DNA of 64,000 bases from contig NC_087080.1 in NCBI RefSeq assembly GCF_026151205.1, forward strand, positions 14,209,337 to 14,273,336, in the 5' to 3' direction. This document shows, piece after piece, positions 1 to 64,000 of this stretch. The translations under genes and the position numbers were made by a program. The DNA comes from Bolinopsis microptera. Lineage: Eukaryota; Ctenophora; Tentaculata; Lobata; Bolinopsidae. Within the stretch, counting starts at the first letter, position 1. Each line of letters begins with the position of its first letter. Under the pieces are notes generated by a model. It was given only the letters and a program-made list of their open reading frames with translations, ran no database searches and had not been told where the DNA came from.

Positions 1-110
1 GGTACAGTATCTCCAAGAAGGTGACTAGAGGAAGCAGCTGATGTCTCGGTTACTAACCTGGTACAGTATCTCCAAGAAGGTAACTAGAGGAAGCAGCTGA
101 TGTCTCGGTT
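1..110. repeat. 59-bp tandem duplication across the end of ACSL exon i
   Basis: Bases 1-51 repeat 60-110 with one mismatch. The copied segment is the 3' end of the ACSL exon, and the unit boundary lies next to its donor at 57-56. The array may continue beyond the window. Confidence 0.9.
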
Positions 111-202
111 TGTCCGTACCCCTCCACTATGTTCGTTCCCATGACAGCTCTGAACCATTGTATCACGTGATCTTGCATGGGGGCTGATCCACTCATTATT
201 AT
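58..202 (-). CDS. ACSL: ACSL exon i (GYGQTE segment)
   Basis: This 145-nt exon encodes IIMSGSAPMQDHVIQWFRAV, then MGTNIVEGYGQTETSAAS and LLGDTVP. SGSAP and EGYGQTE are catalytic-domain motifs of the adenylate-forming superfamily. The acceptor is CTCCCAG and the donor CAG|GTTAGT. Reading through the donor gives an immediate stop, which supports splicing. A 59-bp duplicate of the exon end lies in the following intron at the window edge. Confidence 0.92.
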
Positions 203-3200
203 CTGGGAGATAAAAAAGGTAGAGATTTGGTAAGAAAACGGATTTAACTATCTTAACGTAGTTTTCGATTCAGAAAGCAAAATGATTACAATAATTCTAT
301 CGAGTGGAAGGTGCCTGCATTACAAACCTTGACTCTGCCTCCTAGTTTGTCCTGTATCTTCTTAAAGAAGAGTGTATCCCATACACTGTTGTTCCTCACA
401 ATCCCCCCTTCCACCTCCGCTACTTTACACCCAACTCCATAGTTAAACGCGTTCTGAAGAAAATATCGATTAAATTCTCACAATCCCCCCTTCCACCTTA
501 GCTACTTTACACCCAACTCCATAGTTAAACGCGTTCTGAAGAAAATATCGATTAAATCAAATGGTAAATATAGAAGTAGTGATGAGCAATTCTAGGAATT
601 GCGATTATTGAAAAACAGTTCACTGTCTTCAATTGTCTCGAACGTTAAAATTGCACAGTTGGCGTCACAATTTAAAACAATTCAATCAAATCGTTAACAA
701 AATCATTTCCCCTCAGACATAATCAATTAATCAATATCATCAACAAGATACAAGATACATACAACATGACATTGTAATACAGGGAACCTTGACAACGAAG
801 GGTTTCAGATCGAGCTGAGCGTTTACTTTATCGTACACTTTGTTAAGTACTCTGGGTACCGCCGGGAATATAGTGGGTTTCAGCTCCTGGATATCATCCA
901 GCAATAACTTGGTGTCACCTGACAAGGGAGGAGTTGAAATTAGTGAAGGAGGAGAGGGTACAGACTACACTGTACAACACGTGCATATTGTAGGGTACAG
1001 TGTACTACACTATACAACACGTGCATATTGTAGGGTACAGTGTACTACACTGTACAACACGTGCATACTGTAGAGTACATCACGTGCATATTGTAGGGTA
1101 CAGTGTACTACACTGTACTACACTGTATATTGTAGTGTACAACACGTGCATATTGTAGAGTACAGCAAGTGTTACAAGGAAGAACTAGCTACTAAATGTA
1201 GTTAGTTACTGTACAGTGTACCCCTTAATACCATGAGAGAAGCGGTAACAAGAATATGCCAACTTTGTGACTAGCCGGTCTATTGAAGTATCAAATTAAA
1301 ACATTATGCCTTATTATGATATGACAATATTACAAATCAGAGAGGTCGCTTATTGAGCAGCGAGATTATCTCACTCTGCCTGCAATCTGCATGTTTAATA
1401 GACATGCAGGCAGAGTGGGACAGCTAATAAGGATGTATTCTTAATATGAGTTACATAATGATATCAAGTAATGAGATAAAAATATGCTGTTATACTTATA
1501 GATAATCTGATATCATTATATATTATAATGACTTGTAGTAGTAGTAAGTAATAATTACCTCTAGAATACCCAATCTTGCCGCCCACAAACAGTACAATAC
1601 ACTCCGCAACAAAGCCGTACACGTGCGCCAGGGGCAGGTAGGAGATAACAGTCTGAACAGATTGTGAGGGACTGTTAACTTATTAAGTTATTACGTTATA
1701 AGGGTTACCAGCAATTATATAATATGATCTCTAAAACTGATTACTAATGACTAAAATGGCTTTACAAGCACTTCGTCATGTTCGTATCTAGTAATAACTG
1801 CTCTGATAATAATGATTCCAATAAAGCGTTGTATTGGGGGTGATGCAACGACCATTAATGACCATTAATGACCATTAATGACCATTAATGACCATTAATG
1901 ACCATTAATGACCATTAATGACCATTAATGACAATGTCAGTTTTGCCAAAATATCAAATACTGACATTAATGGTCATGTTTTTTTCGCACTTCCTGGAAC
2001 AAGAAGGACGGACACGAGGACCACTAAGAACCTACCTAAAGTTAACTATCAATAAGTAGACGGTATTTTACGTCTTGGAAGGGGATGAAAAGTTAATTTT
2101 ACAACCTTCTCAAACACTGATATTACCACATATTACAACTAACCCAATTATACCATAACAATTAATGAAGATCGCTATTTAAGCCCTACGTAAGAGAATT
2201 ATACTAATGATAACATCAAGCATCATCAAGCATCATCAAGCATCAAGGTACCGAGCAAGATTTAATTCCGATGAATGTTCTCCCAATCTAAACTTATAAT
2301 TGAACCATCCTGGGTCTTCACCCAACACTGGGAAGACATATCGCGCTCAATACAGATTGCCACCGCAGGTCTTCTCTCTCCCGATCGAGCATTTCCTTTT
2401 CTTTGTGATGCTTTAGATGTCTTAACAGATATAGAAAGCACTTTGCCCTGCACAACCGTGCGCCTTCTTTTTTCATCCTTGCCTGTTATGAGTATATCAG
2501 TTATTGTTCACCAACTTGCACCTCTTGAGCGTTGCATAGCTCTGGTTCTGCTAAACCTTTACAGACTGGGAGATACAACCCAATACTTGTATCCAAGGCA
2601 AGACCAAAAAATCTTTTCCTTCGGCTTTTCGCACCAAAGTTGGTCTTGCCTTGGTTACAATATTTGGTCACGGCAGACCGATAGTCTTCCCCCGAATTCT
2701 GACCTTAGTGGAGCTATCAACCAGCTCTTCGTCCTCATAATCAGAAAATTTGTCTTCACTCTCATGGTCTGATTCATCATCTGATTGTTGTTCACTAGTC
2801 ACTACCATATGAGAGTGGAAATTGGAGACTCTGCCGTCTTTCAGAAATAACATTTCCATTATCACCTGAAAAATACGAACTTCCATAACTAGAAGAGGAA
2901 ACAAAGAGTTCCTCTCCAATCTTGGATCCTCTTTTTAAGCTTTGGATAAGGTTACTCATCTTGACCGAACCTCCAAAATCAACAGCAATCTTTTTCTCTG
3001 GATGTTTGCTCCACTCAGAACGAAAGAGTGTATTCCCCCGGGTATGATCGGTTTTATGAACACTTGTACCACATTCAACATCAAGCGTATTCTCCACCTT
3101 TAATAGTCGGTTGTAACGACCCATGGCTTCAGGGATTCTTGTAGAGTCGATTTGTGTGCGTCTACCGGAGTGCCGTCCAACCCTAATAGAGCGAAGAGTT

Positions 3201-6200
3201 GTTCATTATGATCAGACGATAAAAACCACGGTACTACTGGTGCTTTGGGGTGATTACAAATCAAGTCGACAAAATACAAGACAAGTCCGTTAGCTGCGGT
3301 TATTAAGTCTTTGAAGCTTTCTCTAGTTATGAAGTTCTCGCTGGTATTGAATTTCTTCGAGTGTTCTCCCCACAGAGTGAAGAACGTGAAAACAGTCCAC
3401 GCATTTTCAGCTCTTTCTGAAACAGTCAGCGATTTGTCATAAAACACTGCCAGGAGCAAAACCCGGCCTTAAGATAGGCCGAGAGGCTCAGAAATCCTGC
3501 TTGTTTTAGAACATCCCATGTAGCCATTAGCTCTGCAGCACACTGCGGGTTTTGTCTATCAGAGTGCTGCAGAGTTGTAAGGGATACATAGTCTCTGAAT
3601 TCTTCACTTTCCGTAGCGAGTTTAAGAATCATCCCCCAGTTTATGGTGAACTTCGTGTCCTCGATCGAATCAGAATCGGCCATTATGATGAATCTAGTAC
3701 TGAGGTAATGGAGACAGTTAACCAGTTTTTTCAACACATGACAGATGTCCTGCATGGGAAAGTCTCCTGTTTTGTTGAAGTAAAATACTGGCGGGTACTC
3801 CAACTTCGACAGCTCGCTCTGACTGGCTGTTTTGACACAAAATGATCCGTTCATCTGTATTGACCTAAGCCGCTGATCTCCATGATCCGAAAAAAAAGTG
3901 ATCCGAAAAAATAGGGAACCATACACGTACAAAAAAGTACGAAACATGATTTCTCCCTCAATTAGTCAAGGCTACTGCCAGATATTTCAAAATTTGAGAT
4001 ATCTTATGACCATTAATGACCATTAATGACCATTAATGACCATTAATGACCATTAATGACCATTAATAACCATTAATGACCATTAATGACAATGTCAGTT
4101 TCGGAAAAATCTCAAATACTGACATTAATGGTCGTTGCATCCCCCCCGTTGTATTCACTACAAGCCCACTGTGAAACACACAATACAGTGTGAGATATTA
4201 CACACAATACAGTGTGAGATATTATACACAATACTGTGTGAGATACAGTAATGTAATAACTGGTAATATGATACCAGTGTATTGTTCAGTGCACTCTTCA
4301 CCAGTCATGCAATAAATAATGTAAATACTACAATACACAATGTAAATACTACAATAACTGATGTGCAAATACATTACAGCTGAAACAAACGGTGAGGAGT
4401 TGAACCATGTTCGTTTTGACACGCGACACTGATCATAGGGTCTGATTGGTCAATGCTGATCAGTTGCTGTCACGTGCTAGATAAAGTAACACGTGCTGTC
4501 ACGTGCTAGATAAAGTAAACCTCCTCACCAGATCTGTTTTCAATACTAGATAATCTAACTATAGTCTAGTCTAACTCACCTCTTCTTTGTTGAATTTGCC
4601 CTGGAACTTCCAGAGTTGTCTCCACTGCATCTTCATGCAGGACACGATGTTCTTGTGAGTTAGCTCGGCTCCCTTCGGTTTACCTGTAGTACCTGCAGAG
4701 TGTGTGTTACAGTGTGTTACAGTGTGTTACAGTGTGTTACAGTGTGTGTTACAGTGTGTTAGAGAGTGTGTGTTACAGTGCGTTAGAAAGTGTGTTACAG
4801 TGTGTGTTACAGTGTGTGTTACTGAATGAATAGTTACAGAGATCAGTTATTGCAGAATATAAATATCTTATATTTGTATATTAATCCGCATTACTTTATT
4901 ATGTGTGTATTAATCCGCATTACTAATAGTCCTTAGGACGGCTTTGTTACAATGTTAATTTATATAATGTAGTCAACATTCCTTACACTAAAGCTTAAAA
5001 TGGGGGGAAAAGTCATTCAGTCCTTAATTTATAAAGAAGTTTTAGATTTAATGTTTTAGCGGGTAACTTGGTGTAATTTCATGGTAAAATGATAATAAGT
5101 TACACTGATAACATGGTATTAACTAACCACTAGTGTAACAGATAATAGCAATAGTGTAACTAACCACTAGTGTAACAGATAATAGTGTAACTAACCGCTA
5201 GTGTAACAGATAATAGCAATATCGTCAGCAGTAGGTGGAGAGGACTTAAAGTCGGTAACTTTGGAGCCCAGAGATCTTACCTCGTCCCATTCCAGACACT
5301 GAAACAGTAAAACATTTTTATAATACATAATATATACAATACACAATATAATACAATATACAAAATACAATATAATACAATAGTATATACTTTACAAGAA
5401 TCTGGACAGAAACTTAGATAGGATTAATAAGAAACATATTCTTAAATTCTGACTGTAACAAATTTTATTGAATGTATTAACTGAGATAGGGGAATTGGAA
5501 ACATATTAAAAGCTGAGATAGGTTAATATTAAGTTAATATTAAGTCGTGTTTACATACAGCATGATGAGCATTATAATGTGATAGAATATGTAACCAGAT
5601 ATGTATTATGCAAAGCACGGGTTCTCACCTCTCATATTATCTTAATATTTGAGATAATTTAATATTAAATACAGAATGAGCCAGAAGCAACACGCGGAAC
5701 CTTTAAACAACTCACGGTATTCTATTCAAAATTGTACAAACATTTCAGGGATTACAGATATGAATGTAACTTAGATTCCTAAAAAGTTGCCAATCACAGT
5801 GTATGGCCTGCCACTCCCATTTCTTACTATTTCCACAATAATAATTTTTAATAACATTGGTTGTTGATATAAGCAGGATATAAATGCTTTATTTCTTTTC
5901 ATTTCATTAATAACAATATTTAGTAATTAGCTCAAAGCACTGCCATTTTCTTATGAAAATAGTGAAAAAGAGGGAGTGGCAAGCCACGCCCATTATGACA
6001 TTTCGAAATTGTACGTTATTTTCTGGAGATTTAAGTTAGCCCCATATCTCTCTTAAACCCTGTATTTGTGACAGTGCGACAGTGTGACAGTGTGACAGTG
6101 CGACAGTGTGACAGTGTGACAGTGTAACAGTGTGATAGTGCGACAATGCGACAGTGTAACAGTGTAACAGTGTGACAGTGTGACAGTGCGACAGTGTGAC

Positions 6201-8336
6201 AGTGTAACAGTGTGATAGTGCGACAATGCGACAGTGTGACAGTGTGACTCTAGGTGACCTTTATATTGAGAGAGCTCAGTTTGTGGAGATTTAAGTTAGC
6301 CCCATATCTCTCTTAAACTCTGTAGTCTGTACTTGTGAGAGTGTAACAGTGTGACAGTGTGAGAGTGTGACAGTGTAACAGTGTAACAGTGTGATAGTGC
6401 GACAATGCGACAGTGCGACAATGCGACAGTGTGGCAGTGTGGCAGTGTGACAGTGTAACAGTGTGACAGTGTAACAGTGTAACAGTGTGAAAGTGTAACA
6501 GTGTGACAGTGTAACAGTGTGACAGTGCGACAATGCGACAGTGTGACAGTGTGACAGTGCCACAGTGTGACTCTAGAGTCTAGGTGACCTTTATATTGAG
6601 AGAGCTCAGTTTGTGGAGAGTAGAAGAGTCGGTCACATGTCCTACTGAGATAACAGTTGTTATCTTGCACCCCTCTGTAACGAACTCTAGCAACCTCTCC
6701 ACACTGCCTAGGAGGGGGGGTGTTAGAATAATACACTATTTAGGGTGTTAGTTTAATAATCCTTATTAACTAATAATAATAATTATATATAATACTCGTT
6801 ATTAATTGTTAGAATTAACCAGACTGTGATTGTTATAATGTTATGAATATGATATTAATCAACTTATCATTCTGTGTAATGTACATTGTGTAGTTTCTTA
6901 AATCTTGAAACTACAGTTGTAGTACTTAAAGAACCATGTACATAATATTATGCAGTATAATGTGTTTGTGTGTATTTCTCACAGTAAACTTTAAAGCTTT
7001 TATCATATTATGTTGAAAGTAAAAGTTAAAATACACTAGATATTATATAACATCACAGTAATAAGTAGTTGTTACTGTGGTTGCTATGGTAACTATGGTT
7101 ACTTGTTACTGTGGTTACTATGGTTACTAATTAGTTGATGCTGTGGTTACTATGGTTACTGGTTAGTTGTTACTGTGCTTACTATGGTTACTGGTTAGTT
7201 GTTACTGTGGTTACTATGGTTACTTGTTAGTTGTTACTATGGTTATTTGTTAGTTTTTACTATAGTTAGTTGTTACTGTGGTTACTATGGTTACTTGTTA
7301 GTTGTTACTGTGGTTACTATGGTTACTAATTAGTTGTTACTGTGGTTACTATGGTTACTTGTTAGTTGTTACTGTGGTTACTATGGTTACTTGTTAGTTG
7401 TTACTGTGGTTACTATGGTTACTGGTTAGTTGTTACTGTGGTTACTGGTTAGTTGTTACTGTGGTTACTATGGTTACTTGTTAGTTGTTACTATGGTTAG
7501 TTGTTAGTTGTTACTTGTTAGTTGTTACTGTGGTTACTATGGTTACTTGTTAGTTGTTACTGTGGTTACTATGGTTACTTATTAGTTGTTACTGTGGTTA
7601 CTGGTTAGTTGTTACTGTGGTTACTATGGTTAATGGTTAGTTGTTACTTGTTAGTTGTTACTGTGGTTACTATGGTTACTATGGTTAATGGTTAGTTGTT
7701 ACTTGTTAGTTGTTACTCACTGTTTTGACACACCACAGCAGTCAGACCAGTCTCTTTCAGGATGTGACTCATCGCTTTGTCTCCTGAAAAACGGAATGTT
7801 TCATTTAAACCACATTAAATCTGCCGCAGTGATCCCCACGTGATGCCCTTATTAGGAGATGTAATTGTAGCGATCCCAACGTGATGCCCTTATTAGGAGA
7901 TGTAGCGATCCCAACGTGATGCCCTTATTAGGAGATGTAGCGATCCCAACGTGATGCCCTTATTAGGAGATGTAGCGATCCGCAGAAACTGAGTATTCTT
8001 CTGAGCTTATTTGTCTCTAGGGAGTTGTACTAAACACATCATTCTGACAAACTTCACTAGAATACATTTACACTTGAGTCAGAAATCAGAATGTATACAC
8101 TAGTATTAAGTATACGAGTGGGATAACGGTGGGATCATGAAGATTATATTGTATATAATATAATTTGTAGTAAGGAGTATGTAACTAATAACTAATAACT
8201 AATAACTAATAACGTATATTACCTAGTGTTAGGTAGAGGGGAACTGCGATATTACTGTTCCCGGTCGCCGCTTGCATTGTCATGTGCCACTGAGGCGAGT
8301 TCTTGGCGAATATACCCACCAGTGTTTCCTGGCCAC
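58..8336 (-). CDS. ACSL: Long-chain-fatty-acid--CoA ligase (ACSL type), nine internal exons of a partial gene
   Basis: The product should activate long-chain fatty acids to acyl-CoA using ATP, usually at ER, mitochondrial or peroxisomal membranes (family knowledge). Nine exons, read on the minus strand as 8336-8223, 7783-7721, 6707-6646, 5298-5196, 4692-4580, 1652-1559, 918-788, 453-328 and 202-58, join in frame into 951 nt (317 codons). All have AG acceptors and GT donors and compatible phases. Landmarks in order are VGIFAKNSPQW, AVPLYLTLGDKA, the AMP-binding signature ICYTSGTTGKPKG (split over two exons), SYLPLAHVYG, PTIFPAVPRVLNKVYDKV, IVRNNSVWDTLFFKKIQ and IIMSGSAP...EGYGQTETSA. Full ACSL proteins are about 650-720 residues, so roughly the middle half is present. 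The C-terminal exons lie beyond base 1. The N-terminal exons should lie upstream of 8336, but I found none between there and the satellite or beyond it. Assignment to the ACSL family is firm; the paralogue is not determined. Confidence 0.93.
328..453 (-). CDS. ACSL: ACSL exon h (IVRNNSVWD segment)
   Basis: This exon is exactly 42 codons and encodes NAFNYGVGCKVAEVEGGIVR, then NNSVWDTLFFKKIQ and DKLGGRVK. It matches the ACSL block 'G..RN.S.WD.L.F.K.Q..LGG.V'. The acceptor is TTTTCTTCAG and the donor AAG|GTTTGT. The acceptor region plus the 5' part of the exon is duplicated in tandem just upstream (477-557). Confidence 0.92.
395..557. repeat. 82-bp tandem duplication across the acceptor of ACSL exon h
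   Basis: Segment 395-476 is repeated at 477-557 with about two changes. Each copy contains the polypyrimidine tract, the CTTCAG acceptor and the first ~19 codons of the exon. In the outer copy the reading frame runs into a stop, so it looks non-coding. Confidence 0.9.
788..918 (-). CDS. ACSL: ACSL exon g (PTIFPAVPRVLNKVYDKV segment)
   Basis: This 131-nt exon encodes DTKLLLDDIQELKPTIFPAV followed by PRVLNKVYDKV and ends DLKPFVVK. It matches the ACSL block 'L.DD...L.PT.FP.VPRLLNR.YDK'. The acceptor is CTTGTCAG and the donor AAG|GTTCCC. A minisatellite at 960-1165 starts about 40 bp upstream of its acceptor. Confidence 0.93.
960..1165. repeat. Minisatellite in ACSL intron
   Basis: Several imperfect copies of a unit of about 50 bp are built from ACACTGTACAACACGTGCAT and ATTGTAGGGTACAGTGT. 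Copies vary in length. Confidence 0.8.
1559..1652 (-). CDS. ACSL: ACSL exon f (SYLPLAH segment)
   Basis: This 94-nt exon encodes TVISYLPLAHVYGFVAEC and continues through VGGKIGYSR. It corresponds to the highly conserved 'D..ISYLPLAH.FER' block and the following 'GA.IGF..GD'. The acceptor is CTGTTCAG and the donor GAG|GTAATT. The last base plus the next exon forms the glycine of GDTKLL. Confidence 0.92.
1828..4155 (-). mobile_element. DNA transposon with 8-bp target duplication (hAT- or P-like), inside ACSL intron
   Basis: The element proper is 1836-4147 (2312 bp). It is flanked by perfect direct repeats GTTGTATT at 1828-1835 and 4148-4155. Its ends are inverted: the left starts GGGGGTGATGCAACGACC, and the right read backwards starts GGGGGGGATGCAACGACC, with one mismatch. 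Both ends carry a tandem array of the 10-mer GACCATTAAT (about eight copies each, 1848-1933 and about 4008-4089) followed by a short AATGTCAGT...ACTGACATT hairpin. An 8-bp duplication is typical of hAT and P superfamilies. The coding remnant inside is on the minus strand, the same orientation as the host gene. I do not recognise the protein, so the superfamily is open. Confidence 0.82.
2262..3947 (-). pseudogene. Broken transposase-like coding remnant of the 2.3-kb element
   Basis: Open segments on the minus strand overlap in shifting frames: 3947-3426, 3459-3100, 3124-2795, 2919-2668 and 2453-2262. Protein-like passages include INWGMILKLATESEEFRDYV, PWFLSSDHNEQLFALLG, and an acidic stretch SDDESDHESEDKFSDYEDEE near the end. 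Segments 1 to 3 overlap by only 20-35 bp with frame changes, which looks like frameshifts rather than introns. SSDHNEQLFALL could be the surroundings of a catalytic acidic residue, but no DDE triad can be assigned. It is probably the element's own transposase, now inactive. I do not recognise the family. Confidence 0.5.
4580..4692 (-). CDS. ACSL: ACSL exon e (second part of the AMP-binding signature)
   Basis: This 113-nt exon starts GTTGKPKGAELTHKNIVSC and ends KFNKEE. TSGTTGKPKG is the ATP/AMP-binding P-loop motif of adenylate-forming enzymes. The acceptor is CTCTGCAG and the donor GAG|GTGAGT. The next intron, 1653-4579, contains the 2.3-kb transposon. Confidence 0.92.
4693..4825. repeat. 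GTGTTACA minisatellite
   Basis: Repeats of GTGTTACAGT and GTGTGTTACAGT lie directly upstream of the acceptor of ACSL exon e. Confidence 0.8.
5123..5220. repeat. Three tandem copies of the end of ACSL exon d with its donor
   Basis: The segment AACCRCTAGTGTAACAGATA occurs at about 5123-5150, 5160-5185 and 5191-5218. The innermost copy is the true exon end, with minus-strand donor at 5195-5194. The outer copies carry A in place of G at the base just inside the splice site (ACTAGTG|GTTAG). Confidence 0.85.
5196..5298 (-). CDS. ACSL: ACSL exon d (first part of the AMP-binding signature)
   Basis: This 103-nt exon, 34 codons plus one base, encodes CLEWDEVRSLGSK and ends PTADDIAIICYTS. The glycine completing TSG is split G|GT across the junction with the next exon. 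An internal GTAAGA looks like a donor, but reading through it keeps an ACSL-like frame, so I treat it as unused. The 3' end of this exon and its donor are copied twice more inside the following intron (5123-5185). Confidence 0.9.
5672..6062. mobile_element. Degenerate mariner-type MITE
   Basis: The left arm (starting CAGAATGAGCCAGAAGC) aligns with the inverted repeat of the mariner element at 8843, including AACTCACG, TTTCAG.GATTA and the CTATTTCCAC end. The right arm (about 5945-6062) carries the inverted counterpart GTGAAAAAGAGGGAGTGGCA. TA dinucleotides lie at both edges. The arms are diverged and there is no coding sequence. Confidence 0.6.
6068..6575. repeat. 8-bp ACAGTGTG minisatellite, duplicated as a block
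   Basis: Two runs of ACAGTGTG/ACAGTGCG/ACAGTGTA units lie at about 6068-6245 and 6340-6570. They are separated by a shared block (TCTAGGTGACCTTTATATTG ... GGAGATTTAAGTTAGCCCC), so a segment of about 265 bp including part of the neighbouring MITE was duplicated. Confidence 0.88.
6646..6707 (-). CDS. ACSL: ACSL exon c
   Basis: This 62-nt exon encodes SVERLLEFVTEGCKITTVIS and is flanked by acceptor CTCCTAG and donor TCA|GTAGGA. It fits the ACSL position 'LL..VE....LK.II'. Both flanking junctions join in phase with the neighbouring exons, which supports this short exon despite its modest similarity. Confidence 0.82.
7070..7715. repeat. GTTACTATGGTTACT minisatellite
   Basis: About 20 imperfect copies of a unit of about 30 bp (TTAGTTGTTACTGTGG plus TTACTATGGTTACT) run up to the donor of ACSL exon b. 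Confidence 0.88.
7721..7783 (-). CDS. ACSL: ACSL exon b
   Basis: This 63-nt exon encodes DKAMSHILKETGLTAVVCQN. It follows TLG in phase and ends with the first base of a serine codon completed by the next exon. The acceptor is TTTTTCAG and the donor A|GTGAGT. It corresponds to the ACSL segment (A..YI....A...V.D) between the TLG motif and the 'L...V' helix. A minisatellite of GTTACTATGGTTACT-like units starts directly next to its donor. Confidence 0.87.
7831..7980. repeat. 35-bp tandem repeat, four copies
   Basis: The unit is GATCCCAACGTGATGCCC plus TTATTAGGAGATGTAGC. The first copy is slightly longer. The array lies in the ACSL intron upstream of exon b. Confidence 0.88.
8223..8336 (-). CDS. 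ACSL: ACSL exon a (VGIFAKNSPQW segment)
   Basis: This 114-nt exon has acceptor CTATTTCAG and donor G|GTAATA. It begins with two bases of a codon and ends with one. It encodes GQETLVGIFAKNSPQW followed by a segment ending AVPLYLTLG. This matches the conserved ACSL stretch in which the enzyme 'IFA.N.PEW' motif precedes 'VPLYDTLG'. The D of YDTLG is replaced (YLTLG). Confidence 0.9.
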
Positions 8337-8842
8337 CTGAAATAGTGAAATATTTGTGTCTCATGAAATAGTGAAATAGTAAATTATCGGTCTCACGAAA
8401 TAGTGAAATATTAAATTATCGGTGTCTCCTGAAATAGTAAAATAGCAGTGTTCTCTAACACTATATGTTCCAATACGATACAAAAGAGTTGTAGGTAACA
8501 CGGGTAACAGATTCAAAATCTCTGCTCCTACGTTACTATACTTCCATGTTACCTACTCAATGTAGAAAGTGAGATGACACGTCACTCTGAAGAACTACAC
8601 TATATTGTATGTGTATTACACCTGATGACCTGATTCTGTATAGCTCTTTTAGGTAGAAAGAGGACAACAATCAAATCAGGGAGGGTAACACCAATACTCT
8701 ATAACCATTCTCTCTAGTCAATCTATTTTATACACCATCCTCATGTAGCCTGCTATACACTCACTATACTCATGGGACATACTCACCATACTCATAGCAC
8801 ATAGCTATCATATTAATTACCCAAGCAGCATTCTCCTATATA

Positions 8843-10333
8843 CAGGGTGGCCCATAAGTGACTACCCACACGCAACATCTAAATAACTCACGTAATTCGT
8901 CTCCAAATTGCACCAAAATTTCAGAGATTATAGATATGGGTCAAACTTAGATTTCCTGAAAGTTTCGTAAGCCACGCCCAATTACAGTGGGCGTGGCGTG
9001 ACACTCCCTCTTTTTCACTATTGTCTTCATAAAATGAGAACGCTTTAAGCTAAGAACTCAACATTTTTTGCACACATTTGGCTTGATAATTGAAAACTTT
9101 TCCAAAAGTTTCAAGTTCATTGGTTAAAATATGGCTAAGTTATGACCATTTCAAAACTCATCGGATACTTGATCCGAGCACTCAGTCAGTGATCTCGTCA
9201 CTTAATTAATGGCCTGTTTGGCTCACATGCACCGCTTGATTGGTTGCAGCCTGCTTATGGGCCGGCCTATACTGAGTATACAGCTGACAGCACCTAAAAC
9301 GCTATCACACGAATTAAACGACAATTTCAGATGAAATTCAACCGACCACCCCCTTGCCGGAAAAGCTGCTTTGACATTCATCACAAGATCAAGTTTACGT
9401 TTTCTGCACACGATCGGCGAAGAGTCGGCAGAAGACGAACTGCGAGGACTGTAGAAAACATCACGATGGTTGTTGGTGACGTGATGGACACACCTAAGAT
9501 TGGCACCCGGAAACGAGCTTCTGCCTTAGACATCAGCAGAACAACCCTTCAGCGAATCCTAAAGCAAGACCTTTCTAACCGGGCCTACCGAATCACAAAG
9601 AAACACAAACTTTTGGACCGTGATTTCTAATCGAGGATCGATTTCGCCAACACATTCCTGTCCAAGCAGAATGTGGATCCCTACTTTGAGGACGAAATCT
9701 GGTACAGCGACGAGGCTCACTGCCATATAAACGGATATGTCAACTCCCAGAATGCAATTCACTGGGGCTCTACTAGACCGGATGAAGTGGTGGAGAGAAC
9801 GGCTTTTCCTGAAAAGGTCACGATCTGGTGCGCCATCAGTTCTCGTGGAATCCTAGGACCTTACTTTTACGAAGAAAACGGTTTTCCTTTCTAGCAAAGT
9901 CATCATCGGTATCCAATCAAAGCCTAATGAACCTCATTAATACACGCTAACGCCTTACTCTTGATCAGATTGGGTTACGAGATCACTAATTGAGTGCAAA
10001 TATCACTTCGACTGAGTGCTCGGATCACATATCTGATGGAATTTAAAATGGTCATAACTCAGCCATATTTTAACCAATGAACTTGAAACTTTTGGAAAAG
10101 TTTTTAATTATCAAGCCAAATGTGTGCACAAAATTTTGAGTTCTTAGCTTAAAGCGTTCTCATTTTATGAAGACAATAGTGAAAAAGAGGGAGTGTCACG
10201 CCACGCCCACCGTAATTGGGCGTGGCTTACGAAACTTTCAGGAAATCTAAGTTTGACCCATATCTATAATCTCTGAAATTTTGGTGCAATTTGGAGACGA
10301 ATTACGTGAGTTATTAAGAGGTTGCGTGTGGTT
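8843..10333 (+). mobile_element. Tc1/mariner-superfamily element with long inverted repeats, right end truncated
   Basis: The left end begins CAGGGTGGCCCATAAGTGAC after a TA. The left inverted repeat runs to about 9205, and its counterpart occupies about 9985-10333, so each arm is about 350 bp. Shared blocks include GATCCGAGCACTCAGTC, GCGTTCTCATTTTATGAAGA and GGGCGTGGCTTACGAAACTT. The right arm stops about 30 bp short of its expected CCACCCTG end and joins the satellite array. A broken transposase gene lies between the arms. Confidence 0.87.
9331..9894 (+). pseudogene. Truncated Tc1/mariner-type transposase with in-frame stop
   Basis: One reading frame runs from the ATG at 9331 to a stop after ENGFPF at 9892-9894. 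A single TAA at 9628-9630 interrupts it. The N-terminal part holds a helix-turn-helix-like segment (ASALDISRTTLQRILKQDL, about residues 62-80). The C-terminal part holds the start of the DDE domain, with WYSDEAHCHINGYVN carrying the first catalytic Asp, then KVTIWCAISSRGILGPYFYE. The usual WFQQDGA block with the second Asp and the third acidic residue are absent. With the stop and the lost catalytic residues, it cannot encode an active enzyme. It is flanked by the element's own inverted repeats. Confidence 0.88.
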
Positions 10334-13300
10334 ATGAAACAGCGTACAGATTAGAGTACAGAGGTAGAGGTACAGAGCAAGCTGGTACAGATTAGAGGTA
10401 CAGAGCAGAGCTGGTACAATAGTAAGTACAGAGCAGAGCTGGTACAGAGTTATAGGTACAGAAGCAGAGCTGTACAAGAGTAGAGTACAAGCAGAGCTGG
10501 TACAGTAGTAGAGGTACAGACAGAAGGTGGTAATAATATCATAAAAAGGCGCAACTAGCAAAAACTAAGGACGTAATCATATCATAACAAGCTATCACTT
10601 GGCGCATTCCGGCAAGGCGGAGGAACCGCCACACACTTTCAACAGTGATAAAAATTGCAATCTCATTAAACTATATAAAAAATAAGTATAAAGAATAAGG
10701 AAAAGGAACGGGAATGAGCCAATACCAGAAAGTGAAAACCCCACCAAAGAAAAATTGATCCGTAGTAGACCTGGTGAAAAAACGTAACTGACTGTAAGTT
10801 CAAGAAAGACGAAGGATAAAGGAGAGAAAATAATGATTATGTGAACACATCAGCAGAAACTAGCACACCGGGTTCGTGTGTTAATACCTTTAAACCCGGT
10901 TTTATTGTGCCAAGACGCCCCAGCAAACACTCGTCAGTATTTGTAGCCTGCGAAACGTTGTTGACATACGCTCTATTGTTTATCCACCTGAGAAACTAGC
11001 TTCTTTACTCGGTGTTCTATTCAAGTGGTTTATGTAATTGTAGATGAGTGGTATATCCAACGTTATGAAATACAGCGTACAGAGAAGAGGTACAGAGTAG
11101 AGGTACAGAGCAAGCTGTACAGAGTAGAGACAGAGCAGAGCTGGTACATAGTAGAGTACAGCACAGAGCTGTACAGAGTAGAGGTACAGAGCAGAGCTGG
11201 TACAGAGTAGAGTAACAAGAGCCAGAGCTGTAACAGAGTAGAGGTACAGAGCAGAGCTTGTACAATAGTAGAGGTACAAGAGCAAGCATGTACATAGTAA
11301 GGTACAGAGCAGAGCTGTATTCGTGAATATCTAACCTCTCTCATTGGGTGTAGTGAGTGATGTGTTTTGTATAATTATCCAGGGTTACTCGTGTAAACCA
11401 AATTGAGTGGCGTATTAATAAGCAATATTAAAGATGTAAAGTTTTATATAAGCAAGTTTACTCTATTTTAAATAATGAAATGTAAATAATGGATAAGATG
11501 TGGTGATGATGAATGTACATTTTCACCAGCTTGACAACCTCCCACTGACAGTTATAACTAAATAGTCGACCATTAAAACAATACAAATGAACAGCATATT
11601 TACTGCCATTCAGCCTAACGCTGTTGATTGTTCACGCAAATGAAACACGCAAGTCTAACAGCTCGATCTTTCTAGACTTTATACAATAGTCTCCAGAATC
11701 AGAGCCACTAGATATAGAAAGTGTGTGGCGTGTGTGCGCCGTTGTGTGTGTTGTCCTACTGCATAACTCACGAAACATTGTCCATTTGTGTGTCGGACAG
11801 GTACAAACATTGTTTTTAAAACTTTAAAAAACATTGAAACAGTGTAAATCTTATCGAAAAGTGTAATAAATTATATATTATTATCTAAAAATATTATTAT
11901 TATAATTTCTAATTACGAGTTAAATAAGTAACCACTTATTTGATGAAGCCCGGCAGGTAGTATTAAATGTAAGAAGATAGTGTGATATGACAAATTAATA
12001 CAACATCAAAAATCGTGCGACGTATCATGTCTTTAAATAAACCCATACCCACACACACACCACACCTTGTATATCTACAGATTCTCGCATTTTTGCGCTT
12101 ATCACACGACACATACTATGTTAAGATAACTTGTTAAATATAGATATAGCTACAACACTAAATAGCTAAATATTTTATTGCTATACTTTATAGCTCAGTT
12201 ATACACTGTGTTTTCAAAGTCTATTTTATAGCTCTTTTATAAGACGCGCGAACGTCTAAAATTACAACCCTGTTAACAGAAAGATTTTTACATGAAAATA
12301 TCTAGAATTGTCATTCAAATTCATACTTGAGTATTTGATTGGGGGGGGTTAAAAATACTTGTGTACCTACCTAATAAATTAATTAACCAATGATAATTTA
12401 GGAAATTATAGTACATCACATACTGTTTACTCTTGAGAACTTACATTATGAATGATGGATAATATTTAAAGTATTCATCAGAAACTTAGAGCAACTCACA
12501 TAATCATTTGCCTAAAATTAGTAACAGTCGCATCTAAAAAAATGCCAACGACTCGCGATAAGAAAGTCCACACTAACAGAATGCACTTCTGACACACAAC
12601 CTGTGTGAGCCCTCAATTGTCCAACCTGTTCTGATGAGCGAGCCCCGTCAGTATTTGTAGCCGCTAAACGATGTGAGCTTCTACCTCTATTTTTTATCCC
12701 CTAGAAACAAGCTGTCTTTACTCGGTTTTCTATTCAGTGGTATATGTAGATTGTAGATGAGTTGTAAATATCCCACGTTATGAAATACAGCGTATCAGAG
12801 TAGCAGGTAAGAGTAGAGGTACAGAGCAGAGCTGGTACAGAGTAGAGGTACAGAGCAAGACTGGTACATTAGTAGAGTACAGAGAGCAGAGCTGGTACAG
12901 AGTAGAGGTACAGAGCAGAGCTGGTACAGAGTAGAGGTACAGGAGCAGAGCTGGTACAGAGTAGAGGTACAGAGCAGAAGGGGGTAATATATCATAAAAG
13001 GGCCCAACTAGGCAAAAAACTAAGTACGTAAATCAATATAAACAAGCCTATAACATTGCGGCATCCGGCAGCCGGAGAACCGCCACACACTTTTCAACAG
13101 TGATACAAATTGCAATCTCATAAACTATATAAAAATAATTATAAAGAATAAGGAAACGGAACGTATGAAGCCAATACCAGGAAGAGACACCCACCAAAGA
13201 AATAATTGATCCTTAGTAGACTGGTGAAATAAAGTAACTGAACTGAAGTTCAAGAAAAGACGGAAGGAATACAGGAAGAGAAATAATGTATGATGAACAT

Positions 13301-16300
13301 CATCAGCAGATGACTTAGGCACTCCGGTTTCGGGTTTTAATACCTGATACCGGTTAATGTGGCCAAGAACCCCCTAGCAATCACTCGTCATATTTGGTAG
13401 CCTGCTAAACGTTGTGACTACCTCTATTGTAATCCACCGGAGAAACAAGCTGTCTTTTTACTCGGTGTTCTATTCAGTGGTTTAAGTATAATGTAGATGA
13501 GTGGAACTATCCAACTTAAAGAATTACAGCGTACAGAGTAGAGGAACAGAGTAGAGGTACAGATCAAGCTGTTACAGAGTAGAGTACAGAGCAGAGCTGG
13601 TAACAATAGTAGAGGTACAAGAGCAGAGCTGGTACAGAGTAAGGTACAGAGCAAGAGCTGGGTACAGAGTAGATGTACAGAGCAAGCTGTACAGATGTAG
13701 AGGTACAGAGCAGAGCTTGTACATAAGGTAAGGTACCGAGCAAGCTTGTACATAGTAGAGGTACAGAGCAGAGCATGTTATTCCGTGAAATATCTAACCT
13801 TCTCTTCCTTGGTGTGTGAGTGAGGTTATGTTGTATATGTATCATAGCTGGGTTACTCTGTAACAAAATTAGAGTGCGTATTTAATAGCATTTTATTAAA
13901 GAATGTATCGTTTTATTAAGCAAGTTTTACTCCTATTTAAATATAGGAAATGTAAATAATGAATGATGTTGTGAGACTAATTACATTTTCAAGCTTCTGA
14001 CAACGCCCTCTGACTGATATATAACAAAAAAGTCGTCCAGTAATACAGTACCAAATGAACAGCAGTATTTCAACTGCCATACAGCTAACGCTGTAGTGAA
14101 ATGTTCACGTCAATGAACACCGCAAATCTAACAGCTCGGATCTTTCTAGACTTTATAACAATTAGTCTCCATAATCAGAGCCACTAGATAAGAAAGTGTG
14201 TGTGCGTGTGTGCGTGTGTGTGTGTCCTACTGCCATACTCTCGAAAACAGTGGGTCCATTGTGTGTTCGGACAGGAAAACATGTGTTTATAAAACGATAA
14301 AAAACATGACCAGTGATCTAATCGAAAGTGTATAAATTATATATTATTATAAATATATATTAATAGTAAAAGTCTTATTAGCTGATTTTAATGAGGTATC
14401 CACTTATTTTGATGAAAGCCGCAGGTAGTATTAAATGTAGTAGATAGTGTGAGATGACTAAAAAAATACAACATCAGAATAGATTTGCGACGTATCCATG
14501 GCTGTAATAAACCCATACACACACACACAACACACTCATTGTAATCTACAGATTCTCGATTTTTTGCGGCTATCACACGAAGCACATACATTAAGATAAC
14601 TGTTTACAAGAGAAATAGCAACACACGTTTATAGCTATTTACTTATTGGCAATACTTTAAGCTCTAGTTATACAGCAGTGGTTTTCAAAAGTTCTATTTT
14701 ATAGCTCTTTTATAAGACGGCGCGACGGCTAAAATTACAACTACTCCTGTGACAGAAAGATTATAATGAAAAATATCTTAGGAATTGTCATTCAAATACA
14801 TACTTGATTATTCTGAAATATACGTGTGTACCTAGCCTAATAAATTAATTAACCATGGATAATTAGGAGAATTATAGTACATCACATACTGTCTTTACTC
14901 TTGAGAACTTTCATTTAAGAAATGAAGATTGAATATTTAACCGTATTCATCAGAAACTTAGAGCACCTCCACATTATCATATGCTAAAATTAGTAACAGA
15001 CTGCACTAAAAAAAGTGGCCAACGACTCGCGATCAATATGACCACACTAAACATATGCACTCTGACACTCAACATTAGCCCTCTATTTTCCAACCTGTCT
15101 GATGTCGACCCGACAGTATTTGTAGCCTGCTAAACGTTGTGAGCTTTACCTCTATTGTATATCCACCTGAAACATAGCTGTCTTTAACTCGTGTTCTAAT
15201 TCAGAGTTATGTAGATTGTAGATGAGTTGAAATATCCAACGTTATAAAATACAGCGTACAGAGTAAGAGGTACAGAGATAGAGGTACAGAGCAGATCTGG
15301 TACAGAGTAGAGTAACAGAGCAGAGCTGGTACAAAGTAGAGATACAGAGTCAGAGCTGGAACAGAGTAAGGGTACAGAGCAGAGCTGTACAGGAGTAGAG
15401 TACAGATCAGAGCTGGAACATAAGGGTAAAAAAAAAAAAAGGTACAGAGCATGAAGGGGAAAATAATATCATAAAAGGCCAACTAGCAAAAACTAAGACG
15501 TAATCATATAATAACAAGCTATCACTTGGCGCTCCGCAGGGCGAGGAAACCGCCACACACTTTCAACAGTGATACAAATTGCAATCTCATTAACTATAAA
15601 AAAATAATATACAGAATAACGGAAAAGGAACGGGAAATGAAGCCAATACCAGAAGTGAAACCCCACAAAGAATAATTGATTCCTTAGTTGACCTGGTGAA
15701 ATAAAGTAACTGAACTGTATGTACAAGAAAAGACGAAGGAATAAAAGGAGAGAGGAAATAATGTTATTTGAACATCATCAGCAATGACTTGCACACCGGT
15801 ATTCGGGGTTTAATTCCTTTACCGGTTTAATGAGCAAAGACCCCTAGCAATCACTCGTCAGTATTTGTAAGCCTGCCTCACGTTGTGAGCTTACCTCTAT
15901 TGAAATCCACCTGAGAAAACTAGCTGTCTTACTCGGTGTTTCTATTCAGTGTTTAGTAGATTGTCAGATAGTGGTAATATCCAACATTATAAATACAGCG
16001 AACAAGTAGAGTACAGAGTAGAGGTACAGAGCAATAGCTGGTACAGAGTAGAGGTACATAGCAGAGCTGGTACATATTAGAGGTACAAGAGCAAGCTGGT
16101 ACAGATTAGAAGGATACAGAGCAGAGCTGGTACAGAAGTAGATGGTACGGAGCAGAGCTGGTACAAGTAGAGGTTACATAGCAAGCTTGTACATTAGTAG
16201 AGGTTACAGAGCAGAGCTTGTACCTAGTAGAGTACAGAGCAGAGCTGGTATACGTGAAATATCTAACCTTCCTCATTGGGTGTTTGATGAGGTGATGTGT

Positions 16301-19300
16301 TTATGTTATCAGTACCTGGTTACTCGTGTCAACCAAATTTGAGTGCGTATTTAATACATTATTAAAGAATGTAATTGTTTATTAAGCAAGTTTTACTCTT
16401 ATTTAAATAAGGAAATGTAAATATTGTATATGATTGTGGTTATTACTGAATGTACATTTTCAAGCTGCTGACAACCTCCTCTGACTGTAATATACTATAT
16501 AGTCGTCCCAGTAATACAATTCCAAATTTACAGCATAATTCACTGCCTTACAGCTAACGCTGGAAGATTGTTCACGTCAATGAAACACGCCAAAATCAAA
16601 CAGCACGGATCTTTCTAGACTTTATAACAAATAGTCTCCAAATCCAAGCACTAGATAGAGAAAGTGTGTGAGTCGTGTGTGCGTGTTGTGTGTCCTACTG
16701 CATACTCTCGAAACAGTGACCATTGAGTGATTCGGACAGGTAAACATTGTGTTTATACTTTAAAAAACATTGACCATTAATCTTATCGCAAGTGTATAAA
16801 TTATATATTATTATATATATATATTATTATTATAATGTCTTATTTACGGAGTAATGAGGTATCCACTTATTTTGATGATGCCGCAGTAAGTATTAAATGT
16901 AGTAGATATGTGAGATGACTAAAATATACAACATCAGATAGATAGTGCGACTATAAATTGCTTAAAATAAACCCATACACACACACACACACAATCATTG
17001 TAAATCTACAGATACTGCATTTCGCGGCTATCACACGACACATACTATGTAAGATAAACTGTTTACATAGAGATATATCTACACACTTCTAGCTAGAATA
17101 CTTATTGCTATAACTTTAAAGCTCTATTATAGCAGGCTGTGTATATTCAAAGTTCTATTTATAGACTCATAAATAAGACGGCGGCGACGGCTAAAAATAC
17201 AACTCCTGTGAAACAGACAGATTTTACATGAAAATATCTAGGAATTGTCAAACAAATTCAACTTGAGTATTTTGAATATACTTGTGTACCTAGCCAAATA
17301 AAATTAATTAACCATGATAATTTAGAAATAATAGTACATCACATACAGTTTACTCTTGAGAATTTCATTATGAATGCTGAAAATAATTAAAGTAATCCTC
17401 AGAAACTTTAGATGCAACTTCCACATTATACATTTCTAAAATTAGTAACTGTCGCACAAAAAAAATGACAACGACTCGCGGATAAGAGTCCACACTAACA
17501 GATGCTCTCTACACTCACCTGTGGCCCACTATTGTCCAACCTGTCAGATGTCTACCGACAGTAATTGTAGCCTGCAAAACGTTGTTAGCTTACCCTCTAT
17601 TGTCATCCACCAGAGAAACTAGCTGTTCTTACTCGTTGTCTAATTCAGTGTTTATGAGATTGTAGATATTGTAATTATCCAACGTTAAGAAATACAGCGA
17701 ACAGAGTAGAGTTAAGAGTGAGGTACAGAGCAGAGCTGGTACAGAGTAGAGATACAGAGCAGAGCTGGTACATAGTATAGTACAGAGCGAGCTGGTAAGA
17801 TAGAGTACAGAGCAAGAGCTGGTACAGAGAAGAGGTAAGAGCCAGAGCTGGTACAGATTAAGAGGTACAGAGCAGAAGTGGGTAATAATATCATAAAAAG
17901 GCCAACTAGCAAAACAAAGGACGTAAATAAATAAAAACAAGCTATCACTATGGCGCATCCGCAGGGCGGGAATGAACCGCCACACACATTCAACAGTGAT
18001 ACAATTGCAATCATCAATTAAACTATATAAAAAAACCGTATAAAAGAATAAGGAAAAGAACGGAATGAAGCCAATAAACCAGAAGTGAAACCCCACCAAA
18101 GAATAATGATCCTTATGTAGACCTGGTGAAGTATAAAGTAACTGAACTGTAATTCAAGAAAATACGGAAGAATAAAGGAGAGGGTAGGAAATAAAGTTAT
18201 GTGAACATCATCAGCAGATGAATTGGCACACCGGTTCGGGATTAATACCTGTACCGTTTAATGTGCCAAGACCCCCTAGCAATCACTCGTCAGTATTTGT
18301 AGCCTCTAAACGTTGTGACTTAACCTCTATTTTTATCCACTGATAAACTAGCTGTCCATACTCGTTGTTCAATCAGCGGTTTATGTAGATAGTAGATGAG
18401 TGGTAATATCCAACGCTTATTAAATACAGCGTACAGAGTAAGGTACATAGTAGGGTACAGAGCAGAGCAGGTACAGAGTAGAGGTACAGAGGCAGAGCTG
18501 GTTACATAGTAGAGGTACAGAGCAGAGCTGGACAGAGTAATAGTACAGAGCATAGCTGGTACAGAGTAGAGTTACAGAGCAGACTGGTACAGAGTAGAGG
18601 AACAGATCAACTTGTACATATAGAGGTAACAGAGCAGAGCATTGTACATAGTAGAGGTACAGAGCAGAGCTGGTATTCGTGAAATATCTAACCTTCTCTC
18701 ATGGGGTGTGATGAGTTGATGTTGTTTATGTTATCATTAGCCTGGGTTACTCGTTTAAACCAAATTTGAGTGCGTATTTAATAGCAATTTATTAAAGATC
18801 TAAAGTGTTATTAAGCCAAGTTTACTCTTAATTAAATAGGAAATGTACAATAAAGGAAATGATGTGTGGTGAGACAGAATGTACATTTTCTAGCAGCTGA
18901 CAACCCCCTCTGACTGTTATATACTATAAAGTCGTCCAGTAATACAATACCAAATTGTACAGGCAGTATTTTCACTGCCAATTACAGCTAACGCTGTTGA
19001 TTGATCGTCAATGTAAACACGCAAATCTAGACATCTCGGATCTTTCATATACTTTATAAACAATAGTCTCCAGATCAGAGCCAGTAGATAAGAAAGTGTG
19101 TGTGCGAGGTGCGTGTGTGGTGTGTTCCTACTGCATACTCTCGAACAGTGTCCAATGTGTGTCGGGACAGGTAAACATGTGTTTAAAACTTTAAAAAACA
19201 TTGACCAGTTGATCTTATCGAAAGTGTATAAATTATATATTATTATATATATATATTATTAAACATAATGTCTTTTACGAGTAATGAGGTATCCACCTTA

Positions 19301-22300
19301 ATTATGATGCCGCAGGGTAGTATTAAATGTAGTAGATAGTGTGAGATGACTAATTAATACAACATCAATAGATATGGCGAACGTATCAAGTGCTTTAAAT
19401 AAACCATACACACAACACACCACACACTCATTGTATATCTACAGATACTCGCATTTTTTGCGGCTATCACACGATCACATACTATGAAAGAAAACTGTTA
19501 CATAGAGATATAGCTAAACACTTATATAGCTAAATACATTATTGCTATACTTTATGAGCTCTAGTTATACAGCTGTTTTTCAAAGTTCATTTAATAGCTC
19601 TTTTAAAGACGGGCGCGACGGCTAAAATTACAACTCCTGTGAACAGAGAAGATTATACATGAAAATATCTAGGAATGTCATTCAATAAATCAAACTTGAG
19701 AATTTTTGAAATATACGTGTGTACCTAGCAATAAAATTATTAACCATGATAATTTAGAAATTAATAGTAACATCACATACTGATTTACTCTTGAGAACTT
19801 TCATTATGAAGATGAAAATATTAAAGTAATTCATCAGAAAACTTAGAGCAACTCCACATTATCATTTGCTAATAATAGTAACTGTCGCACTAAAAAAATT
19901 GCCAACGACTCGCAATAAGAGGTCCACCTAACAGATCTCTCTAGAACACAACCATTTTTAGCCCTCTATAGTCCAACCAGTCTGATTGCCCCCGTCAGTA
20001 ATTGAATCTCAGCTAAACGTTGGTGAGCTTACCTCATGTTTTCCACCTGAGAAACTACTCTGTCTTACTCGGTGTTTCTATCAGGTTATATGTAGATTGT
20101 AGATGAGAGGTAATATCCAACGTATGAAAGTACAGCGTACAGAGTAGAGTAACAGAGTAAGGTACAGAGCAGAGCTGTACAGATAAAGGTACAGAGCAGA
20201 CTGGTACATAGTAGATTACAGATGCAGAGCAGGTAACAGAGTAGAGGTACAGAGCAGAGCTGGGTACAGAGTAAGTACAGACAGAGCTGGTACAGAGTTA
20301 GAAGTTACAGAGCAGAATGTGTAATAATATCCTAAAAAGGGCCAACTAGCAAAAACTAAGGACGTAAATCATGATAATAACAAGCTATCACTTGGCGCAA
20401 CCTGCAGGTCGGAGGAATCCGCCACAACCACTTTCAACAGTGATACAAATTGCAATCTCTATTAAACTAAATAAAAAATAAGTATAAGAGAGTAAGGAAA
20501 AGGAACGGGAAATGAAGCCATACCAAAGGGAAACCCCACCAAATAATAATTGATCTTAGGTAGACCTGGTGAAATAAAGTAACTGAACTGTAAGTTCAAA
20601 GAAAATGACGGAATGAATAAAGGAGAGAGGAAATAATGATATGTGAACATCATCAGCAGATGACTGGCACAACTGTTTCCGGGGGTATAATTACCTGTAC
20701 CGTTTAATGGCCAATACACCCCTAAGCATCACTCGCAGTATTTGTAGCCTGCTAAACGTTGTTGAGCATACCACTATTGGTATATCCACCTGAGAAACAA
20801 GCTGTCATTTACTCGGTGTTCTATTCTGTGGTTATGTAAGATTGATAAGAAAGTGGTAATAACCAACGTTAAGAAATACAGCGTATAGAGTAAGGTACAT
20901 AGTAGAGTACAGAGCAGAGCAGGTACAGAGAAGGAACAGAGCAGAGCTGGTACATATATAGGTACTAGAGCAGAGCAGGTACAGAGTAGAGGTAACAGAG
21001 CAAGCTGGTACAAGAGTAGAGGTACAGAGCAGAGCTGGTACAGAGTAGAGGTACAGAGCAGGAGCTATGTACATAGTAGAGTACAGAGCAGAGCTTGTAC
21101 CATAGTAAAGGTACAGAGCATAGCAGTATTCGGAAATATCTAACCTTCTCTCAATGGGTGTTGAGTGAGGTGATGTGTTAATGAAATCAGTAGCCTGGTA
21201 CTCGGTAAACCAAAATTGAGTGCGATATAATACATTTAATAAAGATGTTAAAGTGTTTATTAAAGAAGTTTTACTCTTATTTTAATAATGAATTGTTAAA
21301 TAATGGATATGAATAGTGTGATATGACTGAATGAACATTTTACAGCTGCTGACAAACCTCCCTCTTACAGCTATTATACTATATATCGACCAGTAATACA
21401 ATACCAAATGTACAGCATTTACACTTCCATTACAGCAAACGCTGTTGATTGTCTCTTCAATGAAACCACGCAAATCAACAGCTCGGATCTTTCTAGACTT
21501 TATATCAATAGTCTCCAGAAATCATAGCCACTAGATAGAGAAAGTGTGTGTGCGGTGTGCGTGAGTGTGTGTCCTACTGCATACTTCGAAACCAGTGTCC
21601 ATTTGAGAGTCGGACAGGATAAACATTGTGTTTAAAACTTTAAAAAACATTGACCAGTGATCTTAACGCAAGTGTAAAATTAATATCTTTAATATATCAA
21701 GTAATATTATTAAAATGTCTTATACGGATTTAATGAGGTATACACTATATTATGATGCCGCAGTTAGTATTAAAAAGATTAATAGAGAGAGATGACTAAA
21801 TTAATACAACAACAGAAGATAGTTCTACGAATCATTGCTTTAAATAAACCCATACACACACACACACTACACTCATTGTAGATCTACAGAATCTCGCATT
21901 TTTGCGGCTATCACACACACAAACTATTAAAGATAACTGTAACATAGAGAATAGCACACACTTTATAGCTAGAAACTTTATTGCTATAACTTTATAGCTC
22001 TAGTTTACACAGCTGTGTTTTCCAATTCTATTTATAGCTCTTTTATAAGACGGGCGCGACGCTAAAATTACAACTCCAGCGAACAGAAAGATTTTACATG
22101 AAAATATCTAGGAATTGTCATTACAAATTCATACATGAGTAATTTTGGGAAATATACGTGGTACTAGCCTAATAAAATTAATTAACCATAATAATTTAGG
22201 AAATTATAGTAACATCACATACTGTTTACTCTTGAGAACTTCATTATGAATGATGATAATATTTAAAGTAATTCATCAAAACTATAGCAACTCCACATTA

Positions 22301-25300
22301 TCATTTGCTAATATTATAACAGCTGTCGCCAAAAAAAAGTGCCCACTGACAGCGATAAGAGGGCACACTACAACAGATGCCTCTGACACTCAACCTTGTG
22401 AGCCCTCTATTGTCCAACCTGTCCTGATGTGACGAACCGTCATATTTTGTAGCCTGCAAAAACGTTGTGAGCTTACCTCTATTGTTTTCCACCTTAGAAA
22501 CCTAGCTGACCTTTATCGTGTTTCCTATTCCGTGGTTTAAAGTAATTGAGATGAGTGGTAATATCCACACGATCTGAAATACAGCGTAACAGAGTAGAGG
22601 AACAAAGTAGAGGTACAGAGCAGAGCTGGTACAGAGTAGTGGAACAGAGCAGAGCAGGTAACATAGTAGAGGACAGAGCAGAGCTGTTACAGAGAAGAGG
22701 TACAGAGCAGGAGCAGGTACAGAGTAAGGTACAGAGCATAGCAGGTACAGAGTTGAGGTACAGAGCAGAAGGGGTGTAATAAAATCATAAAAAGGGCCAA
22801 CTATCAAAAACTAAGGACGTAATCAATAATAACAAGCTATCACTTGGCGCATCCGGCAGGGCTGAGGAACCCCACACAAAGCACTTTAACATGAAACAAA
22901 TTGCAATCTCCTTTAAAACACTAAAAAAAATAGTAAAAAAGAATCTAATGAAAATGAACGGGAAGGACCAAAACCAGAAGTGAAACCCCACCGAAAGAAT
23001 AATTGAATCATAGTAACCTGGTGAAATAAAGAACTGAACTGTAAGTTCAAGAAAAGACTGGAAAAGGAATTAAAGAGAGAGGAAATAATGTTAGTGTGAA
23101 CATACATCAGCAGATGACCATGTCACACCGGTTTCGGTGGTTTAATACCTGTACCGCGGTTTAAATGTCCAGACCCCCTAGCATCACTGTCAGTATTGTA
23201 GCCTGCTAAAACTTGTGAGCTTACCTTCTATTGTAACCACCGAGAAACAAGCGACTTTACTCGTGTACTAGTTCAGTGGTTTATGTAGATTGTAGATGAG
23301 TGGAAAATATCCAACGTTATGAAATACAGCGGTACAGAGAAGAGACACAGAGTAGAGGTACAGATCAGAAGCTGGTACAGAGGTAGAGGTACCGAGCCGA
23401 GCTGGTACTGTAAGGTACAGAGCAGAGCTGGTACAGAGTAGAGTACAGAGCAAGAGCTGGTACAGAGTAGAGGTACAGAGCAGAGCTGGTACAGAGTAAG
23501 GTAACAGAGCAGAGCTTGTACATAGTAGAGGTAACAAGCAGAGCTTGTACATAGTAAGAGGTACAGAGCAAGCTGGTATTCGAGAAAAATCTAACCTTCT
23601 CTCATTTGGGTGTTTGGAGTGAGGTGATGTTTTAATGTAACAGTGAGCCTGGGTTACTCGAGTAAACCAATTTGAGTGCGTATTTAATAGCATTTTTAAA
23701 GATGTAAAGTGTTTATAAGCAAGTTTTACTCTTAATTAATAAGAGAAATGTAAATAAAGGGATATGATGGTGGAGATGACTGAATGTACGTTTCAAGCTG
23801 CTGGACAACCACCCTCTGACAGTTATATACTATATAGTCGCCAGTAAACAACAAAACCAAATGTACAGCAGTAATTTCACTGCCATTATCAGCTAACTTG
23901 GGTTTGGGTTTGATTGTTCACGTCAAGAAACACGCAATCTACAGCTCGGATCTTTCCTAGACTTTATTAACAATGTCTCCAGAATCAGAGCCACTAGATA
24001 GAAAAGGTGTGTGCGTGTGTGCGGTTGTGTTTGTCCTACTGCATACTCTCGAACAGAGTCCTTTGTGTGTCGGACAGGTAAACATTGTGTTAAAACTTTA
24101 AAAAACATAGACCATGGATCTTATCGAAAGTGTATAAATTAATATATTATTATATATATATATTATATAAAATGTCTTATTACGGAGTTTAATGAGGTAT
24201 CCACTTATTTGATGATGCCGCACAGGTAGTATAAATGATAGAAGATAGTGAGGATGACTAAATTAACTACAACATCATATAGATAGTGCGACGTATCATG
24301 TTGCTTTAAATAAACCATACACACACACAGGACACACACTCAATGTATATCACAGATTCTCGCATTTTGCGATATCACACGAGCACATACTATGTAAGAT
24401 AACTGTTACATAGAGATATAGCTACACACTTTTATAGCTAGATACTTTAATGCTAAACTTAAATAGCACTGTTATACAGCTGTGTTTTCAAAGTTCTAAT
24501 TGATACCTTTTATAAGACGGGCGCGACGGCTAAAATTACAACTCCAGGAACAGAAAGATTTTACATGAAAATATTCTAGAATTGTTCATTTTCAAATTCA
24601 TACTTGAGTATTTTGAAATATACGTGTGTACCTAGCCTATTAATAAAATTAATTAACCATGATAATTAGAAATTATAGTAACATCACAACTGTTTACTCT
24701 TGAGAACTTTCCTTATGAAATTGAATAATATTTAAAGAAATTCACAGAAAAACTAGAGCCTCCGACCTTATCAATTTCTAAAATTATAACTGTCGCACAA
24801 AAAAAAGTGCCAACGACTCGCGATAATGAGGTCCACACTAACAATTCTCTCTGCAACACAACTTGTGAGCCCTCTCTATTGTCAACCTGTCTGATTTGCG
24901 ACCCTCAGTATTTGTAGCCTGCTAAACTTGTGAGCTTACCTCTATTGTTATCCCACCGAGAAACTAGCTGTCTGTACTCGGTGTTCTAATCAGTGGTTTA
25001 GTTAGATTGTAGATGATGGTAATTCCAACGGTTATGAAATACAGCGTACAGAGTAAAGGTACAGATAGAGTTACCGAGCAGAGCTGTACGAGTAGATGTA
25101 CAGAGCATATCGATGCTGGTACATATAGAGGTACAGAGCAGAGCTGGTACAGATTAGAGGTTCAGAGCAAGCTTGTACAGAGTAGAGTGTACAGAGGCAG
25201 AGCTGGTACAGAGTAGAGGTACAGAGTCAGAAGGGGTAATACAATAACATAAAAGGGCCAACTATCAAACACTAAGGACGTAAATCATTAATAACAAGCA

Positions 25301-25452
25301 AACACTTGGCGCATCCGTCAGGGCGGGAGGAACCGCCAGCACACTTTCAACAGTTAAACAAATGCAACTCATAAAACTATATAAAAATATAAGTATAAAG
25401 AATAAGGAAAAGGAACGGAATGAAGCCAATAAATCAGATAATGAAATAGTCA
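10334..25452. repeat. Satellite array, unit about 2.45 kb, six copies plus a partial
   Basis: The landmark ATACAGCGTACAGAG recurs at 10340, 12788, 15252, 17695, 20133, 22582 and 25042 (spacing 2438-2464) and again at 11073, 13528, 15996, 18427, 20879 and 23328. Each unit therefore holds two related half-modules offset by 732-746 bp. Both halves share a leader (GTCAGTATTTGTAGCCTGCT ... GGTAATATCCAACGTTATGA) and then a 16-bp-type minisatellite of GGTACAGAGCAGAGCT and GTACAGAGTAGAG. They differ afterwards: the shorter tail runs through AACCGCCACACACTTTCAAC, and the longer tail contains CACACACA and AT-rich DNA. No long ORF or known RNA gene is visible. Many single-base indels separate the copies. 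Confidence 0.93.
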
Positions 25453-27420
25453 TCCGGCCGAAAAATATATAGCCACTTTTTCCACCTTACTCAGATCCCT
25501 AGTCACTTTTTAATTTTATATATATTTAGCCACTGGACCATTTTGGTAGCAATTTGTATTCAATCAGATTATGATGCTGATTACTGATTAGGCAGATTAT
25601 GATGTCATATATACATGATATATATGTGCGGAGCGTGGCAGCTGATTTTTTAGTTTTAAGTACTTGCAGTTGCGTACTTTAGGCAAAAACCTATTTTTAC
25701 GCAGTCGCGAGTAGCGATTGCCCCACATCCAGAATGTTAAAAATTTCCTTGCAGATACAAATTTTCTGCTTTTTCATTTTTGTGGCCCGCTCGCTTCGCT
25801 CGCGAATTTTCCACTTTCGCAATGTCGGCGAGTGAAGCAGAACATTTCTTAAGCATTTGGAGCTTGGCCCCAGAAAATTTTTAATGGCCACATTAAAACC
25901 TTAAAAATAGTATGTTACAAAATGGCTTTCTCCTACAACCCAGTTACAAAATGACCCACAAGTAAAACTAAAAACATGGCCAGCTTGCACCATCTGTCTT
26001 AGTTATCACAAATTATTATATGTGCCTTGCAGAGTAGAGGCAACCATATCCTGAGAAATGTAGAGTGCATACAACCAACAACTTAAACTTTCGCACAGAC
26101 AGGAATTGAAGATATGTTTGCGGTTTTCCGCAGCCAAAAATTCTTGATGATTTTCCCACACAGAAGGCCTAGAAGCAATTTGGCAATAGAGATCATTTTC
26201 AAACACAGTTTCAAAATTGATTAACTAGATTGTTAGTATAGTTTAAGATTAGGGAGCGACAGGCTCTTCAGGAAAAACAATAGCATCTATATTAATAATC
26301 TTTAGTGTGTTAGCCAAGGAATAGTGTTAAGATCTAAACAGACTCTTCTTCATGATGCCTACGATCGACACATTGTTGAGTTAGAAAACGGAAGTTCCGG
26401 ACGTAGGCCTTGGTTACACTAGTATAACATAATCTCGAATATATTATTGCTATCAAACAGCATACTGGAAGCTATATTGGTAAAATATGTGTTGAGTTTT
26501 TACAATTTGTATAGCAACTTAGACAAATAAACACCAGCGATTCAAGCTGTAACTTACTCGTTGTTACTCGAATTATGAATTTGGGATACACTGGTTCATA
26601 GGATTAGAGTAATGACAAATGCTAGTTGGTTTGTGTGTAGATAGAATTAGAAGGTCTGTGCGGCTTCTAGTGATAATAATAGAAAATTATTATAATTATT
26701 ACGTACGCGTAAGAATTATTGTAAAAGTTTTACTGGGCCGCGCTCAGCCTGTCATTCCGCCAAATCTATATTCGTTGGAATATGTTAATGAACATAATAG
26801 CCTGGGGTCCTCAGGTAAGTAAAAGTTATGTTTATATAGAAACAAGGACAGTAACTTACATATCGAAGCACTCTCCTTGTACCTAGCTATCGAGAATGAC
26901 TCGGACCGAAAATTTTTTAAATCGATATTATTTTCAATGTTTTTCTGGAAACTTATTCAAGTTTATGTTTCATGCTACCCTGATCATTATGAGCAGAAAA
27001 TACTTGTTCGGTCCGTACCTACATTTGGAAGGCTGTGGATGTGATTAGTTCCATATAATTATAAAGAACGTGATATTTGGCCCTCGGATTTAAAGGAGAA
27101 TGTGCAAATTTGGTCCTCAGAGAACTGGAATAATCAGGATTTGTCGAGACTCGAGAGGATCGGAGGAAATGGCGATTTGTCTCGGCAAACGTCATAAATC
27201 GCGATTTGTCGCGGAGAATGGGAAAATCGCGATTCTGCACGTGCTGCGATTTCCTTTTGAACTTGTCTTTCATTTGTCAACAATTTTGGATTGGTTTTAG
27301 AAAATTCCCTTTTTACCCCAGAAAATGTATGGTAAAATGTTTTAAAATTCAGATCATAGACTTTATAAATTTCCTCTTTGGCACCAGAAATTTCCTCCGA
27401 AATCGAAAATTTCCCTTAAA
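25453..27420. other. No gene recognised
   Basis: AT-rich non-coding sequence follows the satellite. A block at about 25685-25730 (TTTTTACGCAGTCGCGAGTA) is an inverted relative of part of the 27.4-28.0 kb repeats. A protein-like open stretch at 26619-26822 ends in a good donor (CTCAG|GTAAGT) but has no support. Confidence 0.5.
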
Positions 27421-28030
27421 ACCATGCTCTACCCCCTTAAATGTGATGATTCAGCCAATTTTCATACCTAAGTTGATCTCCATTCTCCAATCAGAAGCCC
27501 AGATATCTTGTATTAAGTGTGTCGATCACCACTCGTGATAGTGTAAGAATAGGGTATGGCCTAATACCTCGACAACCTGATGTCTGAGGACTTTGAAACC
27601 ATGCTCTACCCCACTCAATATGATAATTCTGAACATTTTGCTGCCCGAGTTTTGCTCCTAATTTTAATCAGAAGCTGAGTAATTTTGATTTTAAGTGCTG
27701 CAATCGCTACTCGCGACTGCGTAAAAATATGTTTTTGCCCAATAACTCAACAATCTGACGTCCGAGGACTTTAAAATTGTGCTCTACCCCAGTTAACTCG
27801 TATTTAGTGTGCAAATAACGACTCGCGAGAGCAAAAAAAGGTGTGGTCACATAACTCAACAATCCGATGTCTGGTGACTTTAAAATTATGCTCTACTCCC
27901 CTGAATATGATGATTCTGAACAACTTTAAAGCCAAGTTGAGCTCCTTATTCCAATTAGAAGCGGATTTATTTTGATTTTAAAGTCGCGAAAGCTCCAAAA
28001 AAGGGCGTGGTCAATTGTGCAAAACTGCCC
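27421..28030. repeat. Degenerate tandem repeat of about 180 bp, four copies
   Basis: Copies begin at about 27421, 27601, 27780 (about 110 bp, internally deleted) and 27889, each with ATGCTCTACCCC. Further shared blocks are AATCAGAAGC, ACTCGCGA and ACTTTAAAATT. They are strongly diverged. Confidence 0.75.
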
Positions 28031-28447
28031 CATATTCAGAAAGTCTACCCAAACCAAATTTGTTTCTGAGGGGTCCCTTGATATGAGCCGTTCCAGGTCT
28101 CAAACCTCGGGACGGAAGACTTTTCTACGGGAATATTCTCAGATCCTTGATTAGTATGTCTTAGAATTTTGACAAACGGCGTATTTTCGACCGGTGTTTC
28201 GGCGTATTTAACATGTCTAATACCTGCCAATTAGATTACTCTGGTACTCTCTTCAAATAGTCAATTATAAGTACTGAACAACAACACCATACGTGCTGGA
28301 CAGTACACACGTACGTGTTTATACAATATTCATATGATATCACATTCAAATAGGTCTCGGCACGATTTACTTGATCAATACATCGAATTTTTATCGATGT
28401 AACGACTTTTCCAGACCACAGAAGGTTAAAGGTACCTCCACCGGAAC

Positions 28448-28765
28448 TAGCAACTATAGCAACTATAGTAACTATAGCAACTATAGCAATTATAGCAACT
28501 ATAGTAACTATAGCAACTATAGTAACTAAAGTAACTATAGCAACTATAGCAACTATAGCAACTATAGTAACTATAGTAACTATAGCAACTATATAGCAAC
28601 TATAGCAACTATAGCAACTATAGCAACTATAGCAACTATAGCAACTATAGCAAATATAGCGACTATAGTAACTATAGCACCTATAGTAACTATATCAACT
28701 ATAGCAACTATAGCAACTATAGCAACTATAGCAACTATAGCAACTATAGCAACTATAGTGACTCC
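28448..28765. repeat. 9-bp minisatellite AACTATAGC
   Basis: About 35 copies of AACTATAGC or AACTATAGT run with few interruptions. The 9-bp period opens reading frames on both strands (AIV repeats), which I take as artefacts. Confidence 0.93.
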
Positions 28766-28769
28766 ACTA

Positions 28770-30890
28770 ATTATGGCATTTTTATGAAATAAATTCGTTA
28801 GGAACACTGACCAATCGCATGTGACTTTGTCGCACTATCAATAACGGCTGTGAACTATAATAACAGGAGGCTTGACACTGAAACTACTGAGGGAGAGTGT
28901 CTCACGGCAGGATATCGTGTTATTAATAAGCTGATATTAACTTCACTTTCTTCTCTTTCCCAGTATTGAAATCTAGTATTGCTGATCGTGCTGACGCGGT
29001 AGTTATAATATGAAATAAATATCCTATGAATAGCCAGTATTAGCTTTTTTATCGACGAAATTTCTCATTATTCGTACAATAATCACTAGTCACATCTTAT
29101 GCTGTTCAATTTCCATGGCAAAACTGCACACCAATTATGGATGGTTATACAATAATCTATCAAATAGCTGAGAAGAAGCTTGAGGAATGCTCTTATCACG
29201 CGTTTGCAGTGAACTACTGTGCTTTATCAGCCAACTCCTCACTAATCATAGTTACACCTGTAACTAACTAGTCACACTTACAGCTTCCGTTGTTCAATGT
29301 TTACTAATACTCTCAACTTCATGTCTCTTTTTTTTTATGTTTCTTGTCTCTTAAGACAAGAAACATGAAATTCATATCCTGAATCCTGATCATATATTAG
29401 GCAGTTTTTCCGTCATTCTCAAAGTGCAATTGATAGCTTATTTCATGACCTAACCATAACCCCAAAGCTATCCGTAACCCTAACCACAACTCTAATATAA
29501 CCCTAACCTGAGCCCTAAACAATCAAATTTGTGTTTACTAGCCTGTCACGTGACCAAAACAGTTTTTGCCCATAACTGTCCAGGGAAGCATTTTTTACCC
29601 TACGTCATAGGGGGTGATTCGGAATCAGCGTCCAAAAATACACCGTACATGAATAAATTTATACCTTCAGGGCCTTTCCTCAAGAATTTTCTTAAAATTT
29701 GGGCGAGCGATTTAGTGGGAGGGAACATCGCTACATGTACAATCCTTATCTTTTGTTTTATTCCTCGAGTCTAGACTTAACATGGCTAATACATGTTTAC
29801 ACAGATAACTGTGTATTTACATATCATACATTTATTCAGTATATTCATCAACATCATCAGCCGGCATTCATTACCTCGCCTCATCATTAGCCCATTCATT
29901 ATACCTCGCCTCATCATTAGCCCATTACCCTTTGTAAAACCACATCTGAATATTTTCCAAGGTAAAGCCCATCCACACACCTGTCCCAGTACTCCTGCTA
30001 ATTCCAGAGACCAATGCTGCGGTAATAGTCCATAAGTCCATGGTTTCTGTCTTCTAAGCCCTCTCTTGCTGAGCCCAGTCAGCCCACTCTTCCTTTTCTT
30101 CTTTTACTCTGTCCTAATTACTACTTAGTCCCATCCTTGGATCAGAGGAGACCAGGTGTTTGTAACTTAGTATATATAGTATTAGTAACCCCCTGTGTGT
30201 TTGTAATATATAGTACCCCCCCCCCCCCCCCAACCCCAACCACCTGATGCTAATAAACCTGCGAGCATGACAATAACAATCATCAAGATTATCATAACCA
30301 TTATTCATTATATTTCCATTATTCACATAGTTGTACGGGATGTTAATCGATAATAAAGCTGAGGTTTAATCAGCGTGTTTCTTTGCTCCTCTAATAATGC
30401 TCATAACCACCATTGGAGCACCATTGTGTATCTAGTGGGCCATTGTGTATCTAGGGTTACCAAACTGCATGCTTATATTGGTGTTTAATTTGCAAGCTTG
30501 TTGACGCTGTCTCAACTTTGAAGTGCTGCATTTCCATGAAATATTATTATTATTATACAGGTTTATTGTTTTGTTAAACTTAATGATAATGCAGCCGTTA
30601 GGAGACAACCAAACGGCTCTTTCCCGCTTCATAATCCTGTTATCTGTTGTCATCCTGGCCTACCATCAGTGTTATAATCATGACCGAGACATACTCTCGG
30701 CCATGATATATATACAACCACATAATATTAATACAAATGCAAACGCATGTGCAGACACTAACACGAGGTTTATATAGCACTGCACCTGTGCTTCACTCTA
30801 ACACAAGCTGACACGTTATTTATAATTATATTGAACCTTCTAACTAAATTTCTTATTCTTCTCTCAATGAGACGACATGATAAGCTGGGT
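28770..30890. other. No gene recognised
   Basis: AT-rich DNA contains a 13-bp perfect hairpin at 29337-29366, CCTAACC-like telomere-resembling stretches at about 29445-29520, and a C-tract at about 30209-30230. Short open stretches have no recognisable similarity. Confidence 0.5.
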
Positions 30891-31795
30891 TATCATATAG
30901 CTGACGTTATTATAGCTGACGTTATTATAGCTGATGTTATTATAGCTGACGTTATTATAGCTGACGTTATTATAGCTGATGTTATTATAGCTGACGTTAT
31001 TATAGCTGACCTTATTATAGCTGACGTTATTATAGCTGACGTTATTATAGCTGACGTTATTATAGCTGACGTTATTATAGCTGACGTTATTATAGCTGAC
31101 GTTATTATAGCTGACGTTATTATAGCTGACGTTATTATAGCTGACGTTATTATAGCTGACGTTATTACTTATTATAGCTGACGTTATTATAGCTGACGTT
31201 ATTATAGCTGACGTTATTATAGCTGACGTTATTATAGCTGACGTTATTATAGCTGACGTTATTATAGCTGACGTTATTATAGCTGACGTTATTATAGCTG
31301 ACGTTATTATAGCTGACGTTATTATAGCTGACCTTATTATAGCTGACGTTATTATAGCTGACGTTATTATAGCTGACGTTATTATATCTGACGTTATTAT
31401 AGCTGACGTTATTATAGCTGACGTTATTATAGCTGACGTTATTATAGCTGACGTTATTATAGCTGACGTTATTATAGCTGACGTTATTATAGCTGACGTT
31501 ATTATAGCTGACGTTATTATAGCTGACGTTATTATAGCTGACGTTATTATAGCTGACGTTATTATAGCTGACGTTATTATAGCTGACGTTATTATAGCTG
31601 ACGTTATTATAGCTGACGTTATTATAGCTGACGTTATTATAGCTGACGTTATTATAGCTCATTATTATAGCTGACGTTATTATAGCTGACGTTATTATAG
31701 CTGACGTTATTATAGCTGACGTTATTATAGCTGACGTTATTATAGCTGATTATTATAGCTGACGTTATTATAGCTGATTATTATAGCTGAAGTTT
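30891..31795. repeat. 15-bp array TATAGCTGACGTTAT, about 60 copies
   Basis: The unit ATAGCTGACGTTATT repeats with near-perfect identity. A few units are shortened (TAGCTGATTATT, AGCTCATTATT) or carry single changes. Because 15 is a multiple of three, both strands read as pentapeptide repeats (IIADV and NNVSY). I regard it as non-coding. Confidence 0.96.
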
Positions 31796-34376
31796 GGTTC
31801 ACAATTTTGCTTAGTTCTGAGTTCTGACCATCTTCTTACCCAGAGCATTTCCTCTTTGGCACAAAATTTCCTCCAAAATCCAAGATTTCCTCGCAGATTA
31901 TCTGCAGATTCTCTTACCATCGGAATACTCCTAAATCCTGAAGACAGTTAGGGCAAGAATAGACATTCATGGGACAATATGCGAATAGGTTTCTGTGCAG
32001 GAATGTGGTGCAGAAATGTGTTGTCCATAGTCCCAGGCACCACCAAAAATTGGTTAGACTAAAACTGTACTGATGGGGGAAAATTTCTAGAGCAATTCTA
32101 AACTACTTTATTTATTTAAAGATATGAATGCACCTTTATGATACTGCAGAGGGTACCCTTATAGTTAAGTCACCTCTTAATGGCACTAATTATACTCATT
32201 ATAAGTGCTTAGGTGTATCATTTGTAAGTTCGTAGACTGCAAGTGAATAGTAGTTTCAGTTATAACATTGAAGTGGCACTTTTCCAAGATTGATTGTTTG
32301 GAGCGCTTTACTTTCACTGCAAAACGGATTGTTTTTGAGCACTGTTTAACACTACTTTATTCATAACTTTTTAACTGAATTTTAAATTCTCCCTTGTGTA
32401 ATAGACAGTGAGTTTAAAATGACCTGATATGAGTAAAGTATTGCAGAAATATTACTCTACGCTCGGCTCATAATTCTGCTTAAATTTCTCCAGAATATTT
32501 CCTAAGTCCTGATCATATCAACTCGAAAGTACTTCATTATCATTATTCAGTGTACTACACCTCCATTATTCAAATTATAATATTTACCTTTAAGAATAAG
32601 ATCCAAAAGTACTTTTCATACAATCCAAAGCCTTGGCCGTACATCAGCTAGAAAGTTATTCATCTACTATAACAATCAACTCGCACATACTGAGAATACC
32701 TTCAAGATTCAAGTCGACACCCGTCGATAATATTGCTTATTCATGACGGATACAATCTCCCAGCAAGCTTATAACTGGAGATACACAGTCACAATGCAAT
32801 CACGTTGTATCCTTTGTCTCCTTTGTCGTGTCAGTTTAAGTTATTATCCTCTCCGTAAACCACAATCCTCAAACAAACCCCCTCAAATTATAAAATTATA
32901 ATATTACCTCAAAAATTAACTCCACCACCAGCGAGGTAGTAGACAATAAGCTGCCTTTATCTCTTTTCACATGAAACTACCGATCTCCTGCAGTCGCGTA
33001 ACTGTTGCTCTCGGTACATCAGGCTTATTGTCTTCAAAATATTGCAGTCCTTTGTTTGGACGCCGCACGGAGCGGAGTTGAACAACATTCAACACCGGAC
33101 ATTTCATTTTAACAAATAGTACCTTTTTTTGGAAGCATTGTTGTTTCATTCGGCTCGTGTGCGAGAGCGGATATTTTTTAGATTGGGTAGTGTCGCTACC
33201 AGGTGGTGGTACCAGGTGGTGAATTTAAGATATTTTGGGAAATTTCGGAATACCCTGGATGTTCTTTTCTTACGGCGTCATTTGCGTTATATTCACCCTG
33301 AAATTATAAAGAAAATGCGCTGCACTGATCTGTATCAGAACGATTTATTCTACAATTTCACCCTCAAATCGTTTAAGCACACAGAAACGTCAACCATTAA
33401 AGAATTGCATTAAGACAAAGCATGCAATATGTGTTACTTTTAGCAACAACCCCCGCGAAAAGTAGTTATCTTGTGGTGTTTATATTATTAGCACCTATTT
33501 TAGTAATACTGCTCCATTAAATGGTTTCGATAATATCATAGTATTTTTGTACCATTACTGTTGAATCTGATAATGAAACTTTGTTGCCCTTCCTGTTTAA
33601 AAAATTGCAAATTTGTGCTACGTATCCAGATTCCTGTCAAATATGAACGATGTGTACATCACTGTTAATTTTTTAAAAATACAAGCTTCCATTCACGGGA
33701 TAGCCAGTTACCTGGCAACGCCCGCTCATGATGCTTCTCCAAGCTCACACAGTGTCAGCAAGGAGGAAGAAACTCATGCATTTTTGCACGAGGAGCCCAT
33801 CACAGCTACCATCAATTAATTTGTTTAACATCACTGTTAAGTGTTAGTGTTAATTTATTTACGTTTTCAAACATTTTCAATTTCATTCCCTTGAATAAAT
33901 CCTTCTGCTTCCCGAACATCCAAAATATTGATATTGTGTATTATCTTCTTTTGATTTTTAGTGTTTAACCTTGTCTCACGTTGCGTCCTCATGTCAGGGT
34001 AGCTGATTTAACCACTTTATAATAACATTCTTGATAAATCATAAAATCGCCATAGTATTTACAAATTTAGCACGCCATAATGACTTGAAGTTGTAATTAT
34101 TATTAAATTGTATCCATAGCATAACAGAGCCTTGGGAACTGTTATTATACCTATACTAATAGAATGTAACGGGGGGTGGTATTTTAGACACAAATCATGT
34201 TGTTAAAGCTAAGCGGAGTGAAATCTAATTATAGCACCTAATGAACCCTAATATCACTCTTGGGTAGTCACACCCAGCGATCGACCATTTTGCATTTGGC
34301 AAGCGCGATTTAAATATTTCAATGTACAGTTAATAAAGTACAAAAATAAACGAATAATTTGAAATATTAAAGGAAA
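31796..34376. other. No gene recognised
   Basis: AT-rich. A short block at about 31845-31892 (TTTCCTCTTTGGCAC) is a second copy of one at about 27368-27415. An open frame with an ATG at 33646, ending EEETHAFLHEEPITATIN, is the only mildly protein-like stretch and is not supported further. Confidence 0.45.
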
Positions 34377-34691
34377 ATGGCGGACGCTAAACAAGATCAC
34401 CATAATCGTACTCCACTGAGTCAGATGAGCGCTGCTTCCAGGACAAGTAAAGAAGAAAGAGATCATCAGAGGAGAGCTCGAAAAGGAAGCGGTGGAGAAA
34501 TTGACCAGAGGTTAGCTCGATTGGGGAGCGGTGGTGAGTCTCCTCGTGTCCGACCACGGAAGGGTAGTCACGGAGACTCGAAAAAAGGAGGGAAACAAGA
34601 TCACTATCAGAGAGACATGATGGCACCTAGAGAGTCGGTTCAGAATCACTTTCTGGATCTTGGGGGATTCAACACACACGTCCGATTGTGA
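34377..34691 (+). CDS. Hypothetical protein or first coding exon, basic and low-complexity
   Basis: I do not recognise this protein. The ATG lies in a good animal context (GGAAAATGGCGGAC), and the frame stays open for 104 codons with sense-rich, GC-richer sequence than its AT-rich surroundings. The product is strongly hydrophilic, rich in K, R, D, G and S, with a repeated motif RARKGSGGE / ARLGSGGES at residues about 38-60 and MADAKQDHHNRT at the start. It looks disordered and possibly nucleic-acid binding. The frame ends with TGA at 34689, but a GTGAGT donor lies at 34688, so this may be a first exon ending at 34687. I could not place a following exon in the next 2 kb. It is the best candidate gene between the ACSL and KLHL genes. 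Confidence 0.45.
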   Translation: MADAKQDHHNRTPLSQMSAASRTSKEERDHQRRARKGSGGEIDQRLARLGSGGESPRVRPRKGSHGDSKKGGKQDHYQRDMMAPRESVQNHFLDLGGFNTHVRL

Positions 34692-36684
34692 GTTTTATTA
34701 TTCAGGTCTTTAGTAATGGTAGGTTTTTAAGCATATTATTGATCAGTTTTAATTGTAAATCGAGATAGAGTTTGACTCGTACCTACTTTTCAATAAAAGA
34801 TTGTATTACTATAAGTAAGTAATAACAGTTTTATAGAGCATACACGAAGCTGAAGATCTTGCGAATAGACACTAATTGCTATCTGATTAGTTAATTAGCC
34901 TGATTGGTTAATAAGATACACAGCTTTCACGACTGTCAGGTTTGAATACCGATGGATCGAAGTTACTTCCACCAAATTTCCTGATTCACATTAAGTATAT
35001 GAATCTGTGCAAGCTGGTCCCGGAGCCCTGGACCAGTCCGCACGTATTACTAAATTGAATGATTTGTACATCTTTGGTTCTCAGCTCTTATATCAAAGAT
35101 GAGCGTGAAAGTAAGCTTTCGTGTTATGTAATTGTAACGAACCTTTCAACGATTATTTGAGTCAACGAAACCTGTACTTTTGTTGTCTGATCAATGCGAA
35201 TTCTTGAGTGTAATGGTGGTTGGGATGACCTTGATTGTCAGTAAGTATTGTATAAATAATAAATAAATCCGCTTTTTGTGGTAATGTTCATAACTTAGTG
35301 CTGGTATTTATAGCTTATACTCTACATATTTAAAAAGTGAAGGCACCACTCACACCAGCTAAAGTTTACACACAGGGTTCCACAGAATTTAGTTTATGTC
35401 GACATGTTAGAACTCTGTAATAACAGTTGTTTAACATAGCACTAAGTAAAACAACCTTTAAAGCTTCGTTCTAAGGAGGATCAGCTCACCAGAAATCATC
35501 TTTGTTCAGTGCAGCTATATTTAGATGATAGATCAAGATAATAAGTAAGTTCATATCAAGATCAGCGTAATCATGGACTGCAGAGGTCGATATTATTGGA
35601 TTGGAACATAATTAGCGATATAACATTAATCGTAATAAATAGTTTTTTATGCGTTCAAATTAAATTAGGTCGGTAGAAAGCCAGCAATTGATTGGCGCAT
35701 AACTTAAAGTTACTCTGAATGAGATATGATAACCAAGGAATAAAATTATTGGATTTACACATTATTAATTAAACGAAACGGTTATCATTGGTCACAAAAT
35801 TCAATTTATAGTTATAGGTACTGTGCTATAATCTATACAACTAATGATTTGCTTCGTTATTGATGTAATTATACATCGATCCTGTTCAAAATTTAGTTTG
35901 ATTCGGGGGATTATTAAACGTTCTTTAGGTATTCTATGGTGACTGTATGCCGTATGGTGGCCGTATGGTGGCCGTATGGTGGCCGTATGGTGGCCGTTTT
36001 ATGATCTAATACCTCCCATAATGAGTAGTTTTCATTATTAAGATGAAAGGTTTTATTTGCCACATCGAAACTTGTCATATAAAAAGATAAATGTGCCTAC
36101 GTAAGTTTTCACGTCTTTATATTAATATACATACATTGTATAAATATAAGTTTCTGGCGACGGAAAAAGCTTTTATGCGTTACGAGAGAGAAGAGATAAT
36201 ATGTATATTATCAGTATTGAATCCAGAATGTACATGTTTTTAAAAGATATAGTTATAATATCGACAGCTATAAGTGCACGTTATAACTAGTTAGCTATAT
36301 ACCTATATATAGTTAGTTATAACTAGTTAGGATTCATTTTCCACGGTCATTCACTTCTGAACGACTCGTGTTATAGTATTATATTATATTGGTTATTTAT
36401 ATGTAATAACCTATTGATTGTTCTATAGGTCCCTTTATGATTTGATCTAGTTCTCAAGAAACGGCTACGTGTTTTATTACCTACACAAGAATCATTACAA
36501 CTCGTGTTTCGAAAATTCACATTTTTTATTTTTCGTACTCTTATTTTTGCATTACCCATTATACCTTTACACCTATGACATTTGGGTTGTTGCACTTCTG
36601 CTTTATGTTGAAATCAGTTCGATTTTTGATAGTAACATTAGTCCACTTTGACAGACGTTAAATATACTGACAGTTTAAGTAAGC
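34692..36684. other. No gene recognised
   Basis: AT-rich. It includes a small tandem repeat GCCGTATGGTG (11 bp, about 4.5 copies, 35945-35998). Isolated GTAAGT donor-like sites at about 35106 and 35239 cannot be built into exons. Confidence 0.5.
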
Positions 36685-39661
36685 TTAACCCATTAGGGAC
36701 GATAGGGTCGTTTACGACCCACCTTTTCTAGAGGCTATAGAGGAAAAACCAAAATACTAAACGCCAAGAATCTTTCGCACATATGCTCAAAATTTATTGG
36801 GCTACATTATTGACTTTCCAGTCGAGACCCAATTAATCACTAACAACTAAATAATTAGGCTAATTAGTCGTCATAATTGGAAAATATTGCACGTTACTTC
36901 TTGCTTTGATTTGGTCATTAAAACTTTATGTAGGCTTATTTTGTTGAGGACAAAGTAGTTGCGGGCAACGATTTCCTTGAGACATATGAAAAGCCCGTGA
37001 TAATCAGATGTTCACAAACAGAGCTAGACGCTGTTTACTAACTGCGGTCGCATACGACCCACTCGTCCGGGTCGCAAACGACCCATCACGGTTTTTCGGC
37101 TTTAACGTCTGAAACAAAGACGTTAGGATAAAATAAAAACTGTAGCATAAGTTAAAACCATATGGTCAATACTGTGTGACTCTAACTTTTTAAAAATAAA
37201 GAATTTGGGTCATTAACGACCCACTCGGCTCACTTACTTATTACTACATATGTCCATGCAACTTCTTGAATTCAGCCTAAAACATGATATAATAAGTGCA
37301 AAATCGCCTCTCAGCAAGTGATAATCATCATAAACTGCGAAAAATCGGTTAAATGGGTCATTAGCGACCCACTAGGACCACAAAATTGATTAATTAAATA
37401 TAATGTTGTCAAACTTTTACAATATTAGTATAAAAACATGTTATATCTTAGTCATTACTCCTGTACGTTGATTTAGCTTTTAAAATCGATCAACTGGGTC
37501 AATAACGACCCACTCGGAAGTTGAACCACGACATTAATTATCAGTATCATACTGTTCCACCATTAAGAAAGACACTCGTAGGTCTTAATTCCACGCAAAC
37601 CACGGTGGCTGACAACTAGCCCTTCTGAGATCCAGGGCCAACTGAGGGGGCGTCATCACTCATCAAAGAGCTGCGAGAATAACACGACTGCATACATGCC
37701 TAAAGTTGCGTCTTGACTATGGTGCGTGGACATCTGTACCGAAAGGACCGTGGCCGTGCCGCAAAAGAAAAGGAAATCGGCCCTCGTTCCTAACTTGCTA
37801 GATAATAGTCATGCTGTTGTACTTGTTGTTGCTTATTATATTCTGTTACCTTTTTCGTCAATTTTGAATCTTGGTAAACAACCTGCTACAACCCACCGCT
37901 TGAGACCCAGGGTCCCACGGTGATCAGATCATGTCACTCAAGAAAAATCCCCTGAACGAAGTATACGAGATATCCTGTAACCTTGGGTAAATACTGAAAG
38001 ACGAGTGGTGAAATTGCATATTCTTATCCAACATGCCAATCTGTTTGACATTCCTAGAAAGTACGAGAATAACTAAACAACTGCTGCATTCAGATGGCTA
38101 CATCTACAGCTCTGTAAAGAAGGACAAGGAAAAAGCCCCCCCCCCCCCCCCCCCCCCCCATTTGGCTGGCGGTGCTGCAACCTGCAATCTCTCAGACCTC
38201 GTTGTGGGTAACAACAACGAGGCAGCTTTCAAAACGAAAACAAGTATTACGTAATCGGCCTAGAGGGAGGGGAGTTTCCAAATGATTACGCTTGTGTACT
38301 TTTGACATAATAGCTATGTGGTGGGGGGGGGGCGTAAAAATTGTCCAATAAGTAATTACGTAATATATGAACGGCCCCTAAGAAGTACCTAAAGAACGGA
38401 AGCTGCGAAGAGAGTAGATGCAGCCATCTGAATTCTGAATCCAGCAGTTGTACAGTTCTTCTTGGACGTTCTATGAATCGGGAAAAGATAGGCATGTTGG
38501 TTGCTGTCTCACGACATTACGGTCGTGTACTAACAGCTGATAAACTCACCTAGCTATCAATCCAATTCTGCCCATTATTCGTCAGTGATTGGGTAACGTG
38601 ATCTGCAGATCACGGTGAGACTCCAAATCTCAGGAGGGCTAGTGGTCAAACTGGTCATCCACCCGTGGTTTGCGTGGAATTAAGACCTACGAGTGTCTTT
38701 CTTAATGGTGGAACAGCATGATACTGATAATTAATTTTGTGGTTCAACTTCCGAGTGGGTCGTTACTGACCCAGTTGATCGATTTTAAAAGTTAAATCAA
38801 CGTACAGGAGTAATGACCAAGATATGGGAAGTAGGTCAAAGACCGACCACCGCTTAAGAGCCGGTTAAGAGCCGTTTAAGAGCCGTTTAAGAGCCGTTTA
38901 AGAACCGCTTAAGAGCCGCTTAAGAACCGTTTAAGAACCGGCTAAGAACCGGCTAAGAACCGCTTAAGAACCGGTTAAGAACCGGTTAAGAGCCGGTTTA
39001 GAGCCGGTCAAGAGCTGGTGTCCGGCGAGCGGCCGCTTAAGAACCGTCTAAGGACCGCTTAAGAACCGCTTAAGAACCGTTGAAGAACCGCCTCGGTGGT
39101 CGCTGTTTGCCCTATTAGCCCAAGATATAACATGTTTTTATACTAATATTTGTAAAAGTTTGACAACATTATATTTAATTAATCAATTTTGTGGTCCTAG
39201 TGGGTCGCTAATGACCCATTTAACCGATTTTTCGCAGTTTATGATGATTATCACTTGCTGAGAGGCGATTTTGCACTTATTATATCATGTTTTAGGCTGA
39301 ATTCAAGAAGTTGCATGGACATATGTAATAATAAGTAAGTGAGCCGAGTGGGTCGTTAATGACCCAAATTCTTTATTTTTAAAAAGTAAGAGTCACACAG
39401 TATTGACCATATGGTTTTAACTTATGCTACAGTTTTTATTTTATCCTAACGTCTTTGTTTCAGAAGTTAAAGCCGAAAAACCGTGATGGGTCGTTTGCGA
39501 CCCGGACGAGTGGGTTGTATGCGACCATAGCTGTATCTTTTAAAGTAAACGAGATACAGATTAGCTTTTTTGGATATCTCATTTTTGCAGTAAAGTGACC
39601 TAGTGTGTTAAACGGCATCAAGATCGGCAAACTTTAAAACTCGTCGTCCCTAATGGGTTAA
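36685..39661. mobile_element. piggyBac-like fold-back element flanked by TTAA
   Basis: The element is 36689-39657, bounded by TTAA on both sides (36685-36688 and 39658-39661). It has terminal inverted repeats CCCATTAGGGACGA. TTAA targets and CCC-starting ends fit the piggyBac superfamily. Long inverted arms follow (left about 37045-37650, right about 38620-39530). They match over hundreds of bases, for example AGTGGGTCGTTAATGACCC and its inverse, and AGGTCTTAATTCCACGCAAA. The arms carry repeated palindromes of the type GGGTCNNNNNCGACCCAC. The centre holds a second, more diverged inverted repeat (about 38030-38110 against 38390-38510) and a C-tract. No intact transposase is present. The right arm contains a nested MITE. 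Confidence 0.82.
38818..39128. mobile_element. Nested 295-bp MITE with 8-bp target duplication
   Basis: The element is 38826-39120, flanked by CAAGATAT on both sides. Its ends are imperfect inverted repeats, 21 of 27 matching (GGGAAGTAGGTCAAAGACCG against GGCTAATAGGGCAAACAGCG), both running into ACCACCG. Its body is a tandem array of about 10 bp, TTAAGAACCG/TTAAGAGCCG. The left arm of the host fold-back element preserves the uninterrupted sequence (TAAGATATAACATG), which proves the insertion. The 8-bp duplication suggests hAT or a similar superfamily. Confidence 0.87.
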
Positions 39662-40646
39662 AGTGCTCAGCAGCATATTCTTCTATAATTCTAGTAATAT
39701 TTAAACTTACTTAGCGCTACAGTCACTGCCACCTTTCACAATTTCCACAAGCGTATGAGACGACTCAGCATACATAAAAATTACATTATAGTGGCTCACA
39801 ATAGGTCTCCAGAGCACTCACGACGTGTGGTGCATGAGAAACTGTACTATCATCAATATTGAGAATACGGTATCAGCACCCCAGATCCACGGGACCCATT
39901 CATCATATTCAATGATTAGGCTACGGTACCTAAAGTGTCGCGAGCTAAGAATCTAATTCATGCTTCCCTTTGTCCCCCTACATAACACTCCCACTATATC
40001 TAGCAGCTTCAAATCCCCCAAGTTCTATCTCCTCCCCACAATACACAATATCTAATCTACCTGCTCCGTGTTAACCTGACCAGTCACTATCTCCTGATCT
40101 CCAGCTGATTATATATAGATTGACAGGACTGATGGTTATTTAGCACGATCCTGTGGTAAACCATAAATCACAGGTTATAGGAGAGACGATGACAGTGTTC
40201 CCACAGTATAGTCCACCAATCTATAATACACGGTCGCACAATGGTACATTAGCACTCTCTGGGTTGTATTATATGCTAATAGACTAGTGAGACTGCCCCC
40301 TGATATCGGGTAGTGCCTGGTAGGGATTGTCAATAGGGGGGTTAATGAACCGTGCAGGCTCTTTCATTGTTTCTCCAGTACAGCACTCCTTCGTCTATAT
40401 GCTCGGATCCATTAGCATCACTTAAACGTGTCGATCGTCAAATCTGCATTTTGTTGGCGGATGGACCGGATATAAGGCGGGATAGTGTCCGAGTATAGTG
40501 ACTTTGGAACCTCGCGCACATAAAGTGACCGCTCGCTCTTTTAAACAATAAACATTGGTAATTTTCGATCGGAGCTCGTTTGACTAAATACTGTTCAGCT
40601 AGTTTTGATTGTTTAAATTGTACCTCTTTAACGGGCTACTAAGTTC
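39662..40646. other. No gene recognised
   Basis: Unique-looking sequence without recognisable coding or structural features. Confidence 0.5.
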
Positions 40647-40790
40647 CTTGCTATTTACCCGTATGTGTGCGGTAAAATGCGCCTTGCTATTTACCCGTAT
40701 GTGTGCGGTAAAATGCGCCTTGCTATTTACCCGTATGTGTGCGGTAAAATGCGTCTTGCTATTTACCCGTATGTGTGCGGTAAAATGCGC
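40647..40790. repeat. 36-bp tandem repeat, four copies
   Basis: The unit is CTTGCTATTTACCCGTATGT plus GTGCGGTAAAATGCGC, at 40647, 40683, 40719 and 40755, almost identical. Each unit contains the inverted pair TTTACC...GGTAAA. There are no spacers between copies, so it is not a CRISPR array. Confidence 0.95.
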
Positions 40791-41138
40791 CTTGTTTGTT
40801 TGTTTGGGGACCGGTTTTTGATACACCGGCCAATGTTTACAAAATCATATGATACATAACAATATAATTGTATTTAATATACGTGAATATTAGAATACAA
40901 ATTTTTTTATTAAATACTTTTCAAATTTTACAGAGTACAGCAATAGATGAATATAAAATAGAATCGTTCAAAATATCGCCCCCATCTGTAAAATATGATG
41001 GGCACCCAAACACGGTAAACACATAGTGAACTATGTCCGCAGTAACTTGGACCCATGAAATCTTAAATTTCTATTTATTCCCTGAAATTGTTACTAAGTT
41101 CAAAATAAATTTATATGATGAAGTCTACTATAAGAATG

Positions 41139-41210
41139 CTTGCTATTTACCCGTATGTGTGCGGTAAAATGCGCCTTGCTATTTACCCGTATGTGTGCGG
41201 TAAAATGCGC
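41139..41210. repeat. Second block of the same 36-bp repeat, two copies
   Basis: Copies at 41139-41174 and 41175-41210 match the block 350 bp upstream and are in the same orientation. Confidence 0.94.
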
Positions 41211-43307
41211 CGGTTTAAATGTAAGGTTAGTCGATATATGAGAGGAGATGCGATAGAGAATACCCCTTTCATTTATCCATCACTCTTTGATCGCTCATCT
41301 GGACGACCCGAAAGCGTGGATAAGATGTGCGCTCGAATCAGCCGACTGTTCGACCGACCATTTCCATTGATAATAACACGTACGGTCTTGTTAATACAAC
41401 ATACGGTAATAAGCTGGAAATTTCGAGCTGCTCAGTCTTTTGTCAATAAGACATGTAACTAAGGACTAACCGTCCGATGTAGCTTTGCAGTATAGTTAGA
41501 AGGATCATTTTGAATTAAACTCATCCATTACGCTAACTACTGACTAAGTTCTGCTTGCAGTTTGCGAGGCTTGAGTAAGTTACTTATCAGAAAATAAGGA
41601 GAGAGAGAGACTTCTTGTCTTTTTAAAGAGAATACCTAACATCAGATAAATTGCTCATTTTATACTTGTGCTACGACGGTTATACGGTTACACGGTGCTC
41701 GACCATTCGATTGTATACCCCTTGTCTACACTCCATCAGGCTGTAACTTTGTTTGTGGGCACATGTAAATCACTTTGCACAGATGTAAATCATTGCAATA
41801 ACCCTACTTGTAAGTTGGCAGGTTGTGGAGTAGCTTTAAATCGCTGCAATTGTTTAGTTTGTATGGATAGACTTAAATAATCAATTAAATGATCAATTAG
41901 GTAATGGGATAATCACCCTGCCGCACTCTGTTACCCAATACACGGGCCCTGCCGCACTTTGTTATCCATGAATACACGGGCCCCGCATTCCCAGTTCTGT
42001 AAAGAAGCACTCACCAAGGTGACTTTATGGTAATGTCCACTGGTTAACCGTCCCTAATGATCCCCCATTTTGATTTGTACCACATTAACCCCCTGATTCT
42101 TTCTCTCTCTCACAAGGAGCTTCACAAGCCCGATCTCTTATTTTATACTTCTCGCACTCTTCGCCAGGAAGCTCGGATCGGTCTAATAGCCGACTAGAAG
42201 CCAACTAATAGCCAACTCATTCCCCACTTAGCTACCTCCCGGCCTTGTGGTATTCTGCCGGCCATAGTGGATCATAAATATTGCATATCTCTGTACCTGT
42301 GTGTGTGTGTAGTGGTGGTTGCTTAACTCTGTTTTACACGTGTAGATATTATTGGGACGACTGGACTCTGATCTCTGGATGACTGCCAACAACTGCTGCG
42401 ATAATGATAGGTGAGTGTGTGTGTATAGGGTATACAGCTACAGCCTACAGGTAGAAACAATCTCGGTAGTATTTTCTTGAATTCTTGTAAAAATCATGTT
42501 TGAGATGTTGCTAATTTTTCAGCTCCGCTGAACGATTTTAGTAAGTAATTGGTGATTTCAAGGAAGTGTCATGCGGGTGTTGGTTGGTAATTGGTATGTT
42601 AACAAACATTTTGTGATTTGAATGGTGCTACTTTTGACTCTTCCATCAACTGCAATCACAAAGAAAATTAATGTTGTTCTGATCATACTAAGGCTTTAAA
42701 TTGATTCCACCTGAGAATATTTCATTAGTTCCACAAAGCGAAACGCGAAAATAACTTTACAGCGGATGGAACTGTGGAGTGTGAGTGCTAAAGTCACGGC
42801 AAATAAATCATAGGACAATTAATCAATGTAAATTTGCATATTTCATCTTGAAAACAAGCACAAATTGATGCCTTCATAAATTATATTATAAAATTGCATT
42901 ATCTAACTTAGTCAAAGTCAGCTCCTACGCTATATTACTCTCTTTTTGAAAACACCCGATGAGTAGGTAGGTGTTTCTAAGAAACACTGTTTCTTACTCT
43001 GAGTAAGAAACAGTAAGAAATGAGTAGGTACACAGTAGGAAATGAGTAGGTACACTGTTTCTTACTCTGAAATTTTTAGCTGTTCACTTTGAGACTCGTT
43101 TACTTACTTTTAGTATCTTGTAACTTGTTATTACAATAACAACAAATTTTAACTTGTACTTTGGAGACAGAGGAGTCGGGGGAGGTCCAGTTGATTTAGT
43201 ATTATTTTAATGTCTGCCCATCCGGGGTGGACGGAAATAACGCTATAAATCTAGAGTATCATCGTTCGAAATGACGAAATTTGTAATTACAGTATTGAAT
43301 ATTGGTA
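41211..43307. other. No gene recognised
   Basis: It contains a cysteine-rich open stretch ending at 41880 and a possible short first exon at about 42384-42410 (ATGACTGCC ... GATAG|GTGAGT). A 29-bp palindrome lies at 42986-43014. None of these is enough to call a gene. Confidence 0.45.
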
Positions 43308-44031
43308 CAGGGTGGGCCAAAAGTCAGTGGGCATACGTTGGCTTAATAGCTCGGTCACTGAGTGCCCAATTGAAATAATTCTTTCTGGTATGACTTACTA
43401 CCATCACTGGTTCGAGGAATTTGTCAAATCGAAAAATATTCGAGTTCATTTGTTTCAAATGAAGGTTCATTTTTGCATTTATTTGATAGTTTGGATAGTC
43501 GGCTCAAGCTAAATTTTATTGAATCGTGTTTGGTCATTCAAATTAAGTTTGTCCTGAAAAAATTAGAACTTTAGCTTCTCAGATGACCGAGATATGAAGC
43601 ATAACGAGTTTATTCATTACGTGTGATCAGGTGAATGGTTTACCTAATCACGTGATTAGGTAAACCACCCGTTAAACATTATGGGAATTGTTAAGGGTGT
43701 TGTGTCACGGTGTCACATAATCACCCAGTCAATTTTGTTAACGAGATACAGAAAATGCTTGATAACTTAGTCATTTCTAATCCGTTTTGCCTCATGTTTT
43801 CAAATCATGTGCAATATTTAATTAGGCCTTCAGCATGTTCAGAGAAAACAATATGGGTGTTTTAATATTGAATGGGCGTGGTCTAAAATATTTGAAATTT
43901 CAAATCTTGTCGACGGAATCCTCGAACCAGTAAGTACAGTATGCCATCTGCAAAGCAACAGCTCTCAAATATAAAACACGGCGGAGCTATTAAGGCCAAC
44001 GTATGCCCACTGACTTTCGGCCCACCCTGTA
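43306..44031. mobile_element. Tc1/mariner-type MITE, 722 bp
   Basis: The element is 43308-44029 with TA on both sides. Inverted ends of about 45 bp begin CAGGGTGGGCCAAAAGTCAG on the left and CAGGGTGGGCCGAAAGTCAG read backwards from the right, and continue through TGGGCATACGTTGGC. There is no transposase. An internal inverted pair, GGTTTACCTAATCAC and GTGATTAGGTAAACC, lies at about 43637-43668. Confidence 0.92.
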
Positions 44032-47000
44032 CTATTAAAAAATATTTTAAAAACGAACAGGAACCTGGAACACGAACTTTGTCACTTTAATACACTTTGC
44101 ATGTGATTCGGCAGTACCATAGTAATCTATTTATTTGCATATTCGGTTTGTTGCAGCTGTAAATTGAGTGGTAAGTCCATACCGTGTCTGTTAAAAATTT
44201 GCTTCGCCACCTCAGCAGTATTCAAGCGAATTGAAGCGATCTAGTGCAGTGGTTTTCTAGTGCAGTGGTTTTGGTTTCTGTCATCAAATTCTTAGGTAAA
44301 ACTTATTTATAACTAAAATATACAATTCAATTTAACATTAGTTTTTCATCGTGCTGGCAAGCGCGACCGTTGTTTTTGTTGTCCTTTACACTTATACAGT
44401 ATTAAGTATAGCTTCCTCAGTTATGACAGTCGAATTAATGTTTATTTTATCGGTCGATTGAAAGGTTGGTTGAAGAGTCGGTTAAAAATGATTGATTAAT
44501 ACTACATACATTTGCTCGGTGTAATTTATGTATTCTCATCAAGCCTATGTGTAGGTTTGATTTCAAAATATATATTGTAGTGGAGGAGTACATCCTAAAG
44601 TTTTATCAAGTATCAACCAAATATGCTATTAAAAGATGCAGGAGCAAAAATCTTGTAGTTCATGAACTAAAAGAGCAGACAGTGGGATTCCTTATTGAAA
44701 ATATTTAGACGAACTTTTTTGCAACGGTGACTGAGAACTTCCCATCTACCGTAGCACTGAAAAACCAAATTTGTCAGATCAGCTAATGAGGGACGATAAA
44801 ATCTCAATGAAAGTGGTCAGTAGTGTTGTCCAGTTTCCAGCAGAGGCAACATTTGAATGCGGTGGGCGTGATATTTCACTACTGACTTAATAATGCCGTT
44901 TTCCGCACTTTCAGTTGTTTTTCGCAATTCCCATCAAGCAGTTGGGAGATATTTATATTGCAAAATAATAAACAAGTAGCATATTCCAGAAGTGACATAG
45001 ACTGCACGTTTCAAGTTCTCCTTGCTAATGAATATTGTATATGTGTTTGTTGGATAGAAATTAAAATGACGCTACGAAAGTGTGATATCTTAGCCAAACC
45101 CCAGAAATTGGTTGCTTTTGACTTAAGACAATAAACCGTATCCTTCGTTGTAGTATACAGTGCACGTATAAATAGGTATAGTTTATAGTACTAGTAGATA
45201 TAGACTATATCGTGATGCTATTTCAATCCTCCTTATCGGTCATTGCTATTAACACAGTTGCAAATTATTCAATTACTACAAATTATTCAATTACTGCCAC
45301 TGTAATTACTTAAATTGTTGCACCCCCCCCCCCTCCCCCATGATTACAAAAGATTATCGAGCAGGTGAGGAGATTGTAAAACTCACGTGCTGATACTAGA
45401 TATCACTTTGAGTCGTGCTGCACGATCTTATCTTTACACGTGATCATCTTATATTCGCTCGTGGGATCTGCAGTACGATAATCACGGTATGTTGGCCGTT
45501 GGGTAGACCTTGAGTTCTACAGTTCCATTACTCTTCACCGGGATGCCCTCAGACGATATTGAGGAATTCTCTTAACTCGTTAGACTTAGTGCAACTTCAT
45601 TCTTTGATCGATAAAGTGGAGGTCATCAATTTATAGTTAATTATTTATTTCAAGTTCGTTCTCTTTGAATTTACATGTCTAGTCAGTCAACTTTAGGCGG
45701 GTCAGAAATCAGAATTACATGATTTTAAACCGCCATAACTAGAGTACGTGCATCTTTGTCGGTCTTAGATAATTTTAATTATTCCGCTGCCTGTCGCTTT
45801 TCTAAGTGATATTTAACTTTAAGTATAAGAATTCGCTTTGTACATTTTAGACTTGCTAGGTATTTAGGTTTTATTAAAGTGAAACACATACCATGGAGCT
45901 TACGTAGTATCACCACTCACACTGCCTGAAATTAAGTTATTTCAGTAAAGTACGAGACCTTCAGAACATGAATTGACTCGTAAATAAAACATTCATAATT
46001 TAAGAAACATAACTTAATACGACACATAATTGAGCTGCAAACCTTATAGTCCAACCCCAAACCTGTCTCTAAATCTACATTTTAATCTAAGGAAACTGAC
46101 ATACTGTGGTGGTAATATGTTGTCACTCAGGGTAACATTGTTCTTTAAGAGGTTAATATTCTGCTCTGAAACTTCTGAGACTTCTGAGAGCAGTGTCACC
46201 GCAGACCGGGCAAATTCGTAAATTGCCATAAGGGAACTAATTCTTATACTTTGATATTCTTACCTATCGAACTACACCGCTCTATACTTCACTTAATTAA
46301 AATTTATCTAAAGCGACAATTAATTAATGCAATAAGCTGCCTGTCCTTAACCTTGATACTGATATATTATCTACCCAGCGACTTAAAGCATCCCAAACTC
46401 GTCAAGCTGGCTGTGACAATTAGCATTTAGCACAGTGATAATCCCTAAAGAGAGTCTGTCTAGTGTTTAGTTAGCACTGAAGGTAAACGTGAGCTCCTCC
46501 CTCCCTGTTTAGTTACCCTCCATTTCTCTACTTTTACTCCTGCTTAGTTACTCTCCATTTCTCTACTTTTACTCCTGCTTTGTTAGAAATACATGTTCTC
46601 TAGATAGAAGAGAATTGTAGATTATTTAGTATTTATATTTAGGAGCAGAGGCAACATATAACTGCGGTAATATTTTGCAAATAGTGGGATTCCGCCCCTG
46701 CCTCAAAGTTTTTATGTGCGGCACATTTGGAGACAAAAAACGCCACAATTAAGCTAAATAATTCGCCAAATTTGCAGCCTTGAGGTACTCTCAGGTTGAA
46801 TTATTCAACAGCGTAGTGTATAAAGTGTTGCCTTTCACGATTGTTGAGTTTAACATAACAAATAACTTGCAAGGTTAATGTCTTACACATTGATTACTGC
46901 GGATGTTGAACTGGGAACATATGACTGAGGCAGTGTATTCAGTATTGTATCTTTTCAACATTTCAACATTATATTCCAATACAGAGTGTGTATAAAGTGT

Positions 47001-50000
47001 ATCATGAATAAAGTGACTCGACTTCAATTCAATGAGGAATCACGATCCAGGATTCACCTTCTTTTCTTTTCATTCTATATCAATTAGCTATACTTATAGT
47101 ATTGAAAGTTGCTACATTGTCAACTTGCCATCTGATAATGTGTATTCCTTATTTTTTAAATTAATCTTTCCGGTGTTTTTGATGTTACGTCATGAAAAAC
47201 GTTTGACCCTAACCATGGTTATGGGCATTTCGATCATATCTCATTGTTGGTGTACACAGCAGTACCAAGTGCACAAATCTGATAGAACGAATAACGGCCG
47301 ATCGCGATGGTGCGATAAAGTGCGGTATTAAGCCATAATGCAAATCCACATATACCGCCTCTGTAAAAAACACTATACGAGACAAAGTGTGGAGAAGTAG
47401 AAGAGTAACTTTCATAAGGTATTGGTCACAAGGTGAACGGCTAACTACGCCCCTGTTGTAACTAGCTTACCACATTACACTAAAGCAATAGAAATAACTA
47501 TACAGTACCTATCCGTGTATAACTGGGTTTTTAACTACATCTGATCTGAACTGACTGTCGTAAGAGGTTGTTGTATAGCTGCAACTATTCGTATTATTGA
47601 AGTCTTAGCTGGAATTAGGTGGTCAACACCGGGCTCGTAATGTAAGATAATGATGTTTCTTCGAGAAATATTGTGCGAAACAAACGATTTATTTCAAACC
47701 ATCTAAATATAAAGATATAAAACTTATTAGATGTTACAATTGAGTGCTTCATAAGTCTAAGGTCAAAACATCGCTGTAACTAAGGCCAGTATTGTCTTTG
47801 TCATATTATACTAGGTCATGGGTACAGATCAAATATATTGCTTAGGAATAAAATTGTACAGTATTTACTGTTGTCTGTAGTCTACTCTTTCGTCTCTTAG
47901 GGTGCGTCCTTCACATATTTTCATGGAAAATGAATGGAAAACTAATTCAATGACAGCTGCAGATCTTCACCTAGCATTAGCAATAGGCAGCATTATTTAT
48001 GCTAAAGCGCCAATTACCATTTCTTGCAGTTGCACCGCCCTTGTGATCACAGTTTGTATGAAGATTGAAGTACATAACGTGCTCTTGCTCATATGTGACA
48101 TTATCGATAGATTAATTTGGCAGTAAACATATGGATAATAGATGGCACTTTTCAAATATCTTTTCGATCCACCTATTGACCAAGATTTAATGATTTTTAC
48201 TTCTCTGGCAGTTCTGTTGTTGAACATAATCCGTATAAATTGCCAAATGGTGAGATCACCCAATCCTATAGAATTAGAACAACATAAAAGGAGATGAAGT
48301 GAGAATTATTTTTAAATAAGGAACACTGGCCCATTTGGTCACCTTTATGTGCTAGTTCAAAGCTGGAATTGGAGTAGCTCCGATATATTATTTCACTCAC
48401 CCAAAAACTATCACGTGATTTGGGTTCCACAGCTTTGTAGTCGATCGAAACGATCTTACCTAAATCCCAACTCCAACCCTAACCCTATCCATAACCCCGA
48501 AGCTAAACACAACCCTAACCACAACCCTTATGACCTTAACCCAAGTAAAGCCTTAAATTTGGATTTAGGATTGGTATGTTTATGGTCCTCTATGAATCTT
48601 CATTTCTGAAGTGTAAGAGAAGTGTATGAGATTTGTTGCTAGTGATAAACTTTAGGTACCCTAGTGTGTGTCACTGTCTCTGCAGGGGAGCGACTTCTTT
48701 GTTGGGATCAACGCCGGCTGTTGATTTTAATTTAAAACTCTGCTGTGTCTTTGATCTGGCCCATAGTGCTTCTTAGTGTACAAAGGGCTTGCATCTTGAT
48801 TTCGTATGTACTAGATGAAAGGAATTCGGTCGGAAGAATTTGAATAATAATGGTTCATTACAGCCTATCTAGTATAGGGCTCACTGTGTTCACTGTTCAT
48901 GCTCAAGTATTTTGAACAATCGGCGGAGCGCACCCAAGCAAATAACTTAATCTGATTAACAATAGCTAAGTGAGATAGCTTCTGGACTTATTCCGGATTG
49001 CATAACTTAATAACTTAATAACTTAATAACTTATGCATTATTAATATTAGTGTCCCCGTATAATATAACTCTTAAAGTTAAATGTTACTTTCATGTCCGC
49101 AGAATCATAACTAATTCTCTAAATCCCGCCAGACTCCATCGATCTTTCTACATCTTTCTTAAGATTATTCATAACATTAAATCTTAATTGCAATAACCAA
49201 GGCAAAAACTCTTATGTAAATTGGAACCAGCGAGCCCTCCTTACCTCAGCGAGTCCTCCTCTCCAAATTATCAGCACTCGGCGACTCTAAGTATTCTGGT
49301 TGTTGCGCTCCCTCGCCCAGAGATTTGGGACAATTATCATGTCATAATGCCTTAACAGAGTTAACCACTGTTAGACTTACTGTGCAGTGTGCACTATAAA
49401 ACGAACATAGATTTATTAAGTTAACCGTTTTAAGTTTCACGCGTACCCATCTAGCGGCACGTTCCAATATGTTAGTTAACATTTTCCTCCTAAACACTAA
49501 ACAGTTTAGGAGGAAAATGTTAACTAAACTGGCCCGTTTCAATAAGATTTAGTTTAATTAACATTTTCCACTTACCTAGCGTGTTTAGTTAACAGTTTCC
49601 ACCTCTTGGCTCATAAACACCCACGTAACAGTAAACTTTTCCAACCTAATATCAATCAGAAGATTAAAATTGTTGTGACACTCTCCTATTTGTGCTGGTG
49701 GCAGCACACACAAACCTGTGCAATTTGCAAAAATACGGCATTTAATCGTTATTTTTAATCTGAAACGATCTGCAAGGGCCAACTGCCAAGATCTGACATT
49801 CAATAGACCATTGATTCCTGATTAACCTCACCACTACCTCGATTCGTTCGGCTCCCTGGATGTCCGCTGTAAGATTTAGATAGAATTAGAAACGCACAGG
49901 AAAACTGTCCGAAAATTCAGCTAATCGACATATTACAAAACGCATTTGAGGCCAAGTAAAACCGCTAATACATGTCCAGTGTCCACGATCCACATGTTTC

Positions 50001-51151
50001 CTGTAACACATTATAATACCAGTCTTTCATACTTCTAATACACATTACACGATTTCTGGCCACGTAAACGGAAATTAATACCTTCCTCTCTGTCTTTCTC
50101 GCTATAAAGACAGTCGAAACGTGACTTGACACAGTTAAGGCAATCCTTGCTGTTCATTTGATCGCTTATTAAGCTTTAGTTATCAGTTAATTAACGAATA
50201 CAGCAAGATTATCCTTAATTAGCTATAGCGATCAACCTCGAGGAACTATCAGATGTTTTGATACTCAGTCTCTATTTTTCTCTGCTTAGTTTAGAAACTA
50301 GAAATTGACCGTGATGGAGATGAACAGTGTTGGAAGTGCACAGCCAACCCTCCGCACTCTGGTTTCATACTCTGGCAGGTACTAAACTTGGGATGCCCTT
50401 TTAGTTTAATGGAAGGGGGCGACCATTTTAAAATATGGTCGCTCCTACAATTACACTTTGATCCATTATTCGTCGGATCATTTTTATGGAAATGTAATGA
50501 GTTAGCATGAGTTTTCGTTTGGGATTTTAAAGTAATTAAACATTAGCGCGGCAAATTATCGTTAAAACGCGTGCTAATAACCACACCCCATAGTCCACGA
50601 CCATCACTTGAACATGGTGTTATAAAGTACACAAACCTATGAGTGCAACCAATTGTCCGTGGCCAGATTTGTCTCTTTTGAGCAGCTAGCTCTAGGTATG
50701 TTACCCCAGTCCTGGGTAAAATAGATCATGTGCCCTCTCCCCCCCCTTCGTGTGCCCTCTCCTCCCTCCGCGTGTCACTCTTTATTGTGCACAGCTGATT
50801 CTGGTCTCTGGAGCAGCTAATGACCAATAAACGAGAAAGTCGATTATTCTTTTCTTGAGCTCTGTACCGATTTTGTTATAAGAATTTGTAAGTGATGGCG
50901 AAGCGAAGCAGCTATCGCTCGAAAAGGAATGTTGAGAGGTGCGTGTGTAATCTATCACGTGTAAAATCATTCTACATTCAGAACGTTAAGATTCTTTATA
51001 AAGAATATAAATATACTAGTGGTTGAAACTTAAAATACAGTAGAATCGACGTATTTTTGGCCAAAATGGTTTCCCGACGAAATAAATGTTTCGATAACGT
51101 GAAATGCCCGTAGAAATAAATTGGTCAATCTTCTCCTTAGAGTTACAATTT
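44032..51151. other. No gene recognised
   Basis: AT-rich. Visible features are a C-tract at about 45325-45340, a 35-bp duplication at about 46505-46585, CCTAACC-like stretches at about 48465-48560, and a strong hairpin at 49472-49527. Several open stretches of 60-100 codons show no recognisable similarity, no convincing start and no splice signals. Confidence 0.5.
49472..49527. repeat. Perfect hairpin, 24-bp stem and 8-nt loop
   Basis: Left arm 49472-49495 (TTAGTTAACATTTTCCTCCT plus AAAC) is the exact inverse of 49504-49527. The loop is ACTAAACA. Looser relatives of the arm (GTTTAGTTAACAGTTTCC) follow within 80 bp, which suggests a decayed small inverted-repeat element. Confidence 0.9.
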
Positions 51152-51566
51152 TGGGATATCAGTGATGCACGCCGGTTCATTTTTCGCCAACCGGCGGCGG
51201 CGTGCCCAAAATGGCCCGGCGTGGCGGCGTTCGGCGGCGTGGAACATAATTTTGTCAAAATTTAGGTTTGAATTTCCAGGCCCACAAAAATTGTGGCGTA
51301 CGTGTGTGCATGAAATAATGATGTAATAAGTGTGGTTTTTACAATTATATTTGGTGGTTTTTACAATTATATTTAAGAAAAATCAAATTCTTAACATTGT
51401 CGTTGGACAATTTGGATCTCCTAAAGTTCAAAATCAACCCCGACTGGCTTCATACTCTTTCTATTTCCTTTCACGCCACGCCGACTTGAGAGTTATCGGC
51501 GTGGCGGCGTGTGAAAATGTGCCGGCGCGGCGGCGTCCGGCGGCGGCGTGCATCACTGTGGGATAT
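51152..51566. mobile_element. hAT-type MITE, 399 bp, GC-rich ends
   Basis: The element is 51160-51558, flanked by the 8-bp duplication TGGGATAT (51152-51159 and 51559-51566). Inverted ends are CAGTGATGCACGCCG and its exact inverse. CAGTG-type ends with 8-bp duplications are characteristic of hAT elements. Both ends are unusually GC-rich (runs of GGCGGCG) in AT-rich surroundings. There is no coding sequence. Confidence 0.93.
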
Positions 51567-52484
51567 TATTTCCTTCAATTTAAGGCGATGGCTCTGCTGG
51601 AAGGCAATGACTTGGCTGTAGGGCTATCCGTCAGAATAACATACAAAACAAGTTAAAATTAATCACGTGCCATTGGGCGTAGAGTGATTAACCATCATTC
51701 TCTACCATAATATGTCTACTATCCAGGCAATGTCTTGAAACGCAACATGTTCTTTTCTAATTTTATTTGTTGCATAATTTGACTTGACTAGGCACAATAA
51801 AGTGATTACTAATTACTGTTTTCCTATTCCAACAACAAGTTAGTTTCTCAGTTCGTCAGGTATTTTTTCAGTTCAATATGTGATCGCAAAATAGGGACGG
51901 CATTCGACACAATCACTGATTTATCAACACTCTACATTTCAAGAACCAATCCGTGGACCAAGATTTCATTACCAAACATCTTCATAATCAAAATAAATCG
52001 CGATTGCGACAATTCATTAAACACGTTGGATCATTATAAATTTATATTAACATTATCTTGAGGTTTTGATTGGAGTATGGAGAGATAGATCATTTTGATA
52101 TTAAATTATCAAGTATAATAACGTTTCGGACGACCGGCATGATAAATATTAATCGATAAGCAATAAGCATGTTATACTTATAGCTCGGCTGTTTTGCTAT
52201 TTCGTTTCAGATGCACACCTTAATAATCCAAAATAAAATTCCAAGCTCTTTAAAATTAAAGCAACTTTTTTCTGAAACGTTTTGCTACACGGGCCATTAA
52301 GTTTATAATTCGTGGATTTTGTTCCAATTTTCGCTACTTCACTCTAAGGCTCAAGCATTTCACAATACATAGTACGTATTATATTAGCTAGCAGGAACCC
52401 GTCTAACTCGAGTTTTATTAATTGTGCGTGCTTTATTAATTGAACTCGAAGCGAACGAAAGTTCAAGTAAGGAGAAACTTCAAC
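51567..52484. other. No gene recognised
   Basis: AT-rich sequence upstream of the first KLHL exon seen. No promoter element can be supported. Confidence 0.45.
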
Positions 52485-52664
52485 TTCGAGTAAAGTGAAA
52501 CTCCGAGTAAAGTGAAACTCCGAGTAAAGTGAAACTCCGAGTAAAGTGAAACTCCGAGTAAAGTGAAACTCCGAGTAAAGTATGAAACTCCGAGTAAAGT
52601 GAAACTCCGAGTAAAGCATGAAACTCCGAGTAAAGCATGAAACTCCGAGTAAAGCATGAAACTA
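52485..52664. repeat. 17-bp tandem repeat next to the first KLHL exon seen
   Basis: About eleven copies of CGAGTAAAGTGAAACTC occur. The last few are two bases longer (GTAAAGCATGAAACTC). The array ends about 28 bp before the exon acceptor. Confidence 0.93.
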
Positions 52665-52692
52665 ACAATATTTTCACACCAAATCACCGCAG

Positions 52693-52878
52693 TACGACCA
52701 GTGTGACGGAGATAAAACACGACATGTACGCCGAGCACCTCCTCAACAATCTCCACGGAGACAGGTCCATGGAGACCTGTGACGTCATCATTAAGACCAA
52801 GGAGAACACGAGTATATTCGCTCACTCCGCAATACTCCGTCCTACCAACATTTACTTTAGGAAAAACCTCGACTTTAG
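52693..52878 (+). CDS. KLHL: KLHL exon 1 seen (BTB, N-terminal part)
   Basis: The exon has possible acceptor ATCACCGCAG at 52683-52692 and donor TTTAG|GTCAGT. It encodes MYAEHLLNNLHGDRSMETCD, then VIIKTKENTSIFAHSAILRP and TNIYFRKNLDF. CDV/F.AH..L is the BTB signature. If the ATG at 52724 is the start, the protein begins only a few residues before the domain, as in some family members. The upstream polypyrimidine tract is weak, so both a true first exon and an internal exon are possible. Confidence 0.87.
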
Positions 52879-55800
52879 GTCAGTGGAACTGTTTGATCTT
52901 CTAGATTTTTATCTGTTTTAAGACTGAGACAAATAGGCCTCTTTCTTGTGCTTAAAAACAAAAACTTCCTCCATAATTTAATGTGTTATATGAGAAAACA
53001 ATCTTGGGCCCATTTGCCAGTTGTATTCTATACATTGCTATTATATTCCTAATTGCCATTAGGAACATTGATAAACTTTCTCATTTTCGATTTGCGACAA
53101 ATGACCTCTGAATCACTTAACATATTGAGCTTGCAGACACCTTTGACCGCCATAGTACATACTACAGACAATTACAAGCACACAATAAACCATCTGCATT
53201 TTTCATTATGCTATAATATGTAGGATCGACGTATAATTACAGATGGTAATTACAAAATGATAATTACAAAATGATAGTTACAAAATGGTAATTACTGAAT
53301 ATAACAGTGCTGCTTATAAAGTTCTTCTACAATCATGCTACTAAGCAAGTTGGAAATCGATTACGACATTTGTATTGCATATATTACATTCATTGCTATC
53401 ATTACCATTACAGTTAGTCAACAGATTGGACAAGTGCTCATTGTGCTCTTTGATACCTGAGAAAATGTGGCAACTTAGCCGACCTGTGTTTAATATTCAT
53501 TATTAATATGCATATTTAGTCTCAAAATCGTTTCGCAAGTACTATTAGGAGGTCTTAAACCAATAATTCAATATCAATTTAACCATGTCACATAATCCAG
53601 CTGAACAACTGAACTACAACTTAAGTCTTAACTTAATCTTCCCCCCAGATTGTGCAAAGCTGGTCGGTACACTATTGACCTATCTCACCTCTCAGCTACT
53701 GCACTTCAGGACATCATTGACTATCTGTACACTGGTAAGTAGACTACTCTAGACTAGACACCTAGATAAGAGGGTATTCTTCTTCATGGGTATTTTAGTT
53801 GCAGACTGAAGAAAACTCAAATGTGCACCATCTTTGATCCTCCCACATTTCATCTCAAGAAGTTTCACCCCCAAATAGTCGCCGGAAACGTAACTTTGTA
53901 ACTCAAGTTCTATAACCCTACTACCATGACAGTGACCCTGGTATAGCACCCTGGTATAGCATATAGCACCCTGGTATAGCACCTTGGTACAGATATATAG
54001 CACCTGCAAGTCGCACATCTCAAATCATTTTATGCTACAGAGTTTCATATTAACAAGAAGCGATGTAACAAAGCCAATATATTGTATGTGGCCATGGGGT
54101 GGCAAGCCCTCATTCATCGCAGCCCGCTAGTTTAACTGCCTCTCAATATCATGGGTTTAGGAACAAAAGCAGGCCCAATTAAGCTCGTCAGCAGCTCAGG
54201 TTGTTCATTGGCCATTGTATTCTCCGATACTGCATCTTTAACATGTAACTGCTGAAACATGCTCACAGCTTTATAACCGTACCCCCAACAAGCACTCCGG
54301 CGCAAGGCCCAATATGCACAAGCTCAATATGTTGATTAATTTAATCTGAACCACGCTGGAGAACACGTGGTTTATCTGACCAATCGTAAAATCAATCCCA
54401 TTTTTAGTGCACCTGTTGTTCCTGTGTTCTGGTTCGGTTTGAACACCCCTTGTAACTAAGAATTAATCATCAAGCTTTCGTATCGGTAAAACGCTCTGCT
54501 TGATCATATTAGTAGCTCTTAACATGTTTTTCTGTCGAATGGGGGCTTCACACTCAGGACAATATAAAGTTTGTGTGACATTTCGCAGAGTATCGAAAAT
54601 ATCGAAAACATTTTCGTCCTTTCTAACTTAAGATCTAATTTTGTTGTCGAAAACGGTAACATTTTGCAAACTTTATGTCATTTAAATTGTGTCTTTTGAT
54701 GTTGGTTGCGAAACATGGCCCACAGTAATTATCCCCCATCTCTACCCCGCGGGCAATTCATCAGACTCTTATCACGATATGTTGCATGTTCATCAGACTC
54801 TCAGCACGATATGTTGCATGTTCATCAGGCTCTCAGCACGATATGTTGCATGTTCATTGCCGGCTTTTCGTAACATTCAATATGGTTAAGGGGTTAAGTA
54901 AATGCGTGGATTGTTTTTATTGTGACGGTTCACTAGTCCCGATAATATCTTCCTTCGAGTAGTTATCTTAATCGTTACGCGAACAACTACCTAAAGATGT
55001 CACACTTCACAGGCTGGCACATCTTACGGCTTCCACAGTTGATAAACCTAATGTACAGCTGTATAGATTTAATTTATGCTTTTCTATTTAAACTTTTAGG
55101 AGAATAACCAAACGCAATTTTAAATTATACATTAACTCTATTCTAGGACAGTTCAACATTGTGAACAAGAAGTTTCTGTCCATGGTACTTACTCTCAAGG
55201 AGCTGGAAATGGAAGAAATCATAGACCAGGTAGGGAATTACAATATCCTCATTATAATATCCACATTAGTTTTATGATTCTTTGTTCCCTTTATTTAAAT
55301 TCTCAATCTTTCCACTTTCAATCTTTCTCGAATGTTCCGGAATATTCTCGATGATCTGCCATCAAGACGGTAGCGTTCTAATCGCACTCGGAAATTGATG
55401 AATTATAAACATGTTGAATGTGGTGGATCTATCTAACAACGCATGATTAAGTCTGTACGTTATGGCCTCTCCTACCCACTTTTTCCCGGCTTATGGCCTG
55501 ATCAAGCATGTAGGTTAAATGTCGTACTCCCGGCTTATGGCCTGATCAAGCATGTAGGTTAAATGTCGTAGTCCCGGTTTATGACCTGATCAAGCATGTA
55601 GGTTAAATGTCGTACTCCCGGTTTATGACCTGATCAAGCATGTAGGTTAAATATCGTACTCCCGGTCGTATTCACCAACCGTAATGGGTGTCACTTTTCT
55701 CCCAGTTCCTGAGTAACTAACTATGTAAAGGATGGGCCATATTATACACAAAGACCAGAGTAGCAGGAATTCAGGAATTGGAGGTGTGACAAACAGGTGC

Positions 55801-58800
55801 CAACTTTAGCACATGTGCTAACTTTAGCACACTTGTAATGGAGCTCGAGATTACGTTATTTCTGGCCCAACCAGTAGATTAGATTTGATATCTACGTATT
55901 TAGACAGATTGGTAGAGGATGTTTAAATATATTGTTCAGCAATAGCAGCAAATCTGGGGAAACTTTGAAATACACCAATTTGAAGCATTTAACCCCCCCT
56001 TAAAAATCAAAGATTATGAATTTTAGTAATCTGATTATTTACATAGGTCCAAAAATGTCATAGCTTCATGATAGTGCAACGAAAAAAATCTCAGAACATT
56101 TTGGTGCTGAGTTAGGTGGTTAAGTAGTCGAAAAATGACTGATTTGTTAGTGGACATTTTTTATACCTCTAACACCCAAACCCTTACTACAGTGAAGATA
56201 TAAGTACTACAGTTAATATTGATGGTCATTATTGAACAAAAATGGTTCATTGACACATAGTTGAAGAAGGAAATTAAAAAAATTAATAAATGTGGTCTGT
56301 GGAGTGGTTTATTTGTTTATGTTATAGTGTACGCGTGCGCGCGCTAGCGCGTACTTAACCATCTGTAGGCCAACATATTTAGTCTAGGCTTAAATTCTTT
56401 ATATATTATGTCACCAAGCTATGGTGCCCAATACTTTTAGTGAAGGTTTGATGTAGAACAGTTAACCACCAACTGTGGTATATCAAAAAAACCATGTTTG
56501 TACGCGTGCGCGCGCGCTAGCGCGTACTTAACCACCTGGTATGGCACAGCATTGAAATATCACCATAATTTCAAAAGCAGAGGTCACCATTCAGGTGCCC
56601 AAAACTTTTGACTATGGTCCCAATACCATAAAACCTTAGATGTGGCCTCAATGTGGTTAAAACATGTTTATTTTGGACTTTCGGTCAACAGAAGCCATCA
56701 CAAATTAACCATTATTCAGCAACCTCCGAACTTTTTGTGCCTTATTTTGTTTTGATATTTGATTATGAGAGATAGCTGGAGGATAATAAGTGATTTTAAA
56801 GATAATGCAACAAAATGTGTGGCCGTATGGTGGTTAAAACGACCAAAAACACTGATTTTGGTCAATTTTAGACCTTTATTAACCATGATGGACGCAACAT
56901 AGGACTCAGCAATGTTTCTGGTCATATAAATGAGCAGGTAGTTATATCTAGATAATGTAGCATGGCCAGCTATAGCTTTACAAAGCTAATATGTGCTCTA
57001 AAAATGGTTAATTAGTGCAAATATAGGGTATTTTCGAGACATTTTAACCACCATAGCTGCACATTGATCATAATGCATGAACTTGGGGTCAATTATGCAT
57101 TTGCAAACAATTATACACTCATTTGGATAGCAAACCATTATCTGAAGTTCATATTGTGGTTAATTTTCACTTTAATAGATGCCTTGTTCAACAGCCTAGC
57201 AAGTAATATAGCCCTTTTAACCACTTTTATGACAACGTTTCTTGATAAATTTTATCAAGACCCTTCAAATGTCCTTTGTTGACCATAAAATGTTGACTAA
57301 AATCATTAATAATGTTTTGATTGGTGGTTAACAATAAATTTTGACATTTTAACCATCTTTTTAGCACTTTTTACGAATATTAACCACCTCAAATCAACCA
57401 TACTATTAAATTGCACATTTGTGATAAAAAATTATCATCCATGCACAAATGAACAACCAACACTATACATCTATAATCAGAGCAATATTTATAGCTCACC
57501 GTTCATCTTCAATTTAACCACCATTAGGACCACAAAATGCCCCCAATGAGGTTTGAAAACTTTTGTGATAGTTGCACCATGATATGATCTCAATATAATG
57601 ACTACTCAGTTCATAATATCATATCTCAAAATGGTGGTTAACCCTAAAACTGGTATTTTAACCACCATAGTGGCCACATAGATGACCCATTAACCACAAT
57701 TATTCAACATGACCGTACTGCAGTGTTTTGTGCGCCAGAAAAACATCACTCCAACATTGAGATTAACCACAATGAGCTGCAACATAATGTTGAAGTCAAC
57801 ATACTCAAATTGTGTGAAAAAAGTCAATGTCCACCAAGTTTCCCCAGATTTGCTGCTATTGCTGTGTTAAGTTGCTGACGCAGATTGCAGAAATGAAATG
57901 AATATTATACAGAATTCAATATATTTAGTGCATTTCCTAAATCCATTAATTCATAATTAACTTAAAGCATTATTCTATCTCTGTATTTTTACGCCTCCAG
58001 TTTTAAAAACATTTCCGTTATTCATATTGACAATTTTAATAAGTTAGTGCTGATAATGATATAATGATTGATGGGTAGATACTATCAGACATTCCAGACT
58101 ACACTACTACAAGATCATTTAAAGGGAATACCCAAAGATGAGAACCGCTAGTATAGTATAGGTTCCTGAGGATAAGCGGTTATTATGTTAAAATGATGTC
58201 TATATATAGACATACTCTATATATATATAGAGTCATTAGTAGCTTCGCTTGATACTGACGCTAACACCGTTTTTGAGAGTATATTGTTTATTGAATGTGC
58301 GTATCAGTACTCACTTTAGGACATGTTGGGTGAGCTTATACTCTGTACAGATGTTGTTAACAGTGGGCATGGGTCATAACTTTGCCTTTTGTGCCAGATA
58401 TTCAACCTGATACTGCAGCCTTATTTTAACTTAACTTATTTTAAAGTTAATTGTTGTACTATCTGATGAAATGTTTAAGTTAAATCATTATTATCTCCGA
58501 AATAACAGAATATTCTGGACCTTTTAAAACTTCACCAACATCAATTTCGTGCTACCTGGATATAAGCTCACGAACACAAATGTGTTAGCAACATGAAAAT
58601 TGGAGACTGTCATGATCAAATACACACACCACGTGATATCCTCCGTGATCATCCTGCAGATATCACACCATATTACTCCAACAACGTGACACACACCATA
58701 TTATGTAACAGAAACTTTATGATTTCTTTTTCTCAACGTCAACACGTTGACTGTAACTCCCCAAACGGGTGGTATACTTCAACCTGGTCTATGTTTCATT

Positions 58801-61800
58801 ATCTAGAGCTGCTTATATGTTTGTTTCGTTTACTAGTGCACCTACTACCGGAATACCCTTGTTGTGAGTTTTAGCTTAGTCCGATCATTCGAGAATATTC
58901 GAGAACATTCGAGAGAGTTTGTCGGTGGATCACGTGAAAGTTGAAGATGAGTAGCTGTTTTTGTTTTCGTAACACTGTGAACAGTGTTAACTCTCGTTTG
59001 GTCTCCGAACAGTGTATGGAGAAGCTGAAGACGTCTCTGAGTGATAAGAATGTGTTTGACATCCTGGAACAGTCCACTGGGGATATCGGTATGCTTTCTT
59101 TTTATTTATTTTTTTCTGTGTTTCAGGTCGGAATTTTTATTTAGTAATTCATTTAGTAAATTTGTTCAGAAAATTTATTTAGAAAATGTATTTAGAAAAT
59201 GCTTTTAGTAAATTTGGATTTATATGTCTTTGGTGGTCTTGAAAAATACTGAGCATTTACGATGTTACCAACCAAGGGCTTCTTTCAAGGATGGCGGGAA
59301 AATTTTCTCTTTGAAACTGAAACGCTCTGTAAAATTAGAGGACCTCTTTAAATGTTGAAATTTTGCCTTCAAAAGGAGATTTTAACAGATTTTAACAGGC
59401 TGGATCCGTTTTAAATTGTATTATGTCTCCTAACTGTTAGAGCAGAGCAAGTTTATATTATTCTAGAAGAAGAATACTCTCAAATTGAGGGTCTCAATCC
59501 TCTATTTAATGTTTATTTAAATTGAACAAGAGAATTTTCAAAGAGCTGCCTTAGTCCTACAAAGGAGTCCACCATTTAACACACTATTTAACCATACTAT
59601 TATGCCTTCCCAAATGCACGGTAACTCAATATAACGGGTATAAAACATACTGTTAGTCGACATGCACCGTCTGGCATGTTAAGAAACCGTGACTGGATCT
59701 GATTCTAACGACTAAAACCTACCTCAGGAGTACTGAACTCAGTGGCTATGACCTACATAGAGGACAACTTCAAGACACTTTACAAAAACGACAGGATCTT
59801 AAGGTTGAACTGGGAGAGTTTCCACAAGATACTGTCCAGTGACCGTCTCAACGTTGAGAATGAGGATAAGGTAATTAGAATTTTTTTAATTTTCTGTATC
59901 GAGTTTTAAATTTTACCTGATCAGCTTCTAGTTCTAGTGTCCTTGTATAATGGTAGCTGATATCATTGTCGTTTCTCGTCTCACAACATGCTTGTAGCTC
60001 CTCCTACTCGGTGTCCACTGAAATTTGTATTTTGTTTGGATTATGGTTTTAAAGGTTGTGTGGTATTATTATCTCTATTATTTAACGGCACTTATTTACT
60101 ACACGGCACTTACTATACGGCACTCACTATACGGAACGTACTTACTATACTTAGCTCACCATCTTTCCCAATCTATTGCCGATCAAATAATCCCCAATCC
60201 ATCAGTATTCACAGTAACCCCACCAATAACTGTGTGCTAGTGACCCCACCCCAGCAACTCTTAACGGTATATAACCCCATGTCTCGCCAGGTCTATCAGT
60301 TAGCATTAGCGTGGGTAGCTAAGGTATATAACCCCATGTCTCGCCAGGTCTATCAGTTAGCATTAGCGTGGGTAGCTAAGGTATATAACCCCATGTCTCG
60401 CCAGGTCTATCAGTTAGCATTAGCGTGGGTAGCTAAGGTATATAACCCCATGTCTCGCCAGGTCTATCAGTTAGCATTAGCGTGGGTAGCTAAGGTATAT
60501 AACCCCATGTCTCGCCAGGTCTATCAGTTAGCATTAGCGTGGGTAGCTAAGGTGTATAACCCCATGTCTCGCCAGGTCTATCAGTTAGCATTAGCGTGGG
60601 TAGCTAAGGTATATAACCCCATGTCTCGCCAGGTCTATCAGTTAGCATTAGCGTGGGTAGCTAAGGATGACATTGGAAGAAAACCTCACGTTACCGAGAT
60701 CTGCTCAAAAATACGGATCCCCTTCATGACAGACTACGGACTACAGGTTCGCTCTTCTAACCTGCAGTTACTTTTTCATTTTTTAGATATCATTGAGCAT
60801 AAGCAGTGATACAACGTATCTCGGGATGATCCGTAGAGTCTCGACTAGTTTCGGCTTACCGCCATCAACAGGATCGATGAATCATTTCAAATTATTTGTT
60901 ATTATATAGTAGTGTTGAAAGTATTAAAACTTACTTTTTCATAACTTTCTAGTAGTTCAAGTTACTTTTGGTCACTTTTTATTTACTCTTGAAACCTGAT
61001 TTGTTTTAAGTTATTTTTGTTAGCTGAACAGTACATTTTTACTGTTTTGAAGTGTTAAGTTTCTAATATATGGTTGAGTTACTCTCAACCCCTTTATAGT
61101 CCCTAGTGTGGTTTGAAGCCTCATAACTTTAATGGCTAGTGTAACTTTCATTAGTGATTAGAACACAAAAGTCGTTGTTAGTAAAGCACATTCTTCATTT
61201 ATTACGAGCTGCATAGCATGGTGTTTGTAATAGTAAATAATATTCGCATATTGCGTGTGCAAAGAGTCGTTAGCAATTATCATTCCACCATTTATTAATT
61301 GTAATTATACCATATAATAGCGGTGATGTGTTAAACAACGTGTCATTAACCGGAAATCCTGGATAATGTACGGGGGATGATTTGTGAGTGGGGGATTGTT
61401 ACAAAAACCGTGTAAAAAAAACATTTTCTCCTTGCAGAACATGGTGTGTAACAAGAACATCCTGACGAGTAACGAGGAGTTTTACAATAATATAGAGACG
61501 TTGCTAGGCAACCCTGCAGCGTTGCAGGTCCCCTTTTATCAGAGGGTCAATGATAAGATGGGGAAGATATTCGTGTTTGGGGGGTATCTGAACAGATCCC
61601 ACATTACTACCACTATGGAGGTTTACAACAGGTATATAGCAAGTACACTTAGGTATATAGCCAGTACATTTAGGTACTATAGCAAGATATGGTCTGAGTA
61701 GTAGTACTCACTTCTAATATTTAAATATCCATCATTATCATTAGTCCCCTGACTATTAGTCGCACTTCCACATTTTATAGCTTACTTTTACAACAACAGT

Positions 61801-62817
61801 TTAAATACAAAATAAAACCAAATTGCTGGTAACCATAGTAACTAGTAACCATATTGCTGGTAACCATAGTAACTAGTAACCATATTGCTGGTAACCATAG
61901 TAACTAGTAACCATATTGCTGGTAACCATAGTAACTAGTAACCAAATTGCTGGTAACCATAGTAACTAGTAACCATATTGCTGGTAACCATTGTAACTAG
62001 TAACCATATTGCTGGTAACCATAGTAACTAGTAACCAAATTGCTGGTAACCATAGTAACTAGTAACCATATTGCTGGTAATCATAGTAACTAGTAACAAA
62101 ATTGCTGGTAAACATAGTAACTAGTAACCATATTGCTGGTAACACAAAACATGAACCTGTTCTCATTGTCCAGGCGTACAGGAGCATGGGAAACAATAGA
62201 GGAGATGAACATGACAAGTACACCACCCAGTATCTACTCGGCAACCATGACTTCTGTTGCTGTTGATAATAAGATCTACATCGCAGGTATATTGTTACTT
62301 CATGGAGTTACATTATAATGTTACGTTACTTCATGGAGTTACATTATGATTTTATAATGTTACGTTATAACGCCTATCGTAGTGATAACGTGGAGACAGT
62401 ATTTTTTGCGGTACCATGACATTGTCATGGCAACAGTTAAACATTGTTATGGTTACTATAAGTATGACAATGGTGGGAGAGTTCCAACCCTATTTTACCC
62501 ATTATCCATATCTACATTTTAGTTTACGTTTTTCTCACAAAATGACCATATTTGGGATTAAATCCTTATCTTAAAACCTACCTACAGTAAAACTTTGTCA
62601 CGACAACAATATAACCGTGACACACTATCCCAGGGGGACAAAGTGACAGCGGCACGAGGTTGGATACCACCTTTGTATTTGACGGTATTCTCTCCATCTG
62701 GGCCAGTCTTCAGGAGATGCCGACTGTAAGAGTGAAGAGCGCTGCTGCTCGCTTTGGCAACTTCTTGTACGTCAGTGGGGGACAGAAGGATAGGCATACC
62801 ATGAACGAAGTTATCAG
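52693..62817 (+). CDS. KLHL: BTB-BACK-Kelch (KLHL-type) protein, nine exons of a partial gene
   Basis: The product is probably a cullin-3 substrate adaptor: BTB binds Cul3 and dimerises, BACK links, and Kelch blades bind substrate (family knowledge). Exons 52693-52878, 53649-53734, 55147-55229, 59013-59088, 59728-59870, 60633-60746, 61438-61631, 62174-62286 and 62634-62817 join in phase to 1179 nt (393 codons). The BTB domain contains YAEHLLNNLHGD, TCDVIIKTKENTSIFAHSAI and IIDYLYTG. The BACK domain contains TYIEDNFKTL, ILSSDRLNVENEDK and VYQLALAWVAKDD. The first Kelch repeats contain IFVFGGYLNRS, MEVYNR, AWETIEEMNM, KIYIAGG, IWASLQEM and FLYVSGG. Normal KLHL proteins are about 550-650 residues with five or six blades, so the remaining blades lie beyond the right edge. 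The start may be the ATG at 52724 or in an upstream exon I could not find. Which KLHL it is cannot be told. Confidence 0.92.
53649..53734 (+). CDS. KLHL: KLHL exon 2 (end of BTB)
   Basis: The acceptor is CTTCCCCCCAG and the donor G|GTAAGT. It encodes LCKAGRYTIDLSHLSATALQ followed by DIIDYLYTG. It carries the family hallmark 'f..ll.yiYTG' at the end of the BTB fold. Confidence 0.9.
53935..54005. repeat. Short CCCTGGTATAGCA repeats
   Basis: Four imperfect copies of ACCCTGGTATAGC lie in KLHL intron 2. Confidence 0.75.
54759..54857. repeat. 32-bp tandem repeat, three copies
   Basis: The unit is CATCAGACTCTCAGCACG plus ATATGTTGCATGTT, in KLHL intron 2. Confidence 0.88.
55147..55229 (+). CDS. KLHL: KLHL exon 3 (BTB-BACK linker)
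   Basis: The acceptor is TATTCTAG and the donor CAG|GTAGGG. It encodes QFNIVNKKFLSMVLTLKELE and MEEIIDQ, corresponding to the helices that follow YTG (usually 'l.i....V..ll.aA..lQ'). The intron after it contains the 44-bp repeats and the 1.93-kb inverted-repeat element. Confidence 0.87.
55485..55665. repeat. 44-bp tandem repeat, four copies
   Basis: Copies start at 55485, 55529, 55573 and 55617. The unit is CCCGGCTTATGGCCTGATCA plus AGCATGTAGGTTAAATGTCG and TACT, in KLHL intron 3. Confidence 0.93.
55933..57868. mobile_element. Unclassified 1.93-kb inverted-repeat element in KLHL intron 3
   Basis: The element is 55937-57864 (1928 bp). It has a perfect 29-bp terminal inverted repeat beginning CAGCAATAGCAGCAAATCTG and running to GGGGAAACTT. 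The sequence TGTT lies on both sides and could be a 4-bp target duplication. The interior has no long ORF. It contains some 20-25 irregularly spaced copies of TTAACCACC or its inverse GGTGGTTAA, and two CpG-rich near-palindromes (56329-56354 and 56500-56527). It is probably a non-autonomous DNA transposon. The superfamily is unknown; a 4-bp duplication is seen for example in Ginger and Chapaev elements. Confidence 0.8.
59013..59088 (+). CDS. KLHL: KLHL exon 4 (start of BACK)
   Basis: This 76-nt exon encodes CMEKLKTSLSDKNVFDILEQ and STGDI. It begins with the conserved Cys that follows the BTB-BACK linker. A second acceptor-like site (GTGAACAG) lies 28 bp upstream but leads straight into a stop, so the GAACAG at 59012 is chosen. 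The donor is CG|GTATGC. Confidence 0.85.
59728..59870 (+). CDS. KLHL: KLHL exon 5 (BACK core)
   Basis: This 143-nt exon encodes VLNSVAMTYIEDNFKTLYKN, then DRILRLNWESFHKILSSDRL and NVENEDK. 'FI..NF..L', 'L....F..LLSSD.L.V..E' is the classic BACK pattern. The acceptor is ACCTCAG and the donor AAG|GTAATT. Confidence 0.92.
60267..60665 (+). repeat. 57-bp tandem repeat, seven copies, spanning the acceptor of KLHL exon 6
   Basis: Units start at 60267, 60324, 60381, 60438, 60495, 60552 and 60609. They are identical except for one A-to-G change in unit six. Each unit is 24 bp of intron end (GTATATAACCCCATGTCTCG plus CCAG) and 33 bp of exon start. Every unit reads VYNPMSRQVYQLALAWVAK in the coding frame. 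Confidence 0.97.
60633..60746 (+). CDS. KLHL: KLHL exon 6 (end of BACK), minimal form
   Basis: In its shortest form the exon is exactly 38 codons: VYQLALAWVAKDDIGRKPHV, TEICSKIRIPFMTDYGLQ. This matches BACK 'V..A...WV..D...R......LL..IR.P.M'. The acceptor is TCTCGCCAG and the donor CAG|GTTCGC. The same acceptor with the first 11 codons occurs in six further tandem copies upstream, all in frame, so the exon could start at any of seven sites. Confidence 0.88.
61438..61631 (+). CDS. KLHL: KLHL exon 7 (start of Kelch repeats)
   Basis: The acceptor is TCTCCTTGCAG. It encodes NMVCNKNILTSNEEFYNNIE, passes through QRVNDKMGKIFVFGGYLNRS and ends TTTMEVYNR. 'IFVFGGY' and 'MEVYN' are the first Kelch-blade landmarks. 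The donor AACAG|GTATAT is the first of three similar donors 21 bp apart. Confidence 0.9.
61630..61690 (+). repeat. 21-bp repeat carrying the donor of KLHL exon 7
   Basis: AG|GTATATAGCAAGTACACTT, AG|GTATATAGCCAGTACATTT and AG|GTACTATAGCAAG follow one another at a 21-bp step from 61630. All are in frame. Confidence 0.88.
61822..62145. repeat. 31-bp minisatellite in KLHL intron 7
   Basis: About ten copies of TTGCTGGTAACCATAGTAAC plus TAGTAACCATA run to within 30 bp of the acceptor of exon 8. Confidence 0.93.
62174..62286 (+). CDS. KLHL: KLHL exon 8 (Kelch)
   Basis: The acceptor is TTGTCCAG and the donor CAG|GTATAT. It encodes RTGAWETIEEMNMTSTPPSI, YSATMTSVAVDNKIYIAG. W.....M and KIYIAG mark the end of one blade and the start of the next. 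It joins in phase to the next exon, giving AGG. Confidence 0.9.
62634..62817 (+). CDS. KLHL: KLHL exon 9 (Kelch)
   Basis: The acceptor is ACTATCCCAG and the donor ATCAG|GTAATG. It encodes GQSDSGTRLDTTFVFDGILS, IWASLQEMPTVRVKSAAARF and GNFLYVSGGQKDRHTMNEVI. It covers a second blade and the start of a third. The gene continues beyond 64000. Confidence 0.91.
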
Positions 62818-63464
62818 GTAATGTGAAGTGCGATGTATATGCTGTATTAATGTAATGTATTCTGAGGGATGCGGCGGTGACTTATCTTGAATAACTTTAA
62901 CAACAACTTGGTAGACACAATTACTGGTCGTGTTTAATTCTCCTCAGACGCTTCACATAATTAAGCGTCTGACGAGACTTAAGACGAAAAGTTTGTGTAA
63001 TTAACGCTTACATCAAATTTACCTCCACCAATGACTAATTTGTGATTTCTAGGAATAATGTTTGGTCATTGCATCCTTGATCCCCCCTTTTAAGCACGCG
63101 GAATAGGGTGAGGTTGTGAAGTTGGTCAAGTGCTAATAAAAGTTCTGACACGCCAACCTCTAATAATCGTTAATATCTTGACAGGGCTCTATCGTTCCAT
63201 GTTAAAAATCAAGCAGCTACTGTGTACTGGTAGTAATATGTAGTTTATGACCAAAACTGTGTTAAAATGAGAATTACTGTTGAAAGCTGATACGGAGAAC
63301 GACCGTTTCAAGTCACAACGTATCACGTGATCTATAGTAGTATACTGTATAGTGTATAGTGTATGGAGTTGAGCCCATTACTTTAAACTTACCCTTGGCA
63401 CTAAACCACTAAACCATATATTCCAGTTTAAACCTCCCATTCCCCCATGCACGAATAAAACGCC
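62818..63464. other. KLHL intron, nothing recognised
   Basis: No exon-like frame or structured repeat is visible here. The gene's next exon should lie further right. Confidence 0.5.
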
Positions 63465-64000
63465 AAGATGTAACCCCCCCCCCCCCCCCCCCCACATGTT
63501 AAACAACTTACAGCAGTGCAGGAACCTGCCCCCCCCCCCCCACATGTTAAACAGTTTACAGCAGTGCAGGAACCTGACAAGCAGACCCCCCCCCCCCCCC
63601 CCCACATGTTAAACAACTTACAGCAGTGCAGGAACCTGCCCCCCCCCACATGTTAAACAACTTACAGCAGTGCAGGAACCTGCCCCCCCCCCCCCCACAT
63701 GTTAAACAACTTACAGCAGTGCAGGAACCTGGTCAGCAGACCCCCCCCCCCCCCACATGTTAAACAACTTACAGCAGTGCAGGAACCTGCCCCCCCCCCC
63801 CCCCCCCCCCCCACATGTTAAACAACTTACAGCAGTGCAGGAACCTGGTCAGCAGACCCCCCCCCCCCCACATGTTAAACAACTTACAGCAATGCAGGAA
63901 CCTGCCCCCCCCCACATGTTAAACAATTTACAGCAGTGCAGGAACCTGCCCCCCCCCCCCCCCACATGTTAAACAAATTACAGCAGTGCAGGAACCTGCC
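63465..64000. repeat. Array of a 37-bp block alternating with long C-tracts, ten copies to the window edge
   Basis: The block CACATGTTAAACAACTTACA plus GCAGTGCAGGAACCTG occurs at 63493, 63541, 63603, 63648, 63697, 63755, 63812, 63869, 63913 and 63963. Copies are separated by C-runs of 7 to more than 20. Some copies add GTCAGCAGA or ACAAGCAGA before the run. Confidence 0.96.

Follow-up and report, generated by a model that had tools for sequence, protein, structure and literature searches.

A 57-bp minisatellite with a predicted splice acceptor in each of seven units at exon 6 of a KLHL-type gene

The window (the whole stretch of DNA analysed, 64,000 nt, C9:14209337-14273336) contains a gene of the KLHL type, in which a tandem array straddles the acceptor of the exon that continues the BACK domain. 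When exons 4-8 are joined through the last acceptor of this array, BACK (PF07707) is matched with an E value of 1.4e-20 and 73.7 bits (cut-off 20.9), and since this join gives a continuous domain, exon 6 and its frame are real, as the earlier note on this DNA had held. Kelch_1 is matched in exons 7-8 (E 7.1e-10) and in a downstream exon (E 3.5e-13), and the first exon alone gives BTB (PF00651) at 16.8 bits, below the cut-off of 20.5. The gene model leaves out exons 2, 3 and some later exons, and the 5' edge of its exon 4 is uncertain. The protein searched against Pfam and structures was without the three residues (DIG) at the join of exons 4 and 5, which lie ahead of the BACK match. When the sequence was compared with solved structures, designed kelch proteins came first, aligned over the kelch part only, and the rows covering BACK include Keap1 (3e-8), KLHL3 (4e-8), KBTBD2 (6e-8) and gigaxonin (1.6e-7).

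Where intron 5 meets exon 6, TRF reports 7.0 copies of a 57-bp unit over 60266-60666, with 99% matches and zero indels; read unit by unit, the seven units together span 60267-60665 (Table 1). Six of them are identical and unit 6 differs by a single A>G at base 3 of the unit. Each unit consists of 24 nt of intron origin, GTATATAACCCCATGTCTCGCCAG, followed by 33 nt of exon, and each is translated as VYNPMSRQVYQLALAWVAK in one open frame; stops occur in all the remaining five frames of the array. The repeat thus spans the exon-intron boundary in the manner of a variable boundary tandem repeat. The claims that seven near-identical units lie across the acceptor of exon 6, and that every copy has its own acceptor and 11 codons of BACK sequence, are borne out by this reading. 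Exon 5 ends in phase 0 and exon 6 does so too, at 60746; as, moreover, 57 is divisible by three and the 24 nt of intron origin contain no stop in frame, whichever acceptor is used joins exon 5 in frame. The length of exon 6 is 38+19k codons, with k from 0 to 6, which is the in-frame ladder of 38, 57, 76 and so on up to 152 codons that had been proposed.

Table 1. Coordinates of the features at the array and in the neighbouring exons of the KLHL-type gene (window positions; a slash marks the exon-intron junction)
Feature	Position	Strand	Remarks
CTTAAC, candidate branch point	60260..60265	+	before unit 1 only; branch A 27 nt ahead of first acceptor
Unit 1	60267..60323	+	24 nt GTATATAACCCCATGTCTCGCCAG + 33 nt VYQLALAWVAK; AG ends 60290
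Unit 2	60324..60380	+	AG ends 60347
Unit 3	60381..60437	+	AG ends 60404
Unit 4	60438..60494	+	AG ends 60461
Unit 5	60495..60551	+	AG ends 60518
Unit 6	60552..60608	+	GTGTAT for GTATAT, synonymous in read-through; AG ends 60575
Unit 7	60609..60665	+	AG ends 60632
Exon 5	59728..59870	+	first part of BACK (..NVENEDK); donor AAG/GTAATT after GAT; ends in phase 0
Exon 6, shortest (38 codons)	60633..60746	+	VYQLALAWVAKDDIGRKPHVTEICSKIRIPFMTDYGLQ; donor CAG/GTTCGC
Exon 7	61438..61631	+	BACK end, first kelch; donor CAG/GTATAT, the intron hexamer within the array
21-bp x 2.7 array on exon 7 donor	61630..61686	+	TRF; one further AG/GTATAT, then AG/GTACTA
Exon 8	62174..62286	+	kelch; donor CAG/GTATAT
Exon 9	62634..62817	+	extends open frame of exon 8; kelch-like by eye only

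TRF arrays cover 12% of the window between 43 and 64 kb, and two of the ten boundaries of exons 5-9 (the acceptor of exon 6 and the donor of exon 7) lie inside arrays, against about 1.2 by blind placement according to our own reckoning. With such a high local array density the position of the array alone is unsurprising; the surprise lies in the seven full in-frame acceptors.

The exon with all seven units was also taken as a whole. A single-sequence AlphaFold model of it is of poor quality (mean pLDDT 52, pTM 0.35) and silent on stability; it drew approximately one helix per unit, a picture that was discarded. An hmmscan of the same exon gave 17 Pfam rows, most of which were taken as repeat artefacts, with the exception of BACK on the last unit. 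Nearly all the non-BACK rows (E+ motif, Ribonuc_red_lgN and others) contain no stretch passing alone, and the ARC6 row contains one, which is below its cut-off.

The strength of the acceptors was gauged against introns of the same genome, obtained from exon-by-exon matches to two training families, PF00118 (35 rows) and PF00063 (73 rows). Forty introns were fetched, 39 were modelled, 37 had a clear margin and 36 were used, leaving out L046 (not modellable), L028 and L051 (margin below 1) and L060 (which contained N). In the position-weight model, which leans towards pyrimidines and YAG as does the rule by which the training acceptors were chosen, the unit acceptor scores above 34 of the 36 real acceptors, and of the 1081 AGs present in 20 kb none but those of the seven units score as high. 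The other acceptors of the gene, those of exons 5, 7, 8 and 9, outscore 30, 32, 5 and 1 of the 36, respectively. Besides, TAAC with its branch A between -29 and -15 is present in 10 of the 36 real introns, against 3.4 in shuffled sequences (one of 500 shuffles reached 10), and every unit has a branch-like TATAAC with the A at -17. A test for the perfect yUnAy motif separated acceptors poorly: a well-placed one is absent also at the real acceptors of exons 7 and 9, and exon 8 has it only at -9. On the grounds of the position-weight score and of TATAAC at -17, each unit is a complete putative acceptor module, formed by a branch-like motif, a pyrimidine-rich stretch and CAG, beyond a mere AG, and the acceptors that had been pointed out at every copy are strong by the standard of the genome itself.

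The six internal junctions of the array are donor-like, five of them reading AAG/GTATAT and one AAG/GTGTAT. AAG/GTATAT outscores 13 of 36 real donors, and 3.6% of the 1183 GTs in 20 kb score at least as high. Exons 7 and 8 of the gene likewise have GTATAT at their donors, but of the 37 conserved-gene introns modelled with a clear margin in this genome none starts with it. Would-be introns that begin at an internal donor and end at one of the later acceptors measure 24, 81, 138, 195, 252 or 309 nt. The introns estimated between neighbouring family matches, in a survey of all 108 rows of PF00118 and PF00063 that is blind to short in-frame introns read through by the match, amount to 59 pairs with a median of 258 nt, the shortest being of about 98 nt and the next of 124 nt, so that 58 of the 59 have at least 124 nt. 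When 79 of these rows were taken, 49 pairs were obtained, with a median of 183 nt and the shortest unchanged. Four family matches contain 21-54 extra nt, which may be an insertion or an intron. Since 24 and 81 nt are below the shortest estimated intron, pairing of a donor-like AAG/GTATAT with the next two acceptors is improbable; it probably cannot take place, and any splicing inside the array would probably pass over two acceptors or more. The suggestion of one donor-like site per copy therefore stands as far as six sites with ordinary scores are present, but not for the two shortest introns that they would define.

Related to this, several acceptors could be in use together with some of the internal donors, the latter giving introns of at least 138 nt, and unit number would then set the mix of a family of BACK lengths. 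The acceptor scores are identical across units, the donor hexamer is that of exons 7 and 8, and all combinations remain in frame, as 33, 57 and 24 are multiples of three; nevertheless, this explanation has to face the absence of GTATAT from the 37 introns mentioned above as well as the lengths of 24 and 81 nt, and we consider it rather unlikely.

A search of the 264.65-Mb, 232-contig assembly with the array and its flanks as query found one other genomic place, 133 kb upstream (in the region of C9:14135800-14136900), where a second copy of the gene carries an array of five units (285 bp, against 399 bp in the window), the third of which has a single synonymous T>C. Collinear homology extends over approximately 46-50 kb (C9:14,100,982-14,151,492 versus 14,237,499-14,283,143), its pieces over window coordinates 48-70 kb being 92.5-99.8% identical, and an 862-bp match that runs into the array (59691-60552) reaches 99.65% identity. 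The variants of the two arrays are different and each is private to its copy. Unit number, seven versus five, thus differs between gene copies as it does in variable boundary repeats, and it is taken from this comparison to have changed after the two copies parted. The expansion had been described as recent or ongoing and possibly polymorphic; a change of copy number is borne out by the two gene copies, whereas polymorphism between individuals does not follow from it, as the five-unit copy may be the other haplotype or a paralogue.

The second copy may be the other haplotype placed in tandem, or a true paralogue. To its left lies a stretch of about 16 kb with the appearance of raw reads (C9:14,101.0-14,117.6 kb; L012, L011), homologous to window 28-45.7 kb. 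In the part that was profiled, its alignment to the window contains 17-38 mismatches per 250 columns, as well as numerous indels of 1 bp, and the noise ends sharply near window 45.7 kb. Same-base neighbours are 1.73-1.92 fold over chance in the seven 2-kb bins starting at 14,103,000-14,115,000, and 0.80-1.40 fold in the other bins (excluding two edge bins and one N-padded bin). This stretch looks like unpolished gap fill. The published account of the Bolinopsis microptera assembly, in the parts that deal with its construction, reports gap closing with TGS-Gapcloser, purging of haplotigs, 13 chromosome-scale scaffolds and a 1n size of about 254 Mbp by k-mers (PMC10232365); Iso-Seq and RNA-seq of this species are described there too. 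The unpolished stretch favours the second copy as the other haplotype, scaffolded in tandem; a true duplication has still to be considered because no long matches were found outside the collinear block in the fetched stretches, which cover 10 kb to the right of the copy in the window.

It could also be argued that the array, or its copy number, is an artefact of assembly, as apparently unpolished sequence adjoins the second copy and the assembly probably went through the gap closing and haplotig purging just cited. However, both arrays are located in clean sequence (that of the 862-bp match), they carry different private variants, their 399 and 285 bp fit easily inside one long read, and the two copies agree on the existence of the array. 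An artefact is therefore very unlikely.

Ten exon pieces of the gene, comprising 538 codons, align between the two copies with no gaps, and 12 codons differ, 11 of them synonymously and one non-synonymously. This count trims the exon ends, so that it omits the split codon of exons 4 and 5 (GGA here and GGG in the other copy, synonymous) and the differences at 64605 and 64607, which were taken as intronic (before the AG at 64608-64609). Such a proportion argues for purifying selection on the coding sequence, and the host gene looks functional by this measure. Both unit variants are third-position synonymous if the array is read through, as 19 of the 57 possible transitions in a unit would be; they agree weakly with translation of the array, two variants being few.

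It seems moderately probable that the locus holds a young 57-bp coding and splice-site minisatellite within a functional KLHL-type gene, of which the first acceptor is used most and the units are inserted in BACK. Tandem duplication over the junction between intron 5 and exon 6 would have created the second acceptor, unequal exchange or slippage would have changed the number of units later, and the open frame together with the multiple-of-three length would have made the array tolerable. Going by the signals in the DNA, acceptor usage would probably fall mainly on the first acceptor because it combines strong signals with the extra CTTAAC at -27, of which it is the first AG downstream. The usual mRNA would then retain all the units, BACK would gain six 19-residue inserts in the window copy and four in the second copy, and later acceptors would give rise to shorter protein forms. 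The internal AAG/GTATAT donors would be mostly silent because an intron starting from them would have to pass over two acceptors or more, and so measure at least 138 nt, to attain a length seen in this genome.

Several observations weigh against these points. The seven acceptors share the context from -24 to +33, so that CTTAAC is the sole feature favouring unit 1; six inserts in a compact helical domain could spoil BACK; and the internal donors score like ordinary donors. Another possible reading of the strong constraint on the gene is that the last acceptor (60632/60633) is used and the array is spliced out, in which case the array would be effectively intronic, BACK would be normal and the units would represent neutral intron length. 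Splicing at the last acceptor gives the continuous BACK match and an exon of 114 nt, and the intron, with 762 nt, would be inside the estimated range. On the other hand, six upstream acceptors of equal strength must then be ignored, and the two unit variants, few as they are, leave the protein unchanged when the array is read through; an intronic array is in our opinion unlikely. It is quite improbable that the locus works as a splice switch tuned by repeat number, in which several cassettes are used and the five- and seven-unit copies or alleles produce different sets of BACK lengths. If it did, a minisatellite would set the geometry or activity of a likely ubiquitin-ligase adaptor.

Repeats at exon-intron boundaries are already known in human genes, and the KLHL array is a clean, strong example of them. 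The human study is presumably the work of De Grassi and Ciccarelli (2009). Parts of that paper describe minisatellite units with an average of 30 bp, repeated 4 times, at exon-intron boundaries of duplicated genes; recent gene copies differ in the number of these units, which can give rise to new introns and are either retained in the mRNA or spliced out of it, with 27 intron modifications after manual check (PMC2812944). The KLHL array resembles those repeats in being a minisatellite at an exon-intron boundary whose unit number varies between gene copies. It differs in that the seven units are near-identical and each has a full strong acceptor together with codons of a conserved domain, and in that purifying selection acts on the host, a KLHL gene that probably comes from an invertebrate. 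Moreover, nearly all the human loci have RNA support, according to the same parts of the paper (PMC2812944), whereas the KLHL array is known here from DNA alone. Between repeats, false splices can be produced by aligners of short reads (EASTR, PMC10632439).

Intron gain through tandem genomic duplication of AGGT has been reviewed (PMC3443670), and potato RdRp has been presented as a case of intron gain by tandem duplication (PMC4974935), as far as the sections bearing on it state. Such a duplication also makes an adjacent donor and acceptor and leaves the frame unbroken. In the present case, however, the duplicated piece spans an existing acceptor, so that it multiplies acceptors and makes no intron, and the would-be adjacent introns of 24 nt are too short; pairs of next-but-one sites (81 nt) are also below the shortest estimated intron of about 98 nt, and only wider pairs give 138 nt or more.

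Tandem acceptors of the NAGNAG kind, separated by 3 nt, use a common branch point, and these neighbouring in-frame acceptors alter protein length. The acceptors of the array would be alike in the latter respect, but they follow one another at intervals of 57 nt, each with a branch-like motif of its own. The literature on VNTRs that carry acceptors yielded related work only, which does not prove that such a case is absent in print.

Seven equal in-frame acceptors at intervals of 57 nt constitute a natural experiment on the choice of the spliceosome among identical 3' splice sites, for which the five- and seven-unit gene copies are a built-in comparison. Protein length may depend on the repeat chosen by the splicing machinery, and the array would illustrate how, at an early stage, a conserved domain can be extended by a minisatellite with the frame intact. 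Should a single acceptor, the first or the last, account for all the splicing, the array would be no more than an ordinary minisatellite, coding or intronic.

Other repeats were observed in the window. The array on the donor of exon 7 gives the KLHL-type gene an in-frame ladder of donors as well, and a 31-bp x 10.6 minisatellite (61816-62143) fills much of intron 7, ending some 30 nt short of the exon 8 acceptor. A C-rich minisatellite, with poly-C runs alternating with a short unit, extends from 63480 to the window end at 64000. Six head-to-tail units of 2.45 kb, about 83% alike and with very many 1-bp indels, occupy 10331-25446; same-base neighbours are not raised in this region, which is either unpolished sequence or a diverged macrosatellite. 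Finally, two neighbouring exons of a myosin gene (C3:9154012-9154203 and 9154255-9154485) align to one and the same segment of the motor domain (105-167 and 102-167 of PF00063), as mutually exclusive exons do, which these two may be.
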